This document shows, in pieces, positions 1 to 64,000 of a DNA stretch of 64,000 nucleotides (the stretch's first letter is position 1; each line of letters opens with the position of its first letter). The notes under the pieces are model-generated. The model was not told where the DNA came from. It did no database searches and saw nothing but the letters and a program-made list of their open reading frames with translations. Source of the stretch: Spartobacteria bacterium LR76 (GTDB lineage Bacteria > Verrucomicrobiota > Verrucomicrobiia > Chthoniobacterales > Terrimicrobiaceae); assembly GCA_003054655.1 (NCBI GenBank), contig QAYZ01000016.1:62001-126000 (forward strand), written 5' to 3'. The translations under genes were made by a program, and so were the position numbers.

Positions 1-1
1 C

Positions 2-1135
2 GTTGCAACGCAGATCGCATCCATCGAGGCCGCGGGAGGAACCAATATGGCTCCGGCCATGGAGGAGGCTTTGCGCCAGCTCTCCGGGAGCAGCGCCAAG
101 CTGAAGCACGTGATCCTGCTCACCGACGGCATCTCGGAGCAGGGACCGTTTTACGAACTCACCAACCAGATGTCCCAGACCGGCATCACGGTCAGTACCG
201 TCGCAGTCGGCGACGGGTCGGACACGGAACTCCTCTCGCAGATCGCGCAGTGGGGCGGCGGGCGTTACTACGAGACGAACGACCCGTCGACGGTGCCGCA
301 GATTTTCACCAAGGAGACGATGACGGCCTCGAAATCTGCCATCCAGGAGTTTCCCTTCCTGGCCAAGCCGGTGCGTGCGGTCGACTTTCTCGAGGGAGTT
401 CCCTGGAGCGACTCCCCATTCCTGCTCGGGTATGTGCGGACCAAACCGAAGCCGACTTCGGAGACATGGCTGGTTACCGAGCGGGGAGATCCTTTGCTGA
501 CCACCTGGCGCTATGGACTCGGCACGACGGCGGCCTTCACCTCCGACGCCCGCAATCGCTGGGCGGTCGAGTGGCTGCGCTGGAATGGTTTTGGCAAGTT
601 CTGGGCGCAGCTCCTGCGGCGTCTCAGCCGGCCGGAGTCTCTGGGACTTTCCGAGGTCGCGATCAAGGAAAAGGACGGAACCCTCCACGTCACCGTCGAT
701 GCGCTCGACCCGGTGGAGGGATTCCCGAGCGGTCTGACCGGGTCGATTCGTCTGGCCGATCCGGATGGCAAGGCCCGCGAACTGCCGCTCGAGAAAACCC
801 TGCCGGGCCGCTGGGAGACGAGCTTTGCCACGCCGCTCAAGGGCATTTATTCCGCCCAGATGCTGCTGGCCCGTGACGGGCAGCCGGTGGATTCCCGCTT
901 TTTTACCTACTCCCGGGGTTACTCGAAGGAGTTCCTCTTTGACCCGCCGGACCGCGAATTTCTCTCGAGTCTGACCTCTGAGACCGGGGGCGTGATCGAT
1001 CCCGATCCGAAGACCGTCTTTACCAGGAAAGATCGCAGGGCCTCGCTCGAGGAAGAGCTGTGGCCGCTGCTCGCGCTGCTGGTCCTCGCCGGTTTCGTGC
1101 TGGATGTGGCGATCCGACGCTGGCCCGAACGATAG
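2..1135 (+). CDS. VWA-domain membrane protein, C-terminal part (5' end outside window)
   Basis: The reading frame is open from base 2, upstream of the first in-window ATG at 47, so the gene starts before the window. The visible 377 residues begin inside a von Willebrand A fold (AAGGTNMAPAMEEAL, then a strand ending LLTDG). A beta-rich region follows with the FLLGYVRTKP and WRYGLGTTAAFTSDARN patterns found in large VWA/glutamine-amidotransferase-like membrane proteins of Planctomycetes and Verrucomicrobia. A single membrane helix (about WPLLALLVLAGFVLDVAI) lies just before the C-terminal RRWPER. The bulk is therefore probably periplasmic. It ends 8 bp before the giant TPR gene, so the two are probably co-transcribed. 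Substrate and partner are unknown. Confidence 0.85.
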   Translation, partial: VATQIASIEAAGGTNMAPAMEEALRQLSGSSAKLKHVILLTDGISEQGPFYELTNQMSQTGITVSTVAVGDGSDTELLSQIAQWGGGRYYETNDPSTVPQIFTKETMTASKSAIQEFPFLAKPVRAVDFLEGVPWSDSPFLLGYVRTKPKPTSETWLVTERGDPLLTTWRYGLGTTAAFTSDARNRWAVEWLRWNGFGKFWAQLLRRLSRPESLGLSEVAIKEKDGTLHVTVDALDPVEGFPSGLTGSIRLADPDGKARELPLEKTLPGRWETSFATPLKGIYSAQMLLARDGQPVDSRFFTYSRGYSKEFLFDPPDREFLSSLTSETGGVIDPDPKTVFTRKDRRASLEEELWPLLALLVLAGFVLDVAIRRWPER

Positions 1136-1143
1136 ACCCCATT

Positions 1144-4100
1144 ATGAAAACTTCCCCATATTTTCTCCTGCTCCTCTGCCTGTGGCTCATTGCGGCCCGG
1201 CCAGTGATGGCCGAGGCCGAGCTCAATCAGCAGATCGCGGATCGGTATGAGCTACTCCTTATCAAGTCTCCCCAGGCCGGGGTACCGTTTGACCGGGTGG
1301 TGGAGTGGTACTCGACCGGCGGCGGGGGTATCGAGGTGCTGCAGCAACGCTGGAAAGATGCCGCCGCGAAGGACGCGGGCGCGAGGTCGTCTTACCTGCT
1401 GCTCCAGGGCCTGCTCGCCGAGAGGCGCCGCGATGCGGAGGCTGCCCGCAAGGCCTACCAGGACGCACTGGCGCTGGGGGCGAATCCTGCGCAGGCCGGG
1501 CGCTTGCTTGGGGCGCTGGAGACGACGGAAGGGCATTTCGACGCCGCTGCCATCGCCTATGAAAAGGCGCTCGCCGTCGATGAACTGCCCTCGGTCGACC
1601 GGCTCGATCTCATGCGCTCGCTCGCCCTGCTTTATCAGCGCTCTTTTCATGAAGACAAGGCTCTCGCGGTATGGCGGGATGCGCTCATCCGTTTCCCCGG
1701 CGACCAGTATGTGCTCGAGGAGTCTGGCGAGGCCTTTCTGGCGGCTGGCGACTATGCCGAGGCGCGCAAGGCCTTCACCGCGATGCGCGATGCCGGTGCC
1801 AGTGACCCGTTTCGCCGCGTAGCGGCCTCGCTTCGCCTTGCCCGCACGGCCGAGGCCGAGGGAAAACTCGACGAGGCCGTGAGCATCTACGATCACGCCC
1901 TTGAGGAGACGAGTGAGGGAAGCTGGATTCAGCGCGATGTGCGTAATCGGATCGAGGAGCTCTTTCGTCGGAAAAATGACCTTCCCGGATTGCTGGCATA
2001 CTATGAGAAGCGCACCAACGCTGTGCCCGGGGACTACGTATCCCTGGTGGCCCGCGCCCAGGTGATCGATGAGCTTGGGCGGAGCGGCGAGGGAGTGGAT
2101 CTCATGCGGAAGGCGGCGCAGCTTGCCCCGGATAACAAGGAGCTTCAGCTTTCTCTCGTTCGCTGGCTCAGGCAGACCGGGAATACCGACGAAGCCATCG
2201 CCGAGGCGGAAAAGCTCGCGCTGGCCAGGGATGCCCAGGACGAAGTGCTCATCGTGCTCGGTGATTTGCGGTGGAGTGTCTACGAGGCGACGAAACAGGA
2301 GAAATCCCGCGCCGAAGCCCTTGCCGCCTGGAGTCGCATCGCTCCCGCCGATTCGCAGGATGTCGCCCGCATCGCCCGGCTGGCGGACATCCTCCAGGCG
2401 CATGGCCTGACCGATGAGGCGATGAACCAATGGCGGCGCATCGTCACGCTTTCTCCCGGCTCATCCGATGCCCGTCAGCGTCTCGCAGAGATCTATCTCA
2501 AGCGCAATGACAAGCAGGCCGCTGAAGCCATCGTAGCCGGACTCGTCGAGGGCGAGCGGACGCGACCGGAGAATTACCTCTCCCTTGCGCGCATCCAGGA
2601 AAAATTCGGCTGGTCCGACATGGCCCGTGCCACGGTACGGCAGGGACTGGAGCGAAATTCCTCGGATTACGATCTGCTCAGTCTCTCGTGGACTCTTGCG
2701 CTTAAAGCCCAGGATCGCGACGCCGTTGATGCGCTGTTTCCCCAAGTTTGGTCGCAGGCACCCAATGAGTTCTTCGCCGAGGACGCAGCGAAGAAATACG
2801 CCGTTTTCCTCTCTGAGATCGACTCGGATCAGCCTCCGGGCCGAAAGGTTGCCGATCGTCTTGCCCGTGATCCGGGAAATCCGCAGGATGCCGTGATTCT
2901 CCTCCGGCTCGCCTTGTCGAAGCAGGATGAAAAGGCGGCGGCGAAGGCTGTGGAATACCTCAAGGCCCAGGGCAACGCCCTGCGTGCGGCGCGGGCCCAG
3001 GCCGATTTTGCCCAGGCGTTTGGATCAGTCGACGATCAGATTGCCTCCTGGGAGGCGGTGGCGGTGGCAGATCCGCGCATGGCCGTCGACAGTCTGCGGA
3101 CGGCTGCTCGCATCCAGGCGGATAACGGAAAGGCCGATGCGGCGCTGGCGACGATGAAGCAGCTTATCGAGAAGTCCCCCGCAGACTCCTCTCTCTATGC
3201 CTATTACGCAGACATCGCGGCGCGCTCCGGGCGCATCGATGCCGCCGTGACGGAACTCCGCAAGGCTGTGCGTTATGTCGAGGATGCCACCAGCCTGCGG
3301 CTCAAGCTCGCAGAGTTGCTCCAGATTCAGCAGCGCAATGACGAGGCGGCTGCGGTGCTGGAGGAGGCATTTGTCCGGGAGGATCGCGATGCCCGCCGCA
3401 TGGAGATTTTTCGCCGACAGATCGAAGTCGCCAGCCAGGCGGGACGCATTGACGAATTGATCGCCAAGCTGAAGGAACGCCAGTCCAAGGAGCAGGGCGG
3501 GGCAAAATACGGGGCATATCTCGCCGAGATCTACATGGCCCAGGGGGATACCCTCTCGGCCCGGGACGAACTCGAGAGAAGCCTCGGGCGTAATCCCGAT
3601 AACGCCTCCGCCGTCTCCCGGCTGCGCGATCTCGCCGAGCAGGGCGGAGATCAGGATGACGTGCTGCGCCTCTCCGCACGGCTTTACGAACTGGAGCCGA
3701 GCACCAGCAATCGCGCAGACTATATCGAGCGCCTATTCAGTGCGGGGGAGACGGAAAAAGGACTCGAGGAGTTTGGGAAAGCCCGCGAGTCGGCCTTGAA
3801 GAAACCCGGGGATTGGAACTCCGTGCTCCTCGCCATGCGGCGCTCCGGGCTGGATGCCGAGGCGGATGCCTTCATCGGTGAAGTCGCTGCTCGACCGGAA
3901 TCCTCGATCGAGCAGCGCTGGGAGATGGCGAATCTCCGGCTGCAACAGCGGCAGTTCAATCAGGCCAAGGAAACCATGTGGCAGATGCTCTCACAGGGCA
4001 ACCTGGCAGATTCCCTGCAGGCGGTGTCGCAGGATACCTCGGCCAATCACATGTACGGCTCCTCCGGCCCCTGGTTGAGATATGCTCCCTTTTACGCGCT

Positions 4101-7100
4101 GATGAACGGGGTGCAGGGCTCGCTCCAGCAGATGTTCAACACTTATCGTGGGAGAGGCATGTATCGATCTTATCCCATGATGTACTATCCGGCGGCGGGA
4201 GGAGGTAGTGCGTCGCCGGTCACGCCAGAGCAAAGGGTCCAGGTCACGGCGCTATTCACGCTCCAGCGGCTGGCTATCGCCGAGGGACAGACGGAGGAGT
4301 TTCAAGCGAAGCTGCGTGACTTGCTAACTAAGAACAATGTCCCGCGAAGCCTTCAGGCGATCATCTATCAGGTGACGAATGATGGCGATGGACTGCGCTC
4401 CATTGTCGCCGCCGAGGCGGATGACCCGGGCAGCGATCTATCGACGGCCCGGTTCCTGATCGAAGGAAGCCTGGCCGAGCATCCAGATGACAAGGAGCGG
4501 AAGGCCCGGATCTCCGAACGCCTCGAAAAAGCCGATCCGGTCTTTGCGTGCGGCAAGGTCCTGGCTGATACGCGCAAGGAGTTTGTCGGCCCCGGAAATA
4601 CCGTTGCCGCCGAGAAACGCGAAGCTCTGAAAAAGAGGATTCAGGAAATCCTCCAGCGGCCTGAAGTAGCGACTTCTCCGCAACTCCAGATCCAGTTGGT
4701 CTCCCTGGCGCTGACCGGCAAGCTCTTCGATACGGCGATCGAGATTCTTGATGGCATGGATCAGTCGGGAAATCTATCGGCGGACGTACTGACGCAAATG
4801 CTGATGCTGCGCAACACGGTCCTGATCCAGGCCATCATGGCGGACAGTCCGCTCGCACCCGATCTTTTTGCCCGGCTGCTCAAGGATGCGTCCTCGGTGC
4901 AGGCAAAGATGTCGCCGGTCATGTTTCGTTCCGGCATGCTCCTGCGCGGAGCGCGGCAGCCGTTTCTCTTGATTCAGAACTCGAACGACCTGGCGGTGGG
5001 CGACAGCGAACTGACGGTCGCGACCTATCGGACATTGACGCAGTCGTCGGGCCAGGAACCGGCGGTCGACCGCGATGGCAAGATAAGCGCCTGGCTCGCG
5101 CGGCGCGCCTCCACCGATACTCTCGACGTCTACGGCGTGGCGCTGTTTTACCAGGCGTGGTTTGCGGGTAACCGCGATGAAGCCATCAAGCGCCTCGAGG
5201 CGATCCAGAAAAAGAACCCCACGCCGCGCGGGGCGGCGTTGCTCCTGGAAGCCTACGAACGCTCGAACGCCAGCGACAAGGCTCTCGCCGTCATCGATGT
5301 CGCCGAGATGCAGGACGGGGAGACTCTTGAGATCCGGACTTTCCGAAAACTCCGCCTGTTGAGAGCTGCCGGGAGGACAGACGAGGCCCGAGCCCTGCTC
5401 GACAAGCTGGCGAAGGGGCGCGTTTCCTACACGCTGCGCGACCAGATTGCCAATGAGGTGAATCTCCTCGGCATCCCGGTGGCCAATTATCAGAATCTCA
5501 CGCCCCAGTCTTTCCGAACCTCCCGAAGCTCGCGCAGCGGCTCCGATCCCTTGCGGGACGCGGTTTCCCGGCTGGTGAACGGGGGACGGAAGGATGAGGC
5601 TGAGAAGCTTGCCCGGCAGGTGCTGCAGCGTCCATTCCCGCCGGAGAGCGATTATCAGGCGAGAAACCTGCGCGATTCCATGTTGCAGACTTTGTCGTCG
5701 ATGAAGTGTCTCGATGCGCTCGAGTCGGAGCTCCGCGACCAACTGGCGAAGAACCCCGGGGACTTCAACACGATCGTGCGGCTCGCTGAGATTCTCGCCA
5801 GTAATGACTCCTCCGACGCCGCTGCGGATCTCCTGATCAAGGCGGTGGAGGATGGAGCTGCCACCGGCCCGCAGCTTGGCTATGCCGTTTCGATCCTGCA
5901 GCGGCGCAGCGGCGGGCAGGGGAAGGTTGCCGAACTGCTGTGCCGTGTCATCAAGCGCAACCCGGACGAACTCTACTCCAGCGGAGTCCAGCTTCAGGAC
6001 GTGCTGCAACGGAGCGACGATCCGAAAACCCAGGAGTTGCTGGCCGACACGATCGCGGGCCTCGATCAGAGGGGCTACGATCTGCTCTTCCTGCCACAGC
6101 GGCTCTCCGGACAGTTCTCGGAAGCGGCAATACTTCCGCGGCTGGCCGAGTTTTCCTATCAGGCAGGCAAGACCGACCAGGCCATCGCCCTGCTCTCCCG
6201 GGCCAGGGACGAGTCTCTGAGCAATCTCTACCAGAGTTGGCCGCTCCTCATCCGGTTGATGGAGTATCAGCTCCTCCAGGGAAAGAAGGACGACGCACGG
6301 GCCATCATGCTTTCGCTGGTGGGAGAGTCCTCCCAGGCGCCTGCGATGCGGGCTCAGGGCGGCATAGCCAGCGTGCTGATGAACATGATGCAGAATTCCT
6401 ATGGTGGCACCAAGCCGATGGAGGATCAGTTGCTGCGGTTTGGCAAGGTGGCCGAGCAGACGGATACCTTTCAGCTTCTCATGGACAGACTCGCTCCGAT
6501 GGAGGCACAGCCTGCCCCGGCGGGAATCACGGCAGGGTTGCTCCTCCGGACGATCTACAAGCAGCCCGGCGTGGTCAAGGAATGGAAGGATCTCGCCAAC
6601 GACAAAACGCCCGTCCTTGGGTATGTGAGTCCCTCCGTCCTGGCGACCGGGCTGAAGGTGCTCGCGGAGCAAAGTGATGGAGAAAAAACCGTTCCCGGTC
6701 TCCTGGCCAAGATGCAGGATGCGCAATATTACTCGGGTGACGGCCACCTTAGCTTCCTGGTTCAGATCCAGCCGATCCTCGAAAAGTACCGTGAGAATCC
6801 CAAGGTCACAAAGTTTGTCGAGAGCATCGTGGGCAAGAGCCTGTCCGACCCGAATGCCGTCAACTACCTTGCCTATACCGAGAGCTATCCGGAGGCCGTC
6901 AGCCTTTTGATTGATCTGGGGCAGGTCGACCTCGCGCAAAAACTCCTTGATGCCACGGCCACCGCCCGGTCGAACCGCAATAGCGGGCGCGACATCGTTT
7001 TTCAGACGATCGAGGCCAAGCTCAAGGCCGCTCGCGGCAGTTCCAGCGCCTATCAATTTCTCTGCGCTGGAACCCCGGCGGCGGAGGGCAAATTAAAGGT

Positions 7101-10100
7101 GTTCTGGAAGGCCAGCCTCGCCGTTGAGGAGGTCAGCATGCCGGAGTATTACCCTCGCAAAATCGTGCAATGGGAGTCGGGCGGCTTTTCTTTTGGTGCG
7201 AAGCAGAAGCCGCTGGAACTCGAGATCCTGGCAGGGCCAAATCCGATGACCATGGAGCGGGTCGCCCTCATCAAGGGGCCGGCGGCGACAGGCAGTATCG
7301 ACGTCAAGGTCTCCGGCACCCTGGGGCTGCTCCAGGCTCGATGGAAGCGCTCGGATGGCTCTGAAGGATGGGGGCCGCTCACGGCCTATTTGCAGGGCGA
7401 GAATCTGGCATCGGGCAATGGCGTTCCCGCCTCGACCGGAGGGGTGGGCAAGGAAGCCTTCCGGGCGGATCAGCCGGGACCGCTCGGACCGAAATCCGCC
7501 GTGGTGTTGGAAACCATGTCGCCGCAGACGGATATCAAAATCGACCTGGCTTCGGTGAAGATTACCGACGCGGAGGAGGGGCTCGCTTTCCTCGGCTGGT
7601 TTGGATCTAGGTCCCGCAATGGCGGGCCATCCGTTTCCTTCCGTATCAAAACTGCCGGGGGCAGCGACTCCAGCGATGGTGATTATTTCTCACAGCTCGC
7701 CGACGGGATGTGGACGCAATCTGTGAAGATTTATTGCAAGAATGACAATGAACACGGCTGGTCCTCGCTCCCGGCCAGGGCCGAGCAGTTCATCGTAACC
7801 GGGCAGTTTCGCGCCACGAACGGGTATAACAATCAGTGGGCGATCTCCGGGGCATGGTCCGGTGTGCAGGTGATCCGTTTCTTCTGGAAAGAGCAGGCTG
7901 CAGAGGTCAAGAGCATGCTGGAACAAGCTGGACGAGCCAGGGCACAGAAGGACTTTGCGGCGGCAACCGATGCCTATTTCAAGGCGTTGAAACTCAGCCC
8001 CAGCACGGTGCTGCAACAAAACAGCTCAGCCGTCTTTGAGTGTGCGGAAAAGGCGCAACGACTCCCGGAGTTGTATAGGTTGTTTCTTTCGCCGGCCTTG
8101 TATCTTCCGAATCCGCTGACGGACAATCGCATGGACCTGCAGGGGGATGCCTTCATAACCCGGCTGGTGGATGTCGCTTCGCTTCCAGATGCCTCCGCTC
8201 CGGCAAAAGAATGGCTGGAGCGGATCCAGAAGATTCCCCTCTCGGAGAGTACGCGGTTTGCCATCGATGTCGCGCTGCTCAAGGCTGGCAAGGACGATCC
8301 GGAAAAGACCACGCCTGAGAAGCTGGCCGCATTCCTGGGCTGGCAGCCGGAAAAGGCGAACGCCGGGCGCCTGCGGATGCTTTGGTACTCGGGCGGCAGC
8401 GATGTCTATCCGGTGAAGAGCCTCCTGGAGATCATCGAAAAGACCAACAATACAGCAAAGGTGCGGGAGTTGATGAAGAAGATGCCGGTGACGGCCGATG
8501 TCGTCGCTTCGCAACTGATGCTGGAGGCATGGCTGGCCGCGCCCGCGGACCCGCAGGCAGCGCTGACGGCATACAGCCAGTCCATCGCCCAGCAGAAATC
8601 CGGCCAGAATTCGGTCAGCTTCAGCAGCACCATGCAGGACTGGGTCTTGCGGCGTATCGCGCTTACACATCCGGAGCCGGGCAATATCCTGGCGGCCTTT
8701 ACCGCTCTACAGAGCCAGCGCAGTTCCGATCCAAGGTACGCGCAAAAGACCACGGTGGAATTTCTCTACGCCATGAGCAAGCAGGACACGCCGCTGGGAG
8801 CCAAATACGCCTCGCTCTGGGCGGACGCGGAGTTTGCAGGTTACAGGATTCCTGGTTACGAGGCTTCCCGCGAGCGGTTGGGGGCGCTGGTCCAGCGCTT
8901 GCAGGATGCGCAGGATTGGGAGCGCATCGAAACCCTCAAGGGCCTTGTGGAATCCAGCAAGACCTTCGACCCGGCCATTCGCCAGGAGTTGACCCGCTTG
9001 AGCGCTGTTGCCGCCTTGGGACGAGGCAATAGTGACATCGCCTGGCCGGTGGTATGGAGCAAACCGGGAGCGAGTCCGACCGAGGTGACCGCCTGCTGGC
9101 AGTGGAACCTCCGCGACACACGACCGGACGAGGGACTTTTCGACATGGTGACCACCGTGTCTGACAAGCCTGTCCTTTCCGAAATCAAGGGACAGGACCG
9201 TGTGGAGATTTATTTCGGAGAGATGCCGAATGACATGAAGCTCATCGGCAAGCTGGATGGAGCTGCCGCGACTGGCGAACTGCCCTTGGACCTGCCTTCC
9301 GCAAATGGCTTCCTGCGAGCCGTGGCTGTGCTGGGCGACCGTCAGGTGCGAGGCCCCCTGGCGATGGTGGTTTCCGGCCCGCCGATTTACCCACCCGTCG
9401 ACCAGGGGCTGAAGGAACTCCTCCTGAGCGGGGCGAAGCCGCTCGACGCAGCACAGCTTTTTGTAAAGGGAGCCGCTCCGGACGGCTCTCCAGCGATCCA
9501 GCTCGGCGTGCTGGGAGAAGGTAATAACCTGGGCTATGAGGGGCCGGCCTTCCCGTTGCCTCCGGCTCGCTTCTGCGTATCGCGGTGCTGGTTGCGGCGG
9601 GCGGGAAACGGCGTTGCCACCGTCACCACGCGGTTCCAGGGCGATGCCGGTGCTGGCAGGCAGCAGGTGGATTTGCTCCTCGCGTATCGGTCGGAATCCA
9701 CTGGCTCCTGGGTTTACTACACCCGGGCCGTACCGAGCCTGCCGTCCCACACATTCTGGGTGCCGTGGGATCACCTCACCGGAGTGATTCCCTGCATCCA
9801 GGAGGCTCAGCCCGGCACGCAGATCGCGAGTTGGGAGATGATCGATGCGACGGATTCCGCCTATGGGAAATGGCTGGTTGAACTCGCGCTCCTGAAGGGG
9901 CGGTTGGAAAAGGCTTCGACGCCGGAATTGCTCGATCGCCTCGCGAAGCTGGCGGCGGTCGAGCCGCTGACCGTGCTCGATTATCATGGTGACTGGGTCT
10001 GCCGGGAGCTGATCAAGGGCGGAAAATCCGCCGCCCTTCCGCCATTGTTCCAGACGGCTTTCGCCGCTGAGCCCAATCCGCTTTTTGCGCGCAGTCGACC

Positions 10101-11025
10101 CGAGCGGGTTTATGCCAATCTCTTTGCCGTGATTGACAATTCGGAGGTCCCGCTTGATGTCCGGCAGCAGGCCCTTGAGGTCGGTCTGGTCTCCTGCGGC
10201 AAGAATCGACTCGGGCGCAAAATCTCGCTCCAGCGTCGTGAGCTTGAACTCGCCAAGCTTGCCGGAAACGAAGCGGAAGTCCGGTCTCGACTCAAGGGGG
10301 AGATGCTCGATCTCCTCAAAGCCGGGGACGATCAGCGCAAGGCCCTGATGGGTGCTCTCAAGGAAAAAGCCGTCTGGCGGGATCGCCTCGTGAACGATCT
10401 CTTTACCATCGCCGTCGCTTTGGAGGATGAGACGATCACCCGGGGGTTGCTCTCTGCTGTTTCCAACGCCAAGGACGACAGTCTGGAGGCATATCGGCGC
10501 ACCTTTGCCGCGCTCGCTCTTGAGCTGATCCTGCCCGATCCCAAGCTGGACGAGCAGTGGCAGACCCACGTGGAAAAGGGCTTTGCGCTGACGGAACGAG
10601 TCCAGAATGCCCGCGACATCCTGCTATGGCCATCGGTTATCGCGGACACGCTCGCAGCAAAGGCGCTTTTTCCCGAGGTGCAGAGACCCCTCCGGCAGAA
10701 GGCCTTTGATCGCCTGATCAAACTCGACGTCAACAAGTCCGAAAACGCGGTCGAGCTCACGCGCTCGGGCGCGCAGTTGATTCAGGTCGACCTCGAGCAA
10801 AAGGATACCGCCAGCGCCCGGGAGATCGCCGACCGACTGGGCAAGCGACTGGGTGAGCGGGAGGCCAAACTCTCCGATGAAAACCTGCGGCTCTTGCTAC
10901 CGGTACTCGACAGCCTGATGGCTGGGCACATGATCGACCCCAGCTCGCCGCTGCTCCAGCGCGCCGCCAAGGATGCTGCTGCTTCACAAACCATGGCAGA
11001 ACCATACAGAAATTATAAGCCATAG
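1144..11025 (+). CDS. giant exported TPR-repeat protein (3,293 aa)
   Basis: I start at ATG 1144 because it opens a clean signal peptide (MKTSPYFLLLLCLWLIAARP, then VMA/EA cleavage). The 28 in-frame codons before it overlap the upstream gene. Residues 25 to about 970 are tandem helix-turn-helix TPR-like repeats. About 970-1030 is a Gly/Tyr/Pro-rich break (GRGMYRSYPMMYYPAAGGG). More TPR-like helices run to about 1980. About 2000-2250 is beta-rich with little helix; helices resume to about 2640; 2650-2755 and 2780-2920 are again beta-rich; the C-terminal 370 residues are helical. No catalytic motif was recognised. TPR arrays are protein-binding scaffolds, so a periplasmic scaffold working with the VWA protein 8 bp upstream is plausible (inference). 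The frame is intact over 9.9 kb. Confidence 0.9.
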   Translation: MKTSPYFLLLLCLWLIAARPVMAEAELNQQIADRYELLLIKSPQAGVPFDRVVEWYSTGGGGIEVLQQRWKDAAAKDAGARSSYLLLQGLLAERRRDAEAARKAYQDALALGANPAQAGRLLGALETTEGHFDAAAIAYEKALAVDELPSVDRLDLMRSLALLYQRSFHEDKALAVWRDALIRFPGDQYVLEESGEAFLAAGDYAEARKAFTAMRDAGASDPFRRVAASLRLARTAEAEGKLDEAVSIYDHALEETSEGSWIQRDVRNRIEELFRRKNDLPGLLAYYEKRTNAVPGDYVSLVARAQVIDELGRSGEGVDLMRKAAQLAPDNKELQLSLVRWLRQTGNTDEAIAEAEKLALARDAQDEVLIVLGDLRWSVYEATKQEKSRAEALAAWSRIAPADSQDVARIARLADILQAHGLTDEAMNQWRRIVTLSPGSSDARQRLAEIYLKRNDKQAAEAIVAGLVEGERTRPENYLSLARIQEKFGWSDMARATVRQGLERNSSDYDLLSLSWTLALKAQDRDAVDALFPQVWSQAPNEFFAEDAAKKYAVFLSEIDSDQPPGRKVADRLARDPGNPQDAVILLRLALSKQDEKAAAKAVEYLKAQGNALRAARAQADFAQAFGSVDDQIASWEAVAVADPRMAVDSLRTAARIQADNGKADAALATMKQLIEKSPADSSLYAYYADIAARSGRIDAAVTELRKAVRYVEDATSLRLKLAELLQIQQRNDEAAAVLEEAFVREDRDARRMEIFRRQIEVASQAGRIDELIAKLKERQSKEQGGAKYGAYLAEIYMAQGDTLSARDELERSLGRNPDNASAVSRLRDLAEQGGDQDDVLRLSARLYELEPSTSNRADYIERLFSAGETEKGLEEFGKARESALKKPGDWNSVLLAMRRSGLDAEADAFIGEVAARPESSIEQRWEMANLRLQQRQFNQAKETMWQMLSQGNLADSLQAVSQDTSANHMYGSSGPWLRYAPFYALMNGVQGSLQQMFNTYRGRGMYRSYPMMYYPAAGGGSASPVTPEQRVQVTALFTLQRLAIAEGQTEEFQAKLRDLLTKNNVPRSLQAIIYQVTNDGDGLRSIVAAEADDPGSDLSTARFLIEGSLAEHPDDKERKARISERLEKADPVFACGKVLADTRKEFVGPGNTVAAEKREALKKRIQEILQRPEVATSPQLQIQLVSLALTGKLFDTAIEILDGMDQSGNLSADVLTQMLMLRNTVLIQAIMADSPLAPDLFARLLKDASSVQAKMSPVMFRSGMLLRGARQPFLLIQNSNDLAVGDSELTVATYRTLTQSSGQEPAVDRDGKISAWLARRASTDTLDVYGVALFYQAWFAGNRDEAIKRLEAIQKKNPTPRGAALLLEAYERSNASDKALAVIDVAEMQDGETLEIRTFRKLRLLRAAGRTDEARALLDKLAKGRVSYTLRDQIANEVNLLGIPVANYQNLTPQSFRTSRSSRSGSDPLRDAVSRLVNGGRKDEAEKLARQVLQRPFPPESDYQARNLRDSMLQTLSSMKCLDALESELRDQLAKNPGDFNTIVRLAEILASNDSSDAAADLLIKAVEDGAATGPQLGYAVSILQRRSGGQGKVAELLCRVIKRNPDELYSSGVQLQDVLQRSDDPKTQELLADTIAGLDQRGYDLLFLPQRLSGQFSEAAILPRLAEFSYQAGKTDQAIALLSRARDESLSNLYQSWPLLIRLMEYQLLQGKKDDARAIMLSLVGESSQAPAMRAQGGIASVLMNMMQNSYGGTKPMEDQLLRFGKVAEQTDTFQLLMDRLAPMEAQPAPAGITAGLLLRTIYKQPGVVKEWKDLANDKTPVLGYVSPSVLATGLKVLAEQSDGEKTVPGLLAKMQDAQYYSGDGHLSFLVQIQPILEKYRENPKVTKFVESIVGKSLSDPNAVNYLAYTESYPEAVSLLIDLGQVDLAQKLLDATATARSNRNSGRDIVFQTIEAKLKAARGSSSAYQFLCAGTPAAEGKLKVFWKASLAVEEVSMPEYYPRKIVQWESGGFSFGAKQKPLELEILAGPNPMTMERVALIKGPAATGSIDVKVSGTLGLLQARWKRSDGSEGWGPLTAYLQGENLASGNGVPASTGGVGKEAFRADQPGPLGPKSAVVLETMSPQTDIKIDLASVKITDAEEGLAFLGWFGSRSRNGGPSVSFRIKTAGGSDSSDGDYFSQLADGMWTQSVKIYCKNDNEHGWSSLPARAEQFIVTGQFRATNGYNNQWAISGAWSGVQVIRFFWKEQAAEVKSMLEQAGRARAQKDFAAATDAYFKALKLSPSTVLQQNSSAVFECAEKAQRLPELYRLFLSPALYLPNPLTDNRMDLQGDAFITRLVDVASLPDASAPAKEWLERIQKIPLSESTRFAIDVALLKAGKDDPEKTTPEKLAAFLGWQPEKANAGRLRMLWYSGGSDVYPVKSLLEIIEKTNNTAKVRELMKKMPVTADVVASQLMLEAWLAAPADPQAALTAYSQSIAQQKSGQNSVSFSSTMQDWVLRRIALTHPEPGNILAAFTALQSQRSSDPRYAQKTTVEFLYAMSKQDTPLGAKYASLWADAEFAGYRIPGYEASRERLGALVQRLQDAQDWERIETLKGLVESSKTFDPAIRQELTRLSAVAALGRGNSDIAWPVVWSKPGASPTEVTACWQWNLRDTRPDEGLFDMVTTVSDKPVLSEIKGQDRVEIYFGEMPNDMKLIGKLDGAAATGELPLDLPSANGFLRAVAVLGDRQVRGPLAMVVSGPPIYPPVDQGLKELLLSGAKPLDAAQLFVKGAAPDGSPAIQLGVLGEGNNLGYEGPAFPLPPARFCVSRCWLRRAGNGVATVTTRFQGDAGAGRQQVDLLLAYRSESTGSWVYYTRAVPSLPSHTFWVPWDHLTGVIPCIQEAQPGTQIASWEMIDATDSAYGKWLVELALLKGRLEKASTPELLDRLAKLAAVEPLTVLDYHGDWVCRELIKGGKSAALPPLFQTAFAAEPNPLFARSRPERVYANLFAVIDNSEVPLDVRQQALEVGLVSCGKNRLGRKISLQRRELELAKLAGNEAEVRSRLKGEMLDLLKAGDDQRKALMGALKEKAVWRDRLVNDLFTIAVALEDETITRGLLSAVSNAKDDSLEAYRRTFAALALELILPDPKLDEQWQTHVEKGFALTERVQNARDILLWPSVIADTLAAKALFPEVQRPLRQKAFDRLIKLDVNKSENAVELTRSGAQLIQVDLEQKDTASAREIADRLGKRLGEREAKLSDENLRLLLPVLDSLMAGHMIDPSSPLLQRAAKDAAASQTMAEPYRNYKP

Positions 11026-11472
11026 ACCGGGAAGGCCGGCCTGCGCCGACTGCTGTCTGGACATTCTGCCAAAAACGCAAAGCTGACCGGATGGTAGCGA
11101 TGGGGATATAAACCCTCCTTTTTTACCTGGTGGAAGCGTCGCCCGTTTCCGGTGGGCACATCGGGGGTGGAGGGAGGCGGTGGAACCCGCTCTGGCCTAT
11201 GCTACGAGCGTCAGACGGCCCGCTCGTAGATGTCTTGGTTTGTCGGCCCTTTGCGTAGCAATCGCTTCGGGCGACTGGAAATCAGCAGCATGGCACCCGA
11301 TGGACGATGTGGAGATGGCCTTCCATCTCCAAGCGAAAGGAGGATGCTTCACTGGAACGATAGAAACGTCGCGGCTGAAAACAGGACTCCTTCCAGCTTC
11401 CGATCACAGAGGGCAGGACGAGACGCGGCGGAAGTTTGTTGGTAAGCGGCTCGTCTTGAAGGGATTGAAAAG
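11026..11472. other. intergenic region with stable stem-loops, no convincing gene
   Basis: The stretch after the giant TPR gene has no reading frame with recognisable protein character; the frames present look like chance GC-rich openings. It contains two perfect inverted repeats: 11202-11210 with 11221-11229 (9 bp, 10-nt loop) and 11311-11318 with 11323-11330 (8 bp, 4-nt loop). Neither is followed by a T tract. It could hold a structured RNA, a long 3' UTR, or nothing functional. I found no match to conserved tmRNA, RNase P, SRP or common riboswitch cores. Confidence 0.5.
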
Positions 11473-11545
<73 letters not shown>

Positions 11546-11679
11546 CTTGGTAAGGGAGGGCTGAATCTAGGGAGAACAACGCGGGTTGACAAGCGGAACA
11601 TTGCGAAAATCTCACAATTCTTGCGCTGCCTTTGCGGCTCGACTTGCTGCCTGGAACCTGACTTGGATGCCGTTCCGAA

Positions 11680-12366
11680 ATGGACATTGGCGGCGTTATT
11701 CTCATCCTCCTGGCGGGTGCCGCGATTGTCGCGGCGGTGGCGCTCTTTGATGCATGGATGGAGAAAAAACGACGGGAGGCCTTCCTCGCCCTTGCCGCAG
11801 AGTTGGGGCTGGAATACTCCCCTGAGCGTGATCGCAGTCTGGCGGAGAGGTGCTCGTTTTTGAACCTCCTCGTCCAGGGGGACAACCGGTATGCCCAACA
11901 CATCTTTACCGGGATGTACGAGGGATTGCCGACGATGGTTTTTGAGTATCACTACGAGACGGTCTCCAGAAGTTCCAAGGGTGGCCGCACGGTGCATCAT
12001 CATTATCTCAGCGTTTTCCTGACTAGGGTGCCTGGGCCTGTGCCGGAACTGACGATTCGGCCTGAGGGGTTCCTTTCCAAGGCCGCGCAGGCTTTAGGCT
12101 ACGATGATATCGATTTTGAATCGGCCGAGTTCTCACGGAAATACTGTGTCCGTTCGCGAGACAAGCGATTTGCCTATGATGTTTGCCATCCGGCGGTGAT
12201 CGAGCTTCTTTTGCAGCATCCCGGTGTGGATATCGAGATTGAGGGGTATGATATGGCTTTGATTAAGGAATATGGGCTTGAGAGCTTCGAGGTGGCTGGA
12301 AATCTCGACCTTCTGACGCGATTTCGACAGCTTTGGCCAGATCATTTGAAAGAAGGTCGGGCATGA
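11680..12366 (+). CDS. membrane-anchored protein paired with LemA (DUF3137-like)
   Basis: This 228-residue protein has an N-terminal membrane helix (residues about 4-24, GGVILILLAGAAIVAAVALF). A soluble domain follows, starting with a basic stretch (MEKKRREAFLALAAELGLEY) and containing FEYHYETVSRSSKGGRTVHH. The hydrophobic helix then soluble alpha/beta layout, and the placement directly before a lemA gene, resemble DUF3137-type partners of LemA; I could not verify the family. The stop codon overlaps the next ATG (ATGA), which indicates translational coupling. Function is unknown, and membrane location is inferred. Confidence 0.75.
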   Translation: MDIGGVILILLAGAAIVAAVALFDAWMEKKRREAFLALAAELGLEYSPERDRSLAERCSFLNLLVQGDNRYAQHIFTGMYEGLPTMVFEYHYETVSRSSKGGRTVHHHYLSVFLTRVPGPVPELTIRPEGFLSKAAQALGYDDIDFESAEFSRKYCVRSRDKRFAYDVCHPAVIELLLQHPGVDIEIEGYDMALIKEYGLESFEVAGNLDLLTRFRQLWPDHLKEGRA

Positions 12367-12929
12367 ATTTATCGGTAATCGTTTGGACCATCGTCGCACT
12401 GGCGGCTCTTGGTGCTTTTTATGGCCTCGGTCAGTACAATGGACTGATCGCTTTGCGAAATCACATCGCCGAGGCGTGGAGTGACATCGATACCGAGTTG
12501 AAAAGACGGTATGACCTCATTCCCAACATGGTTGAGATCGTGCAAGGCTATGCCCGGCATGAGCGGGAGGTGCTCGAAATGGTCGTCAAGACGAGGGCCG
12601 AGTGTATGACTCTGCATGGAGCCGTGGGTCGGCAGGCAGCGGACGAGGCGCGGCTGTCATCGGCCCTGGGAAGGCTCATCTCTGTCGCTGAGTCGTATCC
12701 GGGTCTGAAGGCAGATCAGGCGTTTCTGCGTCTCCAAGACGAACTCGTGGACACGGAAAACCGGATCCATGCGGCACGGCGGTTTTACAATGGGAACGTC
12801 AGAGACTACCGAAACAAGGCAGAATCGTTTCCGGGGAGCTTGATTGCCGCAGCGTTTGGATTTGGGCCTGCCGAGTATCTGGAATTTGATTCCTCGATAT
12901 CGAGGCCGAAAGACATCCGCCTGCCATAG
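12363..12929 (+). CDS. lemA: LemA family protein
   Basis: The protein has 188 residues when started at ATG 12363, which overlaps the previous stop; the in-frame codons before it are inside that gene. One N-terminal membrane helix (VIVWTIVALAALGAFYGLG) precedes the LemA signature: LIALRNHIAEAWSDIDTELK, RRYDLIPNMVEIVQGYA and HEREVL. The C-terminal family motif FYNGNVRDYRNK then FPGSLIAAAFGF is also present. LemA proteins are membrane-anchored helical bundles with an outward-facing domain and a poorly defined role. The gene ends in a hairpin at 12924-12953. Confidence 0.93.
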   Translation: MNLSVIVWTIVALAALGAFYGLGQYNGLIALRNHIAEAWSDIDTELKRRYDLIPNMVEIVQGYARHEREVLEMVVKTRAECMTLHGAVGRQAADEARLSSALGRLISVAESYPGLKADQAFLRLQDELVDTENRIHAARRFYNGNVRDYRNKAESFPGSLIAAAFGFGPAEYLEFDSSISRPKDIRLP

Positions 12930-12953
12930 CAACTCCGGAGGGAGTTGCCATGG
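12924..12953. other. stem-loop between convergent genes
   Basis: A perfect 8-bp stem (12929-12936 with 12941-12948, GCAACTCC/GGAGTTGC, loop GGAG) is extended by CCAT/ATGG arms after one mismatch. It spans the lemA stop and lies between convergent lemA (+) and the basic protein gene (-). No T run follows on either strand, so it may block 3' exonucleases or act as a weak bidirectional terminator. Confidence 0.5.
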
Positions 12954-12981
12954 CGAACGGAAAATCTCTATCGGGGAGGGA

Positions 12982-13461
12982 CTAGCGCCTCTTTCCGCGA
13001 ACAGGAGCCTTGGCCTTCTTGCGGGCGGGAGCCAGAGCTGCCTTACGGCGGGCGACGGGCTTCGCTTTAGCTTTTGGAAGAGCCTTGGCGGGTTTGCGGA
13101 CGGGTGCGGTCTTGGCTTTTCCCTTCACCGGTGCCTTGGCGACCGGGCGCAGCGGCTTCCGGAGGGCCGGTTTGGCTGCGGTCTTGGCGACAGGGCGGGT
13201 GGGGCGGGCAGGGGCGGGGCGTTTGGCACCTTTGGCCGCAGCTTTGCCGGAGCGCTTTGGCGCTTCCTGCTCCGCTTTGTGCCGGGCGCGCCAAGCTGCT
13301 ACCTGCAGGCGCACGCGTTCGCGTTGGGCTTCGATGTCTCGATGATACCACTCGCTCTTTCTGGCTGCCTCAGCTTTGCGGAAGTTGGGGCTCGAGCGGT
13401 ACTTTTCGGCGTACTTTTTACGGTAGTACGCTTTGCCGTATTCTTTGTCGGCGTATGGCAT
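12982..13461 (-). CDS. histone H1-like basic protein with Tyr/Lys-rich N-terminal domain
   Basis: Started at the ATG giving MPYADKEYGKAYYRKKYAEK; thirteen extra upstream codons are possible but do not resemble this motif. The protein has 159 residues. Residues 1 to about 65 form a charged helical domain rich in Tyr, Arg and Lys, of the YADKE..AYYRKKY type that also occurs at the start of small phage and HNH-associated proteins. From about residue 70 to the end it is nearly all Ala, Lys, Pro, Arg and Val (AKPVARRKAALAPARKKAKA), like bacterial H1/HctB-type tails. It is probably a nucleic-acid-binding, nucleoid-associated protein. The tail is very GC-rich and repetitive, and prone to length variation. 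Confidence 0.75.
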   Translation of the reverse strand: MPYADKEYGKAYYRKKYAEKYRSSPNFRKAEAARKSEWYHRDIEAQRERVRLQVAAWRARHKAEQEAPKRSGKAAAKGAKRPAPARPTRPVAKTAAKPALRKPLRPVAKAPVKGKAKTAPVRKPAKALPKAKAKPVARRKAALAPARKKAKAPVRGKRR

Positions 13462-13803
13462 GATTAGGGACGGATACCGCCAGACATCGTAACGCTGCAT
13501 CCGGTTTCGTCAATTCAGTTCTGCGGCAAGGAGTTCTGAACTTTGCTTTAGCGCCCGTCCACAGGACTCAACTAATTAAGACTGAGACTCAACAAGAGGA
13601 AGGAATGGCCGTTTTCATCAACTGACTGGGGGTAGGTGATCTCTGCTGGATGGCCTGGGGTTTCGTGTCGGGCAATACGTCTCGATGCCGGGGTGAAGTC
13701 GATAGCGTGGGCTGGAGACAGGCACTATTGCGGGGAGCGCGTCGTTCCGGGCTGGCATGTCATCCGGAGCGACGCAGGCAATACAGGACTAGAGAATACG
13801 CCT
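13462..13803. other. intergenic region, upstream side of the basic-protein gene
   Basis: About 340 bp lie between two minus-strand genes. The AT-richer part near 13550-13620 (containing AACTAATTAAGACTGAGACT) is the likeliest place for the promoter of the basic-protein gene. I saw no tRNA, strong terminator or recognisable coding frame in the rest. Confidence 0.4.
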
Positions 13804-14076
13804 CTATTTGCCACCTCGGATGCGTTCCTTGCGTTCTTCCCGCTTTTCCTCGAGGCGGGAGAGTTCGGAGGCAAGCTGGCGGCGAAGCTCGTCCTGAGCG
13901 AGGGAATCCCCGGTGGATTTTTTGATCTCGCCCTCCAAAAATACCTTTTTCTCGGCGATCTTGGCGTTGATTTCCGAGTCGATCTCGGCGATCTGCCGTT
14001 TTTGTTCCTCGGAGAGTTTTTGAATCGGGGATTCCTTTTCCAGGCGGCTCATGGCGAGTTCGTAGGCAGATTTCAT
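13804..14076 (-). CDS. small coiled-coil protein, unknown function
   Basis: A 90-residue highly charged protein beginning MKSAYELAMSRLEKESPIQK. It is almost entirely predicted helix with heptad-like Leu/Ile spacing (LSEEQKRQIAEIDSEINAKI, later LRRQLASELSRLEEKREERK). There is no signal peptide and no cysteine. Coiled-coil dimerisation is likely, and the function is unknown. Purine-rich GGTAGGATTCCCCC lies upstream, with only a modest ribosome site. The strong coiled-coil bias supports a real gene. Confidence 0.7.
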   Translation of the reverse strand: MKSAYELAMSRLEKESPIQKLSEEQKRQIAEIDSEINAKIAEKKVFLEGEIKKSTGDSLAQDELRRQLASELSRLEEKREERKERIRGGK

Positions 14077-14182
14077 GGGGGAATCCTACCCCGGGAGAGT
14101 CCGTTCGCCAAGAGCGGCCGATAGCGAGACCCGGGCAACGGGCCTTGCCACCGCCGGGAACCACTTTTACTGTACTGCCGCC

Positions 14183-15001
14183 ATGCCAAATATCCGACTC
14201 CTGAGCACAGACTTTGACGGCACGCTGATCGGGTTTGATTCCGATGGGCGCTGCTCACCAGACTTTGCTGTGGCGATCAGCGAGTATCACGAGGCAGGGG
14301 GGCTTTGGGCCGTCAACACCGGACGCAGCGTGGAGCATGCCGTCCAGGGGCTGCGGAGATTCCAGCCCCCGATCATGCCGGACTTTCTCCTGACCTGCGA
14401 GAGGGAGGTTTATCGGAGGCTGTCCGATGGACAGTGGGAGGCCCACGGCCATTGGAATGAAACCTGTCGTCAGCGCCATGAGGAGCTTTATTCCCTGGCG
14501 GAGGAACTTTATGCCGTGATCGCCGACCGGGCGGGGAAACGCGGGGGAATCGAAATGATCTGGGAAGAGGGAAGACTGGTCGGATTTGTAACCCGGACGG
14601 AAGAGGTTATGGAGGCGTTTCTCAAGGAGGTCGATCTGCTCTCAGCGGACTTTGTTGACTTTTCCTATCAGCGAAACACGGTTTATCTGCGATTTTGCCA
14701 TCGCGATTATCACAAAGGTTCCGCCTTGGGAGAGCTTTGCCGGCTGGAGGGGCTGGATGCCGGCTGGGTGCTTGCGGCAGGCGATCATTACAACGACATT
14801 CCTATGCTGGACGGCCGGCACGCACGGCACGCTGCCTGTCCGGCCAATGCCATCGAGGCGGTGAAGCATCGAGTGCGCCTTTCCGGAGGTTATATCGCGG
14901 AAAGGAACTACGCGGACGGTGTCGCCGATGCGCTGGCCTTTTTTGAAAGAAAAGAGGCGGAGGGCTTTCGCTCCACCGCCTCGGTTGGGATCGTAATGTG
15001 A
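14183..15001 (+). CDS. HAD-superfamily hydrolase, Cof/sucrose-phosphatase-like
   Basis: Start chosen at ATG 14183 (MPNIRLLSTDFDGTLIGFD); upstream in-frame codons lack protein character. HAD motif I is DFDGT (residues 10-14, nucleophile D10). The C-terminal motif IV is AAGDHYNDIPML. The cap region between them is of the Cof type. The protein has 272 residues, normal for phosphatases acting on sugar phosphates or similar metabolites. The substrate is not deducible. An inverted repeat (GAGGCGG/CCGCCTC, near 14954-14985) lies inside its last codons. Confidence 0.85.
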   Translation: MPNIRLLSTDFDGTLIGFDSDGRCSPDFAVAISEYHEAGGLWAVNTGRSVEHAVQGLRRFQPPIMPDFLLTCEREVYRRLSDGQWEAHGHWNETCRQRHEELYSLAEELYAVIADRAGKRGGIEMIWEEGRLVGFVTRTEEVMEAFLKEVDLLSADFVDFSYQRNTVYLRFCHRDYHKGSALGELCRLEGLDAGWVLAAGDHYNDIPMLDGRHARHAACPANAIEAVKHRVRLSGGYIAERNYADGVADALAFFERKEAEGFRSTASVGIVM

Positions 15002-15015
15002 GGGTTGAACCCGAA

Positions 15016-15411
15016 CTAGGCTTTCAGACGATAGCGTCCGGCGGACAGCTTCTGGATCGTGCCGAGCTTGCGTCCCGTGCTGCTGAACCAGACGTGGATG
15101 TTCTGGGCTTTGACGCCGAGCTTTTCCGAGAGTTCCTTGACGCTGATGCCCTTGTCGCCGGAAGCCTTCAGGGCGGCGAGGATGGCCTCCTTAAGAGCGC
15201 CGCGACGACCGGAAGACTTGCTGCCCGTGGCCTTGGCGGCCTTGGTGCCCGCAACGCGACCGCGAGGGGCCTTGGCTGCGACGGCTCCGCCAGCATAAAG
15301 GGATTCGATCTGGCTTTCGATTTTTGCGATTTCACCGAGCAGGGACTCCCGCTGCTCCGTCAGCTTTAAGATGTTCTTAAGAACCGAAGTGCTGAGTTGA
15401 GATATTGCCAT
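15016..15411 (-). CDS. small DNA-binding protein: coiled coil, Ala/Lys linker, winged-helix-like domain
   Basis: A 131-residue protein in three parts. Residues 1-40 form an amphipathic helix (VLKNILKLTEQRESLLGEIA). Residues 41-70 are a basic Ala/Gly/Lys/Arg linker. Residues 70-131 form a helix-turn-helix or winged-helix-like domain (LKEAILAALKASGDKGISVK, ELSEKLGVKAQNIHVWFSST). The arrangement suggests a dimeric nucleoid-associated protein or regulator. It converges on the HAD gene with a 14-bp gap. The divergent 59-bp AT-rich gap upstream probably holds its promoter. Confidence 0.75.
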   Translation of the reverse strand: MAISQLSTSVLKNILKLTEQRESLLGEIAKIESQIESLYAGGAVAAKAPRGRVAGTKAAKATGSKSSGRRGALKEAILAALKASGDKGISVKELSEKLGVKAQNIHVWFSSTGRKLGTIQKLSAGRYRLKA

Positions 15412-15470
15412 AAGGGGAAAGTGCCTTAATTAGCTGGTTTGTCCAGTGCAAGAAAAATAACTATTCGAAA
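15412..15470. promoter_or_regulatory. divergent AT-rich intergenic gap, probable promoters
   Basis: This 59-bp gap separates the divergent DNA-binding protein and phosphopantetheinyl transferase genes. It is much more AT-rich than its surroundings and holds a short inverted repeat (CTGGTTTGTCCAG). Promoters for both genes, and perhaps autoregulation, are plausible, but I could not assign -35/-10 boxes with confidence. Confidence 0.4.
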
Positions 15471-16166
15471 ATGGAAAATATCCAAATAACCGCATGGAAT
15501 GAGATATCCGGCCCTTCGCCAGAGCTGGGCGGCCAGGTGCATGTTTGGAGGATTTTTCCTAATCTTCGGAATAATCGGGATCTTCCCGAGGCGGAATTGC
15601 AGCGATGCGAGGCTATTAATAACCCGTTAGCGAGGCAGCATGAACTCAGCTCCCGCATCGGAGTGCGGCGCGTTTTGGCGCGCTACACCGGTGTTTTGAC
15701 CTCTGTTCTAACATTTGAACGCGCGGGGCGCGGAAAGCCGTTCCTGGCGGGAGGTCCTCAGTTCAACCTATCGCATACGAGGGATCAAATCCTGTTAGCA
15801 GTGTCGCGGCAGCCTGTGGGATTGGATGTGGAATCAATGGATCGCGAGGTGAAGGCCGGAGATCTTGCCGCCAAGTTTTTTCACGAGAAAGAGCTGGCCC
15901 ATGTTAGGGACAGTGCCGATGGCGAGAGGGTTTTTCTAAAATATTGGGTCTGCAAGGAAGCTACGGTTAAGCTCTCGGGAGATGGAATTTATCATGGTCT
16001 GAGGGACGCAAGGATTGATTTTGAAGGTGACAGGGTGCGGGGGACCTACCGGGAAAGGGATGTCTGTCTGTCCATGTTTTCGCCTGCTCCCGGCTTTGTC
16101 GCAGCGGTGGCTTCCTGGCAGCCGCACCCGGCACCGAGGTTCTTTCGCCTGGGGAACGAGCTTTAG
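15471..16166 (+). CDS. 4'-phosphopantetheinyl transferase (Sfp type)
   Basis: A 231-residue protein with the Sfp-type order of motifs: GKPFL at about residues 88-92, FNLSHT 98-103, GLDVES 117-122 with the metal-binding Asp and Glu, then WVCKEATVK 159-167. These enzymes move phosphopantetheine from CoA to a Ser of carrier proteins, activating fatty-acid, polyketide or non-ribosomal peptide synthases. The length fits the family. No carrier protein or synthase is adjacent, so the target is unknown. It overlaps the convergent AEC gene by 4 bp. Confidence 0.92.
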   Translation: MENIQITAWNEISGPSPELGGQVHVWRIFPNLRNNRDLPEAELQRCEAINNPLARQHELSSRIGVRRVLARYTGVLTSVLTFERAGRGKPFLAGGPQFNLSHTRDQILLAVSRQPVGLDVESMDREVKAGDLAAKFFHEKELAHVRDSADGERVFLKYWVCKEATVKLSGDGIYHGLRDARIDFEGDRVRGTYRERDVCLSMFSPAPGFVAAVASWQPHPAPRFFRLGNEL

Positions 16167-17116
16167 TATCCTCGCACCCAATGAAGTCCGAAGCCGATCC
16201 ATAAAGGGATGGCAAAGAGGCCGATCAGCGAGGTGCCGAGCACGACCTGAAGGGCTGTGGGGACGTCTCCATCGTGAACCTTCGTGACGACGATGGGAAA
16301 GATGGCAGCGGGCATGGCAGCCTGAAGGACGAGGATCACCTTGAGGTTGGCGTCGAAGGGAGCCAGGGCGGAGATCGCCAGGATAAGGGCGGGTAGGACA
16401 ACGACTCGCGCGAGCGTGGCCAGCACGATGGTGCGGGTGCCTCGCTTGAGGGCGGAGAAATTGATGTGATCGGCGACCAGGGCTCCGCTCATGAGCAAAC
16501 CCAGCGGCACGGCGCAGACGCCGAGGAGGTGAAACGTGGAGTCAATGGCGGCGGGGATCCAGTGTTCCGCGCCGATGGCATTCAGGATCATTGCGCTCGG
16601 GATGGTGACGACCTGCGGGTTGATCGTCTGTCGCCAGCTTCGCGCTTCCCTTCCTCGGGTCAACTGCCAGAGCGCGATGCTCCAGAACGAAAGCTCCACC
16701 CCGAGTACCAGGGCGAACAGCACTCCGACGGTTTCCTTGCCGAACAAGACCTGGCAGAGCGGCAGCGGGATATAAGCGTAGTTCTGTATCGATGTGGTGA
16801 AGACAAAGGTCTTTCGCACCATGGGGTGGGTATCTGGCAGTCCTCGGGCGAAGAGCCGTGCGACGAAGATGCCTAAGGCCACGGTGCCGACGCCGGCGAG
16901 AGGGGGGACGAGCCAGTTTGCCGGAGATCGCAGCGCTTCGTTTCCGATGATGGTGTCCAGCGCCAGACAGGGTGCCAGGATGGTGACGGTGGTCCGGATC
17001 AAGGAACGGTCTGCCTCCGCCGACAGGATGCCGAGCTTGCGGATGGCATAGCCTACGGCCATGACGACGAAGACCGGGGCGACGATCTGCAACAGGGAAA
17101 CGTATTGTGCTCCCAT
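16163..17116 (-). CDS. AEC-family (auxin efflux carrier-like) transporter
   Basis: A 317-residue, strongly hydrophobic protein with about ten membrane segments. It starts MGAQYVSLLQIVAPVFVVMA with the family's N-terminal GYAIRKLG turn, and has two similar halves (ILAPCLALDTII; VVLPALILAISALA). AEC carriers in bacteria export or exchange small carboxylates such as malate. The substrate cannot be deduced. It lies 8 bp behind the nucleoside-recognition gene, so it is probably co-transcribed. Confidence 0.88.
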   Translation of the reverse strand: MGAQYVSLLQIVAPVFVVMAVGYAIRKLGILSAEADRSLIRTTVTILAPCLALDTIIGNEALRSPANWLVPPLAGVGTVALGIFVARLFARGLPDTHPMVRKTFVFTTSIQNYAYIPLPLCQVLFGKETVGVLFALVLGVELSFWSIALWQLTRGREARSWRQTINPQVVTIPSAMILNAIGAEHWIPAAIDSTFHLLGVCAVPLGLLMSGALVADHINFSALKRGTRTIVLATLARVVVLPALILAISALAPFDANLKVILVLQAAMPAAIFPIVVTKVHDGDVPTALQVVLGTSLIGLFAIPLWIGFGLHWVRGY

Positions 17117-17124
17117 TCCCTGCC

Positions 17125-18516
17125 TTAACGAAAGACGATGTTGCAGACGACCACGGCCGCGACCACTCCGGCGAGGTCAGCGGTGAGTCCTGCCGCCACG
17201 GCATGACGGGTGCGGCGAATCGCCACCGAACCAAAGTAGACTGCCAGTACGTAGAATGTGGTCTCCGTGCTCCCCATGATCGTGCCACCCATGCGGGCGA
17301 TCAGGCTGTCCGGACCATACGCATCGGGGCGAATGAGCTCCGCAAAAAGAGCTGTCGTGCCGGTGCCGCTAAGGGGACGCATAAACACCATCGGAAGGAG
17401 CTCCGAAGGGAAGCCTAGAGGAGTGAGCACAAAGGCGAGGGGCCGTGAGAGCAGATCGATGCCTCCGGCTGCGCGAAACATGGCAACCGCCACGAGGATC
17501 GCCACAAGGTAAGGAATGATCCGGATTGCGACTTGGAAACCCTCCTTGGCCCCTTCGACAAACTCCTCGTAGACCGGCACGAGGCGGCCCGCCGCGTAGA
17601 GAGGGAAAACGACCACGATCATGGGTATGGCGAGCAGGGAAATGGTGGCGATCGCACGTTCGTACCAAGGTTTGGCAACCCAAGCTCCCCCCAGAGTAAA
17701 ATTCCCGGGAAACGCGAGGGCCCCTCGGATCTGGGAGACAAACGTTTGGAAATACTCGGGAAAGAACGCCATCAAAACGAAGGTGATGGCAAAAATGAAG
17801 GACATCACGGCCAGCAAGGCTTTAGCCCAGCCTTGCATCGGAACCATGGGAGCGGGGGAATCTCCCTCGCCCGAGCTTTCTGGAGACCCGCCGGCCGTCT
17901 GGCTGGCCGGGACAGGCGTGGCTGGCGGCAGGGCAAACATCGGGAGTTTCTCGAAGAACTTCACTGCGATGATCGCGACTGCGGTGGAGCAGATCGTCGC
18001 AATGAACGAGGTGCCGATGATCGCGGTCGGCTCCTTCGATCCCGCCGCGGCAAGCAGTGCCACCGTGGTCGCCGGGATGAGCTGGATCGAACTCGTGTTG
18101 ATCGCGAGGAATGTGCACATCGCGTTGGTCGCGGTGCCTGGCCGGGTATTGAGCTTTTCCAGATCCTGCATGGCGCGCAGGCCCAGCGGGGTGGCGGCGT
18201 TGCTCAGGCCGAGCATGTTGGCGGCCATGTTCATCACCATCGAACCCATGGCGGGGTGATTCGTCGGCACCTCCGGGAAGAGCCGCCGCATGATGGGGCG
18301 GAGGGCTTTGGCGAGTATCGCCACCAGTCCGGCTTTTTCCGCGATGCGCATCATCCCGAGCCAGAAGGCCATGATGCCCGCCAGCGGCAGGGCGAGGTCC
18401 ATCACCGCGGTTTTGCAGGCGGTAAAGGCGGCATTGGTCACCGCATCGAGTTGGCCGGTGAGCGCTCCCAATGCGACGGCGAGAACGACGAGGCCTAGCC
18501 AGATCCAGTTGAGCAT
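17125..18516 (-). CDS. nucleoside-recognition (Gate) domain membrane protein, SpmA-SpmB-type fusion
   Basis: A 463-residue multi-spanning protein. The N-terminal half resembles SpmA (IMAFWLGMMRIAEKAGLVAI, MGSMVMNMAANMLGLSNAAT). The C-terminal half resembles SpmB (RPLSGTGTTALFAEL, MGGTIMGSTETTFYVLAVYF). A hydrophilic Pro/Ser-rich linker near 205-235 joins them. In Firmicutes SpmA and SpmB are separate spore-maturation proteins; single-chain versions occur in many non-spore-formers and are thought to move small molecules. No sporulation role should be assumed here. Confidence 0.88.
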   Translation of the reverse strand: MLNWIWLGLVVLAVALGALTGQLDAVTNAAFTACKTAVMDLALPLAGIMAFWLGMMRIAEKAGLVAILAKALRPIMRRLFPEVPTNHPAMGSMVMNMAANMLGLSNAATPLGLRAMQDLEKLNTRPGTATNAMCTFLAINTSSIQLIPATTVALLAAAGSKEPTAIIGTSFIATICSTAVAIIAVKFFEKLPMFALPPATPVPASQTAGGSPESSGEGDSPAPMVPMQGWAKALLAVMSFIFAITFVLMAFFPEYFQTFVSQIRGALAFPGNFTLGGAWVAKPWYERAIATISLLAIPMIVVVFPLYAAGRLVPVYEEFVEGAKEGFQVAIRIIPYLVAILVAVAMFRAAGGIDLLSRPLAFVLTPLGFPSELLPMVFMRPLSGTGTTALFAELIRPDAYGPDSLIARMGGTIMGSTETTFYVLAVYFGSVAIRRTRHAVAAGLTADLAGVVAAVVVCNIVFR

Positions 18517-18584
18517 GAGAAACGCCCAGCCTCCGCGAAGACCGGGCGTCGGGTCAAAGAATTTTCTCGGGGAATGTCAGACAG

Positions 18585-18640
18585 CGAATTGACTCAAAGG
18601 AAAAGACACCAGCGGAGGCTTTGAAAATGGGTGGAAAAAC
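18585..18640 (+). repeat. dispersed hairpin-forming repeat, copy 1
   Basis: A 26-bp block starting CGAATTGACTCAAAGG is identical to 31685-31710. After a 4-bp indel the similarity continues through GGCTTTGA.AATG..TGGAAAAA to about 18639. Arms CTCAAAG and CTTTGAA can pair. It lies between two minus-strand genes. Confidence 0.8.
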
Positions 18641-18661
18641 AACCCGCGCCTTTCGGCCTCT

Positions 18662-19522
18662 TCAAAATCTCCCCCCGGTGTCTTGTTTCATTGAGGCAAC
18701 ACGCAGGGTGATCACGGCGATTTCCGGAGGGCAGGCGATGCGCATGGGGGGAAACGTCGACCCGGCTCCGCGTGAGACATAGACGCGCACGACGGGACCC
18801 TGGCACAAGCCCTCGCGGTACTTTTGCCCGTAGCGGGAGGGTAGATGAGGCGCTCCGATGCCGGGAAGGATGACCTGCCCGCCGTGGGTATGGCCGCTGA
18901 GCATGAGCCCCACGCGTTCGTCGCGCAGGGTCTCGGCGTAATCGGGATTGTGACTCAGGAGGAGGGCCGACTCCGCCGACATTGTGCCTGAGAGCGCCTT
19001 GCGAGGGCGCTGCCTATCCCTCCAAAGGTCGCCCACGCCCCCGATGCGAAACTCCGCGCCTCGTCTGCGCAGATGGATGCCCTCGTTGGTCAGGTCGTAG
19101 ATGCCGGCGGAGCGGAGAGCGTGCCGCAGGGGTTCTGCCGCGTGATCCGCGTGATCGTGGTTGCCAAGGACAGAGACGACTCCGCGTCGGGCCCGCAACC
19201 GGGAAAGCTCGCTCACGCAGCCGGGAATCCACGATCTGCCATAGTGAATGAGATCGCCGGTGAGGGCGATGAGGTCGACGTCCTGCAGGTTCGTTCGCTC
19301 CACTACCCGCCGCAAATAGGAGCGGGGAATCCACTCGCTGTGGTGTAGATCGGTGAGGAGCGCGATGCGAAAGCCGTCGAATTCCCGGGGCAATCCGCGC
19401 AGCGTGACGCTCGTTCGCGTGACGGTGCAGTGCGCCGCCGCCAGGAACGGCCCCAGGGCGAACCCCAGGGACGTTCCGGCTATGGCCTTCGCGGCAAGTG
19501 AGAGAAAATCCCGGCGTGTCAC
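18662..19522 (-). CDS. Tat-exported metallophosphoesterase (YkuE/YaeI-like)
   Basis: A 286-residue protein. The N-terminus MTRRDFLSLAAKAIAGTSLG is a twin-arginine signal. Calcineurin-like phosphoesterase motifs follow in order: TDLH at 57-60, TGD 88-90, GNHDH 120-124, HNPD 191-194 and SGHTHGG 209-215. It should be a two-metal phosphohydrolase folded before export. The substrate is unknown; relatives act on UDP-linked lipids or phosphodiesters. It starts 8 bp after the CreD-like gene, so it is probably the last gene of that operon. Confidence 0.92.
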   Translation of the reverse strand: MTRRDFLSLAAKAIAGTSLGFALGPFLAAAHCTVTRTSVTLRGLPREFDGFRIALLTDLHHSEWIPRSYLRRVVERTNLQDVDLIALTGDLIHYGRSWIPGCVSELSRLRARRGVVSVLGNHDHADHAAEPLRHALRSAGIYDLTNEGIHLRRRGAEFRIGGVGDLWRDRQRPRKALSGTMSAESALLLSHNPDYAETLRDERVGLMLSGHTHGGQVILPGIGAPHLPSRYGQKYREGLCQGPVVRVYVSRGAGSTFPPMRIACPPEIAVITLRVASMKQDTGGRF

Positions 19523-19530
19523 AGGTTTCC

Positions 19531-20757
19531 TTAGTAGGAGCCAGGAGCTGTCTTGGGCATGGGCGGAGGAATCACGGACGTCATCGGCCGCGAGGCGAAT
19601 TTCTCCGACCAGTTGACCTTGGCGGTGACCACCATGAGGATGGCGAGCGTAATGATCGCGCCGATGGTGATGGTCAGCCCCGTGATGCCGTCAAAGAAGA
19701 AGCTGTAGCTGAAAAGCACCATGTAAGCGAACTGCGCCGTCGCCGCGAGGCTGGCAAACCTGCGCCCCTTCGCGAGGAACAGGTATCCCGAGACCAGCAC
19801 CAGCGAAACGATGGCCGAGAGCAGAAAGGCCGCGCCGATGGGAATGAGGTCCACGAGATAGGCGAAGAGCAACTGAAAGGCGAAGCAGCCCGCCGCGAGG
19901 AAGAAGTAATTCATCGGATGCAGATCGACCTTCAGCAGGAGGCAGAGGATGACGAGGATCGCGAAGAAGAACAGGAGCGACACCGGAGCAAAGAAGCTGA
20001 TCCGCGCCGCGGTCGGGCCGGGATTGAGCACCTTCGGCATATCCATGCCGATCGGGCGCGCGCCGATCTGGTCGGGGTAGTCCCAGGAGAGCGTCCAGCC
20101 TTTATCGGTCTGCTCCCGGTTCGTCGGAGACCCGGTGCCTTCCGGGAAGTCGATGGACCGGAAATCGGTCGACATTTGCAGGTTGAACTTCTGTACCCGG
20201 GTTTCGTTGCCGAACTGGTAGCCCCATGAGTCGAGTCCCCGGCTGTCGTAGGCGACGACGAGGACCGCTTTCTCCTCCGGTGCCAGGGTGACGGCTTCCG
20301 TGATTGGCGCGGTGCCGTTGATGGTGGCCTGCGTCGGCTTGCCATTGAGCGTGTAGGCAAAGTTGTTGTAGCTCGCCTCCGCCGAGGGCAAAGAGAACTG
20401 GACGAAGATCGTCTGCGGGATCGGCGTCGGGTTGGTGAAGGTGTACTCTCCCCGGAAGCCCACCGTGTAGGTGCGCGCCCAGAGCAGCCCCTTGCGCTTG
20501 GGCTCGTAGCCGAGGCTGACGCGGATCGCGCTCGAAACGGGCCGCAGCGTGGCCCGGCCATTGGCTTCGGTGGGAGCCTGGTAATACGCGGTCGGGTGGA
20601 TCTGCCTCATGACGGGTCCCCAGGTATCGGAAACTCGATCCCAGCTCGAGGAGGAGGATTGTCCGGTGCGCAGGTCCAGTGCACCTCCGAGGATGAACCA
20701 CCCCACGGCGGTGCAGCAGAAGATGAAGAGGATCGCGAATAAGCGTTTCGTTGTCAT
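19531..20757 (-). CDS. creD: CreD-like inner-membrane protein
   Basis: A 408-residue protein. There is an N-terminal membrane helix (FAILFIFCCTAVGWFILGGA), an outward-facing region of about 230 residues with a beta-sandwich look, then a C-terminal bundle of about six membrane helices starting with the CreD-like LKVDLHPMNYFFLAAGCFAF. E. coli CreD is the main output of CreBC. The order creB-creC-(exported protein)-creD here supports the assignment. Its start overlaps the previous stop by 4 bp. Similarity is by pattern only, so the symbol is tentative. Confidence 0.75.
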   Translation of the reverse strand: MTTKRLFAILFIFCCTAVGWFILGGALDLRTGQSSSSSWDRVSDTWGPVMRQIHPTAYYQAPTEANGRATLRPVSSAIRVSLGYEPKRKGLLWARTYTVGFRGEYTFTNPTPIPQTIFVQFSLPSAEASYNNFAYTLNGKPTQATINGTAPITEAVTLAPEEKAVLVVAYDSRGLDSWGYQFGNETRVQKFNLQMSTDFRSIDFPEGTGSPTNREQTDKGWTLSWDYPDQIGARPIGMDMPKVLNPGPTAARISFFAPVSLLFFFAILVILCLLLKVDLHPMNYFFLAAGCFAFQLLFAYLVDLIPIGAAFLLSAIVSLVLVSGYLFLAKGRRFASLAATAQFAYMVLFSYSFFFDGITGLTITIGAIITLAILMVVTAKVNWSEKFASRPMTSVIPPPMPKTAPGSY

Positions 20758-21899
20758 GATTTGGCAGGTTTTTCGGGTTTTTGGTAAAAGAGCTGGACGG
20801 TGGCGGCGTCGCCGCGGCCGAGTTCGCGTTTCAGCCGCACGAGGTCGGGACGCGGGGAGGGCTCGAAGTCGACATTGCCCTGGATGGCCACGGTCTCGTA
20901 GGGCTTCGGTATTTCCAGATCCCAGCCCAGCTTCTCGATGAGAAAGGGTGCGCCCGGGAGGGTGACGGAGTATTCCCCGCGCACGGGATCGAAGGCCTTG
21001 CCGCGTGCGGTATAGGTCAGTTCGATCTGGGATTCGCCCTGGCTGGTTGGCGGGGGAATCGGCAGCACGATGTGCCGCGCGTCTTTTTCCAGCGGAGCGG
21101 CATTCGAGCCATTGACGCGGCAGGTCAGGATTTCCGCGTCCTCCGGCATGGCCAGCGTCAGGTCGATGGCATTGTCGTGACGAATGATCCAGCCCGTCTT
21201 CGCGAGGTACGAGCCATCCCGCACTGCACGCATCTCGACATTCAACTGACGGATGATGGTAGGAGCTTCGACGCGTTTGGTGGGGAGGGGTGTTTCGCGG
21301 ACGATCCTGGGAGTCGTTTCCCGGGTGACAGTGATCCTTTCTGCCGCTCCGAGTTGCCAGTGGAGAGCTTCGCCCTCGGATGTTGGTGCCCCGAGTCCTG
21401 CGACCGTGACGGTCTCGGATGCCTCCGCGCCACGGATCGTCAGCGAACTAAGAGCGGACTCTGGAATGGACAGATCAAGCGCCCAGCGCCCCGAGGCGTC
21501 CCGCGTCGCGACGGTGAATGCAAGCACCAGCCGGACGCGGGATTTTCCCTCTAGCAAATATTTCAGCCGCCCGCTGAGCACGGTGAGCACGGCGTCTTTA
21601 GGTTCCACCCGCATGACGCGGGCGGCCGAGCCGAGCAAGGGAATGAGTTCGGCGCTGTCGGAGAAATTCTGGATTTCGAAAGTCGCCGTGCCGGTCGCCC
21701 GGTCTTTTTCCAGCGTGAGCTGGTAGTCGGCGGAAAGAATGCTGAAGGCGAGCGGCGAGGCGGGTGGCGGCTGCTTGCGCGAGGCCTCCAGCAGGGCTTT
21801 CAGCTCGGGATAGCTGAGCGTGACACGCGCTTCGTTAAGAGGGGGTGGTTCCGCCGCGGCGAGGGCGGCGCTTGCGAGCAGCAGTGATATCCAGCGCAT
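20754..21899 (-). CDS. exported protein of the Cre-like operon, unknown function
   Basis: A 381-residue protein with a signal peptide (MRWISLLLASAALAAAEPPP). The mature part is rich in beta strands (LEKDRATGTATFEIQNFSDS, QIELTYTARGKAFDPVRGEY). No catalytic motif is recognised. It lies between the CreC-like kinase (42 bp upstream) and the CreD-like protein (4-bp overlap), so it is very probably co-expressed and may contact the kinase sensor region or the CreD outer domain (inference). Confidence 0.8.
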   Translation of the reverse strand: MRWISLLLASAALAAAEPPPLNEARVTLSYPELKALLEASRKQPPPASPLAFSILSADYQLTLEKDRATGTATFEIQNFSDSAELIPLLGSAARVMRVEPKDAVLTVLSGRLKYLLEGKSRVRLVLAFTVATRDASGRWALDLSIPESALSSLTIRGAEASETVTVAGLGAPTSEGEALHWQLGAAERITVTRETTPRIVRETPLPTKRVEAPTIIRQLNVEMRAVRDGSYLAKTGWIIRHDNAIDLTLAMPEDAEILTCRVNGSNAAPLEKDARHIVLPIPPPTSQGESQIELTYTARGKAFDPVRGEYSVTLPGAPFLIEKLGWDLEIPKPYETVAIQGNVDFEPSPRPDLVRLKRELGRGDAATVQLFYQKPEKPAKS

Positions 21900-21941
21900 G
21901 GCCGGAGACTGGCAGGCTCGTGTGAAGCGATGATGAAGGAA

Positions 21942-23408
21942 TTATGAAATTTCCGGGAATTTCACCGCGAAGAGCGACCCCTTGCCGGGTTCGCTCAGGA
22001 ACGTCACCGCGCCATGGTGCTTCTGGACGATGGACTTCACGATGGCCAGGCCGAGCCCGGTGCCTCGCCGTCCCGTGGCAGGATTCACGGTCGTGACGAA
22101 GCGGTCGAAGACCTTGGGCTGCAACTCGGTGGGGATTCCCGCACCTTCGTCCGCCACCTCGATGCGCGATCCATGGATGGAAAATCGAACATGCTTCCCG
22201 CGCGGCGTGAATTGCAGCGCATTGTCGAGCAGTGCCTCCATGACGCGCCGAAGCTGGTCGGCGGGCACAGCGATGCGGGTGGCCTTCTCTCCGATGTGCG
22301 ATTCAAAAACGATCCCCGCTGTCTCGGCGCGGCGGGTGTAATGCTCGGCGACCTCGGTGGCGACGGAATTCAGCGAAGTCTCGGCGGCTTCCGTTGGCTG
22401 CGTCTCGATGCGGGACAGGGCGAGGAGATTGGTCACGATATGGCTGAGCCGGTCGACCTCCGCCTGGATGTTGCGGAGAAACTTCTGGCGTGTTGACTCG
22501 TCCGGGCTGTCCTCCAGCACCTCGGCTGCACCGCGAATGGCGGCGAGCGGGGTTTTCAGCTCGTGGGAAAACGTCGTGACCATTTCCTCGACGTAGGATT
22601 TTCCCTCGAGCTTCAGGCGCATGCGCTCAAAGGCCCGGGCGAGGTCGCCGAGTTCGCTCTTGGTCCAGGTTTCCAGCCGCACCCCGGCTTCGCCATCGGC
22701 AATGCGCTCGGCTCGCCCGGCCAGATCAGTGATGACCCCGGTGAGGTAACTGGAGAGCAGGTACGAGGTGAAAACCGCCATGCAGAAGGCAATCGCGGCG
22801 GGAATGGCGAGATCCTGAAAGGACCGGAGGATGGACTTGCGGACATCGGCTGTCGTCTTGATCACGCTGACCGCTCCGATGATGTTGCCGTGACGGTAGA
22901 CCGGCAGTGTGCTGAAAAGAACGACCGTCTTTCGACCCGTATCGCGAATCCACCTGCTGCCATATTCGCCTTTCAATGCTTTTCGCACATCACGTTCGTC
23001 TGCTCTGGACATGCCTTTGGAAAACTCACCCGTGGTATCCCAGACGACATTGCCGCCATCATCGTAAATCACGATGCGCAGATCCGGGGAGAAATCCCGG
23101 AAGACTCGTGCATTGATCTCTCGAACGGTCGGGAGATTGGAAAGCGAGTCGCTGCCCGAGGACGCGAGAGACTCCGCGACAACGAGCGCCGTATCGATCA
23201 TCCCGCGCTCGGTGGAGCGCACGTGGCTGCGCTCGATGCCAAGGCGCACCTGCCAGAGAAAATAGAGTGCGGGCAGAAAGATCGCCACGAGCAGAAGGGC
23301 GAGGATTTTCCAGTGCAGACTGTGCAGCGGCGGGGCGAGCCGCGAGATCTGCCGCTGGATGAAGTAAACGGCGCGCCAGAACCGCGAGACGGGCTGGCCG
23401 GTCGTCAT
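21942..23408 (-). CDS. creC: CreC-like sensor histidine kinase
   Basis: A 488-residue membrane kinase. TM1 is at about 34-54, followed by a periplasmic sensor of about 145 residues, TM2 at about 200-222 and a HAMP-like linker to 270. The dimerisation helix contains FSHELKTPLAAIRGAAEVL with phospho-acceptor H282, very like E. coli CreC. The ATPase domain has N box LLDNALQF, G1 EVADEGAGI and G2 GTGLGL. It overlaps the regulator gene by 4 bp (ATGA). The signal is unknown; CreC in enterics responds to carbon and redox state. Confidence 0.9.
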   Translation of the reverse strand: MTTGQPVSRFWRAVYFIQRQISRLAPPLHSLHWKILALLLVAIFLPALYFLWQVRLGIERSHVRSTERGMIDTALVVAESLASSGSDSLSNLPTVREINARVFRDFSPDLRIVIYDDGGNVVWDTTGEFSKGMSRADERDVRKALKGEYGSRWIRDTGRKTVVLFSTLPVYRHGNIIGAVSVIKTTADVRKSILRSFQDLAIPAAIAFCMAVFTSYLLSSYLTGVITDLAGRAERIADGEAGVRLETWTKSELGDLARAFERMRLKLEGKSYVEEMVTTFSHELKTPLAAIRGAAEVLEDSPDESTRQKFLRNIQAEVDRLSHIVTNLLALSRIETQPTEAAETSLNSVATEVAEHYTRRAETAGIVFESHIGEKATRIAVPADQLRRVMEALLDNALQFTPRGKHVRFSIHGSRIEVADEGAGIPTELQPKVFDRFVTTVNPATGRRGTGLGLAIVKSIVQKHHGAVTFLSEPGKGSLFAVKFPEIS

Positions 23409-24058
23409 GCCGCTTCCTCGCGCAGACGGTAGCCGACTCCGCGCACGGTCTCTATCAGGTCGGGATCAGTCAGCTTCCTGCGCAGGGTCTTGATATGAGC
23501 GTCGACCGTGCGGTCGGTGACGAGTCCGCCATCCGGCCAGGCGCGGTTCAGCAGTTGATCGCGGGTAAAGACTCGTCCCGGCTCCGCCTGGAGGGCGGCG
23601 AGCAGGGCAAATTCGATGCGCGTGAGGTCGAGCGATTTGCCCAGGAAGGTGGCGCGATGGGTGGCCGTGTCGACGGAGAGCGCGGCGGGTGGCGGCTCGG
23701 CGGCCCGCTCAAAGCGGCGTGCGACCGCCTTGATGCGGGCGGTAAGTTCACGCGTGCTGAAGGGCTTGGCGAGGTAATCGTCGCCGCCCAGCTCCAGCCC
23801 CACGATGCGGTCGACCTCCTCGCTGCGCGAGGTAAGAAACATGAGCGGAGTTTCCAAAGTACGCCGGATGCGGCGACATACCTCAAAGCCATCGATGTCC
23901 GGCAGTCCCACATCGAGCAGGATAAATTCCGCCTCGCCCGCGCATCGTACGGCCTCCAGGCCGGACGACACGCACGTCACCTCATGGCCTTCGCGGCGCA
24001 AGGCATAGTCCAGCACCTCGATGATGCCGGGGTCGTCTTCCACGACGAGCACTCGCAT
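23405..24058 (-). CDS. creB: CreB-like response regulator (OmpR family)
   Basis: Start chosen at the ATG giving MRVLVVEDDPGIIEVLDYAL; upstream in-frame codons belong to the preceding gene region. It has 217 residues. The receiver has acidic pair D8/D9, phospho-site D49 (LLDVGLPDIDGFEVCR), T76 and K98 (DDYLAKPFS). The stretch LTSRSEEVDRIVGLELGGDD closely resembles E. coli CreB. The C-terminus is an OmpR-type winged helix (DRTVDAHIKTLRRKL, VRGVGYRLRE). It controls transcription with its partner kinase. Confidence 0.92.
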   Translation of the reverse strand: MRVLVVEDDPGIIEVLDYALRREGHEVTCVSSGLEAVRCAGEAEFILLDVGLPDIDGFEVCRRIRRTLETPLMFLTSRSEEVDRIVGLELGGDDYLAKPFSTRELTARIKAVARRFERAAEPPPAALSVDTATHRATFLGKSLDLTRIEFALLAALQAEPGRVFTRDQLLNRAWPDGGLVTDRTVDAHIKTLRRKLTDPDLIETVRGVGYRLREEAA

Positions 24059-24066
24059 GGGAGCGC

Positions 24067-24474
24067 CTAGAGGAGCTTCAGCGTAAAGGGCGGGGTGTAG
24101 TCCTCTCCATTGCTGGCTTTGACCGCACCCAGGATGGTGAAGACCAGCCAGGCGATAAAGACCGCGAACGGGAGGATAAGCGGGATGATGAGCCAGAAAA
24201 GCAGCGTCGCCACGATGCCGCTGACCCAGAGGTAGATCGTGTAGGAGATCTGGAAATTCATCACAGCCCGCCCGGTGGCGTCGATGGCCGGGGATTCCGG
24301 TTTCTTGATCAGCCATACCACCAGCGGAGCTACGATATTACCGCAACTCGGCACCAGCAGGCCTGCCAGTCCGCAGAGGTGGATGATGACCTTCCACTGC
24401 TGATCCGAGCTGGATGTCGGAGGGGTGGGGGGGACGAGAGGCGATCCCGGTGTGATGGGCGGCGGAGTGTCCAT
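24067..24474 (-). CDS. DUF4870 small membrane protein
   Basis: A 135-residue protein starting MDTPPPITPGSPLVPPTPPT, a Pro-rich cytoplasmic tail. Three membrane segments follow, with the DUF4870 pattern: hydrophobic helix ending GNIVAPLVVWLIKK, then MNFQISYTIYLWVSGIVATL and a final helix before GEDYTPPF. Function is unknown; the family is often called Tic20-like. It ends 8 bp before creB, so it is probably the first gene of the Cre-like operon. A longer in-frame opening upstream is antisense to the DUF1460 gene and is rejected. Confidence 0.85.
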   Translation of the reverse strand: MDTPPPITPGSPLVPPTPPTSSSDQQWKVIIHLCGLAGLLVPSCGNIVAPLVVWLIKKPESPAIDATGRAVMNFQISYTIYLWVSGIVATLLFWLIIPLILPFAVFIAWLVFTILGAVKASNGEDYTPPFTLKLL

Positions 24475-24558
24475 GGGCGGCTCATAGCAAAAAGAGGCCG
24501 CAGGGAGAAGAAATTCCGCCAGTTGCGAAAACGCCATTTCCGCCGTATCAGTGCCGCC
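24475..24558. promoter_or_regulatory. divergent promoter region, Cre-like operon / DUF1460 gene
   Basis: An 84-bp gap lies between divergently transcribed genes, so it must hold at least two start signals unless the Cre-like block is transcribed from elsewhere. It has short A-rich runs (CAAAAAGAGG, GAAGAAATTCC), but I could not assign -35/-10 boxes or an operator. Confidence 0.4.
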
Positions 24559-25428
24559 ATGCGCAAGGTGGCGGCTCTTTTCCTGTTGGCCGGTGTCGCG
24601 GCGGTTCAAGCCGCATCCCTCCCGGAGAGTGTGGTTTTTGTCGGCGAGGACAAATATCATGACCTGATCGAGAAAGGCCAGCGCGAGGGCTGGGCCAGCC
24701 TGCCCATCGGCGAGCGAACCACCCGCTTCGGCCTCGCTCTCCTCGGCACGCCGTACAAGAACTATACGCTCGAGCTGGACAGCCGCATCGAGACTCCCTG
24801 CGTAAACATGAACGGGATGGATTGCTGGACATTCTTCGAGATTTCTCTCGCCTCCGCTCGTTCGCTCAAGATTTCCCCGAATCCGACCACGACCGACATG
24901 TTGCGCATGATCGAGCTGGACCGCTATCGTGGAGGGAGGTGCAATGGCATCTTCACCTCCCGGCTGCACTATCTGGAGCAATGGCTCGCTGATAATCAAA
25001 GCCGCGGACTCGTCAAGGACGTGACGCCGGATCTGCCGGGAGCCCGCAAACTCAATCGCGAAATGCGCGAAATGTCCGCCGACTGGAAATCCAGCAAGCA
25101 GCTCCGGGCCAACCCCTCGCTCATCCCGGAGTTGGCCCGCATCGAGGATCAGCTTTCCCGGCGAGGCATCTATTACGTACCGAAGGCAAAGGTGCCTGCG
25201 GCCGAGAAGTACCTGAAGAACGGCGATGTCATCTGCATCGTGACCACCTGGCCCTATGGTTACACCTCCCATGTCGGCCTCGCCTATCGTGACAAGAACG
25301 GCGTGCTGCGCTTCATGCACGCCTCGAAAAACGCCGGTGAGGTGATCGTGGATACCCGCCTGAGCGCCTACCTGAATCGCTTCAAGAGCGATGCCGGAAT
25401 CATGGTTGCCCGGCCCAACGACATTTAG
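24559..25428 (+). CDS. DUF1460 family exported protein (NlpC/P60-like amidase fold)
   Basis: Start chosen at ATG 24559 (MRKVAALFLLAGVAAVQAAS), a signal peptide; the 60 codons upstream overlap the divergent gene's region. The protein has 289 residues. It has the DUF1460 cysteine motif NMNGMDCWTFFEISLASAR and the histidine strand YTSHVGLAYR, then LRFMHASKNAGEVI. The family is predicted to cleave peptidoglycan amide bonds with a Cys-His pair (Bacteroides homologues are N-acetylmuramoyl-L-alanine amidases). It probably acts in the periplasm on cell wall or wall fragments. Confidence 0.88.
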   Translation: MRKVAALFLLAGVAAVQAASLPESVVFVGEDKYHDLIEKGQREGWASLPIGERTTRFGLALLGTPYKNYTLELDSRIETPCVNMNGMDCWTFFEISLASARSLKISPNPTTTDMLRMIELDRYRGGRCNGIFTSRLHYLEQWLADNQSRGLVKDVTPDLPGARKLNREMREMSADWKSSKQLRANPSLIPELARIEDQLSRRGIYYVPKAKVPAAEKYLKNGDVICIVTTWPYGYTSHVGLAYRDKNGVLRFMHASKNAGEVIVDTRLSAYLNRFKSDAGIMVARPNDI

Positions 25429-25437
25429 CGTTCGGCT

Positions 25438-26139
25438 TCAAGCCTTGACCGCTGTGTAGATGCTGGCAATGCCCAGACAGAGTCGGTGCTGGGCCACGCC
25501 GTGATAGCCGCAGCGCTGGAGCAGGGAAAACATCTGCTCGTCGCGCGGGAAGCTCTCGATTGAGGTGCCGAGATATTCGTAAGCCTCCTTGTTGCCCGTG
25601 ATGGCGGCGGCAAAGCGCGGCAGGACGTTGTGCAGATAGAGGCGATACGCCGAGCGAATCGGAGCCGCCGGGGGCATGGAAAAATCCATCACCAGCAGAA
25701 ACCCGCCGTGGCGAAGCACGCGGTTCATTTCGCGCAACGCACCTTCCCATGAGGCCATGTTGCGCAAGCCAAAGGCCACGGTTAGCGCGTCGAAGGTGCC
25801 GTCGCGGAAGGGAAGGTTCAGACCATCGGCCTGGATGAGGACTGGAATATTTTTTCCTCGAGCCACCTCCAGCATCGGCAGGCAAAAATCAGCGCCCACG
25901 ATTTCCGCCTTGGGATTGGCCGAGGCGAGGGCCTTCGCGAGATCACCGCTGCCCGTTGCGAGATCGAGGATGCGATTTGGCCGGGTGGCGGCCACGAGAT
26001 TGGCCGCCTTGGCGCGCCAGAGAAAATCAAATCCGCCACTCAGGAGGTGATTGGCGAGGTCGTACCGGCCCGCGATGGCCGAGAAGGTCTTGCGGACAAA
26101 GCCGGGATTCTGTTGTGGAAGCGTAGTTTGAATCGCCAT
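25438..26139 (-). CDS. ubiE: demethylmenaquinone methyltransferase
   Basis: A 233-residue SAM methyltransferase of the UbiE/MenG family, started at the ATG giving MAIQTTLPQQNPGFVRKTFS with a GGAGG site about 12 nt upstream. Motifs are IAGRYDLANHLLSGGFDFLW, LDLATGSGDLAKAL (SAM site), ADGLNLPFRDGTFDALTVAF and REMNRVLRHGG. It adds the final C-methyl to demethylmenaquinone (or the ubiquinone precursor). In this lineage menaquinone is the likely product (inference). tRNA-Leu lies 52 bp upstream on the same strand. Confidence 0.93.
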   Translation of the reverse strand: MAIQTTLPQQNPGFVRKTFSAIAGRYDLANHLLSGGFDFLWRAKAANLVAATRPNRILDLATGSGDLAKALASANPKAEIVGADFCLPMLEVARGKNIPVLIQADGLNLPFRDGTFDALTVAFGLRNMASWEGALREMNRVLRHGGFLLVMDFSMPPAAPIRSAYRLYLHNVLPRFAAAITGNKEAYEYLGTSIESFPRDEQMFSLLQRCGYHGVAQHRLCLGIASIYTAVKA

Positions 26140-26191
26140 CGAGTTTCGATGCCTCCGGTAGGCGGACTCCCGCCGAGTTTTCGGCTGGGAG

Positions 26192-26276
26192 TGGTGCTCA
26201 CGAGAGGATTCGAACCTCCAAGGGTTTCCCCATACGCTCCTGAGGCGTACGCGTCTGCCAGTTCCGCCACGTGAGC
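26192..26276 (-). tRNA. tRNA-Leu (CAG)
   Basis: On the minus strand, acceptor GCTCACG pairs with CGTGAGC plus A, and CCA is encoded. It has a long variable arm, as expected for a class II tRNA. The anticodon stem-loop TACGC CTCAGGA GCGTA gives CAG. The T loop is TTCGAAT. Just downstream, 26166-26192 forms a further stem-loop before ubiE. Confidence 0.97.
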
Positions 26277-26385
26277 AGATTGAACGAATAGAATTGCTCC
26301 ACTGTCTCACGGTGTAAATCGGAAAATTCAATTTTCCACTCGCCTTGATTTTCAGGGCATGCCAAACAAATCGAACTCCATTTCA

Positions 26386-27573
26386 ATGAAGAAATCCCTC
26401 TCCCTCGTGTTGTGCACGGCTACGGCCGCCGCCGCCACGCTCGCCATGACCTCCTGCAAGCCGTCCCAGCCCGCGGCCTCCGAACCCACCGCAGCGCCTT
26501 CCGCCACCCCGGCGGCCACGGCTGCCAGCCCTGCACCGGCGGCTTCCGCAGACGCGAGCGCCCCGGCTTCGCCCCTCGGCCTGAAGGACCCGGTTGCCAT
26601 CGTCAATGGAGAGCCAATTTCGCTCAAGGAGCTCCAGGATGCCTTTGATACCGCCGTAAAGTCCTCTGGAATCGATGCAGCCAGCCTGAGTGATGCCCAG
26701 AAAATCGAGGGTTACCACCAGCTCCTCGACGAGTTGATCGTCGACAAGCTCATCGCAAAGCAGGCAGCCAGCGTAGAGGTCACCCAGGCCGACGTCGATG
26801 CCGAGGTGGCCAAGATCAAGAAGCAGTTCCCGACCGAGGAGGACTTCAACAAGCAGCTCGCCCAGGTGGGACAGTCTCCGGAAAAGGTTGCCGAGACCAT
26901 CAAGAAGATGCTCCAGCAGCAGCGCTGGGTGGAGAGCCAGGTTGCTGACAAGGTCACGGTCAACCCCGAGGACGCGCAGAAATTTTACAACGACAACAAG
27001 CAGGAGTTCAAGGAGGATGCCTCCGTCAAGGCCAGCCACATCCTGATCCGCGTGGATGAAAACGCCCCCGAGGATGTCGTGAAGCAAAAGCAGGCCGAAG
27101 CCGCCAAGATCGCCGCGCTCGCCTCGAAGAAGGGGGCGGATTTTGCCGCTCTCGCCAAGCAGTATTCCGAAGAACCCGGGGCCAAGGAGTCCGGCGGCGA
27201 CCTCGGTTTCTTTACCAAGGATCGCATGGTCCCCGAGTTTGCCGAAGCCGCCTTCAGCCAGAAGGTCGGTCAGGTGAGCCAGCCCGTGCACACCCAGTTT
27301 GGCTGGCACGTCATCAAGGTGACCGATACCAAGGAAGCCCGCGTACTGCCCTTTGACGAGGTGAAGAACGACCTGACGAACTACCTCAAGCGCAACAAGC
27401 AGCGTGAGGCGGTCCAGAACCTGATCAAGGAACTCCGCGACAGCGCCAAGGTGGAAAATAACCTTCCGCCAGCTCCTGCTCCCGAAACCTCCGTCGCCCC
27501 GGTCGCTCCGATCGACGCAGCCACGGCCCCGACTGTCGATCCGGCGAAGGCCCCCGGAGGCATCAATCCGTAA
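26386..27573 (+). CDS. parvulin-type peptidyl-prolyl isomerase lipoprotein (SurA/PrsA-like)
   Basis: I favour ATG 26386 (MKKSLSLVLCTATAAAATLA) because it opens a lipoprotein signal ending MTSC; ATG 26359, nine codons earlier, is possible, and neither has a clear ribosome site. A low-complexity Ala/Pro/Ser linker is followed by a SurA N-like domain (VAIVNGEPISLKELQDAF). The parvulin domain carries VKASHILIRVDENAPEDVV, GADFAALAKQYSEEPGAKES, GGDLGFFTKDRMVPEFAEA and FGWHVIKV. The tail is Pro/Ala-rich. It should help outer-membrane or secreted proteins fold in the periplasm. It ends 3 bp before the next gene. Confidence 0.92.
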   Translation: MKKSLSLVLCTATAAAATLAMTSCKPSQPAASEPTAAPSATPAATAASPAPAASADASAPASPLGLKDPVAIVNGEPISLKELQDAFDTAVKSSGIDAASLSDAQKIEGYHQLLDELIVDKLIAKQAASVEVTQADVDAEVAKIKKQFPTEEDFNKQLAQVGQSPEKVAETIKKMLQQQRWVESQVADKVTVNPEDAQKFYNDNKQEFKEDASVKASHILIRVDENAPEDVVKQKQAEAAKIAALASKKGADFAALAKQYSEEPGAKESGGDLGFFTKDRMVPEFAEAAFSQKVGQVSQPVHTQFGWHVIKVTDTKEARVLPFDEVKNDLTNYLKRNKQREAVQNLIKELRDSAKVENNLPPAPAPETSVAPVAPIDAATAPTVDPAKAPGGINP

Positions 27574-27576
27574 GCA

Positions 27577-28554
27577 ATGGCTCGCTCGGCGAAACCCAAC
27601 GTCGGAGTCATCGGCCTCGGGCTGATCGGCTCCCGCGTGGCAGCAAATCTCCGCAAGGCTGGTTATCAGGTGTGGGTGTGGAGTCGCTCACCGCGACCGG
27701 AACCCAACTTCCTATCGTCGGCTGCGGAGGTGGCTGAGTCCGCCAAGCAGATCCAGATATTTGTTTCCGACGGAGCCGCCTTGCTCGAAACGGTCAAGGC
27801 GATGGCTCCGGCTCTCGGACCCGAGCACGTGGTGATCAATCACACCACGGTCTCTCCTGCCGAGACGGTGGCGGCCTCGCACGTAGTGCAGGAGCGCCAT
27901 GCCAGGTATCTCGACGCTCCCTTCACCGGGAGCCGCGATGCCGCAGCCGCCGGGCAGATTGTTTTCTACATCGGCGGAGACGCCGGCGCTCTGGAAAAGG
28001 TCCGACCTCAGCTCGAGGTGAATGCCAAGGCGATCCTTCCCGTCGGGGAGATCGGTCAGGCCGCCGCCCTCAAGATCGCGATGAACGTCATCATCGCCGT
28101 CTCCACGGCCGCGTACTCCGAGGCGCTCGCCATCATCGATCGCAGCGGCATTCCGCTGTACAAATTTGGTGAGGCCTTCCAATTGCATGGAGCCAACTCC
28201 GCTCTCGGCAACATGAAGCTGCCCGGCATGATCAAGGGCAACTTCGAGCCGAGCTTTGCGCTCAAGCACATGTTCAAGGACGTGCAGATCGCACTGAACA
28301 TGGCCTCCGAGTACGGCATTGATCTTCCTGCCTCCACCGCTTTTGCCGGGGCCGCGATGTCCGGCCTCCAGAGCGGTTGGGCGGAGGAAGACTTCTCCGT
28401 CCTCGCCCGCCAGTACGGGTTCCCCAACCCCGATCACGAGATTCCCGAGGGAACATTCCCGTCCGGTGGCGCGCAGCCTGATAATGGAGCGAGCGCCCCT
28501 TCGCTGGCTCAGCCCAAAAAGGGAATTTTCCCGCTCTTTGGACCAAAGAGCTAG
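27577..28554 (+). CDS. NAD(P)-dependent beta-hydroxyacid dehydrogenase family protein
   Basis: A 325-residue protein of the 3-hydroxyisobutyrate dehydrogenase family. The N-terminal Rossmann motif is VGVIGLGLIGSRVAANLRKA; the substrate loop is DAPFTGSRDAAAAGQIVFYI; catalytic Lys is in AALKIAMNVIIAVS. Members include glyoxylate/succinic semialdehyde and tartronate semialdehyde reductases. The variant cofactor loop (VWVWSRSPRP) slightly favours NADP. About 35 C-terminal residues (after GFPNPDHEIPEGTFP) form a Pro/Ser-rich tail of unknown purpose. Exact substrate is unknown. Confidence 0.85.
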   Translation: MARSAKPNVGVIGLGLIGSRVAANLRKAGYQVWVWSRSPRPEPNFLSSAAEVAESAKQIQIFVSDGAALLETVKAMAPALGPEHVVINHTTVSPAETVAASHVVQERHARYLDAPFTGSRDAAAAGQIVFYIGGDAGALEKVRPQLEVNAKAILPVGEIGQAAALKIAMNVIIAVSTAAYSEALAIIDRSGIPLYKFGEAFQLHGANSALGNMKLPGMIKGNFEPSFALKHMFKDVQIALNMASEYGIDLPASTAFAGAAMSGLQSGWAEEDFSVLARQYGFPNPDHEIPEGTFPSGGAQPDNGASAPSLAQPKKGIFPLFGPKS

Positions 28555-28555
28555 C

Positions 28556-29404
28556 ATGTCCGGCGAGGCTGGCTTTTCATCCCCGCAAGGGTATTTCGCA
28601 CTCTCTGGGCTCGGTCGCATCCGTGTGACGGGTGCTGATCGCCTGCGCTACCTCAATGGCCAGACGAGCAACGATCTCCGCAAGCTTCAGCCTGGCTCGG
28701 CGCTGAGCGCCCTGGTGCTGACGGCGAAGGGGAAAATCTGTGCTCCCGTGCAAATATGGGAGGATGGAGACGCGCACGTCGTCGAGACCGTTGCCGAACT
28801 CTCGGAAACCCTGCTCGCCCGCCTCGAGCGCTACGCCATCGCAGACGATGTAAGCTTTGAACTCATGGATTCCGCTCCGGGCTGGCACGTTCTCGGAGAG
28901 AGCGTCGACGGATTGCGTGTCAACCGGCTCGGCGCATTTGGCGTCGATGTCTCCACGCTGCCGGCAGGCCTCGGCGAGTTTTCCGCGGATGAGGTGGAGC
29001 GCCTCCGCATCCTCCGGGGTGTCCCGGCCTGGGGTGCCGAGATCGACGAAGACACTCTCCCGCAAGAGGCTCGGCTCGACCGCTCCGCCGTCGATTTTCA
29101 CAAGGGATGCTACGTCGGCCAGGAGGTGGTTTCCCGCCTGCGCAGTGTCGGAAGAGTCAGCGAGATCCTCACTCTTTTCCGAGGAGACATTTCCCTTCAA
29201 CCAGGGCGTTGCGCATGGGTTTTGGCCGACTCCACGGGGGCGAAGACAGCCCGCATCACCAGTATCGCACCGCTTTCTCCACCGTTTTTTGCCCTCGGCT
29301 ATACCTCCACTCGCTCGGAGGAGGCGGTTTTCTCCGTGGTAGATGAAACTGGGGCTTGCCTTGGCCGCGTGGAAAAGACTGAATTCCCCCTTACTCTCGA
29401 ATGA
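28556..29404 (+). CDS. ygfZ: YgfZ/GcvT-type folate-binding protein
   Basis: Started at ATG 28556, one base after the previous stop. A 282-residue GcvT-like protein with the YgfZ signature HKGCYVGQEVVSRL, whose Cys is important in E. coli YgfZ. The N-terminal core has VTGADRLRYLNGQTSNDLRK. YgfZ proteins help build or repair iron-sulfur clusters, as in MiaB, using tetrahydrofolate. It overlaps the cyclophilin gene by 4 bp. Confidence 0.9.
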   Translation: MSGEAGFSSPQGYFALSGLGRIRVTGADRLRYLNGQTSNDLRKLQPGSALSALVLTAKGKICAPVQIWEDGDAHVVETVAELSETLLARLERYAIADDVSFELMDSAPGWHVLGESVDGLRVNRLGAFGVDVSTLPAGLGEFSADEVERLRILRGVPAWGAEIDEDTLPQEARLDRSAVDFHKGCYVGQEVVSRLRSVGRVSEILTLFRGDISLQPGRCAWVLADSTGAKTARITSIAPLSPPFFALGYTSTRSEEAVFSVVDETGACLGRVEKTEFPLTLE

Positions 29405-30003
29405 AGATCCATCTGATCGTCGCCGCGCTCGTCGTTGGCTTTCTCACCGCCTCTCACGCCCAGACCTTGGGGCCGGAGGTTGCGGTCATGCAGATCCGTA
29501 TCGGCAAGGAAAAGCAGCGTCAGCAGGTCGTGATCGGCCTCTACGATCAGGATGCCCCCCTGACCGTGGCGAACTTCAAGGATCTCTGCCGTCGCAATTT
29601 CTACCGCGGCATGCGCTTCCACCGCGCTTTCCCAGGCTCCCTCGTCCAGACCGGCGACCCGTACAGTCGTCACGGCGACAACGATCGGTCCGGCACCGGC
29701 GGCCCAGGCTACACGGTGCCTGCCGAGATCAAGCGTAACAATATCCGCGGCTCCGTGGGCACATCTCGTCTGCCCGATAACGTCAATCCGGCCAAAGCCT
29801 CCAATGGCAGCCAGATCTATTTTGCCCTCACATCCCTCCCGAAACTCGACGGAAAGAACACCGTCTTCGGGGAAGTCCTCGAGGGACTGGACGTTTTGGA
29901 GGCAATCAGCAATCAGCCGACAGATAGTAACGATTTTCCATTGGCAAAGATCATAATAGAGTCTATTACCATCCAACCGCGCTTCGCCGGACAGGCGAGG
30001 TAG
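29401..30003 (+). CDS. cyclophilin-type peptidyl-prolyl isomerase, exported
   Basis: A 200-residue protein with signal peptide MKIHLIVAALVVGFLTASHA. Cyclophilin core motifs are DQDAPLTVANFKDLCRRNFY, MRFHRAFPGSLVQTGDP, SQIYFAL and DGKNTVFGEVLEGLDVLEAI. The catalytic Arg lies in FHRAFPG. It accelerates proline isomerisation in the periplasm. The start overlaps the ygfZ stop (ATGA), so the pair is translationally coupled. tRNA-Tyr follows 29 bp downstream. Confidence 0.93.
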   Translation: MKIHLIVAALVVGFLTASHAQTLGPEVAVMQIRIGKEKQRQQVVIGLYDQDAPLTVANFKDLCRRNFYRGMRFHRAFPGSLVQTGDPYSRHGDNDRSGTGGPGYTVPAEIKRNNIRGSVGTSRLPDNVNPAKASNGSQIYFALTSLPKLDGKNTVFGEVLEGLDVLEAISNQPTDSNDFPLAKIIIESITIQPRFAGQAR

Positions 30004-30032
30004 TAACCTTCAGCGCGGAGGCTTTCCCAAAC

Positions 30033-30118
30033 GGGTAGGTACCGAAGTGGCCAAACGGGGCGGACTGTAAATCCGCTGGCTTACGCCTTCAGTGGTTCGA
30101 ATCCACTCCTGCCCACCA
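30033..30118 (+). tRNA. tRNA-Tyr (GTA)
   Basis: Acceptor GGGTAGG pairs with CCTGCCC (one G-T), followed by A and encoded CCA. Anticodon stem GCGGA/TCCGC with loop CTGTAAA gives GTA. A long variable arm, as in bacterial tRNA-Tyr, precedes the T arm (GTGGTTCGAATCCAC). Confidence 0.97.
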
Positions 30119-30123
30119 TCTTG

Positions 30124-30157
30124 AAACCCGCATGAGCAAAGGCTCTGCGGGTTTTTT
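30124..30157 (+). terminator. rho-independent terminator of tRNA-Tyr
   Basis: Stem AAACCCGCA/TGCGGGTTT, continued by GAGC/GCTC after a one-base bulge, has loop AAAG and is followed by a T run. It begins six bases after the tRNA 3' end, so it should end the tRNA transcript. Confidence 0.9.
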
Positions 30158-30228
30158 GGTGTTTTTGGCCATTGCCACAGGAAACACGTGGAAACGACGC
30201 GTAAAGCTGTGCCCTTTGCTGGTTTTTA

Positions 30229-31510
30229 GGCTCTCCGCCAAAAAGTGGGGACGAGGTCAATGGTTGATGTTGAGTTATCCGCCTTGGGCGATGACGCGCA
30301 AACGGTAGTTGTGGAAGTTTTTGAAGCCGTAGGCTCGTCTTTGAATGAGTTTCATCTTGCGGTGGAACCCTTCGGTGATGCCGTTGTTTCTGGTAAAGCG
30401 CCACATGGTGACGAGGGCCTCCCTCCAGTGGTGGAAGGTCTTGGCCAGGCGCACGAGGGGTTCGAAGGTGCTTTGCCGCAGGTCTTCGATCAGGCGCAGC
30501 AGGCGGCCGATGTGGTGGCGGCAGGCTCGGGCGGTTTGGTGCTTGAGCCGTAACAGGTCCCATAGCTCGATCATCTTTTCGTGGAGAGGCTGCAAGGCGG
30601 GATAATCGGCCAGCAGCTTGCGCAGCCTGCCCTGCTGGCGTTCCTCCAGACGGCTGGGATGGCGGCGCAGCACGCTCAGGAGACCACGATGGTTTTTGAG
30701 CTCGGGAACGATCTGACGAGCCAGCTCCAGGAAGTGATGCTGAAGAACGCGCACGACATGGAACCGATCCGCCACGATGCGGGCGTTGGGGAACCAGCGC
30801 CGCACCAAGGCCCGGTAGGACCCCGAGAGGTCGATGCAGACCACCTTGACCTTCTCACGGCCTTGCAGACGGCTCAGGAAGGCCGCCAGCTCACGTTCAC
30901 TGCGCCCTGGCACGATGTCAAAGATCCGGCGGTTCTTCAAATCGCAGAACGTCGTCGCAAAGGGCATACCGCGATGCACCCGGTGCTCGTCGATGCCCAG
31001 GATCTGCGGACACTGCAGGCTCTCGCGCTCCCGCGCCTTGCGGCCCGTAAACTCCGCGTAAATGCGGCCCACTGTCGCACTGCCCACCCGCCGCATCCTG
31101 GCCATCGCCGTGGCGCAAATGCCTTCATGATGCTCCCGGTAAATGCTCTCCCTCTAGGGCTCCGCGCTCCGACGCCACGGTCGCAATCCGGGCATCTCGG
31201 AGAGGAACCTGCGTCCGCAGTCCCGACACTCCCACCGCCTCGTCTGGATCCTCAACCGGCTCGCTCGCCCGAAAGTGTCCAAATGCCGCGCCTGCCGCTC
31301 ATACCTCCCTTTGCTCACCAGCCGCGAACCGCAGCAGTGCCGGCATTGCTGCCGCTCCTGTTCCAGTTCGACGCTTACGATCTCTTCCTGGTTGCTTTGC
31401 CTGCCGATCACTCGGTAACCTTTGATTCCTATACACACTGGGGCCATGTTGGTCGTCCTTCGACCTGATGGCCCCACTTTTTGATCATGAGCCTTTTTTG
31501 GCGGAGAACC
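30229..31510. mobile_element. ISL3-family insertion sequence, defective transposase
   Basis: About 1.28 kb bounded by inverted ends GGCTCTCCGCCAAAAA (30229 onward) and GGTTCTCCGCCAAAAA read inward from 31510. It carries one minus-strand transposase frame of ISL3 type. No 8-bp target duplication is visible: the flanking octamers differ (GGTTTTTA and GCGGAGAG). The element lies between the tRNA-Tyr terminator and tRNA-Arg. The right end carries a second AAAAAGTGGGG block inside the terminus. Confidence 0.85.
30275..31477 (-). pseudogene. ISL3-family transposase with in-frame amber stop
   Basis: Residues 1-107 (from 31477) form the N-terminal zinc-ribbon part (CRHCCGSRL and WECRDCGRRF, two Cys pairs). 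The frame then meets TAG at 31154-31156 after GLRPWRRSAEP and continues in the same frame as YREHHEGICATAMARMRRVG. The DDE domain follows: LGIDEHRVHRG, VCIDLSGSYRALVRRWFPNA, ADRFHVVRV, NNGITEGFHRKMKLIQRRAY. The C-terminus is intact. Joined, it is about 400 codons, normal for ISL3. A single nonsense codon, not a frameshift, breaks it. An internal ATG at 31105 could give only the catalytic part. Probably inactive unless the stop is read through. Confidence 0.9.
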
Positions 31511-31535
31511 GCGGAGAGCACACCCGACCCGGGAG

Positions 31536-31612
31536 TGGTGCAGCCGAAGGGAGTCGAACCCCTAACCTTCTGATCCGTAGTCAGATGCTCTATCCAATTG
31601 AGCTACGGCTGC
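31536..31612 (-). tRNA. tRNA-Arg (ACG)
   Basis: On the minus strand, acceptor GCAGCCG pairs with CGGCTGC plus A, with CCA encoded. Anticodon stem TCTGA/TCAGA with loop CTACGGA gives ACG, whose A34 is normally edited to inosine to read CGN. The T loop is TTCGACT. Confidence 0.97.
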
Positions 31613-31684
31613 ATGAACAAGGGAGGGAAATTAAAGCGAGGTTTCGGCGGGAGGTCAAATGGGAAATTGGAGAAAATTTTCCCA

Positions 31685-31743
31685 CGAATTGACTCAAAGG
31701 AAAAGACACCGTTGAGCGGCGGCTTTGAGAATGAATGGAAAAA
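31685..31743 (+). repeat. dispersed hairpin-forming repeat, copy 2
   Basis: Its first 26 bp are identical to 18585-18610. A 4-bp insertion (GTTG) then precedes similarity to GGCTTTGAGAATG..TGGAAAAA. Arms CTCAAAG and CTTTGAG pair perfectly here. It lies between tRNA-Arg and the serine hydrolase gene, in the same orientation as copy 1. The rest of 31613-31894 shows no gene. Confidence 0.8.
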
Positions 31744-31894
31744 GTCCTCAGGAGGTTTGGGAGCAGGTGGGCCGAGGTGTGGGGACGAGATTAGGAGGGA
31801 TGGAAAACCGGGCGAGACGCCAGCCGTTACCCAGTATGCTTGTCCGACAGGTATTGGTGGGATTGCGCTCCGGCGGGAGATATGTCTTCATGCG

Positions 31895-32983
31895 ATGATG
31901 CACCCTGCCAGTCGCGACCTTCAGTCTTTGTTGGATGATTATACCTCATCGGAAAAAGAGCGTGGGCTGCAACTTGCGGTTTACAAGGATGGTGAGCTCG
32001 TCATCGACTTGTGCTCTGGGATTGCCAATGCCGAGACGGGCGAAAAAGTGACCAGCGAGACACTTTTCCCCGTCTTCTCTGTCTCCAAAGGCATTGCTGC
32101 AACGATTGTTCATCGGTTGGTCGCGCGGGGGTTGCTGGCTTACGATAAACCCATTGCCGCCTGGTGGCCGGAGTTTGGCTGTCTTGGGAAAGAGGAGATC
32201 ACGCTTGCTGATGTCCTGAGTCATTCCGCTGGCTTGCAGAATATCCCGGCCGGAACGAAATGGGCCGATCTGGCCGACTGGTCCGGCATGTGCCGGAGAC
32301 TGGCGGAGGCGAGTCCGGCATTTCCGCCAGGTACGGCGGTGGAGTATCATGCCATCACGTATGGCTGGCTGGTCGGAGAACCTGCCTGCCGGGTCTCCGG
32401 GCTGGATTTCCCGGCGTTGCTCTGGCGTGAGATTTTGGAACCGCTCGGCCTCTCGGAGTTATTTATCGGCAACGACAAGCCGTGGAGACTGCCGATCGCC
32501 GTCCTCGAGGAGGAGGGGGGCACTGTCGATGTTCCGGATCCGGAAACGCCTCGCTCGATCCCGGTCTGGCTCCTGCCTCTTGCCTCGATGATGAATGACG
32601 CGGATGCCCAGAGAGCGTGCATGCCAGCCTCCAGCGGGCTCGCTACGGCGCGGGCGGTTGCACGGCATTATGCGGCGCTCCTGCCGGGAGGAGTCGACGG
32701 CGTGCGCCTGCTGGATGACGAGACGCTGGATCGTGTGACTGCGCTGCATCCGCCCCGGCTGGCACCTGATGTGGAGACCGGTTTTGGCCTCGGGTACCAT
32801 GTCGAAACCCTCGCGGGTCCCGCAGGCCGGCAGATCCGCTCCTTTGGCCACGGCGGCCATGGCGGGGCAAAGGGATTTGCCGACATCGAGAGCGGGCTGG
32901 CGATCAGCCTGACCAAGAACAAGCTGAACACAGAACCCTATGCGCAGGAGATCGTCGATGCGGTGAGGACTCTGCTGACCTAG
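31895..32983 (+). CDS. serine hydrolase of the beta-lactamase/esterase (EstB-like) family
   Basis: Start chosen at ATG 31895 (MMHPASRDLQSLLDDY); earlier in-frame codons run through repeat sequence without protein character. A 362-residue protein with the class C-like motif SVSK (S62, K65), then TYGWLVGE corresponding to the tyrosine region, and a final HGGHGG. There is no signal peptide. Such proteins are mostly carboxylesterases or D-aminopeptidase-like enzymes and not true beta-lactamases. The substrate is unknown. Confidence 0.88.
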   Translation: MMHPASRDLQSLLDDYTSSEKERGLQLAVYKDGELVIDLCSGIANAETGEKVTSETLFPVFSVSKGIAATIVHRLVARGLLAYDKPIAAWWPEFGCLGKEEITLADVLSHSAGLQNIPAGTKWADLADWSGMCRRLAEASPAFPPGTAVEYHAITYGWLVGEPACRVSGLDFPALLWREILEPLGLSELFIGNDKPWRLPIAVLEEEGGTVDVPDPETPRSIPVWLLPLASMMNDADAQRACMPASSGLATARAVARHYAALLPGGVDGVRLLDDETLDRVTALHPPRLAPDVETGFGLGYHVETLAGPAGRQIRSFGHGGHGGAKGFADIESGLAISLTKNKLNTEPYAQEIVDAVRTLLT

Positions 32984-33035
32984 CGGCCCCGGAGTTGCAT
33001 CCGGAAGGACTCTGCATACGTTGAACTATCAAGTT

Positions 33036-33500
33036 ATGAAAAAAGCCCTCGTTCTTTTTTGCGGAGCCCTGGTGTTTTCGGCACTTTGTTTCGTGCCTCG
33101 GGCGGCTGCGGCGGAGGAGGGCGGTTGGATTGAGGATTTTGCCCAGGCCAGCGCGTTGTCGAAGAAGACAAACCGGCCGATGCTGCTGGAGTTTACCGGT
33201 TCGGACTGGTGTCCGCCCTGCATCCAGATGAACAAGCAGATTTTCTCGACGAAGAAGTTTCAGGACTTTGCCAAGGACAACCTTGTCCTCATGAAAGTCG
33301 ACTTTCCGATGCGCAAGCCCCAAAACACCGCGCTCAAGCAGCAGAACCTCCAGCTCGATGAAAAATTCGGCGTGAATGGAGCCGTGCCGACCATGGTTCT
33401 CCTCTCGCCGGACGGCAAGGTGCTGGCGGTTCACCAGGGGTTCTTCATGGAAGGTCTCGATGCCTTCATCCAGTGGATCAAGGACAACACTGCCGCATAA
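33036..33500 (+). CDS. secreted thioredoxin-fold protein
   Basis: Started at ATG 33036 (MKKALVLFCGALVFSALCFV), a signal peptide; a TTG five codons earlier is possible. It has 154 residues. The thioredoxin core begins RPMLLEFTGSDWCPPCIQM with active-site Cys59-Pro-Pro-Cys62, and the cis-Pro loop is GAVPTMVLL. The CPPC site and export suggest a periplasmic disulfide oxidoreductase, perhaps for cytochrome or envelope protein thiols. Confidence 0.9.
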   Translation: MKKALVLFCGALVFSALCFVPRAAAAEEGGWIEDFAQASALSKKTNRPMLLEFTGSDWCPPCIQMNKQIFSTKKFQDFAKDNLVLMKVDFPMRKPQNTALKQQNLQLDEKFGVNGAVPTMVLLSPDGKVLAVHQGFFMEGLDAFIQWIKDNTAA

Positions 33501-33556
33501 GCGGGAAGTGTGACTTTTTGATTCTATCCGGGAGCATTTTGCTCTAGGGTCGGGTT

Positions 33557-33928
33557 ATGGCTGACCCTCGTACTGTCAAGCCGAAGATCCCCGCCCGTGT
33601 CATTATCACGGCGGTGGCTATCGGTCTCGGTGTTTTTCTGTTCGTCATTGTCGCTGTCATGCAGAGCGGGCGGGGGCTTGCCGAGGCGCGAATGTCCGGG
33701 ACGATCATCAAGAAGGAGTTCAATCCCGCCCCCGAGGAGCAGATCGTCATCGCACGTGACGGCAAGGTCAATGCCCGCCACAAGGAAGGGGATTTCATTC
33801 TTACCGTGGAGGTGCCTCAGAAGGATGGCACCAAGAAGATATTCAATGTCTGGCTCGACAAGGCTCGCTATGACGCTGTCAACGTGGGCGATACCTATGA
33901 TGTCGGCCCGGCGTTGGTGCCAGAATAG
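33557..33928 (+). CDS. small single-pass membrane protein, unknown function
   Basis: A 123-residue protein. Residues 1-13 are basic and cytoplasmic, 14-36 form one membrane helix (VIITAVAIGLGVFLFVIVAV). The remainder is a small soluble domain, probably beta-rich (MSGTIIKKEFNPAPEEQIVI, FILTVEVPQKDGTKKIFNVW). No family recognised. It lies 79 bp before moxR in the same direction and may be co-transcribed with the Bat cluster. Confidence 0.75.
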   Translation: MADPRTVKPKIPARVIITAVAIGLGVFLFVIVAVMQSGRGLAEARMSGTIIKKEFNPAPEEQIVIARDGKVNARHKEGDFILTVEVPQKDGTKKIFNVWLDKARYDAVNVGDTYDVGPALVPE

Positions 33929-34007
33929 TCGCAGGCAAATTTTGAACGCTGTGCGCATCCTGATGTCTCAGGATGTAAATACATTGTGATTCTCTAAATC
34001 ATCTCCC

Positions 34008-34997
<990 letters not shown>

Positions 34998-35032
34998 TCG
35001 TCCTGACGACTAATGCGCCAGTAATGGTAATG

Positions 35033-35057
35033 GGGGAGTGCGACGTCCGCGCTCCCC
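35033..35057 (+). other. intercistronic stem-loop between moxR and the DUF58 gene
   Basis: A 10-bp stem (35033-35042 with 35048-35057, one G-T pair, loop ACGTC) sits in the only sizeable gap (76 bp) near the start of the Bat cluster. No T run follows, so it is not a standard terminator. It may stabilise the moxR message or tune expression of the downstream genes. Confidence 0.55.
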
Positions 35058-35073
35058 GGTGTGAACCCCTGCC

Positions 35074-35961
35074 ATGAAAAGAGACCCCAAAGAGATTCTG
35101 AAAAAGATTCGCCGCATCGAGTTGCGTACGCGGCGCCTGGTGAACTCCTCGTTCGCTGGTCAATACCATAGCGTGTTCAAAGGGCGCGGCATGAACTTCG
35201 AGGAAGTTCGTGAATACGCCCCGGGCGACGAAATTCGTTCCATCGACTGGAATGTCACGGCTCGCATGAATGTCCCTTACGTGAAAAAATTCACCGAGGA
35301 GCGCGAGATGACCGTGATGCTGCTGGTGGACGTGAGCGCGTCGGGCAGTTTTGGCAGCGTGGAACTGAGCAAGCGCGAGCTGGCCGCCGAGGTAGCCGCC
35401 ATCCTGGCCTTCAGCGCCATCAACAACAACGACAAGGTCGGCTTGATCCTTTTCTCGGACCATGTGGAGCTTTTCATCCCGCCGAAGAAAGGACGGTTGC
35501 ACACGCTGCGGCTCATTCGCGAGATGCTGTATTTTGAACCCAGGGGCACGGGGACAAATATCTCGGTGGCTCTTGATTACCTCAACAAGGTCGTGGCCCG
35601 CCGGGCCGTTGTCTTCATGATCTCGGACTTTATCGCACCCGACTATAGCAAGCCCCTGACCGCCGCCAGCCGCCGCCACGATCTCGTGGCGATGCCGGTG
35701 CTCGACCCCGGTGAGGAGACCCTTCCCGACATCGGCCTCGTCACTCTGGAGGATGCGGAAACCGGGGAGTTGATCGAAATCGACACCTCCCGGCGCGAAA
35801 CCCGCAACGCCTATGCGGCTGCGGAGGAGCGCCGCCGCAAGGACCTCAAGAAGCTCCTTGGCTCGCGCGGCATCGACCAGGTGCCGCTCGTAACCAATGA
35901 GGATTACCTGATCCCGCTGCGCAGCTTTTTCGAGCAGCGTGAAAGGAGGCAGGCAGCATGA
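35074..35961 (+). CDS. DUF58 domain protein (VWA-like)
   Basis: A 295-residue cytoplasmic protein. The DUF58 hallmark FEEVREYAPGDEIRSIDWN is at 42-60, and the MIDAS-like strand VMLLVDVSASGSFGS follows at 81-95. Such proteins are the usual partner of MoxR ATPases. No membrane helix. The 3' end overlaps the next start by 4 bp (ATGA). Confidence 0.93.
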   Translation: MKRDPKEILKKIRRIELRTRRLVNSSFAGQYHSVFKGRGMNFEEVREYAPGDEIRSIDWNVTARMNVPYVKKFTEEREMTVMLLVDVSASGSFGSVELSKRELAAEVAAILAFSAINNNDKVGLILFSDHVELFIPPKKGRLHTLRLIREMLYFEPRGTGTNISVALDYLNKVVARRAVVFMISDFIAPDYSKPLTAASRRHDLVAMPVLDPGEETLPDIGLVTLEDAETGELIEIDTSRRETRNAYAAAEERRRKDLKKLLGSRGIDQVPLVTNEDYLIPLRSFFEQRERRQAA

Positions 35962-36473
35962 TGCCCACCCAGCCAGCCGCCACGCCTGCGCCCATTCACG
36001 ACATCGCCGGTCCGGTGTGGATATTTCCTTATCCCGTGTGGGGTGTGATCGGAGCCGGTGTGCTCCTGCTCATCCTCCTCGGCATTGCCGTCTGGTTCCT
36101 GCGGCGCAAGCCGGGTCCGCGCGTCCTGACGGCAAGACAACGCGCCCTCAACGCCATCGCGGCGTTTCGAGCCAAGGGCGCGGAGGCCGACGCCTACGAG
36201 TTTGGCGTGAAGGTTTCCGACGCGCTTCGCACCTACATTCGCGACCAGTATGGCGTGGATGCCGTCACGCGCACCTCGGTGGAGTTTCTGGACGTCATCC
36301 GCACAAACGCTGTTTTCACCGCCAATGAGAAGGCTGCCATCTCGGAGTTTCTCGAGTCGGTCGACTTGATGAAGTTTGCCCGTCAGACGGCGGGTGTGGA
36401 GGAGATCACCCAGTTGCTCGACATCGCGGCGCGCGTCGTGAATGGAGAACAGTCAGCCGGAGCGGCCAAATGA
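35958..36473 (+). CDS. DUF4381-like membrane protein of the Bat cluster
   Basis: A 171-residue protein. A short Pro-rich N-terminus with IHDIAGPVWIFPYPVWG precedes one membrane helix (IGAGVLLLILLGIAVWFLRR). A cytoplasmic helical domain of about 120 residues follows (ALRTYIRDQYGVDAVTRTSV, FLESVDLMKFAR). Position between DUF58 and BatA matches DUF4381 proteins of Bat operons. Role unknown. It overlaps both neighbours by 4 bp. Confidence 0.8.
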   Translation: MMPTQPAATPAPIHDIAGPVWIFPYPVWGVIGAGVLLLILLGIAVWFLRRKPGPRVLTARQRALNAIAAFRAKGAEADAYEFGVKVSDALRTYIRDQYGVDAVTRTSVEFLDVIRTNAVFTANEKAAISEFLESVDLMKFARQTAGVEEITQLLDIAARVVNGEQSAGAAK

Positions 36474-37492
36474 TGGACAGCACGCCTTTTGGTTTCAGCT
36501 TCGCTCATCCCTGGGTCCTGCTGCTTTTGCTGCTCATCCCGGTGCTGGCGATATTGAAGGGTCGGGTTGGGGGATCGCCGGGCATCACGTTCTCCAGTAC
36601 GAGCGCCCTGGCAGAGATCGGAAAACGCCGCAAGTCCCGGGCGGGAGCCTTTCTCAACATGATCGCATACCTCGCGATCGCATGCATGATCGTCGCCCTG
36701 GCGCGGCCTCAACTCGGGCGCACTCTCACGCGAGTACAGGCCAGCGGCGTGGATATCATGCTCGTGATCGACGTGTCGCGCTCGATGCTCGCCGAGGACT
36801 ACACCATCGGCAACGAACACGCCAACCGCATCGATGCGGTGAAGCAGGTGACGGAGCAGTTCATACGGCAGCGTCCGAATGACCGTATCGGCATCATCGC
36901 CTTTGCCGGCAAGCCGTACCTCGTGAGTCCGCTCACGCTGGATCACGACTGGCTCATTCAAAATCTCGATCGCATCCGCATCGGCATGGTGGAGGATGGC
37001 ACCGCCATCGGCTCCGCCACGGCGGCAGCGGCCAACCGGCTCAAGGACAAGGAGGCCAAGACCAAGCTCATCGTGCTCCTGAGTGATGGTGATAACAACG
37101 CGGGTCGCGTCACGCCGATCACCGCGGCAGAGGCGGCCAAGGCGCTCGGCATCCGCATCTATACGATCGGTGCGGGATCCCAGCAGCCGACGGTGCCGTT
37201 CCCCTTTACCGATCCTTTTGGGCGCACGCAGTACCAGATGGTGCCGATGGAGTTCAACGAAGACACGCTCAAGGAGATCGCACAGATCACCAAGGGCAAA
37301 TACTTCCCTGCCACCGACACCGCATCGCTCAAGAAAACCTTTAACGAGATCGACAACATGGAAAAGACCAAGGTCGAGGTGTCAAAGACCGCCGACTATC
37401 GCGACCTCTTCGCGTGGTTCCTCATCGCTGGTTTTGGCTTCCTGAGTCTCGAAATCATCCTTTCCCAAACCGTATGGAGACGTCTTCCCTGA
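36470..37492 (+). CDS. batA: BatA, VWA-domain membrane protein
   Basis: A 340-residue protein. An N-terminal hydrophobic pair of helices (FAHPWVLLLLLLIPVLAILK; MIAYLAIACMIVALARPQLG) leads into a VWA domain with MIDAS LVIDVSRSM, then FAGKPYLVSPLTLD and VLLSDGDNNAG. A C-terminal membrane helix (LFAWFLIAGFGFLSLEIIL) anchors it. BatA is the first VWA component of the Bat aerotolerance system. The last 19 bp overlap the next gene's start. Confidence 0.93.
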   Translation: MMDSTPFGFSFAHPWVLLLLLLIPVLAILKGRVGGSPGITFSSTSALAEIGKRRKSRAGAFLNMIAYLAIACMIVALARPQLGRTLTRVQASGVDIMLVIDVSRSMLAEDYTIGNEHANRIDAVKQVTEQFIRQRPNDRIGIIAFAGKPYLVSPLTLDHDWLIQNLDRIRIGMVEDGTAIGSATAAAANRLKDKEAKTKLIVLLSDGDNNAGRVTPITAAEAAKALGIRIYTIGAGSQQPTVPFPFTDPFGRTQYQMVPMEFNEDTLKEIAQITKGKYFPATDTASLKKTFNEIDNMEKTKVEVSKTADYRDLFAWFLIAGFGFLSLEIILSQTVWRRLP

Positions 37493-39699
37493 CCTTTGCC
37501 CAGCCCTGGTGGCTGCTCGGTATCCTGGCTGCGCCTGCCTTCGCGATTCTTTACATTTGGTCGCAGCGGCGAGGTGATGCCCTTATTTCCCGGCTGGTGG
37601 CTCCCCGTCTCAAGGCGGAGCTGGCCAATGGCGTCAGCCTTGGCCGCCGCATCTTCCGCGCGGTTCTCGTGCTGGCTGCGGTCATCCTCATGGCGATCGC
37701 GCTGGCCCGGCCCCAGATGGGTTTCATCGAGAACGAGATCAAGCATCGCGGCCGCGATATCATCATCGCGGTGGATACCTCGCGAAGCATGCTCGCGACC
37801 GATGTGCCGCCGACCCGGCTGGCCCGGGCCAAGCTGCTGGCGCAGGATCTCATGCGCTTCGCCGCTGGTGACCGCATCGGGCTGGTGGCCTTTGCGGGAA
37901 GCTCGTTCCTCCAGGCCCCGCTCACCCTGGACCAGGCGGCCGTGCTCCAGGCTCTGGACGAACTCGACACCAATGTGATTCCCAAGGGCGGCACCAACAT
38001 CGCCGCCGCCATTCGCACCGCCGACGAGGCGTTTGGGAAGGGGGAAGGTAATACGAGAGCGCTGGTGATTCTCACCGACGGCGAAGAGCTGGATGCCGAT
38101 GGCATTGCCGCCGCAAAAAAGGCCGCCGAGCAGGGCGTGCGCGTATTTACCGTGGGTATCGGCTCGCCGGAGGGATCGCTCATCCCGATCCCGGCGGAGG
38201 GGGGCGGATCGGACTTTGTCCGCGACCAGGCGGGCAAGCCGGTGCAGAGCCGTCTGGACGCCAATCGCCTCAAGGAAATCGCCGCAGCGGGCGGGGGATT
38301 CTATCAGCCGCTCGGCCCCGATGCCGCCAAGGCCATTTTTGAGAAAGGCATCCTCCCCATGGAGGAGGCGGATTCCACGACTGCGACGTCGCGGCAGCCG
38401 ATCGAGCGGTATCAATGGCCGCTGGGGTTTGCCCTCGGGTTGATCGTGATCTGGCTCCTGGTGGGAGATCGCCGCCGACCGGTACGCGTTTCGCGTCCTG
38501 CGCTGGGCGCTCTCGCCATCGTGCTTCTCGCCCCCTCGGTACGGGCCGATGCCCTGGGCGATTATCAGGCGGGAAACTACGACAAGGCCATGCAGCAGTT
38601 CTCTGAGCGTCTGAAGGCCAGTCCGGATTCCGTGGAGATTCAGTACAACGCCGGTGCCGCCGCCTACAAGATGGGCGACTACGGCAAGGCGGTGGAGCAT
38701 TTCACCAAGGCCATCCTGGCCGAGGATAATAAGCTCCGTGAGGAGGCCCTCTATAACCTCGGCAACTCTCTCGTGCGTCGAGGAGAGGCGGCCAAAGGCA
38801 ATGAGGAAAAGAAGGCGGATTGGAAGAATGCGATCCAGCACTACACCGAGGCTTTGAAGGTCGATCCCAAGGACAAAAAGGCAGAGGAGAATCGCGAGAT
38901 CGTCAAAAAACTGCTCGAGGAACTCGAAAAGCAGGAAAAGCAGCAGGACCAGCAAAAGAACGATCAGCAAAAGCAGGATCAAAAGGACAAAAAGGATCAA
39001 AACAAGGATCAGCAGCAACAGCAGCAGAATCAGCAGCAAAAGGACCAGAACAAGGACCAGAACAAGGACCAACAGCAGCAGAAGGATCAGCAACAACAGC
39101 AGCAAAACCAGGATCAGAAAAAGGACGACAAGCAGGAGCAGAAACCCGATCAGCAAAAGCAGCAGGGTCAGGGGCAAGACTCCCAGGATCAAAAGAAGGA
39201 TCAGGATCAGAACGGCAAATCCGGCGATCAGGATAAGAAGGACCAGCAGGGTGGGGACAAAAAGGACCAGCAGCAGGACCAGCAATCCAAGGGAGACCAG
39301 AAGCAGGACGACCAAAAGAAGGATCAGCAGAAAGATCAACAGAACCAGCAGGGTGACCAGGGCAAGGAGCAGCAAAAAGACCAGCAGCAGCCCCAGCAGG
39401 GCCAGAATCCCAGCCAGGGCGGTCAGCCGGATCAGAAGCAGGATCAAACCGGTCCTCAGCCGACGCCTACACCCGGTGAGAAAAAGCAGGGTGAGCTGAA
39501 GACCGCTGGAGATCAGCAGGGCCAGCAGCAACCTCAGGGACAGGAGGGCCAGGGGGCGGCTGCAGGCGAGGGCGAGGAAAAGGACGGGGAAATGTCTGCC
39601 GCCCAGGCTCGCAGCTTGCTAAACTCCCTGCGCTCCGACGAGGAGCGCGTGAAATTGATGCAACGTCAGCAAACAGAAGATACGGTGAAGGACTGGTAA
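37474..39699 (+). CDS. batB: BatB-BatC fusion: VWA protein with TPR and long Gln/Lys/Asp-rich region
   Basis: A 741-residue protein started at ATG 37474 (METSSLTFAQPWWLLGIL). Two N-terminal membrane helices precede a VWA domain with IIIAVDTSRSM and VILTDGEELDADG. A membrane segment (about 315-350) follows, then TPR repeats (DYQAGNYDKAMQQFSERLKA, NAGAAAYKMGDYGKAVEHF). Residues about 485-695 are low-complexity KDQQQ-type sequence. The end has the BatC-like SAAQARSLLNSLRSDEE. In Bacteroides BatB and BatC are separate proteins, so this is a fusion. It overlaps batA and batD. Confidence 0.92.
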   Translation: METSSLTFAQPWWLLGILAAPAFAILYIWSQRRGDALISRLVAPRLKAELANGVSLGRRIFRAVLVLAAVILMAIALARPQMGFIENEIKHRGRDIIIAVDTSRSMLATDVPPTRLARAKLLAQDLMRFAAGDRIGLVAFAGSSFLQAPLTLDQAAVLQALDELDTNVIPKGGTNIAAAIRTADEAFGKGEGNTRALVILTDGEELDADGIAAAKKAAEQGVRVFTVGIGSPEGSLIPIPAEGGGSDFVRDQAGKPVQSRLDANRLKEIAAAGGGFYQPLGPDAAKAIFEKGILPMEEADSTTATSRQPIERYQWPLGFALGLIVIWLLVGDRRRPVRVSRPALGALAIVLLAPSVRADALGDYQAGNYDKAMQQFSERLKASPDSVEIQYNAGAAAYKMGDYGKAVEHFTKAILAEDNKLREEALYNLGNSLVRRGEAAKGNEEKKADWKNAIQHYTEALKVDPKDKKAEENREIVKKLLEELEKQEKQQDQQKNDQQKQDQKDKKDQNKDQQQQQQNQQQKDQNKDQNKDQQQQKDQQQQQQNQDQKKDDKQEQKPDQQKQQGQGQDSQDQKKDQDQNGKSGDQDKKDQQGGDKKDQQQDQQSKGDQKQDDQKKDQQKDQQNQQGDQGKEQQKDQQQPQQGQNPSQGGQPDQKQDQTGPQPTPTPGEKKQGELKTAGDQQGQQQPQGQEGQGAAAGEGEEKDGEMSAAQARSLLNSLRSDEERVKLMQRQQTEDTVKDW
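38927..39560 (+). repeat. low-complexity Gln/Lys/Asp coding repeat inside the BatB-BatC fusion
   Basis: Dense CAG/CAA, AAG/AAA and GAC/GAT codons give KDQQQ and DQQK runs, about 200 residues. It is purine-rich on the plus strand. Its complement opens a long Leu/Val-rich false reading frame. Such tracts are prone to slippage and length variation. Confidence 0.9.
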
Positions 39700-41630
39700 T
39701 GCATACGCTAACCAATAATCGGATGAAGTTTGGCGCGGTCGCGGCGTTTGCCGTGATGCTGGCCGCCGCGTCTGGCTACGCCCAGAAGGTGTCGGCCGAT
39801 CTTTCCCAGGAGGTCACCTCCGTCGGCGAGGCCGTGCAGTTGAATATCTCGGTGACCGGAGCAACGGGAGCCCGGGTGCCTGGCCAGCTCAAAGTCAACG
39901 GGCTGCAGATCGACTTCGCGGGCCGCAGCGAGCAGATCAATATCATCAACTTTCAGAAAACGGTCTCGTCGGTCTACACCTACCTCATCGTTCCGCTCAA
40001 GACGGGCGATTTCACCATCCCTCCGATCGAGGTGTTGATCAACGGGCAGAAGTACAAGACGGCTCCGCTGGCCCTGCGGGTGGGAGCCAGTTCCGGAGGG
40101 TTCGCAGGCGGGCAGGGGCAGCAGGGTCGCGCCCGCTCGCCTCAATCCCAGATGCAGGCTCAGATGCAGGCGCTCATGCAGTTCATGAATCAGGGTGTGC
40201 AGCCGCCGCAACCCCAGCAGATCCAGCCGGGGCAGCAGTCTCAGGGCCGGCAGCCTTCAGGCGATGACGATGCGGAACCCGCCTATGGCGACCTCATCAT
40301 TCCCAAGACATCCGCTTACGTCGGCGAGGTCATTCCGGTGGAAATCCGGTTTTATTTCAACGCCAACTATCCCACACAGCTACGGGATCAGCCGACCTTT
40401 GGCGGCGATGGGTTCACGGTGATGGACTTTTCCAAGCCGACCCAGCGCGAGCAGGAGATCAACGGGGTGCCGTATAACGTGGTCATCTTCCAGACCGCCA
40501 TCACGGCGGTGAAATCCGGTCCACTGGAGATCCCTCCTGCCAAGATCGAGGGGCGCATCCAGGTTCCGGCCCGGGGAAGCTCTCAGGATGACTTTTTCAA
40601 CGGCTTCTTCGGAGGACAGGGATTTGGCATGACCGCCCGCGACATGACGGTTTCCACGAAACCATCGAAGATCGACATCAAGCCGCTGCCCAAGGAGGAC
40701 CGCCCGGATGACTTCTCCGGAGCCATCGGACAATTCTCGCTGGATGCCAAGGCGACGCCCAAAAAGGTCGACGCTGGCGAACCTATCACCCTTTCGGTCA
40801 AGGTCGCGGGACGCGGCAACTTTGGAGCCATCACGGCCCCGACGCTTTTGGACGCGGAGAACTGGCGCAGCTATCCGCCAAATGAAAAGTTCACGCCGAG
40901 CGCATCCGACCCGATCGGCTACAACGGCGAGAAGGTCTTTGAATACACCATCGTGGCTCGCAGTGATGCGACGCTCACGCCGACACCGGAGTTTTCCTTC
41001 TTTGATCCGGCGGTGGAGAAGTACGTGACGCTCAAGGCATCCCCCATCGCCGTGGTGGCACGGGGATCGTCCAATGCGACTCAGACCACGACTGCCCAGG
41101 CGACATCCAGCCCCACACCCCAGGCTGCGACTCCGCCTCCGGCGGCTCCCGCCTCGCCGGAAACTGCATCGGATCTCGTCACGAGCTTCCGGCGCGGTGC
41201 TTTCCAGCCGACGTTGACCAATCCGACCTTCCTCATAGTGAATGGAGTGGCGGCACTCGCACTGCTGGGGCTGCTGGCTCTCGGCGTTCTCCGAGCGGTC
41301 GCAAACTCCGAGGCATCACAGCGCGCTGCCCGTTTGCGTGAGGTGCGCCGCACCCTGCATGCCGCGGAAGATCCCAATAAATCCGCGGAGGAGTTCTTTG
41401 CGCTTGCGGCGGAGTTTGTCCAAGGTCGTCTCTCGATTGCGGGAGGCCAGGGGTCGACCCGGGACATGCTGGAGTCGAGCAAGGTCTCCGAGGAAACGCG
41501 CACTGCGATTTACGCGCTGCTCAATCAGGCTGATGAGGCTCGATATGCAGCCACCCATGGCACCTCGCTCGATCGCGAGGCCCGTCACACTTACATCCAG
41601 CAACTCAAGAAATTCGATGCGCAGGTTTAA
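39699..41630 (+). CDS. batD: BatD, oxygen-tolerance protein
   Basis: A 643-residue protein. The start codon overlaps the previous stop (TAATG); a later ATG at 39723 is possible. Signal peptide FGAVAAFAVMLAAASGYAQK. It has repeated beta-sandwich domains (SADLSQEVTSVGEAVQLNIS, YGDLIIPKTSAYVGEVIPVE, AKATPKKVDAGEPITLSVKV) with a Gln/Pro-rich insert near 155-190. A C-terminal membrane helix (FLIVNGVAALALLGLLALGV) leads to a cytoplasmic tail. BatD family members sit at the envelope in Bat operons. Confidence 0.93.
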   Translation: MHTLTNNRMKFGAVAAFAVMLAAASGYAQKVSADLSQEVTSVGEAVQLNISVTGATGARVPGQLKVNGLQIDFAGRSEQINIINFQKTVSSVYTYLIVPLKTGDFTIPPIEVLINGQKYKTAPLALRVGASSGGFAGGQGQQGRARSPQSQMQAQMQALMQFMNQGVQPPQPQQIQPGQQSQGRQPSGDDDAEPAYGDLIIPKTSAYVGEVIPVEIRFYFNANYPTQLRDQPTFGGDGFTVMDFSKPTQREQEINGVPYNVVIFQTAITAVKSGPLEIPPAKIEGRIQVPARGSSQDDFFNGFFGGQGFGMTARDMTVSTKPSKIDIKPLPKEDRPDDFSGAIGQFSLDAKATPKKVDAGEPITLSVKVAGRGNFGAITAPTLLDAENWRSYPPNEKFTPSASDPIGYNGEKVFEYTIVARSDATLTPTPEFSFFDPAVEKYVTLKASPIAVVARGSSNATQTTTAQATSSPTPQAATPPPAAPASPETASDLVTSFRRGAFQPTLTNPTFLIVNGVAALALLGLLALGVLRAVANSEASQRAARLREVRRTLHAAEDPNKSAEEFFALAAEFVQGRLSIAGGQGSTRDMLESSKVSEETRTAIYALLNQADEARYAATHGTSLDREARHTYIQQLKKFDAQV

Positions 41631-42357
41631 TTCACTCCTTTTGGTCGGTCTCGCGGCAGCAGCCTTCGCCGGTCGCGTGCAGGCTGGTCCCGCCGAGGAT
41701 GCGGCGGCGGCTTATGCCAAGGGCGACTACCAGGCAGCCGCCCGGGGATATGAGACAGCAGTGGCCACGCTGCCGAGTTCCGGCCTTTACTACAATCTCG
41801 CCATGGCGGAGATGAAGGCTGGTGACCGCCCTGCGGCGGCGCTGAATTTCCGTCGCACCCTTGTCCTCGATCCGAGGATGGTCGATGCAAAGATCGCGCT
41901 CTCCGAGATCGAGCGTTCGCAAGGTCTGCCAGTCGCGAAGGAGGGGATCTTTGACAAGATCAGCCCCTACGTGCCATTCACCACGGTCATCTCCGTGGGA
42001 AGCGTGCTATTTTGGCTCGGCGCATTTCTTGCGGTGGGGCTGCTGGTGTTCCGGCGCGGAGGCTTTGGCGTGGTCGTGGGAGCGGCCCTCGTCGTGGTTG
42101 GCGGAGCCCTTGCTGCCGCCGCTTTGATTTCTGAACCCGCCTGGGCTCAGCGCAATGACGGGGTGGTTATTTCCACCAAGCCCGTCGCTTTGCTCGATGC
42201 CCCGGCGGATCAATCGCCCACGCTCACGAATCTGCCCCCGGCCTCGTGCGTTCGCATCATCAGCAAGCGCGGAGAGTGGACCTACTGCGAATCTCCTGCT
42301 GGAGAAAAAGGATGGCTACCCTCGGCAAGCTTGCAACCCGTCGTTCCCGCAGCCTGA
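41617..42357 (+). CDS. BatE-like protein: TPR plus SH3 domain
   Basis: Start ATG 41617 (MRRFNSLLLVGLAAAAFAGR) opens a signal peptide inside the last codons of batD. A 246-residue protein with TPR-like helices (AAAAYAKGDYQAAARGYETA, SGLYYNLAMAEMKAGDRPAA). Two central membrane helices follow near 115-165. A bacterial SH3-type domain (KPVALLDAPADQSPTLTNLP, VRIISKRGEWTYCESPAGEK) completes it. This matches BatE arrangement. It overlaps batD by 14 bp and the next gene by 46 bp. Confidence 0.85.
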   Translation: MRRFNSLLLVGLAAAAFAGRVQAGPAEDAAAAYAKGDYQAAARGYETAVATLPSSGLYYNLAMAEMKAGDRPAAALNFRRTLVLDPRMVDAKIALSEIERSQGLPVAKEGIFDKISPYVPFTTVISVGSVLFWLGAFLAVGLLVFRRGGFGVVVGAALVVVGGALAAAALISEPAWAQRNDGVVISTKPVALLDAPADQSPTLTNLPPASCVRIISKRGEWTYCESPAGEKGWLPSASLQPVVPAA

Positions 42358-43160
42358 TCGCTGCGCTAGCCGTCGCGGTGTTCCTGCCTGCGGCGGGCTA
42401 TGCGGCTGGCGAGCCGTGGGCTGGCAAGATCACCCCGCTCGGGAAGGGGGCCTTCCCGGACATTCCTCCCTTTGAGGGGGAGTTTCGCTTTGGCTGGTCC
42501 GACATCGAGGCGGCGCGTGCGAAAGCAACCTTCGATAAAAAGGAGGATAAGTACGTTGTCGACGTGTCTGGAGGCACGACGGGACTGGCTCGCACCCTTT
42601 GGTCGCTGGATGCCACCCATCACGCGGAGTTCTATGTGGATACGTTGCGGCCCACAGTCTTTGATCAGGTGGAAAAGTACGCCAAGCGCACCATTACCAC
42701 GCGTGGTGAGTTCCGTTCCGACGGCTTCTGGCGGCACCGGGAATCGAAACCCGGCAAGCCGGAGAAATGGAAGAAGATCAAGATCGAGCCGATCTGGGAC
42801 ATGGTGGCCGGAATGTTCTTCGTGCGCAGCCAGCGTCTCGCCGACGGAGACCAGATCGTTATCAACCTCTATCCCGGCGACTCCGCCTTTTTCACCGAGA
42901 TCACCGTGCTTAAGCGTGAAAAGATCACGATCGACGGCAAGACCCACGATGCGATCAAGCTGGAGTTCAAGCCCCAGCGCATCACCCGCAAGGACGGCAA
43001 GTACGGCCTGGAGCCGCATCGCAAATTCAAGCGCGGCGTGGTCTGGCTTTCCGACGACCAATACCGCATGCCCCTGCGGGCCGAAGTGGATATTTTTATC
43101 GGCTATGTATTCGGAGAGCTTGCCAACGTGAGGTTCCAGGATGGTAGCACTCTTCCGTGA
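42312..43160 (+). CDS. DUF3108 exported protein
   Basis: Start ATG 42312 (MATLGKLATRRSRSLIAALA), read inside the 3' end of the BatE-like gene. A 282-residue protein with signal peptide ending YAAGE. DUF3108 pattern: FRFGWSDIEAARAKATFDKK, then FYVDTLRPTVFDQVEKYAKR, and KIEPIWDMVAGMFFVRSQRL. These are periplasmic, beta-rich proteins of unclear role. The stop overlaps the next GTG start (GTGA). Confidence 0.85.
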   Translation: MATLGKLATRRSRSLIAALAVAVFLPAAGYAAGEPWAGKITPLGKGAFPDIPPFEGEFRFGWSDIEAARAKATFDKKEDKYVVDVSGGTTGLARTLWSLDATHHAEFYVDTLRPTVFDQVEKYAKRTITTRGEFRSDGFWRHRESKPGKPEKWKKIKIEPIWDMVAGMFFVRSQRLADGDQIVINLYPGDSAFFTEITVLKREKITIDGKTHDAIKLEFKPQRITRKDGKYGLEPHRKFKRGVVWLSDDQYRMPLRAEVDIFIGYVFGELANVRFQDGSTLP

Positions 43161-44089
43161 CCGATCCACGGCTCGTAGCAGAACTCTCCTCTCTCACTCG
43201 TCGACTCAAGGCGCTCGCGCCTGAGGCTCGGAATGTGGCGTTTCAGGGCGTGCCCACAGATGTGGCCCTGGAGGCTGCTACCGACAACGGTCTCTCGCTT
43301 GTCGATGGGGAGGCCGATCTCTCGGTCATCTATCGTCCTGGGCAAGAGAATGTTCATCTAACGCACTCCGCCCGCTTTGCCGAGGTCGCGGTTTGCCGTT
43401 CAGTTATGAACTCTGGGGAATGTTGCCGGAAAAACCCCGCGCGTCGTTATGTTTCGCTGCGCGAGTGGGTGGAGGGATGGTTCCCGAAGAACTCCCGAGC
43501 AGGCCAGTTCCTCGCCCATCGCTTGGTCTCGCAGGCGGTGGCGGATCGCCTGACCTCGGCAAAATATCCCGGAAACTCGGAGTGGTTCGCCGTGGCCGAT
43601 GGTGTAAGCGTTCCAAGTGCCGGAGCAGGAGAGACAGCCCGGCTGCTGACGGTTACCTATTTTGGGACGGGACTCTTTCCCATCATGCCGGCCACCGTGG
43701 CCTGTCTCGGCATGGCTCCGCTGGGGTTACTCGCAGTCTGGTTGCTGCCTGCACTGGCCTTTCAGCTTCTCTGGCTTGCTGTGGCCGTCGGGGCGACGTG
43801 GGGATGTTTTGTCCTGGAGAAATGGTCGGCCCGGCGCTTCCAATCGGACGACCCCAAGGAATTCGTCCTCGATGAGGTCGCCGGGCTTGCTCTTGTCTGG
43901 TCCCTGCTCCCTGTGCACACGTGGGCGGCGGTTTTGTGGGGTGTGCTGGCGTTTCGTGTTTTCGACATTTTCAAGTGGGGCGTGAAATGGGTCGAGCGCC
44001 GCAACTGGCCCGGGACCATCGTGTGGGATGATCTGGTGGCGGCACTTTATGCTGCGGCAGTGATCTGGCTCGGGTATCGGGTTCTTTAG
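43157..44089 (+). CDS. phosphatidylglycerophosphatase A domain fused to an unknown N-terminal domain
   Basis: A GTG start overlaps the previous stop. 310 residues. The C-terminal half is PgpA-like: YFGTGLFPIMPATV, DDPKEFVLDEVAG, FRVFDIFKWGVKW, NWPGTIVWDDLVAALYAA, with about four membrane helices. It should dephosphorylate phosphatidylglycerophosphate to make phosphatidylglycerol. Residues 1 to about 150 (start MTDPRLVAELSSLTRRLKAL) have no family I recognise; free-standing PgpA is about 160-170 residues. Last gene of the overlapping Bat series. Confidence 0.88.
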   Translation: MTDPRLVAELSSLTRRLKALAPEARNVAFQGVPTDVALEAATDNGLSLVDGEADLSVIYRPGQENVHLTHSARFAEVAVCRSVMNSGECCRKNPARRYVSLREWVEGWFPKNSRAGQFLAHRLVSQAVADRLTSAKYPGNSEWFAVADGVSVPSAGAGETARLLTVTYFGTGLFPIMPATVACLGMAPLGLLAVWLLPALAFQLLWLAVAVGATWGCFVLEKWSARRFQSDDPKEFVLDEVAGLALVWSLLPVHTWAAVLWGVLAFRVFDIFKWGVKWVERRNWPGTIVWDDLVAALYAAAVIWLGYRVL

Positions 44090-44142
44090 CACCCTGCCGA
44101 TTTTCATGGCGTGTGGCCGCCCCGTTGGCTAGGGAAGGGGGC

Positions 44143-44634
44143 ATGATCGCTCTCCGGTTTTTCGTTGCGGCCATTGCCGCCGCCGTCCTGGCTTCCTGCG
44201 CCACCACCGCTCCCCGGCACACCGGCAATCCGCCGGTCCTTGCCAAGCTCGAGGCCATGGGCATCGACAGCCGTACGTATGCGAAGATCGCCAACCACCG
44301 CATCCTCGATTTCGGCGACATCCTTGGTCTGTTGAAGAAGGGCGTCCCGTCGCCAGTCATTCTCACCTATATCCAGAGCACCCACGCTCCCTATACGCTT
44401 ACGGATGATCAGCTCAACCAGCTCATGAATGCCGGAGCCAGCGCCGATCTCGTGAACTACCTCGGCAAGTCCGTCGGCTTCTTTGAGGCGACCGAGCGCA
44501 GCCAGACCGGCGGCGCGGGCAAGTGGAAGAACGATCCGTTCTTTGCCGATCCGTATTACATGGGTGTCGGGCCGTTCCCGTACGCCTGGCCGGATGAGTG
44601 GTACGATCAGAACTGGATCGCAGGCGTCTTTTAG
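44143..44634 (+). CDS. lipoprotein, unknown function
   Basis: Start ATG 44143 has a strong AGGGAAGGGGGC ribosome site; a GTG ten codons earlier is less likely. A 163-residue protein with lipobox AVLASC and a helical domain containing LEAMGIDSRTYAKIANHRIL and MNAGASADLVNYLGK. The C-terminus is rich in Trp, Tyr and Pro (FADPYYMGVGPFPYAWPDEW). No enzymatic motif. Probably an outer- or inner-membrane lipoprotein. Confidence 0.8.
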   Translation: MIALRFFVAAIAAAVLASCATTAPRHTGNPPVLAKLEAMGIDSRTYAKIANHRILDFGDILGLLKKGVPSPVILTYIQSTHAPYTLTDDQLNQLMNAGASADLVNYLGKSVGFFEATERSQTGGAGKWKNDPFFADPYYMGVGPFPYAWPDEWYDQNWIAGVF

Positions 44635-44646
44635 CCTTTGCCGATC

Positions 44647-45624
44647 ATGAAGGCGGCCCAGCTTTCCTCCTTCGGTTCCGCCCGCGACGCCCTGCGCGTC
44701 GTAGAGTTGGAGACTCCCAAGCCCGCGGCAGGCGAGGTGCTCGTTCGCATTCTTGCCTCGCCCATCAACCCCGCCGATCTCAATGTGATCGAGGGCACGT
44801 ATGGCGAACTGCCAGAGCTTCCTGCCGTCATTGGCAACGAAGCCGTCGGACGGGTCGAGGAGGTCGGGCCGGATGCCGCGCGCTTCGCCGTCGGCGATCT
44901 CGTCATTCCGCTGACCAGCGGCAACTGGACGCAGTGCCGGGTGCTGCGCGAGGACGAGCTCGTCAAAATCCCGGCGGAGACTGATGTCCTCCAGGCCTCC
45001 ATGCTTCTCGTGAACCCCGTGACCGCGTGGTTCATGCTCAAGGATTGCGTCGAGCTTCAGCCCGGCGACTGGGTGGTGCAAAACGCTGCCAACTCCGCCG
45101 TCGGCCGCTCCGTGATTCAAATCGCCCGTGCCCGGGGCCTGAAGACGCTCAATGTCGTCCGCCGTCCCGAGCTGATCGACGAACTCAAGGCCCTCGGAGC
45201 CGATGTCGTGGTGACCGAGGAGACCGACCTGCGTGCCTCGGTCGAGGATCTCTGCGGCGGCTCCCGCCCGCGCCTTGCCCTCAACGCCGTCGGCGGTGCC
45301 AGTGCTCTCAATCTCGCCAACGCCTTGGCCGACCGGGGAACGCACGTGACCTACGGTGCCATGGGCCGCCAGCCGCTCAAGGTTCCTAATGGCCTGCTGA
45401 TTTTTAGGGAGATCACCTTCCGAGGCTTCTGGCTGCGGAACTGGCGCTACGACGCGACGCTGGCGCAGAAGGAGGAGACGCTCGGCGTGCTCGCGACCAT
45501 GATCGCCGGGGGGAAGCTGACCCTGCCTGTCCACCAGACCTATTCGCTCGACGACATCCATGCTGCCCTCGCAGAGGCCGCTGAGGGGCAGCGCTCTGGC
45601 AAGGTCGTGATCGACTTGCGCTGA
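44647..45624 (+). CDS. MDR-family oxidoreductase, mitochondrial enoyl-reductase (MECR)-like
   Basis: Start ATG 44647 (MKAAQLSSFGSARDALRVVE), three codons after a possible TTG. A 325-residue zinc-independent MDR protein. NPADLNVIEGTYGELPELPA, NPVTAWFMLKDCVELQPGDW, NAANSAVGRSVIQIARARG (cofactor loop) and GFWLRNWR resemble 2-enoyl thioester reductases. These reduce enoyl-CoA/ACP with NADPH. The substrate is uncertain; quinone-reductase-like activity is an alternative. It lies close to hisS but no clear operon logic is visible. Confidence 0.82.
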   Translation: MKAAQLSSFGSARDALRVVELETPKPAAGEVLVRILASPINPADLNVIEGTYGELPELPAVIGNEAVGRVEEVGPDAARFAVGDLVIPLTSGNWTQCRVLREDELVKIPAETDVLQASMLLVNPVTAWFMLKDCVELQPGDWVVQNAANSAVGRSVIQIARARGLKTLNVVRRPELIDELKALGADVVVTEETDLRASVEDLCGGSRPRLALNAVGGASALNLANALADRGTHVTYGAMGRQPLKVPNGLLIFREITFRGFWLRNWRYDATLAQKEETLGVLATMIAGGKLTLPVHQTYSLDDIHAALAEAAEGQRSGKVVIDLR

Positions 45625-45672
45625 CGGGTTGCCTCCGCGCTCCGCGTCCGCTAAGACTGTCCGTCTTTACCC

Positions 45673-46932
45673 ATGCAGAATCTACCTGGCTTCCGGGACT
45701 TCCCACCGGAAGATTGCGTCCGCCGCAACTACATCCTGAATACCTGGCGCTCCGTCGCCCGCCGTTACGGCTTTGTCGAGTACGACGGCCCGACCCTGGA
45801 AAGCGTCGAGCTTTACGCCAAGAAGAACGAGAGCGGTGCGGAGATCATGCAGCAGCTTTACAGCTTCGAGGATCGCGGTGGTCGTCCCGTGGCCCTGCGG
45901 CCCGAGATGACGCCGACGCTGGCCCGCATGGTGGCCGCCCGGGAAAAGCAGTACAAGAAACCCATTAAGTGGTTCTCCTCCAGCACGTTCTTCCGCTACG
46001 AGCGCCAGCAAAAGGGGCGCCTCCGCGAGTTTATCCAGCTCAATTGCGACCTCATCGGCGAAACCGGCCCCGCCGCCGACGCCGAGGTGCTGGCCCTTGC
46101 CATTGACCTCGTGCGCGCCTTCGGCTTTGGACCCGAGGATTTCGTCGTGCGCCTGAGCGACCGCAAGGCGTGGATGGATTTCCTTGTCGCGCGGGGTGTG
46201 CCCGAGGCGCATTTCGGCGCCGTTCTCCAGGCCGCCGACAAGATCGAGCGTGACTCGCCCGATTCCCTCAATGCCAAGCTCGCTCCCGCCGGGCTCACCG
46301 TGGACGACCTGAAAGCCTTCATCGCCTCAGGCAGCCCGGAGTCCTTCCGTCCGCTCATCGAGGAACTGACGGCCCGCGGACTCGCTGGCTACGTCGAGGT
46401 GGACCTCTCCATCGTGCGCGGACTCGCCTACTACACCGGAGTCGTCTTCGAGGTCTTTGACCGGTCGAAATCCATGCGCGCTCTGGCGGGTGGGGGACGG
46501 TACGACGACCTCATTGCCGGGCTGAGCGACGGAGCGGCGAATCTCTCCGCCATGGGCTTCGGCATGGGCGACGTGGTGCTTGCCAATTTCGTCAGCGAAA
46601 CCCCCAAGGCTGCCGAGCGCATGGCCGCTGCCCTGGCCGCTGACGCCCCGGTCGACGTCTACGTGATCATCGCCGACGCCACACGTCGGGCGGAAGGTTT
46701 GCAGACCGTGCAGGCCTTGCGCGAGGCGGGTTGGAAGGCCGATTTCTCCCTCGCCGGGGCCAAGGTCGGGAAGCAGTTCCAGGCCGCCGAGGGGCTGGGG
46801 GCGAGATTTGCCGTGATCGTCGGAGGCGAATGGCCTGAGGTGAAGGTGAAAACTCTCGCCACCCGGCAGGAGGTGCAGGTGCCGCAAAGCGGGCTTGCGG
46901 ATTGGCTGAAAAGCGGCGAAAACTCCCTTTGA
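45673..46932 (+). CDS. hisS: histidyl-tRNA synthetase
   Basis: A 419-residue class II synthetase. Motif 1 region is NLPGFRDFPPED; ALRPEMTPTLARM and motif 2 FRYERQQKGRLREF (107-120) follow, and the HisRS signature is LSIVRGLAYYTGVVFEVFDR. The C-terminal anticodon-binding domain begins near DVYVIIADATRRAEG. It charges tRNA-His. A large hairpin directly follows the stop. Confidence 0.97.
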   Translation: MQNLPGFRDFPPEDCVRRNYILNTWRSVARRYGFVEYDGPTLESVELYAKKNESGAEIMQQLYSFEDRGGRPVALRPEMTPTLARMVAAREKQYKKPIKWFSSSTFFRYERQQKGRLREFIQLNCDLIGETGPAADAEVLALAIDLVRAFGFGPEDFVVRLSDRKAWMDFLVARGVPEAHFGAVLQAADKIERDSPDSLNAKLAPAGLTVDDLKAFIASGSPESFRPLIEELTARGLAGYVEVDLSIVRGLAYYTGVVFEVFDRSKSMRALAGGGRYDDLIAGLSDGAANLSAMGFGMGDVVLANFVSETPKAAERMAAALAADAPVDVYVIIADATRRAEGLQTVQALREAGWKADFSLAGAKVGKQFQAAEGLGARFAVIVGGEWPEVKVKTLATRQEVQVPQSGLADWLKSGENSL

Positions 46933-46997
46933 CCACAGAGAACACGGGAGCACAGCGTCGAGTTCTGTGCCGACCGCGCTCTCTGTGGTTTGTTTTT
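46932..46997 (+). terminator. terminator-like hairpin between hisS and aspS
   Basis: Outer arms 46932-46940 and 46981-46989 (ACCACAGAG/CTCTGTGGT) and inner arms 46950-46955 and 46965-46970 (GCACAG/CTGTGC) form a long interrupted stem, followed by TTGTTTTTCTG. It ends eight bases before aspS, so it could end hisS transcription or attenuate aspS. Confidence 0.65.
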
Positions 46998-47005
46998 CTG
47001 ATTTT

Positions 47006-48775
47006 ATGACTTATCGCACACATCATTGCGGCGCTTTGCGCAAGGCGGACTCCGGTTCGCGCGTCACCCTCTGCGGCTGGGTGGATTCCCGTCGCGACCA
47101 CGGCGGAGTGGTTTTCATCGATCTCCGCGACCGCAATGGCATCACCCAGGTGGTTTTCCGCCCCGAGGAACATGCCGAGGCGGCTTCCGCTGCCCACGGC
47201 CTCCGCGTCGAGGACGTCGTCCAGGTTTCCGGCTCCGTAGCTCCGCGCCTCACCGGCACGGAGAACACCAAGCTCGCCACCGGCGAGATCGAGATCGTGG
47301 CCGACACGCTCGTCATTCTCAATAAGGCCGACGTATTGCCTTTCCCGCTCGATGAGGATTCGGTCAACGAAGACCTCCGCCTCGAGCACCGCTATCTCGA
47401 CCTCCGCCGTCCGGCCATGGTGCGCAATCTCACCGTCCGTCACAAGGTGGTGAAGACGACCCGCGACTACTTCGACCGCCAGGGTTTCCTGGAAATCGAG
47501 ACACCCGTCCTGTCGAAGAGCACGCCCGAGGGCGCCCGCGAGTTCCTCGTGCCGAGCCGTATTTTCCCCGGCAGCTTTTACGCGCTGTCGCAGTCCCCGC
47601 AGCAGTACAAGCAGCTCCTCATGGTGGCTGGCCTGGAGCGCTATTTCCAGATCGCCAAGTGCTTCCGCGATGAGGACCCGCGCGCGGATCGTATTACCGA
47701 GCTGACCCAGGTTGACCTAGAGGCTTCCTTCATCACGCAGGAGGACATTATCGAGCTCATCGAGGGATTGCTCGTGGAGATCTTCCGCGAAGTGCGTGGC
47801 GTGGAGATTCCGCGTCCGTTCCTGCGCATGACCTATCAGGAGGCGATGAACCGCTACGGCAGCGACAAGCCCGACCGGCGCTTCGGCCTTGAGCTGATCA
47901 CACTCGACGAGGTTTTCAAGGCCAGCGAATTCAAGGTCTTCCGAGGCGCGCTCGACAACGGGGGCACAGTGAAGGCGATTAACGCCAAGGGCTTTGCCGG
48001 CATCACCACCGGCCAGATCGAGGGCCTGACCGAACTCGCCAAGCAGTACGGCGCGAAAGGCCTCGCTTTCATCAAGGTCGAGAACGGCGAATGGAAATCG
48101 CCCATCGCGAAATTCCTTACCGACGCCGAAAAACAGGCGCTCGTCAGTGAGCTCGGCATCGAGGAGGGCGACCTGATCCTCTTCGGCGCGGGCGACTGGG
48201 AGACCGTTTGCAACGTGCTCGGTCGTATCCGCCTCCGGGTGGCGGAGCTGCAAAAGCTCATAACGGACCCGAACGCCCTGGAGTTCCTCTGGGTCGTCGA
48301 GTTCCCGCTCCTTGCCTACAACGCCGAGGAGCAGAAGTGGAACGCCGTCCACCATCCCTTTACCCGTCCGCATGCCGATGACGTTGCGCTCATCGATGCG
48401 GGCGAATACGGCAAGGTGCGCGCCCAAGCCTACGACGTCGTGCTGAACGGTGTCGAAATCGGCGGCGGAAGCATCCGTATTCACGAGTCCGACCTTCAGG
48501 CGAAGCTTTTCGAGGTGCTTGGCATTTCGCCGGAGAAGCAGCAGCTTCTCTTCCCGCACCTGTTGAAAGCCTTCCGCTTCGGCGCGCCCCCGCATGGCGG
48601 CGTCGCGCTCGGCGTGGATCGTCTGGTCATGCTCGCGGTGGGCACCGAGAACATTCGCGATGTCGTGGCGTTCCCGAAGAACAACCGCGGCGAAGACCTC
48701 ATGATGAGCTCGCCGACCCCGGCCGAGCCTCGCCAGTTGCGCGAACTGGGCATCCAGGTCGCTCGCAAGGCCTAG
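47006..48775 (+). CDS. aspS: aspartyl-tRNA synthetase
   Basis: Start ATG 47006 (MTYRTHHCGALRKADSGSRV); the 13 codons before it lie in the hairpin. A 589-residue class II synthetase. OB-fold: VTLCGWVDSRRDHGGVVFID. Motif 1 near FLEIETPVLSKSTPEGAREF, motif 2 SPQQYKQLLMVAGLERYFQI and CFRDEDPRADR, motif 3 GVALGVDRL. A GAD insertion typical of bacterial AspRS is present. Whether it is discriminating or also charges tRNA-Asn cannot be told here. Confidence 0.97.
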   Translation: MTYRTHHCGALRKADSGSRVTLCGWVDSRRDHGGVVFIDLRDRNGITQVVFRPEEHAEAASAAHGLRVEDVVQVSGSVAPRLTGTENTKLATGEIEIVADTLVILNKADVLPFPLDEDSVNEDLRLEHRYLDLRRPAMVRNLTVRHKVVKTTRDYFDRQGFLEIETPVLSKSTPEGAREFLVPSRIFPGSFYALSQSPQQYKQLLMVAGLERYFQIAKCFRDEDPRADRITELTQVDLEASFITQEDIIELIEGLLVEIFREVRGVEIPRPFLRMTYQEAMNRYGSDKPDRRFGLELITLDEVFKASEFKVFRGALDNGGTVKAINAKGFAGITTGQIEGLTELAKQYGAKGLAFIKVENGEWKSPIAKFLTDAEKQALVSELGIEEGDLILFGAGDWETVCNVLGRIRLRVAELQKLITDPNALEFLWVVEFPLLAYNAEEQKWNAVHHPFTRPHADDVALIDAGEYGKVRAQAYDVVLNGVEIGGGSIRIHESDLQAKLFEVLGISPEKQQLLFPHLLKAFRFGAPPHGGVALGVDRLVMLAVGTENIRDVVAFPKNNRGEDLMMSSPTPAEPRQLRELGIQVARKA

Positions 48776-48804
48776 TCGTTCCGGCAGCTTCATTTTCGTT
48801 ATCC

Positions 48805-48833
48805 GTCCGTCCGGTTTGCCAAAACCGGCGGAC
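48805..48833. other. stem-loop in the leader of the START-like gene
   Basis: Stem GTCCG/CGGAC then, after a one-base bulge, CCGGTTT/AAACCGG, with loop GCCA, 17 bp upstream of ATG 48851 and 29 bp after the aspS stop. No T run follows. It may affect translation of the START-like gene or protect the aspS 3' end. Confidence 0.55.
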
Positions 48834-48850
48834 TCGGGTATGACTGCGCC

Positions 48851-49456
48851 ATGAAGTTGCGATTCCTCCTCCCCCTGGCGGCTTTTGCCGTGTCCGTAGC
48901 TTCTCTCTCCGCGGACATCCTTAGCGAAGTACCCAAATACGCCCAGGACGAACTGGCAGCCGGCCAGGTCGTCGTGAAGAGCCAGAACGTCGAGGGTGCG
49001 CCCTGGCCGCGGCTCATGCTTTACCAGGTGGTAAACGCGTCACCTTCTGTGGTGTGGAATCTTTTCAACGACTACCCGGCGGCCTCGCAATACACCCCGG
49101 GTTTGATTGCGGCCAAGGTCATTCAGACCTACCCCGACGGCAGCAAGGATGTCCAGTATACGGTCAAAGTACCCATCATTCAGCGTGCGACCTACGTGGT
49201 GCACAATACCTATTCGCAAAACGGAAACGTGCAGGAGGTGGCGTGGACTCTGGTGAAATCGCCGCTCGCCAGATCCAGCACGGGTTCATTGCGTATCGAG
49301 CCTTACGGCAAGAACCAGACGCTTCTCTGCTACACCAACCTTGTCGTCCCGATCACCAACCTCGTCGCCGGTCTCAAGAACGAGGCGCTCTCCGAGGCAA
49401 AGACCACCGTTCGTGCGCTCAAGGCTGAAGCCGAGCGCCGCGCCGCAGGTTCCTAG
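48851..49456 (+). CDS. exported START/polyketide-cyclase-like (SRPBCC) protein
   Basis: A 201-residue protein with signal peptide MKLRFLLPLAAFAVSVASLS. The SRPBCC helix-grip fold is suggested by VVNASPSVVWNLFNDYPAAS (start of the lipid-binding pocket) then YTVKVPIIQRATYVVHNTYS and a long final helix LKNEALSEAKTTVRALKAEA. It probably binds a hydrophobic ligand in the periplasm. It ends 9 bp before the UDP-sugar pyrophosphorylase gene. Confidence 0.8.
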   Translation: MKLRFLLPLAAFAVSVASLSADILSEVPKYAQDELAAGQVVVKSQNVEGAPWPRLMLYQVVNASPSVVWNLFNDYPAASQYTPGLIAAKVIQTYPDGSKDVQYTVKVPIIQRATYVVHNTYSQNGNVQEVAWTLVKSPLARSSTGSLRIEPYGKNQTLLCYTNLVVPITNLVAGLKNEALSEAKTTVRALKAEAERRAAGS

Positions 49457-49465
49457 AATTTCTCA

Positions 49466-50809
49466 ATGTCAGCATCATTCGATCCCTTCCGCCAAAAAAT
49501 GGAATCGGCCGGCCTGAGCAAGGCGGCCATCGCAGCATTCGAACGTTCCTACGGCCTCCTGGCCGCCAATGAATCGGGCCTCATACCCGAGAGCGCCATT
49601 ACGCCCGCCGAGGGCCTGCCTCTCTACGAGGAGGTGGCGACGACGCAGGCCTCGCCGGATCTCCTCGCCAAGACTGTATTGCTCAAGCTCAATGGCGGCC
49701 TCGGCACCGGCATGGGACTGGAAAAAGCCAAGTCGCTCCTGCCTGTGCGCGACGGCCAGACGTTCCTCGACCTCATCGTTCGCCAGGTGCTCGCCGCCCG
49801 CAAGGCCACGGGGTCGGACCTGAAATTTCTCCTGCTGAACAGCTTCAGCACCAGCGAAGACACGCTGGGCCATCTAGCGAAGTACCCCGAACTGGGCAAC
49901 CCCGCCGACCTTGAGCTCATGCAGAACAAGGTGCCCAAGATCGACGCCGCCACGCTGGCTCCGATCGAGTGGCCGGCCGATCGGGATCACGAATGGTGCC
50001 CGCCGGGCCATGGCGACCTGTACCCGGCCATCCTCGGCTCGGGCATGCTCCAACAGCTTCTCGATGCCGGGTATCGCTACCTCTTTGTCAGCAACTCCGA
50101 CAACCTCGGTGCCACGCTCGACCTCGGCCTCCTCGGCTGGTTCGCCGCGTCCGGCAAACCCTTCGTCATGGAGGTGACGGCTCGCACCGCCGCCGACCGC
50201 AAGGGAGGCCATCTCGCCAGCCGCGCTACGGACGGTCAGTTGCTCCTGCGTGAGTCGGCCCAGTGTCCAGATGAGGACATGGACGAGTTTCAGGACATCT
50301 CGAAGCATCGGTATTTCAACACCAACAACCTCTGGCTCCGGCTAGACCTTCTCGCCGAGGCTCTCGACGCTAATGGCGGACTGCTTCCGCTCCCGGTCAT
50401 CAAGAACAAGAAGACCGTCGACCCTCGCGACAAGAAATCTCCCGCCGTCTACCAGCTTGAGACCGCCATGGGTGCGGCGATCGAGTGCTTTGCCGACGCG
50501 GGTGCCGTGGTCGTGCCGCGCATGCGCTTCGCTCCGGTCAAGACGACCGCAGATCTGCTCGCCCTCCGCTCGGATGCCTATATCATCACCGAGGACGGTC
50601 GCGCGGTGCTCGCTCCCGAGCGCAATGGCATTCCGCCGGAGATCAATCTGGATGGCGACCATTTCAAGATGGTCGACCAGCTCGACGCCGCCCTTGCGGG
50701 AGGTGTGCCGTCGCTCATTCGCTGCAAGCGTCTCGATGTCAAAGGCCCGGCCAAGTTCACCTCCTCAGACGTATATGAGGGTGATGCCGTGGTCGATGTG
50801 CGTAGCTAG
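49466..50809 (+). CDS. UTP-glucose-1-phosphate uridylyltransferase (UDPGP family)
   Basis: A 447-residue enzyme of the eukaryote-like UDPGP family, distinct from bacterial GalU. The nucleotide-binding loop is LLKLNGGLGTGMGLEKAKSL; the sugar-binding region includes PPGHGDLYPAILGSGMLQQL and YLFVSNSDNLGATLDLGLLG; NTNNLWLRL follows. It makes UDP-glucose from UTP and glucose-1-phosphate. It lies 24 bp before the flavoprotein gene, possibly in one transcript. Confidence 0.92.
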   Translation: MSASFDPFRQKMESAGLSKAAIAAFERSYGLLAANESGLIPESAITPAEGLPLYEEVATTQASPDLLAKTVLLKLNGGLGTGMGLEKAKSLLPVRDGQTFLDLIVRQVLAARKATGSDLKFLLLNSFSTSEDTLGHLAKYPELGNPADLELMQNKVPKIDAATLAPIEWPADRDHEWCPPGHGDLYPAILGSGMLQQLLDAGYRYLFVSNSDNLGATLDLGLLGWFAASGKPFVMEVTARTAADRKGGHLASRATDGQLLLRESAQCPDEDMDEFQDISKHRYFNTNNLWLRLDLLAEALDANGGLLPLPVIKNKKTVDPRDKKSPAVYQLETAMGAAIECFADAGAVVVPRMRFAPVKTTADLLALRSDAYIITEDGRAVLAPERNGIPPEINLDGDHFKMVDQLDAALAGGVPSLIRCKRLDVKGPAKFTSSDVYEGDAVVDVRS

Positions 50810-50833
50810 TTGCCAGTCTGTCCCTGCTCGTTT

Positions 50834-52369
50834 ATGGAAAATCGCGTGAACGAGCCGTACGATGTCGTGGTGGTCGGTGGGGCCTTTTCGGGGGCTTCCA
50901 CGTCCTTGCTGTTGCGTCGTGAGCGTCCGCAGCTCCGTATCCTCATCGTTGAGCGGAGCGAACATTTCGACCGCAAGGTGGGGGAGGCGACCACGGAAAT
51001 CAGCGGGTGCTTCCTGACGAAGCGCCTCGCGATGAATCACCACCTGAACCACCACCACGTGCCCAAGCACGGACTGCGGTTCTGGTTTTCCCAGAATGCC
51101 AACGACAGTTTCGGCGACTGCGGCGAACTCGGCGGTTTCTACCAAACCCGCCTGCCGACCTTTCAGGTCGATCGCGAGGTGCTGGATGAATACATCCTCG
51201 CCGAGGCCGTGGCCGCAGGGGCGGAACTTCTCCGTCCCGCACGGGTGAAGGACATCGAGCTGGGAGAAAAACTTCAGACTCTCCACCTGGAAACCGCCAA
51301 CGGAGAGCATACCGTCTCGGCAAAGTTTCTTGTCGATGCCAGCGGACGCGCCGGAGTGCTTTCGCGCAAGCTCGACCTCCGCCGCTCGCTTCCGGATCAT
51401 CCCACACGCTCCATCTGGGCGCGGTTTCGCGGGGTGAAGGATTGGGACGGCTACGAACTCAAGAGCCGCTTCCCGGAGTACGCGAATTCCTGTCAGGTCA
51501 GCCGGGCCACCGCGACGAATCACCTCACAGGCTACGGCTGGTGGTGCTGGATCATTCCGCTGAAGGGTGGCGACTACAGCGCGGGACTTGTTTTCGACGA
51601 ACGCCTCTACACTCCGCCCGCCGGTGCGACCGCTGCGGATCGGCTCAAGGCGCACCTTCTCAATGATCCGGTCGGTCGGGAGATCTTTGGCGAGGCCGAG
51701 GTCGTCGAGGGCGATGTGAAGTCCTATGCCCCGCTGCCCTATTACGTCGACCAGATTGCTGGCCGGGGATGGCAGATCGTCGGCGACGCCGCGGGATTCC
51801 TGGACCCGCTTTACAGCGCAGGCCTCGACTACTGCTCCTGGACGGTCAGCTCGGCTGTCTATCGCATCGAGGCAGAGGTGGACGGCTCGACAGTCGACGT
51901 CCCCATGATCAACAAGCATTGGCTCATGTCGTACCATGGCTGGTTCAACGCCCTGTACCGCGACAAATATTACTATCTCGGCGACAAGGAACTCATGACC
52001 GCCGCGATGTTCATGGACCTCGGGCTGTTTTTCTTCGGTCCGGTGCGCTCCGTTGTGCATTGCTTGAAGTACGGGTTCGGTCAGTTGCCATTCACCGGGC
52101 CGATGGACTCTTTCGTCTGCAAGCTCATGGCATTTTACAATCGCCGCCTTGCCCATATCGCCCGCAAGCGCCACTCGGCGGGCGTGTACGGTAGTGAGAA
52201 CCTGCGGAGCCGCACGCTCATTGCGGGCTTCGCGCCCACACCGGAAGTGCTCAAGGTCGTGTGGCGTGGCGTGAAGGTCTGGCTTCGGGCAGAACTGCGG
52301 AGCGCTCGTCTTCCCGCGGTGGCGGAGAAAGAAATTCCTGCCCCTGCGGCTCCGGCCACCGTATCCTAG
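50834..52369 (+). CDS. FAD-dependent oxidoreductase, tryptophan-halogenase-like
   Basis: A 511-residue flavoprotein started at ATG 50834. Dinucleotide-binding loop: VVVVGGAFSGAS (residues 11-22). VGEATTEISGCF follows. A W-x-W-x-I-P match, WCWIIP, is at 237-242, a signature of flavin-dependent halogenases. The second FAD motif is IVGDAAGFLDPLYSAGLDY. The catalytic Lys of halogenases could not be placed by eye, so plain monooxygenase or geranylgeranyl-reductase-like function remains possible. It ends 3 bp before the UbiD-type gene, a strong sign of joint expression. Confidence 0.82.
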   Translation: MENRVNEPYDVVVVGGAFSGASTSLLLRRERPQLRILIVERSEHFDRKVGEATTEISGCFLTKRLAMNHHLNHHHVPKHGLRFWFSQNANDSFGDCGELGGFYQTRLPTFQVDREVLDEYILAEAVAAGAELLRPARVKDIELGEKLQTLHLETANGEHTVSAKFLVDASGRAGVLSRKLDLRRSLPDHPTRSIWARFRGVKDWDGYELKSRFPEYANSCQVSRATATNHLTGYGWWCWIIPLKGGDYSAGLVFDERLYTPPAGATAADRLKAHLLNDPVGREIFGEAEVVEGDVKSYAPLPYYVDQIAGRGWQIVGDAAGFLDPLYSAGLDYCSWTVSSAVYRIEAEVDGSTVDVPMINKHWLMSYHGWFNALYRDKYYYLGDKELMTAAMFMDLGLFFFGPVRSVVHCLKYGFGQLPFTGPMDSFVCKLMAFYNRRLAHIARKRHSAGVYGSENLRSRTLIAGFAPTPEVLKVVWRGVKVWLRAELRSARLPAVAEKEIPAPAAPATVS

Positions 52370-52372
52370 GAA

Positions 52373-53899
52373 ATGGCCTATTCGTCCTATCGCGATTTTG
52401 TTGAGACCCTTGAGCGTCACGGCGAGTTGAAGCGTATTTCCTCGCCCGTCGCAACGGAGCTGGAGATCACGGAACTGGCCGACCGGGAAATGAAGTCGCC
52501 CGGCGGCGGCAAGGCTCTGCTCATCGAGAAACCGACGATCAACGGTGTGGTGAGCCCGTTTCCGGTGGCGATCAATACCATGGGATCGTGGAAGCGCATG
52601 GCCCTGGCCATCGGCGCGGAATCCGTCGACGACGTTGCCGAGGAACTCGGCATGCTGATGAAGGCCAAGCCGCCCACCAGCATCAAGGAAGCCATCAAAC
52701 TTTTCGGCACGGCCATCGAACTCCGACACGCCAAGCCGCGCAAGGTGAAGACCGGCCCGTGCAAGGAAGTCATTCATCGCTTTGATACCCCGGCGTCGCA
52801 CACCTGTGAATGGCCTGCCGCGCCCGATGTGGCGGATCTTTCCACGATCAATCCCCAGCCACCGACATTACTAGATATCCCGATCCTGCGCTGCTGGCCG
52901 CTCGATGGTGGACGTTTCGTCACGCTGCCCTGCGTCGTGACGCGAGACCCGGATACCGGCGAGCGCAACCTCGGCATGTACCGCGTGCAGGTTTATGACG
53001 GGCAGACCACCGGCATGCACTGGCAACTCCAGAAGGTCGCCGCGAGGCATGGACGCCGGTACTACGAGACCGGCCAGAGAATGCCCGTGACGATCTTTCT
53101 CGGAGGTGATCCGGCCTTTCCCTTTGCCGCCACCGCTCCGCTGCCCGACGGCCTCGACGAATTTCTTCTCGCCGGTTATCTGCGCAAGAAATCCATCGAC
53201 CTCGTGAAGTGTGAGACCAACGACCTCGAGGTGCCCGCCGATGCGGACTTCGTCATCGAGGGCTACATCGACCCAACCGAGCCGCTGCGCATGGAGGGAC
53301 CATTCGGCGACCACACCGGGTACTACACGCTGCCCGAGCCGTACCCCGTTTTCCACGTCACCGCCATCACGCATCGCAAGGACGCTGTTTACCCCGCGAC
53401 CATCGTGGGTATTCCGCCGATGGAGGATTTCTACATGGGCGCGGCTTCAGTGAAGCTCTTCATGCCGATCTTCAAGATGAACTTCCCGGAGATTGTGGAC
53501 ATCGCGCTCCCGGCCGAGGGCGTCTTTCACAACGCCGTCTTCGTCAGCATCAAGAAGACCTATCCCATGCAGGCCTACAAGGTCATGCACGGCCTCTGGG
53601 GCATGGGGCAGATGATGTTCACGAAATACTTCGTCATCGTCGATGAGGACGTGGACGTCCACAACACCAGCGAGGTGCTTTTCCACCTCTGCGCCAATAC
53701 CGACCCGCAGCGCGACAGTCTGCTCACGCGCGGCCCGGCCGACGTCCTCGACCACGCCACCAGTGAGATCGCCATCGGCGGCAAGATGGGCATCGACGCC
53801 ACCCGCAAGATGCCCGGCGAGGGCTTCAAGCGCGGCTGGCCGCCCCTCATCAAGATGGACCCGACCGTGAAGGCCGCCGTGGATCGCCTGAAAGCCTAG
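52373..53899 (+). CDS. UbiD-family decarboxylase
   Basis: A 508-residue protein. N-terminus YSSYRDFVETLERHGELKRI is typical. Core motifs: GTRNLGMYR-like ERNLGMYRVQVYDGQTTGMH, FVIEGYIDPTEPLRMEGPFG and GDHTGYYTLPEPYPVFHVTA, which carries the Glu residues of the prenylated-FMN active site. It removes CO2 from aromatic or alpha,beta-unsaturated acids, and needs a UbiX-type prenyltransferase, which is not in the window. A menaquinone role or an aromatic-acid role with the adjacent flavoprotein are both possible. The last 4 bp overlap the convergent znuB-like gene. Confidence 0.93.
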   Translation: MAYSSYRDFVETLERHGELKRISSPVATELEITELADREMKSPGGGKALLIEKPTINGVVSPFPVAINTMGSWKRMALAIGAESVDDVAEELGMLMKAKPPTSIKEAIKLFGTAIELRHAKPRKVKTGPCKEVIHRFDTPASHTCEWPAAPDVADLSTINPQPPTLLDIPILRCWPLDGGRFVTLPCVVTRDPDTGERNLGMYRVQVYDGQTTGMHWQLQKVAARHGRRYYETGQRMPVTIFLGGDPAFPFAATAPLPDGLDEFLLAGYLRKKSIDLVKCETNDLEVPADADFVIEGYIDPTEPLRMEGPFGDHTGYYTLPEPYPVFHVTAITHRKDAVYPATIVGIPPMEDFYMGAASVKLFMPIFKMNFPEIVDIALPAEGVFHNAVFVSIKKTYPMQAYKVMHGLWGMGQMMFTKYFVIVDEDVDVHNTSEVLFHLCANTDPQRDSLLTRGPADVLDHATSEIAIGGKMGIDATRKMPGEGFKRGWPPLIKMDPTVKAAVDRLKA

Positions 53900-54786
53900 T
53901 GTTTTTCCTCATCCCACCTGCTGAGCGATTCCTCATGCAGGTGGCGGACCTTGAGATGGCGGATGATGATGCCGTACTTCGGGCTGAAGAGATACGCGGC
54001 CAGGAACACGGTGCCGAGCACCATGATGATCGCCGGGCCGGACGGGATGTTTGTCCAATACGACAGGATAAGTCCGGCCACCGCACCGCTCGCGCCGAGA
54101 AGGCCGCCGCACCACGACATTTTCGAGTAGGAGTCCGATAGCAGGTAAATCGTTGCCGCCGGGAGAACCATGAGCCCGAGCGAAAGAAGTACGCCCACAG
54201 CCTGGAGTGAAGAAACCATCGTCAGAACGATGAGCACGAGAATCAGGCCGAGCAGCCAGTCGACCGCGACGCCCTGGGTCTTGGCTACGGAGGGCTCGAA
54301 GAGCGCCAGAAGTAGCGGACGGTGCAGGATGACGAGGGAGAGAAGGACGATGGCGCTCACCGCGAAGCTTGTCCACAGGTCGCTGTTGGCGATGCCGAGG
54401 ATGTTGCCAAAGAGGAAGTGATCGAGGCTCACCTTCACGTGGGCAAACTTGATGATGGCGACGCCAAGCGCGAAGGCGATGATGTAGAGCGAAGCGATGG
54501 CCGTCTCGTCCTTCACTCGCGAACTGCGCGCGATGAGATGCCCGCCGATGGCGACGAAGAACGCCGCCAGTAACCCGCCGAGCAGCAACCCTGCCGTGCT
54601 CAGGCCGACCAGCATCGCGGCAATGGCGAGGCCAGGGAGGAGGGAATGCGACAAGGCATCCGCCATCAGTGCCAGACGCCGCAGGACGACAAAGGCGCCG
54701 ATGAAGCCATTGGTAAATCCGATCAGCACGCACGCCACCAGCGCGCGCTGCATGAACTCATAGTGGAACAACTCAAAGAGACTCAT
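53896..54786 (-). CDS. znuB: zinc/manganese ABC transporter permease
   Basis: A 296-residue protein of the ABC-3 permease family with about eight membrane helices. It starts MSLFELFHYEFMQRALVACV; the family motif LRRLALMADALSHSLLPGLA is present, then FGNILGIANSDLWTSFAVSA. It forms the metal channel of a Zn(II) or Mn(II) importer. It overlaps the ATPase gene by 4 bp. The metal is inferred from the His-rich partners; the symbol is provisional. Confidence 0.92.
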   Translation of the reverse strand: MSLFELFHYEFMQRALVACVLIGFTNGFIGAFVVLRRLALMADALSHSLLPGLAIAAMLVGLSTAGLLLGGLLAAFFVAIGGHLIARSSRVKDETAIASLYIIAFALGVAIIKFAHVKVSLDHFLFGNILGIANSDLWTSFAVSAIVLLSLVILHRPLLLALFEPSVAKTQGVAVDWLLGLILVLIVLTMVSSLQAVGVLLSLGLMVLPAATIYLLSDSYSKMSWCGGLLGASGAVAGLILSYWTNIPSGPAIIMVLGTVFLAAYLFSPKYGIIIRHLKVRHLHEESLSRWDEEKH

Positions 54787-55535
54787 TGCTGGTGCGGCTC
54801 GTGGTGATGATGGTGCGGCTCCGAGCCGGAGAAGATTTTCATCGCGAACGTCTTCTCGATGTTGGCGGTGGTGAAGGTCTCACTGGTCGGACCCGAGGCG
54901 ACGAGTTCGCCGTTGATGAGCAGAACGTGATCGAAAAGCTCCGGCACCGATTTCAGGTCATGGTGCGAGGCGATGATCAGTTTACCGCTCTCGCGGAGTT
55001 TTTGCAGCGCTCCGGAAAAAGCCTCCTGCGCATTGCGATCGAGTCCGGTGAAAGGTTCGTCGAGCAGGTAAATCTCCGCCTGCTGCGCCCAGGCGCGGGC
55101 GAGGAAGGCGCGCTGCTGCTGGCCGCCCGACAGGGCTTTGATCTGGCGGTCGGCGAAGGCTTCAAGCTCGGTCACGTGCAGCGACTCCTCCACGATGCGA
55201 TCATCCTCCGCTCCAAACTTGCGCCAGAGCCCCAGCGACGGATACCGACCCATCTCGGCCAGCCCGCGTACGGTGATGGGAAAATCCCAGTCCACCGCCT
55301 CGCGCTGCGGGACATAGGCGATGGCGTTTTTTCGATTTCCACCGTGAACGACGACCTTGCCCGTTTCCATCGGCACCAGTCCGGCGATGGCCTTGAGCAG
55401 CGTGGTTTTACCCGCGCCATTGGGGCCGACGAGGGCCACCAGCGAATGGGAGTTGAGCGTGACGCTCAGGTGATGGACGGCGGGGACGCGATTGTACGAA
55501 ACCGTCGCGTCGGTGATGGTGAGGCGCGGCGTCAT
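54783..55535 (-). CDS. znuC: zinc/manganese ABC transporter ATP-binding protein with His-rich tail
   Basis: A 250-residue ABC ATPase. Walker A VGPNGAGKTTLLKA, Q loop YVPQREAVDW, signature LSGGQQQRAFLARAWAQ, Walker B IYLLDEPFTGLD, H loop IIASHHD. The C-terminus ends SGSEPHHHHHEPHQQ, a histidine cluster unusual for the subunit. It may bind or sense zinc. It drives transport through the adjacent permease and overlaps both neighbours by 4 bp. Confidence 0.93.
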   Translation of the reverse strand: MTPRLTITDATVSYNRVPAVHHLSVTLNSHSLVALVGPNGAGKTTLLKAIAGLVPMETGKVVVHGGNRKNAIAYVPQREAVDWDFPITVRGLAEMGRYPSLGLWRKFGAEDDRIVEESLHVTELEAFADRQIKALSGGQQQRAFLARAWAQQAEIYLLDEPFTGLDRNAQEAFSGALQKLRESGKLIIASHHDLKSVPELFDHVLLINGELVASGPTSETFTTANIEKTFAMKIFSGSEPHHHHHEPHQQ

Positions 55536-55957
55536 TCGGCAGGGACGGTGAAATCAATGACCTCCGTAGCGGTCTCCGCTCCCCAGATGCTTTGGTCGGC
55601 AAGGTCGTCGCCGTCATGCGTGACCTTCACGCGGGCGGCGTTTTCCGACTCGGTATGCGACCATGTGATGGTGGTGACGAGTTCGACCGAGGTTCCGGCT
55701 TCCACGGAAATCTCCCGCGAGATGCGGGGCGTTTCCGGGGGAGTCTCAAGAACGACCTTCCCGTTGTTCTCGATGCGAAACGCGGCGGGAGCGGTGCTCG
55801 TTGCCTCCACCGTGACGGTGACGACTTTCTTTCCACTCTCACTGGCCGCCGGGAGCGCAGGTGCGGGCCGGGGTTTCGTCAGGTTCGCGATGGCGACACC
55901 CGTGATTCCCAGGAGCACGATAATGGCGCAGAGAGCGGCCAGTGGAGGATTACGCAT
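55532..55957 (-). CDS. small exported protein within the metal transporter operon, unknown function
   Basis: A 141-residue protein. The N-terminal helix LAALCAIIVLLGITGVAIAN is an uncleaved anchor or signal. The remainder looks like a single beta-sandwich (VVTVTVEATSTAPAAFRIEN, SREISVEAGTSVELVTTITW, HTESENAARVKVTHDGDDLA). It has one Met and few His. It starts directly after the znuA-like stop and overlaps the ATPase start. Tight packing suggests a role in metal uptake, but no family was recognised. Confidence 0.75.
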   Translation of the reverse strand: MRNPPLAALCAIIVLLGITGVAIANLTKPRPAPALPAASESGKKVVTVTVEATSTAPAAFRIENNGKVVLETPPETPRISREISVEAGTSVELVTTITWSHTESENAARVKVTHDGDDLADQSIWGAETATEVIDFTVPAE

Positions 55958-56875
55958 TTATTGAAGGGCTTCTACGATCGTCGTCACGTTGTGGCGAATC
56001 ATGGAATCATACGTATTCGCCTCCTTGTCGCCTAGTCCATCTGCGTAAATTGTGCCGCCGAGCTTGGCGCCTGTCTCACGGGTGATCTCGGAGAGCACCT
56101 TGGGATTTTCGATATTCTCGGCAAAGATGGCCTTCACGCCCTTGTCCTTGATCTCCTTGATCAGGAGCTGAACCTTCTGCGACGAGGGTTGGTCGCTCGT
56201 GCTGATGCCCTGCACCGGGAAGATCTCAAAGCTGTAATCGCGGGCAAAATACCCGAGCGCGTCGTGGGAGGTGACGAGGATGCGCTTGGATTTCGGCAGT
56301 TTGGCGATTTCGACTTTGGTCCACTTCGCCAGGTCATTGAGCTTGGCGAGGTACGCCTTGGCGTTGGCCTGATAGGTGGCCGTGTTCGCCGGGTCGATCT
56401 TGATCAAGGCATCGCGGATCACGCGGGTGGCGATCTTCACGTTCTCGATGCTGTGCCACCAATGCGGATCGGGCACCTTGCCGTCGGCGTTGGGAGTGCC
56501 GTGCTCATGGGCGTGGCCTTCATGGTCATGATCCTCCTCCTCTTCAGTGGTCATGATCGGGGTGATCGCTTCGCCGACGATGACAAAGGTCGGGCCGGAA
56601 CCCACGGCGGTTTTCACCTTGGAGAGGAAGGACTCAAAGCCGAGGCCTGCCGCGAGGACGAGCCTGGCCTGTGAAATCGCCTTCACGTCGCCCGGGGATG
56701 GTTCGAACTCGTGCGGATCGATGCCCGGTTTGACGATGCTCGTTACCGTCACCTTGTCGCCTCCGACGTTCGTGGCAATGTCGGACAGGACCGTGCTGAG
56801 GGACGCGACAGGAACCGTATCAGCGGCCTGAAGGGCCACTGCACCGGCGAGGAATGCGATTATTGCAAGCTTCAT
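55958..56875 (-). CDS. znuA: zinc/manganese ABC transporter substrate-binding protein
   Basis: A 305-residue cluster-A-I solute-binding protein. Signal MKLAIIAFLAGAVALQAADT. Ligand histidine in GIDPHEFEPSPGDVKAISQA (about H55) and DPHWWHS (138-142). A flexible acidic/His loop (EEEEDHDHEGHAHEHG, 111-126), typical of zinc-binding ZnuA, sits between. LVTSHDALGYFARDY and AIFAENIENPKVLSE complete the fold. The His loop favours zinc over manganese. A 10-bp inverted repeat lies 1 bp upstream of its start. Confidence 0.93.
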   Translation of the reverse strand: MKLAIIAFLAGAVALQAADTVPVASLSTVLSDIATNVGGDKVTVTSIVKPGIDPHEFEPSPGDVKAISQARLVLAAGLGFESFLSKVKTAVGSGPTFVIVGEAITPIMTTEEEEDHDHEGHAHEHGTPNADGKVPDPHWWHSIENVKIATRVIRDALIKIDPANTATYQANAKAYLAKLNDLAKWTKVEIAKLPKSKRILVTSHDALGYFARDYSFEIFPVQGISTSDQPSSQKVQLLIKEIKDKGVKAIFAENIENPKVLSEITRETGAKLGGTIYADGLGDKEANTYDSMIRHNVTTIVEALQ

Positions 56876-56876
56876 G

Positions 56877-56901
56877 CGACAAGCATGGATGATGCTTGTC
56901 G
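56877..56901 (-). promoter_or_regulatory. 10-bp inverted repeat directly upstream of znuA
   Basis: Perfect arms CGACAAGCAT (56877-56886) and ATGCTTGTCG (56892-56901) flank GGATG, ending 1 bp before the znuA start codon. No ribosome site is visible in between. It could be a metalloregulator (Zur/MntR-type) operator, or a hairpin controlling translation. The sequence does not match an operator consensus I can name. Confidence 0.55.
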
Positions 56902-56926
56902 TTTTGCAAGTGGTTTGCAGATAAAA

Positions 56927-57496
56927 TTACGCAAGGAGTATTCCGCCCACGAGGACGGCGGCTCCGCAGGCGCGAAGAGCCCAATCCTTGGCGGTTGCTC
57001 CCACCAGTTTGCCCGCGCCGATGCCGACGAGGTGCAGCGAGGCGGTGGCGAGAACGAAGCCCGCGCCGTAGAGCAGGCTCATGCTATTGGCCGGGCACTC
57101 GGCACCATGGGCGTAGCCATGGAAAACGGCGAAGACTGCGACGAGAGAGGAACTGACCCAGAGCGGAACTTTCACCGCAAAAGTGATCAGCACGCCGAGG
57201 AGGAGCACCGACGTAAGGATGCCGGTTTCCACCATGGGCAGCGGGATGCCTGCGAAACCGAGCATGCTGCCGAGGATCATCACTCCCACAAAGCTGGTCG
57301 GAACCGCCCAGAGGGCGCGACCGCCGAGCTGCACGGCCCAGAGACCGACGGCGATCATGGCGAGCAGGTGATCGAGACCGAAGAGCGGGTGGGTGAGGCC
57401 ATGCGAGAAATCATGCACGACGTCGACTCCCGTATGGGCGTGAGCAAGCAATGGTGTGAGAGCAAGCAGTGCAACGAGCGCGGATTTCTTGGCCAT
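56927..57496 (-). CDS. hupE: HupE/UreJ family permease
   Basis: Start at the ATG giving MAKKSALVALLALTPLLAHA; upstream in-frame codons are not protein-like. A 189-residue protein, signal peptide then six membrane helices. Family motifs HPLFGLDHLLAMIAVGLWAV and FAVFHGYAHGAE carry conserved His/Asp residues. HupE/UreJ proteins transport nickel or cobalt. Placed 51 bp ahead of the zinc-type ABC genes, it may be part of the same metal-uptake unit. Confidence 0.9.
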   Translation of the reverse strand: MAKKSALVALLALTPLLAHAHTGVDVVHDFSHGLTHPLFGLDHLLAMIAVGLWAVQLGGRALWAVPTSFVGVMILGSMLGFAGIPLPMVETGILTSVLLLGVLITFAVKVPLWVSSSLVAVFAVFHGYAHGAECPANSMSLLYGAGFVLATASLHLVGIGAGKLVGATAKDWALRACGAAVLVGGILLA

Positions 57497-57629
57497 GTGA
57501 GGCGTTATATGCGCAACGTTCGCGGGAACAAAGTGGAAATTCCCCGGATAGCGCGCCTTTTTTCCCGGGAATCCCGCCGGGCGACTCTTCGTGCTTGATT
57601 GATGCAAGGCTGGAAGATTTCGTGCCCGG

Positions 57630-58538
57630 ATGTCTCGTTACCGGGTGTTGATCTTAGGTTTGCTAGCGCTGGCCGGCTGTGCAACGGAATCCACGACTCG
57701 CACCTCCTCGCCCGCGAGAGTCGAGGCGGCCCGCCCGCTGATCGCAGCCGCGCCGGCGGCCGCAGGTCCGGTCTGGCCCGCTTCAGCGCCGCAGATCCAC
57801 GCCCGGTATGCGATCATGATCGATGCGCGTACAGGCCGAACCCTGTACCAAAAGAACGCCGACGTGCATTCGCAGGTCGCGAGCACTCAAAAGCTCGTGA
57901 CCGCTCTCGTGCTTCTGCAGCGGGGCGATCTGGCAGGAACTCTGACCATCGCACGGGAGGATACGCTGGTCGAACCCGGCAAGCTCAACGTCCGCGCCGG
58001 GCAGACGTACTCGCGCGTCGCTCTGCTCTCCGCCATGATCGTGAAGAGCGAGAACGATGCCGCCGCCGCCCTCGCCCGCGACCACTCCGGCAGCATTCCG
58101 GCATTCGCTGCCGAGATGAACCGCCTTGCGCGCGAGATCGGGGCGAACAACTCGTATTTCGCCAATCCGCACGGCCTGCCCGCCTCGCAATACTCGACCG
58201 CGCGCGATATGGCGATCATCGCCTTTCATGCGTATCGCGAGCCGCTGCTGCGACGTCTGATGGCTACGAAATACTACACCTTCCTCTACGCCGATGGCCG
58301 GGCGAAGCAGCTTGAGAATACCAACAAACTCCTCGGCCGCTCGATGATCTGCAACGGCATGAAGACCGGGTTTACCTACGCCGCCGGGCGTTGCCTCGTT
58401 TCCAGCGCCACCAATGGCAGCCGCGAGGTGATCCTGGTTCAGCTCGGCAGCAAGACGAACTATATCTTCAACGACGCCGAGACGATGATGCAGTGGGGGC
58501 TGAACTCAGGTTCGCCCTTTTCGCTCGCCTCGTACTAG
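57630..58538 (+). CDS. D-alanyl-D-alanine carboxypeptidase-like lipoprotein (peptidase S11)
   Basis: A 302-residue protein. Lipobox LAGC (Cys17) follows MSRYRVLILGLL. Penicillin-binding motifs: STQK (85-88), SEN (140-142), KTG (245-247). Such enzymes trim the terminal D-Ala of peptidoglycan pentapeptides. The length shows a single catalytic domain without a C-terminal beta domain or anchor helix. It converges with the SNF2 gene with a 4-bp overlap. Confidence 0.92.
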   Translation: MSRYRVLILGLLALAGCATESTTRTSSPARVEAARPLIAAAPAAAGPVWPASAPQIHARYAIMIDARTGRTLYQKNADVHSQVASTQKLVTALVLLQRGDLAGTLTIAREDTLVEPGKLNVRAGQTYSRVALLSAMIVKSENDAAAALARDHSGSIPAFAAEMNRLAREIGANNSYFANPHGLPASQYSTARDMAIIAFHAYREPLLRRLMATKYYTFLYADGRAKQLENTNKLLGRSMICNGMKTGFTYAAGRCLVSSATNGSREVILVQLGSKTNYIFNDAETMMQWGLNSGSPFSLASY

Positions 58539-60871
58539 CCGACCAGTTCGCGCAGATCCTCGGTGTCGAGCCGCTCCAGGGCGGTGTCGGCATCGACCGT
58601 GCCCTCGAGGAGTTCGCGCTTTTTCTGCTGCATGCGCAGCACGCGCTCCTCGACGGTGTCGCGGGCGATCAGCTTGATCGAGGTCACCACGTTCTTTTGT
58701 CCGATGCGGTGGGCGCGGTCGGTGGCCTGCGCCTCGACGGCGGGATTCCACCACGGGTCGAAGTGGATCACCGTATCCGCTGCCGTAAGGTTGAGACCCA
58801 CGCCGCCTGCTTTCAGGCTGATGAGAAAGACCGGGATGCTCGCATCCGTCTGGAACCTCTGTACCACGCCCTCGCGGTCCTTGGTGGAACCATCGAGTCG
58901 GCAAAAGCTGATGCCCGCCTCGTTGAGATTCTCGCCGATGAGGTCGAGCATGGAGGTGAACTGACTGAAGACGAGGACGCGGTGCCCGCCGTCGATCGCC
59001 TCGGACAAAAGCTCGCGCAGTGCATTGAGTTTTCCGGATTCCGTTCCCTCCGGCGCGCCGAGCAGCCGCAGATCGCAGCAAGCCTGGCGCAGGCGCAGGA
59101 GCGCCGTGAGCACGCGCATGCGGGTGGCTCCCGCGCTGCTGCCAGCGTCCTTCATCGCGTCGATCTGGGAGCGCGCAGTCTGCTGGAGCTGGGTGTAGGC
59201 GGTCTTTTGCTGGTCGCTGAGCTCCACCTCGATGACCTGCTCGATTTTGTCGGGGAGTTCAGTGAGGATTTCCTGCTTGCGCCTGCGGAGCAGGTAGGGG
59301 CGCAGGCGGCGGTTGAGCCGCTCCCATGATGACCCGACGGCCCCGTTCAGGAGCGGTGTTTCGTAGGTGTCCTTGAAATCCTGCCGTTTGCCGAGATAGC
59401 CGGGGAGGAGGAACTCGTAGAGCGACCAGAGATCGCGCAGGGAGTTCTCGATCGGCGTGCCAGTGAGAATGAACCGGCTTTTTGAGCGCAGTGCATAGGC
59501 CGATTTGGCATTCTGGCTCTCGGGGTTCTTGATGTGCTGGGCCTCGTCGAGAATGACTGCGCCAAACTCGTAATCCCGGAACATCTCGATGTCGCGGCGC
59601 AGCAGGGCGTAGCTCGTGATCGCGAGATCATGCTGCGGGATTTTCGGGAAAAGCTGTGCGCGCTGCGGTCCGTCGAGCGCGAGCACTTTCAGGCCGGGCA
59701 GGAAGTGAGCGGCCTCGCGCTTCCAGTTCCATACCAGCGACGAAGGGCAAACCACGAGGGCAGGGGAGCGGAGCGACTCCAGCATGGCGAGCGTCTGGAC
59801 GGTTTTGCCGAGGCCCATCTCGTCGGCGAGCAAACCACCGAGGCCGGACCGTGCGCGCTGGAGCAGCCAGAGAGCGCCCTCGCGCTGGTAGGGCCGCAGG
59901 GTGTTTCGCAGGGACCCCAACTCGCTTTCCGGCAGGCCTTGCGAGGTCTGCGGTGTGGCGCGTCCAGTCCACTCGGCCACGCTGGCCTCCATGTAGGCGC
60001 GATGCACGGGGGAAAGCCGGTATCCGCCGCGCTCCTGCTTCGGATCGCAATCGCGGAGCACCTGCTCGATCTCGGCCTCCAGCCCCGCATCGGCCACGGC
60101 GATGCGGCCATCGCCCAGCTTCACGCTGCCCTTGCTGGTCTGGAGGAGATTGCGCAGATCGGTCGGGGAAAAGACGGCGTTCTTCCCGGCGGTGTAGTGG
60201 ACGTGAAAGTCCAGCCACCCGTCGCCGCGCTCCTTCATCGCGAAGTGCGGCTCGATGCGCACGATGTCTTTCGTCACGTGCTGGAAACGCTCACCCTCCT
60301 CCACCTGCCAGCGGTCTTTCCACTGCGGCAGGGTGTTGGCAAAGAACTGCACGACCTGCTCCTCGCCCTGGAGGGCTGCCTTGCCCTTATACTCCTGAAA
60401 GCCTGCACCCAGCATTTCGGTGAGCACCTGGGCCTCGGCTGCCGGATTGCACACGCCCGGCTGGGAGTAGGAAAAGGAAATCTCGGCCTCCAGGTGGCGG
60501 AGCGATCCCTCCAGCTTCACCTTCACTGTCGGAACCTCGCCGGTCGGCGCGGAGGCGGGACGTTCGACGCGCGCGGGTTCCGGCTTCGCCGCCTTGCGCG
60601 GATGCAAGACCTCCAGCCCCACCGCGACGGAATGCGCGCAGATGATGCCGCGCACGCGGGACTCCCGGCACGGGCAGAGGTTCTCCACGTCGATGGGATT
60701 GCGCATGCGCAGACCGGCGGGGAATTGCTTTCCACCCTCGGAATATTTGCCGCGAAGCACCGGCGCCTCGTAGGTGGCCTCGATGATGCGCCCCGACTCG
60801 TGCAGGGCTCGGGCTTGTTTGACGACCGGCCATCCGGCCATTGAGATGAGAAGTTTTTCCGTTAGCTCCAC
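58535..60871 (-). CDS. SNF2-family helicase with SWIM zinc finger
   Basis: A 778-residue protein. N-terminal SWIM motif ENLCPCRESRVRGIICAHS (CxC...CxH, about residues 63-81). The SNF2 core: LLADEMGLGKTVQTLAMLES (motif I), ILDEAQHIKN (motif II, DEAQ), LTGTPIENSLRDLWSLYEFL (III), then C-terminal helicase motifs VLVFSQFTSMLDL, LISLKAGGVGLNLTAADTVI and ATDRAHRIGQ. It is an ATP-driven DNA translocase probably acting on protein-DNA complexes or in repair. Cytoplasmic. Confidence 0.93.
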   Translation of the reverse strand: MELTEKLLISMAGWPVVKQARALHESGRIIEATYEAPVLRGKYSEGGKQFPAGLRMRNPIDVENLCPCRESRVRGIICAHSVAVGLEVLHPRKAAKPEPARVERPASAPTGEVPTVKVKLEGSLRHLEAEISFSYSQPGVCNPAAEAQVLTEMLGAGFQEYKGKAALQGEEQVVQFFANTLPQWKDRWQVEEGERFQHVTKDIVRIEPHFAMKERGDGWLDFHVHYTAGKNAVFSPTDLRNLLQTSKGSVKLGDGRIAVADAGLEAEIEQVLRDCDPKQERGGYRLSPVHRAYMEASVAEWTGRATPQTSQGLPESELGSLRNTLRPYQREGALWLLQRARSGLGGLLADEMGLGKTVQTLAMLESLRSPALVVCPSSLVWNWKREAAHFLPGLKVLALDGPQRAQLFPKIPQHDLAITSYALLRRDIEMFRDYEFGAVILDEAQHIKNPESQNAKSAYALRSKSRFILTGTPIENSLRDLWSLYEFLLPGYLGKRQDFKDTYETPLLNGAVGSSWERLNRRLRPYLLRRRKQEILTELPDKIEQVIEVELSDQQKTAYTQLQQTARSQIDAMKDAGSSAGATRMRVLTALLRLRQACCDLRLLGAPEGTESGKLNALRELLSEAIDGGHRVLVFSQFTSMLDLIGENLNEAGISFCRLDGSTKDREGVVQRFQTDASIPVFLISLKAGGVGLNLTAADTVIHFDPWWNPAVEAQATDRAHRIGQKNVVTSIKLIARDTVEERVLRMQQKKRELLEGTVDADTALERLDTEDLRELVG

Positions 60872-60924
60872 AAGTTTCGCCTTCCAGTCTACGGGGAGAC
60901 CTGATCGAAGAAAGGAAGAATGCC

Positions 60925-62040
60925 GTGAGCCGACACCTCTTTTTCTACGCGTTTTCCTTCTGCTGCCTGATCAGCGTCGTCCTTGGGGCCGATGTGCCTG
61001 TTGCCACCCAGACGCCGACTCCCGCTCAACCCATCAAGGTCGCCGTGATCGATCGCCCGCCCTTTGCCATGAAGGACAAGGACGGCGAGTGGACCGGGCT
61101 ATGTGTCGAGCTGTGGGAAAACATCGCGAGCGAGTTGAACATCCCCTTCGAGTATCACGAGACGGATCTCGATCACGTGGTCTCGCAGCTTGCCGACGGC
61201 CAGCTTGATCTGGCCATTGGCGAGATCGGTGTCTCCGCCGAGAGGGGCCGGGAGGTGGACTTCACCCAGTCCTTTCTGTCCTTCCCTTCCGCCGTGGCCC
61301 TGAATCGTCGGCGAGGTACCGCGCAGGTGACGGATTTTTTCGCGGAAATGTCCCAGCATGGCGTGATGTCCGTCGTTTACATCATGCTTGGCACATTGAT
61401 GGTCTTCAGTCTGCTTCTCTGGCTGGTGGAGAGAGGCGTGCATAGCACCCATTTCGGGGGCAAGCCGATCCATGGCTTTGGCTCTGCGCTCTGGTTTGCC
61501 GCAGTCACCATGACCACGGTCGGATACGGTGATAAAACCCCGCAGACCCCGCTGGGTCGCTTCCTGGCATTCCTCTGGATGTTCTTCGGCATCCTGCTGG
61601 TCAGCGCCTTTACCGGTGCCTTCGCTTCGAGCCTTACTGTTTCGCGGTTGCATTCGGACGTGAACCGTTTGAGTGATCTTTCCCGGTATCGCACCGGCGT
61701 GCTGGAGGGTTCGGTGGGGCAGGGAGCGCTCTCGGCCATGGGGATCACGGTGGATGCCTTCAAGACTCCGGAGGAGGGCATGAGCGCCCTCGCCACCGGG
61801 CAGATCGGCGCGTTTGTCACCTCCGAGGCCTCGCTACGGTACCTGAACCACTTCAAGTACGGCGATCGCTTCGAGGTCGTCCAGTTACCAACGACCAAGG
61901 TGTCTTTCGCCATGGCGTCCCGGCCAAATTTCCCTCTCCTGCGCCCAATCAACATCGCTATCATCGGAGAAACGACCCGTCTCGAGTGGGAAAATAATGT
62001 TCAGCGCTGGCTGGGGCCGCCTCCCGGCTCGGAAAACTGA
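60925..62040 (+). CDS. glutamate-receptor-like potassium channel (GluR0 type)
   Basis: A GTG start with an AAAGGA site. A 371-residue protein with signal peptide (MSRHLFFYAFSFCCLISVVL). Ligand-binding lobe 1 occupies about 37-140, with VIDRPPFAMKDKDGEWTGLC and RGREVDFTQSF. M1 is about 147-167, the pore carries MTTVGYGD (196-203), the K+ selectivity filter, and M2 is about 212-236. Lobe 2 follows to 365 (VGQGALSAMGITVDAFK, GQIGAFVTSEASLRYL). This is the layout of prokaryotic ionotropic glutamate receptors, which open a K+ pore on amino-acid binding. No linked gene explains its physiology. Confidence 0.92.
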   Translation: MSRHLFFYAFSFCCLISVVLGADVPVATQTPTPAQPIKVAVIDRPPFAMKDKDGEWTGLCVELWENIASELNIPFEYHETDLDHVVSQLADGQLDLAIGEIGVSAERGREVDFTQSFLSFPSAVALNRRRGTAQVTDFFAEMSQHGVMSVVYIMLGTLMVFSLLLWLVERGVHSTHFGGKPIHGFGSALWFAAVTMTTVGYGDKTPQTPLGRFLAFLWMFFGILLVSAFTGAFASSLTVSRLHSDVNRLSDLSRYRTGVLEGSVGQGALSAMGITVDAFKTPEEGMSALATGQIGAFVTSEASLRYLNHFKYGDRFEVVQLPTTKVSFAMASRPNFPLLRPINIAIIGETTRLEWENNVQRWLGPPPGSEN

Positions 62041-62133
62041 TTTTCTCCCCTCGAAGAAATACGTCTTTGCGGGACAAGTTCCGCATAAGAGCTTGCGTAC
62101 AACTCGCAATCTCTACTACCACAATTCACACGC

Positions 62134-62664
62134 ATGGCACTCGTCGTCCAACGTCCTAAATTGACTCTCGCCGAGAAACTCTATCTCCCGTCGATCATCG
62201 CCGGGTTGCTGGTTACTCTCAAACACTTGCGCAAGGTGGTCACCGGCAAGACCAAGGTCACGATGCAGTATCCCGAGGAAAAGTGGGACAGCCATCTGCC
62301 CGACTGGTACCGCGGTGCCCCGACTTTGGTGGCCGATGAGCATGGCAAGGAGCGCTGTGTCGCCTGCCAGCTCTGCGAATTCATCTGTCCTCCCCGCGCC
62401 ATCACCATTCATCCCGAGGAAATCCCCGGCGACACGAAGTGGGCCAAGGTGGAAAAGCGCCCGAAGGAATTCGAGATCGACATGATCCGCTGCATTTATT
62501 GCGGACTCTGCGAAGAGGTCTGCCCCGAGCAGGCGATTTTCCTCCAAAAGGATTACTCCATCACCGGTTACAGCCGCGCGGAGATGAAGCACGACAAGAA
62601 GAAACTCTACGAACTCGGCGGCGTAAAGACCGGCCTCGTATACAAGTGGAACGAAAAAAAGTAG
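62134..62664 (+). CDS. nuoI: NADH-quinone oxidoreductase subunit I
   Basis: A 176-residue ferredoxin-type protein with two 4Fe-4S motifs: CVACQLCEFICP and CIYCGLCEEVCP. The N-terminal TLAEKLYLPSIIAGLLVTLK helps attach it to the membrane arm of complex I. It passes electrons along the NuoG-I-B chain. It is the first nuo gene in the window; nuoA-H are not upstream. Confidence 0.95.
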   Translation: MALVVQRPKLTLAEKLYLPSIIAGLLVTLKHLRKVVTGKTKVTMQYPEEKWDSHLPDWYRGAPTLVADEHGKERCVACQLCEFICPPRAITIHPEEIPGDTKWAKVEKRPKEFEIDMIRCIYCGLCEEVCPEQAIFLQKDYSITGYSRAEMKHDKKKLYELGGVKTGLVYKWNEKK

Positions 62665-62704
62665 CCGAGTCCACACCCGGTTGTTAGAAACTTTGCCGCT
62701 AAAT

Positions 62705-63196
62705 ATGGAGGTCGCTCTATTTTGGATTTTCGCCGCACTGATGCTTGGCTTCGGTGCTGCGGTAATCTTCCTCAAAAGTCCCGTTTCGAGTGCGTTGAGC
62801 CTCGTTGTATCCTTCCTTGGGCTTGCCGCCCTGTTCCTTCTGCTCGATGCCTTCTTTATCGGCATCATCCAGGTCCTCGTCTACGCAGGCGCGGTCATGG
62901 TGCTCTTCTTGTTCATCATCATGTTGCTGGACTTGAAGACGGAGCGCGCCCGCAAGATCAACCTTCCCGCCATGATCGGCGGCTTGATGGTGGTCGTCGG
63001 GTTTGTGGCCCTGCTCGTCAAGCTGCTGCCCAGCTTTGACATTGCCAAGCCCGCGCTCGCCCGTCCAGTGAATGACGTGGCCTCGGTCGGCATGCTTTTG
63101 TTCAGTGATTACAATCTGCCATTCCAGGTTATCGGTGTGCTCCTGCTCGTTGCCACGGTGGGAGTCGTGCTGCTCAGCCGCAAGGAGTTGAAATGA
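62705..63196 (+). CDS. nuoJ: NADH-quinone oxidoreductase subunit J
   Basis: Start ATG 62705 ([20 protein letters not shown]). A 163-residue membrane subunit with five helices; the family pattern [20 protein letters not shown] is present. It is part of the proton-pumping arm. It overlaps nuoK by 4 bp. Confidence 0.95.
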
Positions 63197-63516
63197 CCCT
63201 CACGCTCGGCCACTTCCTTCTCGTTAGCGGACTGCTCTTCGCCCTCGGCCTCGCCGGGGTGATGCTGCGCCGCAATATCATCGTCATCTTCATGTGCCTG
63301 GAGATGATGCTCAACGCAGCGAACCTCTCCCTCGTCGCCTTTTCCCGCTTTCGCCCCCCGATCGACGGCATGCCCGACTACAATGCCCAGATCCTGGTGT
63401 TCTTCATTATCACCGTCGCCGCCGCCGAGGTGGCCGTCGGTCTGGCTATCATCGTGGCTCTCTTCCGGGCCAAGCAAACCGTCCACGTCGAGGACCTCAA
63501 TAGCCTGAAATTCTGA
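63193..63516 (+). CDS. nuoK: NADH-quinone oxidoreductase subunit K
   Basis: A 107-residue, three-helix membrane protein. [20 protein letters not shown] and [19 protein letters not shown] are typical of NuoK (MrpC-like). The conserved Glu residues in helices two and three are visible. Its start overlaps nuoJ (ATGA) and its last base is shared with the nuoL start. Confidence 0.96.
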
Positions 63517-64000
63517 TGAGCACGTCCCTCGCACCCTGGATCATCCTCTTCGCCCCCCTCGTTGCAGCGACGCTGATCCTTTTCTTCGGCCGATACTCCA
63601 AGCCCCTGAGCGCCGGACTGGCCATCGCCGCCGCCGCCCTCGGAGCCTACCTTAGTTGGACCCTCTTCCTTTCGCACGAGCCCATCGAAGCGGCGAAGTT
63701 TACCTGGCTCAGCCTGCCAAACTTTACCGTCGAGATCGGTGTCACGATCGATCAGCTCAGCAAGGTGATGCTCATCGTCGTGACGAACATCGCGACCCTC
63801 GTCTTCATCTACTCGATCGGGTACATGGATCACGAGGAAGGCTACTGGCGCTACTTTGGCGGCCTCGCCCTGTTCCTCTTCTCGATGCTCGGCATCGTCC
63901 TTGCCGACAACCTGGTGATGATGTTCATCTTCTGGGAGCTCGTCGGTGTCAGCTCCTACATTCTGATCGGCCACTACTACAGCAAGGACTCGGCGGCGGA
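63516..64000 (+). CDS. nuoL: NADH-quinone oxidoreductase subunit L, N-terminal part (cut by window end)
   Basis: Begins at ATG 63516, sharing one base with the nuoK stop (TGATG). 161 residues are visible, starting [20 protein letters not shown]. Family features: ITIDQLSKVM-like VTIDQLSKVMLIVVTNIATL, IYSIGYMDHEEGYWRYFGGL, and LVMMFIFWELVGVSSYILIG with the conserved Glu of the WELVG motif. The gene continues past base 64000; full NuoL is about 600 residues or more. Confidence 0.95.
   Translation, partial: MSTSLAPWIILFAPLVAATLILFFGRYSKPLSAGLAIAAAALGAYLSWTLFLSHEPIEAAKFTWLSLPNFTVEIGVTIDQLSKVMLIVVTNIATLVFIYSIGYMDHEEGYWRYFGGLALFLFSMLGIVLADNLVMMFIFWELVGVSSYILIGHYYSKDSAA

Follow-up and report, generated by a model that had tools for sequence, protein, structure and literature searches.

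A K+-channel clade of the prokaryotic glutamate receptor type with a fixed pore and an apparently rebuilt ligand site

Introduction

Prokaryotic ionotropic glutamate receptors (iGluRs) are taken to be sensors of glutamate, and work on ligand switching in the family has dealt with animals. The closest described relatives of the channel considered here are GluR0 of Synechocystis (slr1257), GluR0 of Nostoc punctiforme and the channels of "Group 1" (Ger et al., 2010). Synechocystis GluR0 is reported to reside in the plasma membrane in an orientation inverted relative to that of KcsA, to restore K+ uptake to Escherichia coli LB2003 in a manner that requires its soluble domains, and to slow shrinkage under KCl upshock (PMC13099474). 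In the account of 22 prokaryotic channels by Ger et al., an S1 Arg that holds the α-carboxylate and an S2 Asp that holds the α-amino group of the ligand are described as totally conserved (Ger et al., 2010; PMC2950845).

In animals, the glutamate-holding residues are less constant. Insect Ionotropic Receptors are iGluR relatives that are reported to have mostly lost these residues, with only three Drosophila receptors listed as keeping the Arg, an S2 Thr and the Asp/Glu (PMC7882480). In placozoan and other animal iGluRs, a few residue changes are reported to switch the ligand; changes at three residues switched the ligand of one placozoan receptor, and D705 is missing from some epsilon receptors (PMC12226733). 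Unlike the channel described below, these are eukaryotic proteins with non-K+ pores.

Here, we describe an iGluR-type channel gene of Spartobacteria bacterium LR76 in a stretch of 64,000 nucleotides (the window; contig QAYZ01000016.1, positions 62,001 to 126,000). The channel shares the S1-M1-P-M2-S2 order and the K+ filter with GluR0 and Group 1, and likewise has neither an amino-terminal domain nor a third helix, but differs from them in having Ser300 for the Asp and Gly102 for the Ser/Thr of S1. The pocket expected to grip glutamate is thus rebuilt in the channel and its relatives, and the channel probably senses another chemical. The interest of the locus lies in a K+-channel branch of the family that seems to have left glutamate, rather than in a glutamate receptor of a soil-type bacterium. 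Its features are as follows (positions in the window).

58535..60871, minus strand: SNF2 helicase, divergent upstream neighbour (context only)
60925..62040, plus strand: channel gene, 371 amino acids, GTG start, intact frame; predicted iGluR-type K+ channel
60925..60990, plus strand: putative signal peptide, residues 1–22 (hydrophobic N-terminus by inspection; helix 2–21 in the model)
61033..61302, plus strand: S1 lobe, one half of the ligand-binding clamshell, residues 37–126 (Pfam SBP_bac_3 from residue 37; model; fold match to 1ii5)
61222..61230, plus strand: Glu100 to Gly102, ligand-site positions of S1 (alignments; Gly102 stands opposite Ser/Thr in most other rows)
61243..61245, plus strand: Arg107, aligned with the conserved α-carboxylate Arg of GluR0 (mafft, hhalign; role as given in PMC2950845)
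61363..61431, plus strand: M1 helix, residues 147–169 (model)
61465..61533, plus strand: pore helix and K+ selectivity filter, residues 181–203 (model, Pfam; invariant in a 13-row alignment)
61549..61653, plus strand: M2 helix, residues 209–243 (model; SAFTGAFASSLTV at the place of AMPA-receptor SYTANLAAFLTV)
61669..62013, plus strand: S2 lobe, the other half of the clamshell, residues 249–363 (model; fold match to 1ii5)
61822..61827, plus strand: Ser300-Glu301, Ser in place of the α-amino-binding Asp, with Glu at the +1 position (mafft, hhalign)
62134..62664, plus strand: nuoI, first gene of the nuoIJKL block (context only)

Domain Architecture and Structure Model

The channel protein matches Pfam SBP_bac_3 (E = 2.2e-18), Lig_chan (5.5e-17; 62.4 bits, cut-off 30.8), Ion_trans_2 (3.6e-15), Lig_chan-Glu_bd (3.7e-8) and Ion_trans (5e-7), each over its cut-off. 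The motif MTTVGYGD occupies residues 196–203 and includes TVGYGD (residues 198–203), the K+ signature of the pore loop. With its Lig_chan domain and its lobes arranged around a pore, the channel is a member of the iGluR superfamily by architecture. In a sequence search of the PDB, the top match is Arabidopsis GLR3.4 (E = 9.1e-16), and AMPA receptors come next.

An AlphaFold2 model of the monomer, built from an alignment of 7 sequences (the channel itself and six rows from related loci), reached a pLDDT of 80.1 and a pTM of 0.59, and replaced a single-sequence model, which was discarded (pLDDT 44). In the 7-row model, a helix at residues 2–21 is followed by S1 (37–126), M1 (147–169), the pore helix (181–195), the filter (198–203), M2 (209–243) and S2 (249–363). 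An earlier note, made from the sequence alone, had described ligand-binding lobes flanking a pore with an exact MTTVGYGD, which the coordinates, filter, Pfam matches and model bear out, and had staked its reading on the S1-M1-P-M2-S2 order, which the model shows correctly.

The lobes superpose on the Synechocystis GluR0 core 1ii5 with a Z score of 24.4 (rmsd 2.4, 218 residues aligned) and on the Nostoc GluR0 core 2pyy with a Z score of 24.0, and engineered glutamine-binding proteins tie with these cores at 24.6 and 24.5 (VIA-align). In a Foldseek search with the model, chains comprising the ligand-binding and transmembrane domains of AMPA receptors form the top rows (E = 6.1e-20, TM 0.55). The domain order and the VIA-align lobe matches therefore indicate a GluR0-like architecture. 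The SBP_bac_3 amino-acid binding proteins of ABC importers have the same lobe fold, as the glutamine-binding proteins illustrate, but have no channel between the lobes; identification of the gene product as such a binding protein was rejected, as a pore lies between its lobes and the NCBIfam transporter models score far below their cut-offs.

Ligand Site

Two independent alignments (mafft; hhalign against the paralogue profile A2) place Arg107 at the conserved Arg, Ser300 at the Asp site and Gly102 at the Ser site, and the channel is ungapped around Ser300 and Glu301. The positions of Glu100 and Gly102 are those that we take to correspond to Pro478 and Thr480 of GluA2. In S2, Ser263 is kept, and Val264 occupies a position with Thr in 25 of the 60 rows outside the clade of the channel. 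The match to the GluR0 family proposed in the earlier note therefore stands for the iGluR architecture, the K+ filter, the GluR0-like lobe fold and Arg107, and is unsupported as to membership of the glutamate-binding group, since the Asp is replaced by Ser300 and the Ser/Thr by Gly102.

Phylogeny and Variation of the Clade

Homologues were collected from the genomes of the family (26), order (197), phylum (288, by Lig_chan) and class (286), supplemented by a few rows from plasmids and viral contigs; sampling beyond Verrucomicrobiota is thin. The order search yielded 89 places, from which all matches above 300 bits and part of the weaker ones were taken in, and sequences were taken from 6 of the 68 plasmid records with a match. 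A tree of 90 rows was built with IQ-TREE from columns other than those of the ligand site and with no animal rows. Four truncated or odd rows were left out, namely L019 (which lacks S1 and has the Asp), L020 (a split gene, also with the Asp), L088 (with all of Arg, Thr and Asp) and L120 (Arg, Ala, His), as were L022, matches below 130 bits and near-identical duplicates.

The channel sits in a clade of 30 rows with support of 100/98, and every one of these rows has a K+ filter (GYGD or GFGD). The full set of Arg, Ser/Thr and Asp/Glu is found in 0/30 clade rows vs 40/60 other rows, and Arg and Asp/Glu occur together in 3/30 vs 45/60. Taken singly within the clade, the Arg is kept in 10 rows, the Ser/Thr in 3 and the Asp/Glu in 23. 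The set as counted for insects (Arg, Thr at position 264 of S2, and Asp/Glu) is likewise absent from the clade (0/30 vs 21/60 of the others). The nearest rows outside the clade (L084, L086 and L087; support for the join, 82/89) keep all three residues. On the tree, the minimum number of state changes is 7 for the Asp and 8 for the Arg.

The site has changed in different ways within the clade. In the subclade of the channel (8 rows, support 99/93), the Arg is present in all 8 and the Asp is changed in 7; the sole row with the Asp, L007, has both residues. The sister group of 11 rows shows the reverse pattern: the Asp is kept throughout, the Arg is replaced by Ser, Ala or Asp in all 11, and Glu is often found at positions 100 and 102. 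From these residues, the pocket of the sister group looks as if it has turned from carboxylates towards cations. As read from the alignment, the site of the clade is rebuilt in different ways with the K+ pore fixed. The site is likewise broken in rows beyond the clade, namely in 13 of the 26 other K-filter rows (7 of them in family f16) and in 7 of the 34 non-K rows.

The K-filter rows of family f16 without the Arg are L111, L113, L115, L116, L117, L195 and L197, three of which have an Arg at the Asp place. On a separate branch, L186 and L188 (family f89) have Asn at the Asp site and Glu at +1, as in the subclade of the channel.

Such channels, which the earlier note called rare, are more frequent in this lineage than that word allows: a K-filter homologue is present in 17 of the 26 family genomes, and an iGluR-like match (E ≤ 1e-25) in 57 of the 197 genomes of the order, with a Lig_chan match in 26 of 288 across the phylum. 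A search of a collection of genome contigs returned only 2 relatives. Among the titles that searches of open-licence PubMed Central listed, with subscription papers outside their scope, no description of this clade or of such site loss in bacteria was found.

Selection and Divergence

Intact homologues of the channel are found in related genomes at 89%, 75% and 51% identity. The dN/dS ratio was estimated by a simple Nei–Gojobori count against the two same-genus copies, G008 and G009, with dS saturated in some small parts. Whole-gene values are 0.081 and 0.123, respectively; constraint is strongest in the P-loop and M2 (0.010 and 0.006), and the lobes show values of 0.071 and 0.162 (S1) and of 0.096 and 0.158 (S2). 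The gene is under purifying selection and, with its intact homologues and low dN/dS, is therefore more than a chance open reading frame.

Evolution of the channel outpaces that of the genes beside it. Protein identity to G008 and G009 is 89.5% and 74.9% for the channel, 96.7% and 96.8% for SNF2, and 99.4% in both for nuoI. The dS of the channel is 0.72 and 1.40 (L037, L038), vs 0.25–0.49 for the neighbours (0.49 and 0.49 for SNF2), and faster mutation or allele exchange may therefore add to the fast evolution.

Ligand Gating and Alternative Explanations

We favour, with somewhat better than even confidence, the explanation that the protein is a prokaryotic iGluR-type, K+-selective channel whose gate responds to a small molecule of the periplasm, probably one other than an ordinary α-amino acid. 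The two lobes would form a periplasmic clamshell that a small molecule closes, and the closure would pull on M1 and M2, opening an inverted K+ pore, presumably tetrameric, with the filter towards the cytoplasm. By analogy with GluR0, K+ should pass on this closure, and the resulting flux might reset membrane potential and turgor. Arg107 could continue to bind an anion, such as a carboxylate. Ser300, however, stands in place of the Asp that grips the α-amino group, and Gly102 in place of the Ser/Thr of S1, which is why an ordinary α-amino acid is improbable as the ligand. Several points count against this: Arg107 is kept, Glu301 may stand in for the Asp, L007 has both Arg and Asp, incomplete sites are found outside the clade as well, and GluR0-type cores are reportedly able to close without ligand, as the title of one paper states. 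Support comes from insects, in which loss of the glutamate-site residues is reported to go with new ligands (PMC7882480).

The channel could instead be gated by an amino acid, as GluR0 is, with Glu301 taking the α-amino contact and Arg107 the carboxylate, a reading that we consider rather unlikely. It draws on the retention of Arg107 and Ser263 and on the presence of Glu at +1 in all 7 rows of the subclade that lack the Asp and again in L186 and L188 on a separate branch. Across the tree, Glu or Asp at +1 accompanies a change of the Asp (12 of 15 rows with such a change vs 5 of the other 75; Fisher p = 8.5e-9, the rows being related), which could mean compensation; however, the 5 are rows with the Asp/Glu in place, and for independent pairs a sign test falls short of significance (median p = 0.25). 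Moreover, as the alignment is ungapped and the strand of the model ends at 300 with a helix starting at 301, Glu301 should not occupy the place of the Asp, and Gly102 and Val264 would take away two further contacts.

A third possibility, that the lobes serve assembly and the channel acts as a leak or as an osmotic or ionic-strength valve outside ligand control, appears improbable. It would fit the wide variation of the site residues in the clade above a fixed pore, and Synechocystis GluR0 is reported to have a volume-control role under KCl upshock for which the soluble domains are needed (PMC13099474). The purifying selection on the lobes (dN/dS 0.071–0.162) speaks against it, as do Arg107 in 8/8 subclade rows and Ser/Thr263 in 28/30 clade rows. 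Decay of the gene, with the site lost as the receptor dies, might be read from the changed site and from the split homologue in G013, but is hardly credible and was rejected, being largely refuted by the dN/dS of the gene and its pore, together with the intact frame and the full-length homologues in many genomes.

Extended from gating of this channel by a non-amino-acid ligand to the clade, a broader picture, to which we give a little less than even weight, is that of an order-level K+-channel clade that would have abandoned the amino-acid ligand one lineage at a time. Its members may instead respond to different compounds of the periplasm: anions in the subclade of the channel, and cations or amines in members with an acidic or neutral residue for the S1 Arg. 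The genome of the channel also encodes two iGluR-like paralogues with non-K+ filters. On this view, the clade might be a counterpart in bacteria of the insect Ionotropic Receptors, whose glutamate-holding residues are likewise reported as mostly lost (PMC7882480). The likeness is one of analogy, with no kinship claimed beyond iGluR: the insect receptors are animal proteins with other pores, and the Thr used in counting them belongs to S2, in contrast to the S1 position of our Ser/Thr.

Such a clade, its K+ pore constant and its ligand site rebuilt repeatedly, would offer a simple two-helix system for studies of ligand change and would caution against annotating these genes as receptors for glutamate. 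A further question is what soil-type bacteria perceive through electrical or turgor signals.

Genomic Neighbourhood and Paralogues

The setting between an SNF2 helicase and nuo genes, as given in the earlier note, is confirmed, with SNF2 upstream on the minus strand and nuoI, nuoJ, nuoK and nuoL downstream. The order SNF2–channel–nuoI is found in the genome itself and, continued by nuoJ, nuoK and nuoL, in G008, G009 and G002 out of 16 family loci in the comparison, nuoI being absent near the other 13; SNF2 is present near the homologue in 6 more of the 16, with no nuoI, some loci ending at contig ends. As no neighbour hints at the ligand and the linkage is confined to these 3 loci, the remark that the gene has no obvious partner also holds. 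nuoH is on another contig, and an operon with nuo is unsupported beyond two genera. A scan for promoters and terminators gave nothing usefully above chance (promoter-like sites, 1 vs a mean of 0.4 in shuffled sequence; terminator-like sites, 2 vs 1.1).

The paralogue L002 (G000:C11:140248-141303), 17 kb from the channel, has a full site (Arg, Ser, Asp) and the non-K+ filter LVGGADN. The other, L003 (G000:C13:78641-79693), is on another contig; in it, Leu stands for the Arg and Ala for the Asp, and the pore, GKSAYKG, is of a non-K+ type. In a related genome, the K-type homologue at G013:C2:711512-712565 (L020, L052) is spread over two frames, through a frameshift, as a pseudogene or by assembly error.

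Related Channels on Viral Contigs and in Other Bacteria

IMG/VR viral contigs of 40 to 264 kb carry GluR0-like K+-filter channels with a full site (Arg, Thr, Asp), namely L133, L134 and L136, and the same genes recur in L135, L140–L143 and L177. L133 and L134 have a common coiled-coil neighbour that matches phrog_26980. A phage nature of the contigs of L133, L134 and L136 is suggested by the label of the collection and by weak PHROGs matches. On a 51.6-kb IMG/VR contig, the K-filter homologue L139 (4881-5996) has a changed site, with an acidic residue (Glu or Asp) close to the Arg position and Asn instead of the Asp. The relatives L181 and L184 from Photobacterium and Vibrio have the full site and the pore motif FITKGPFNYF or FITRGPFNYF.
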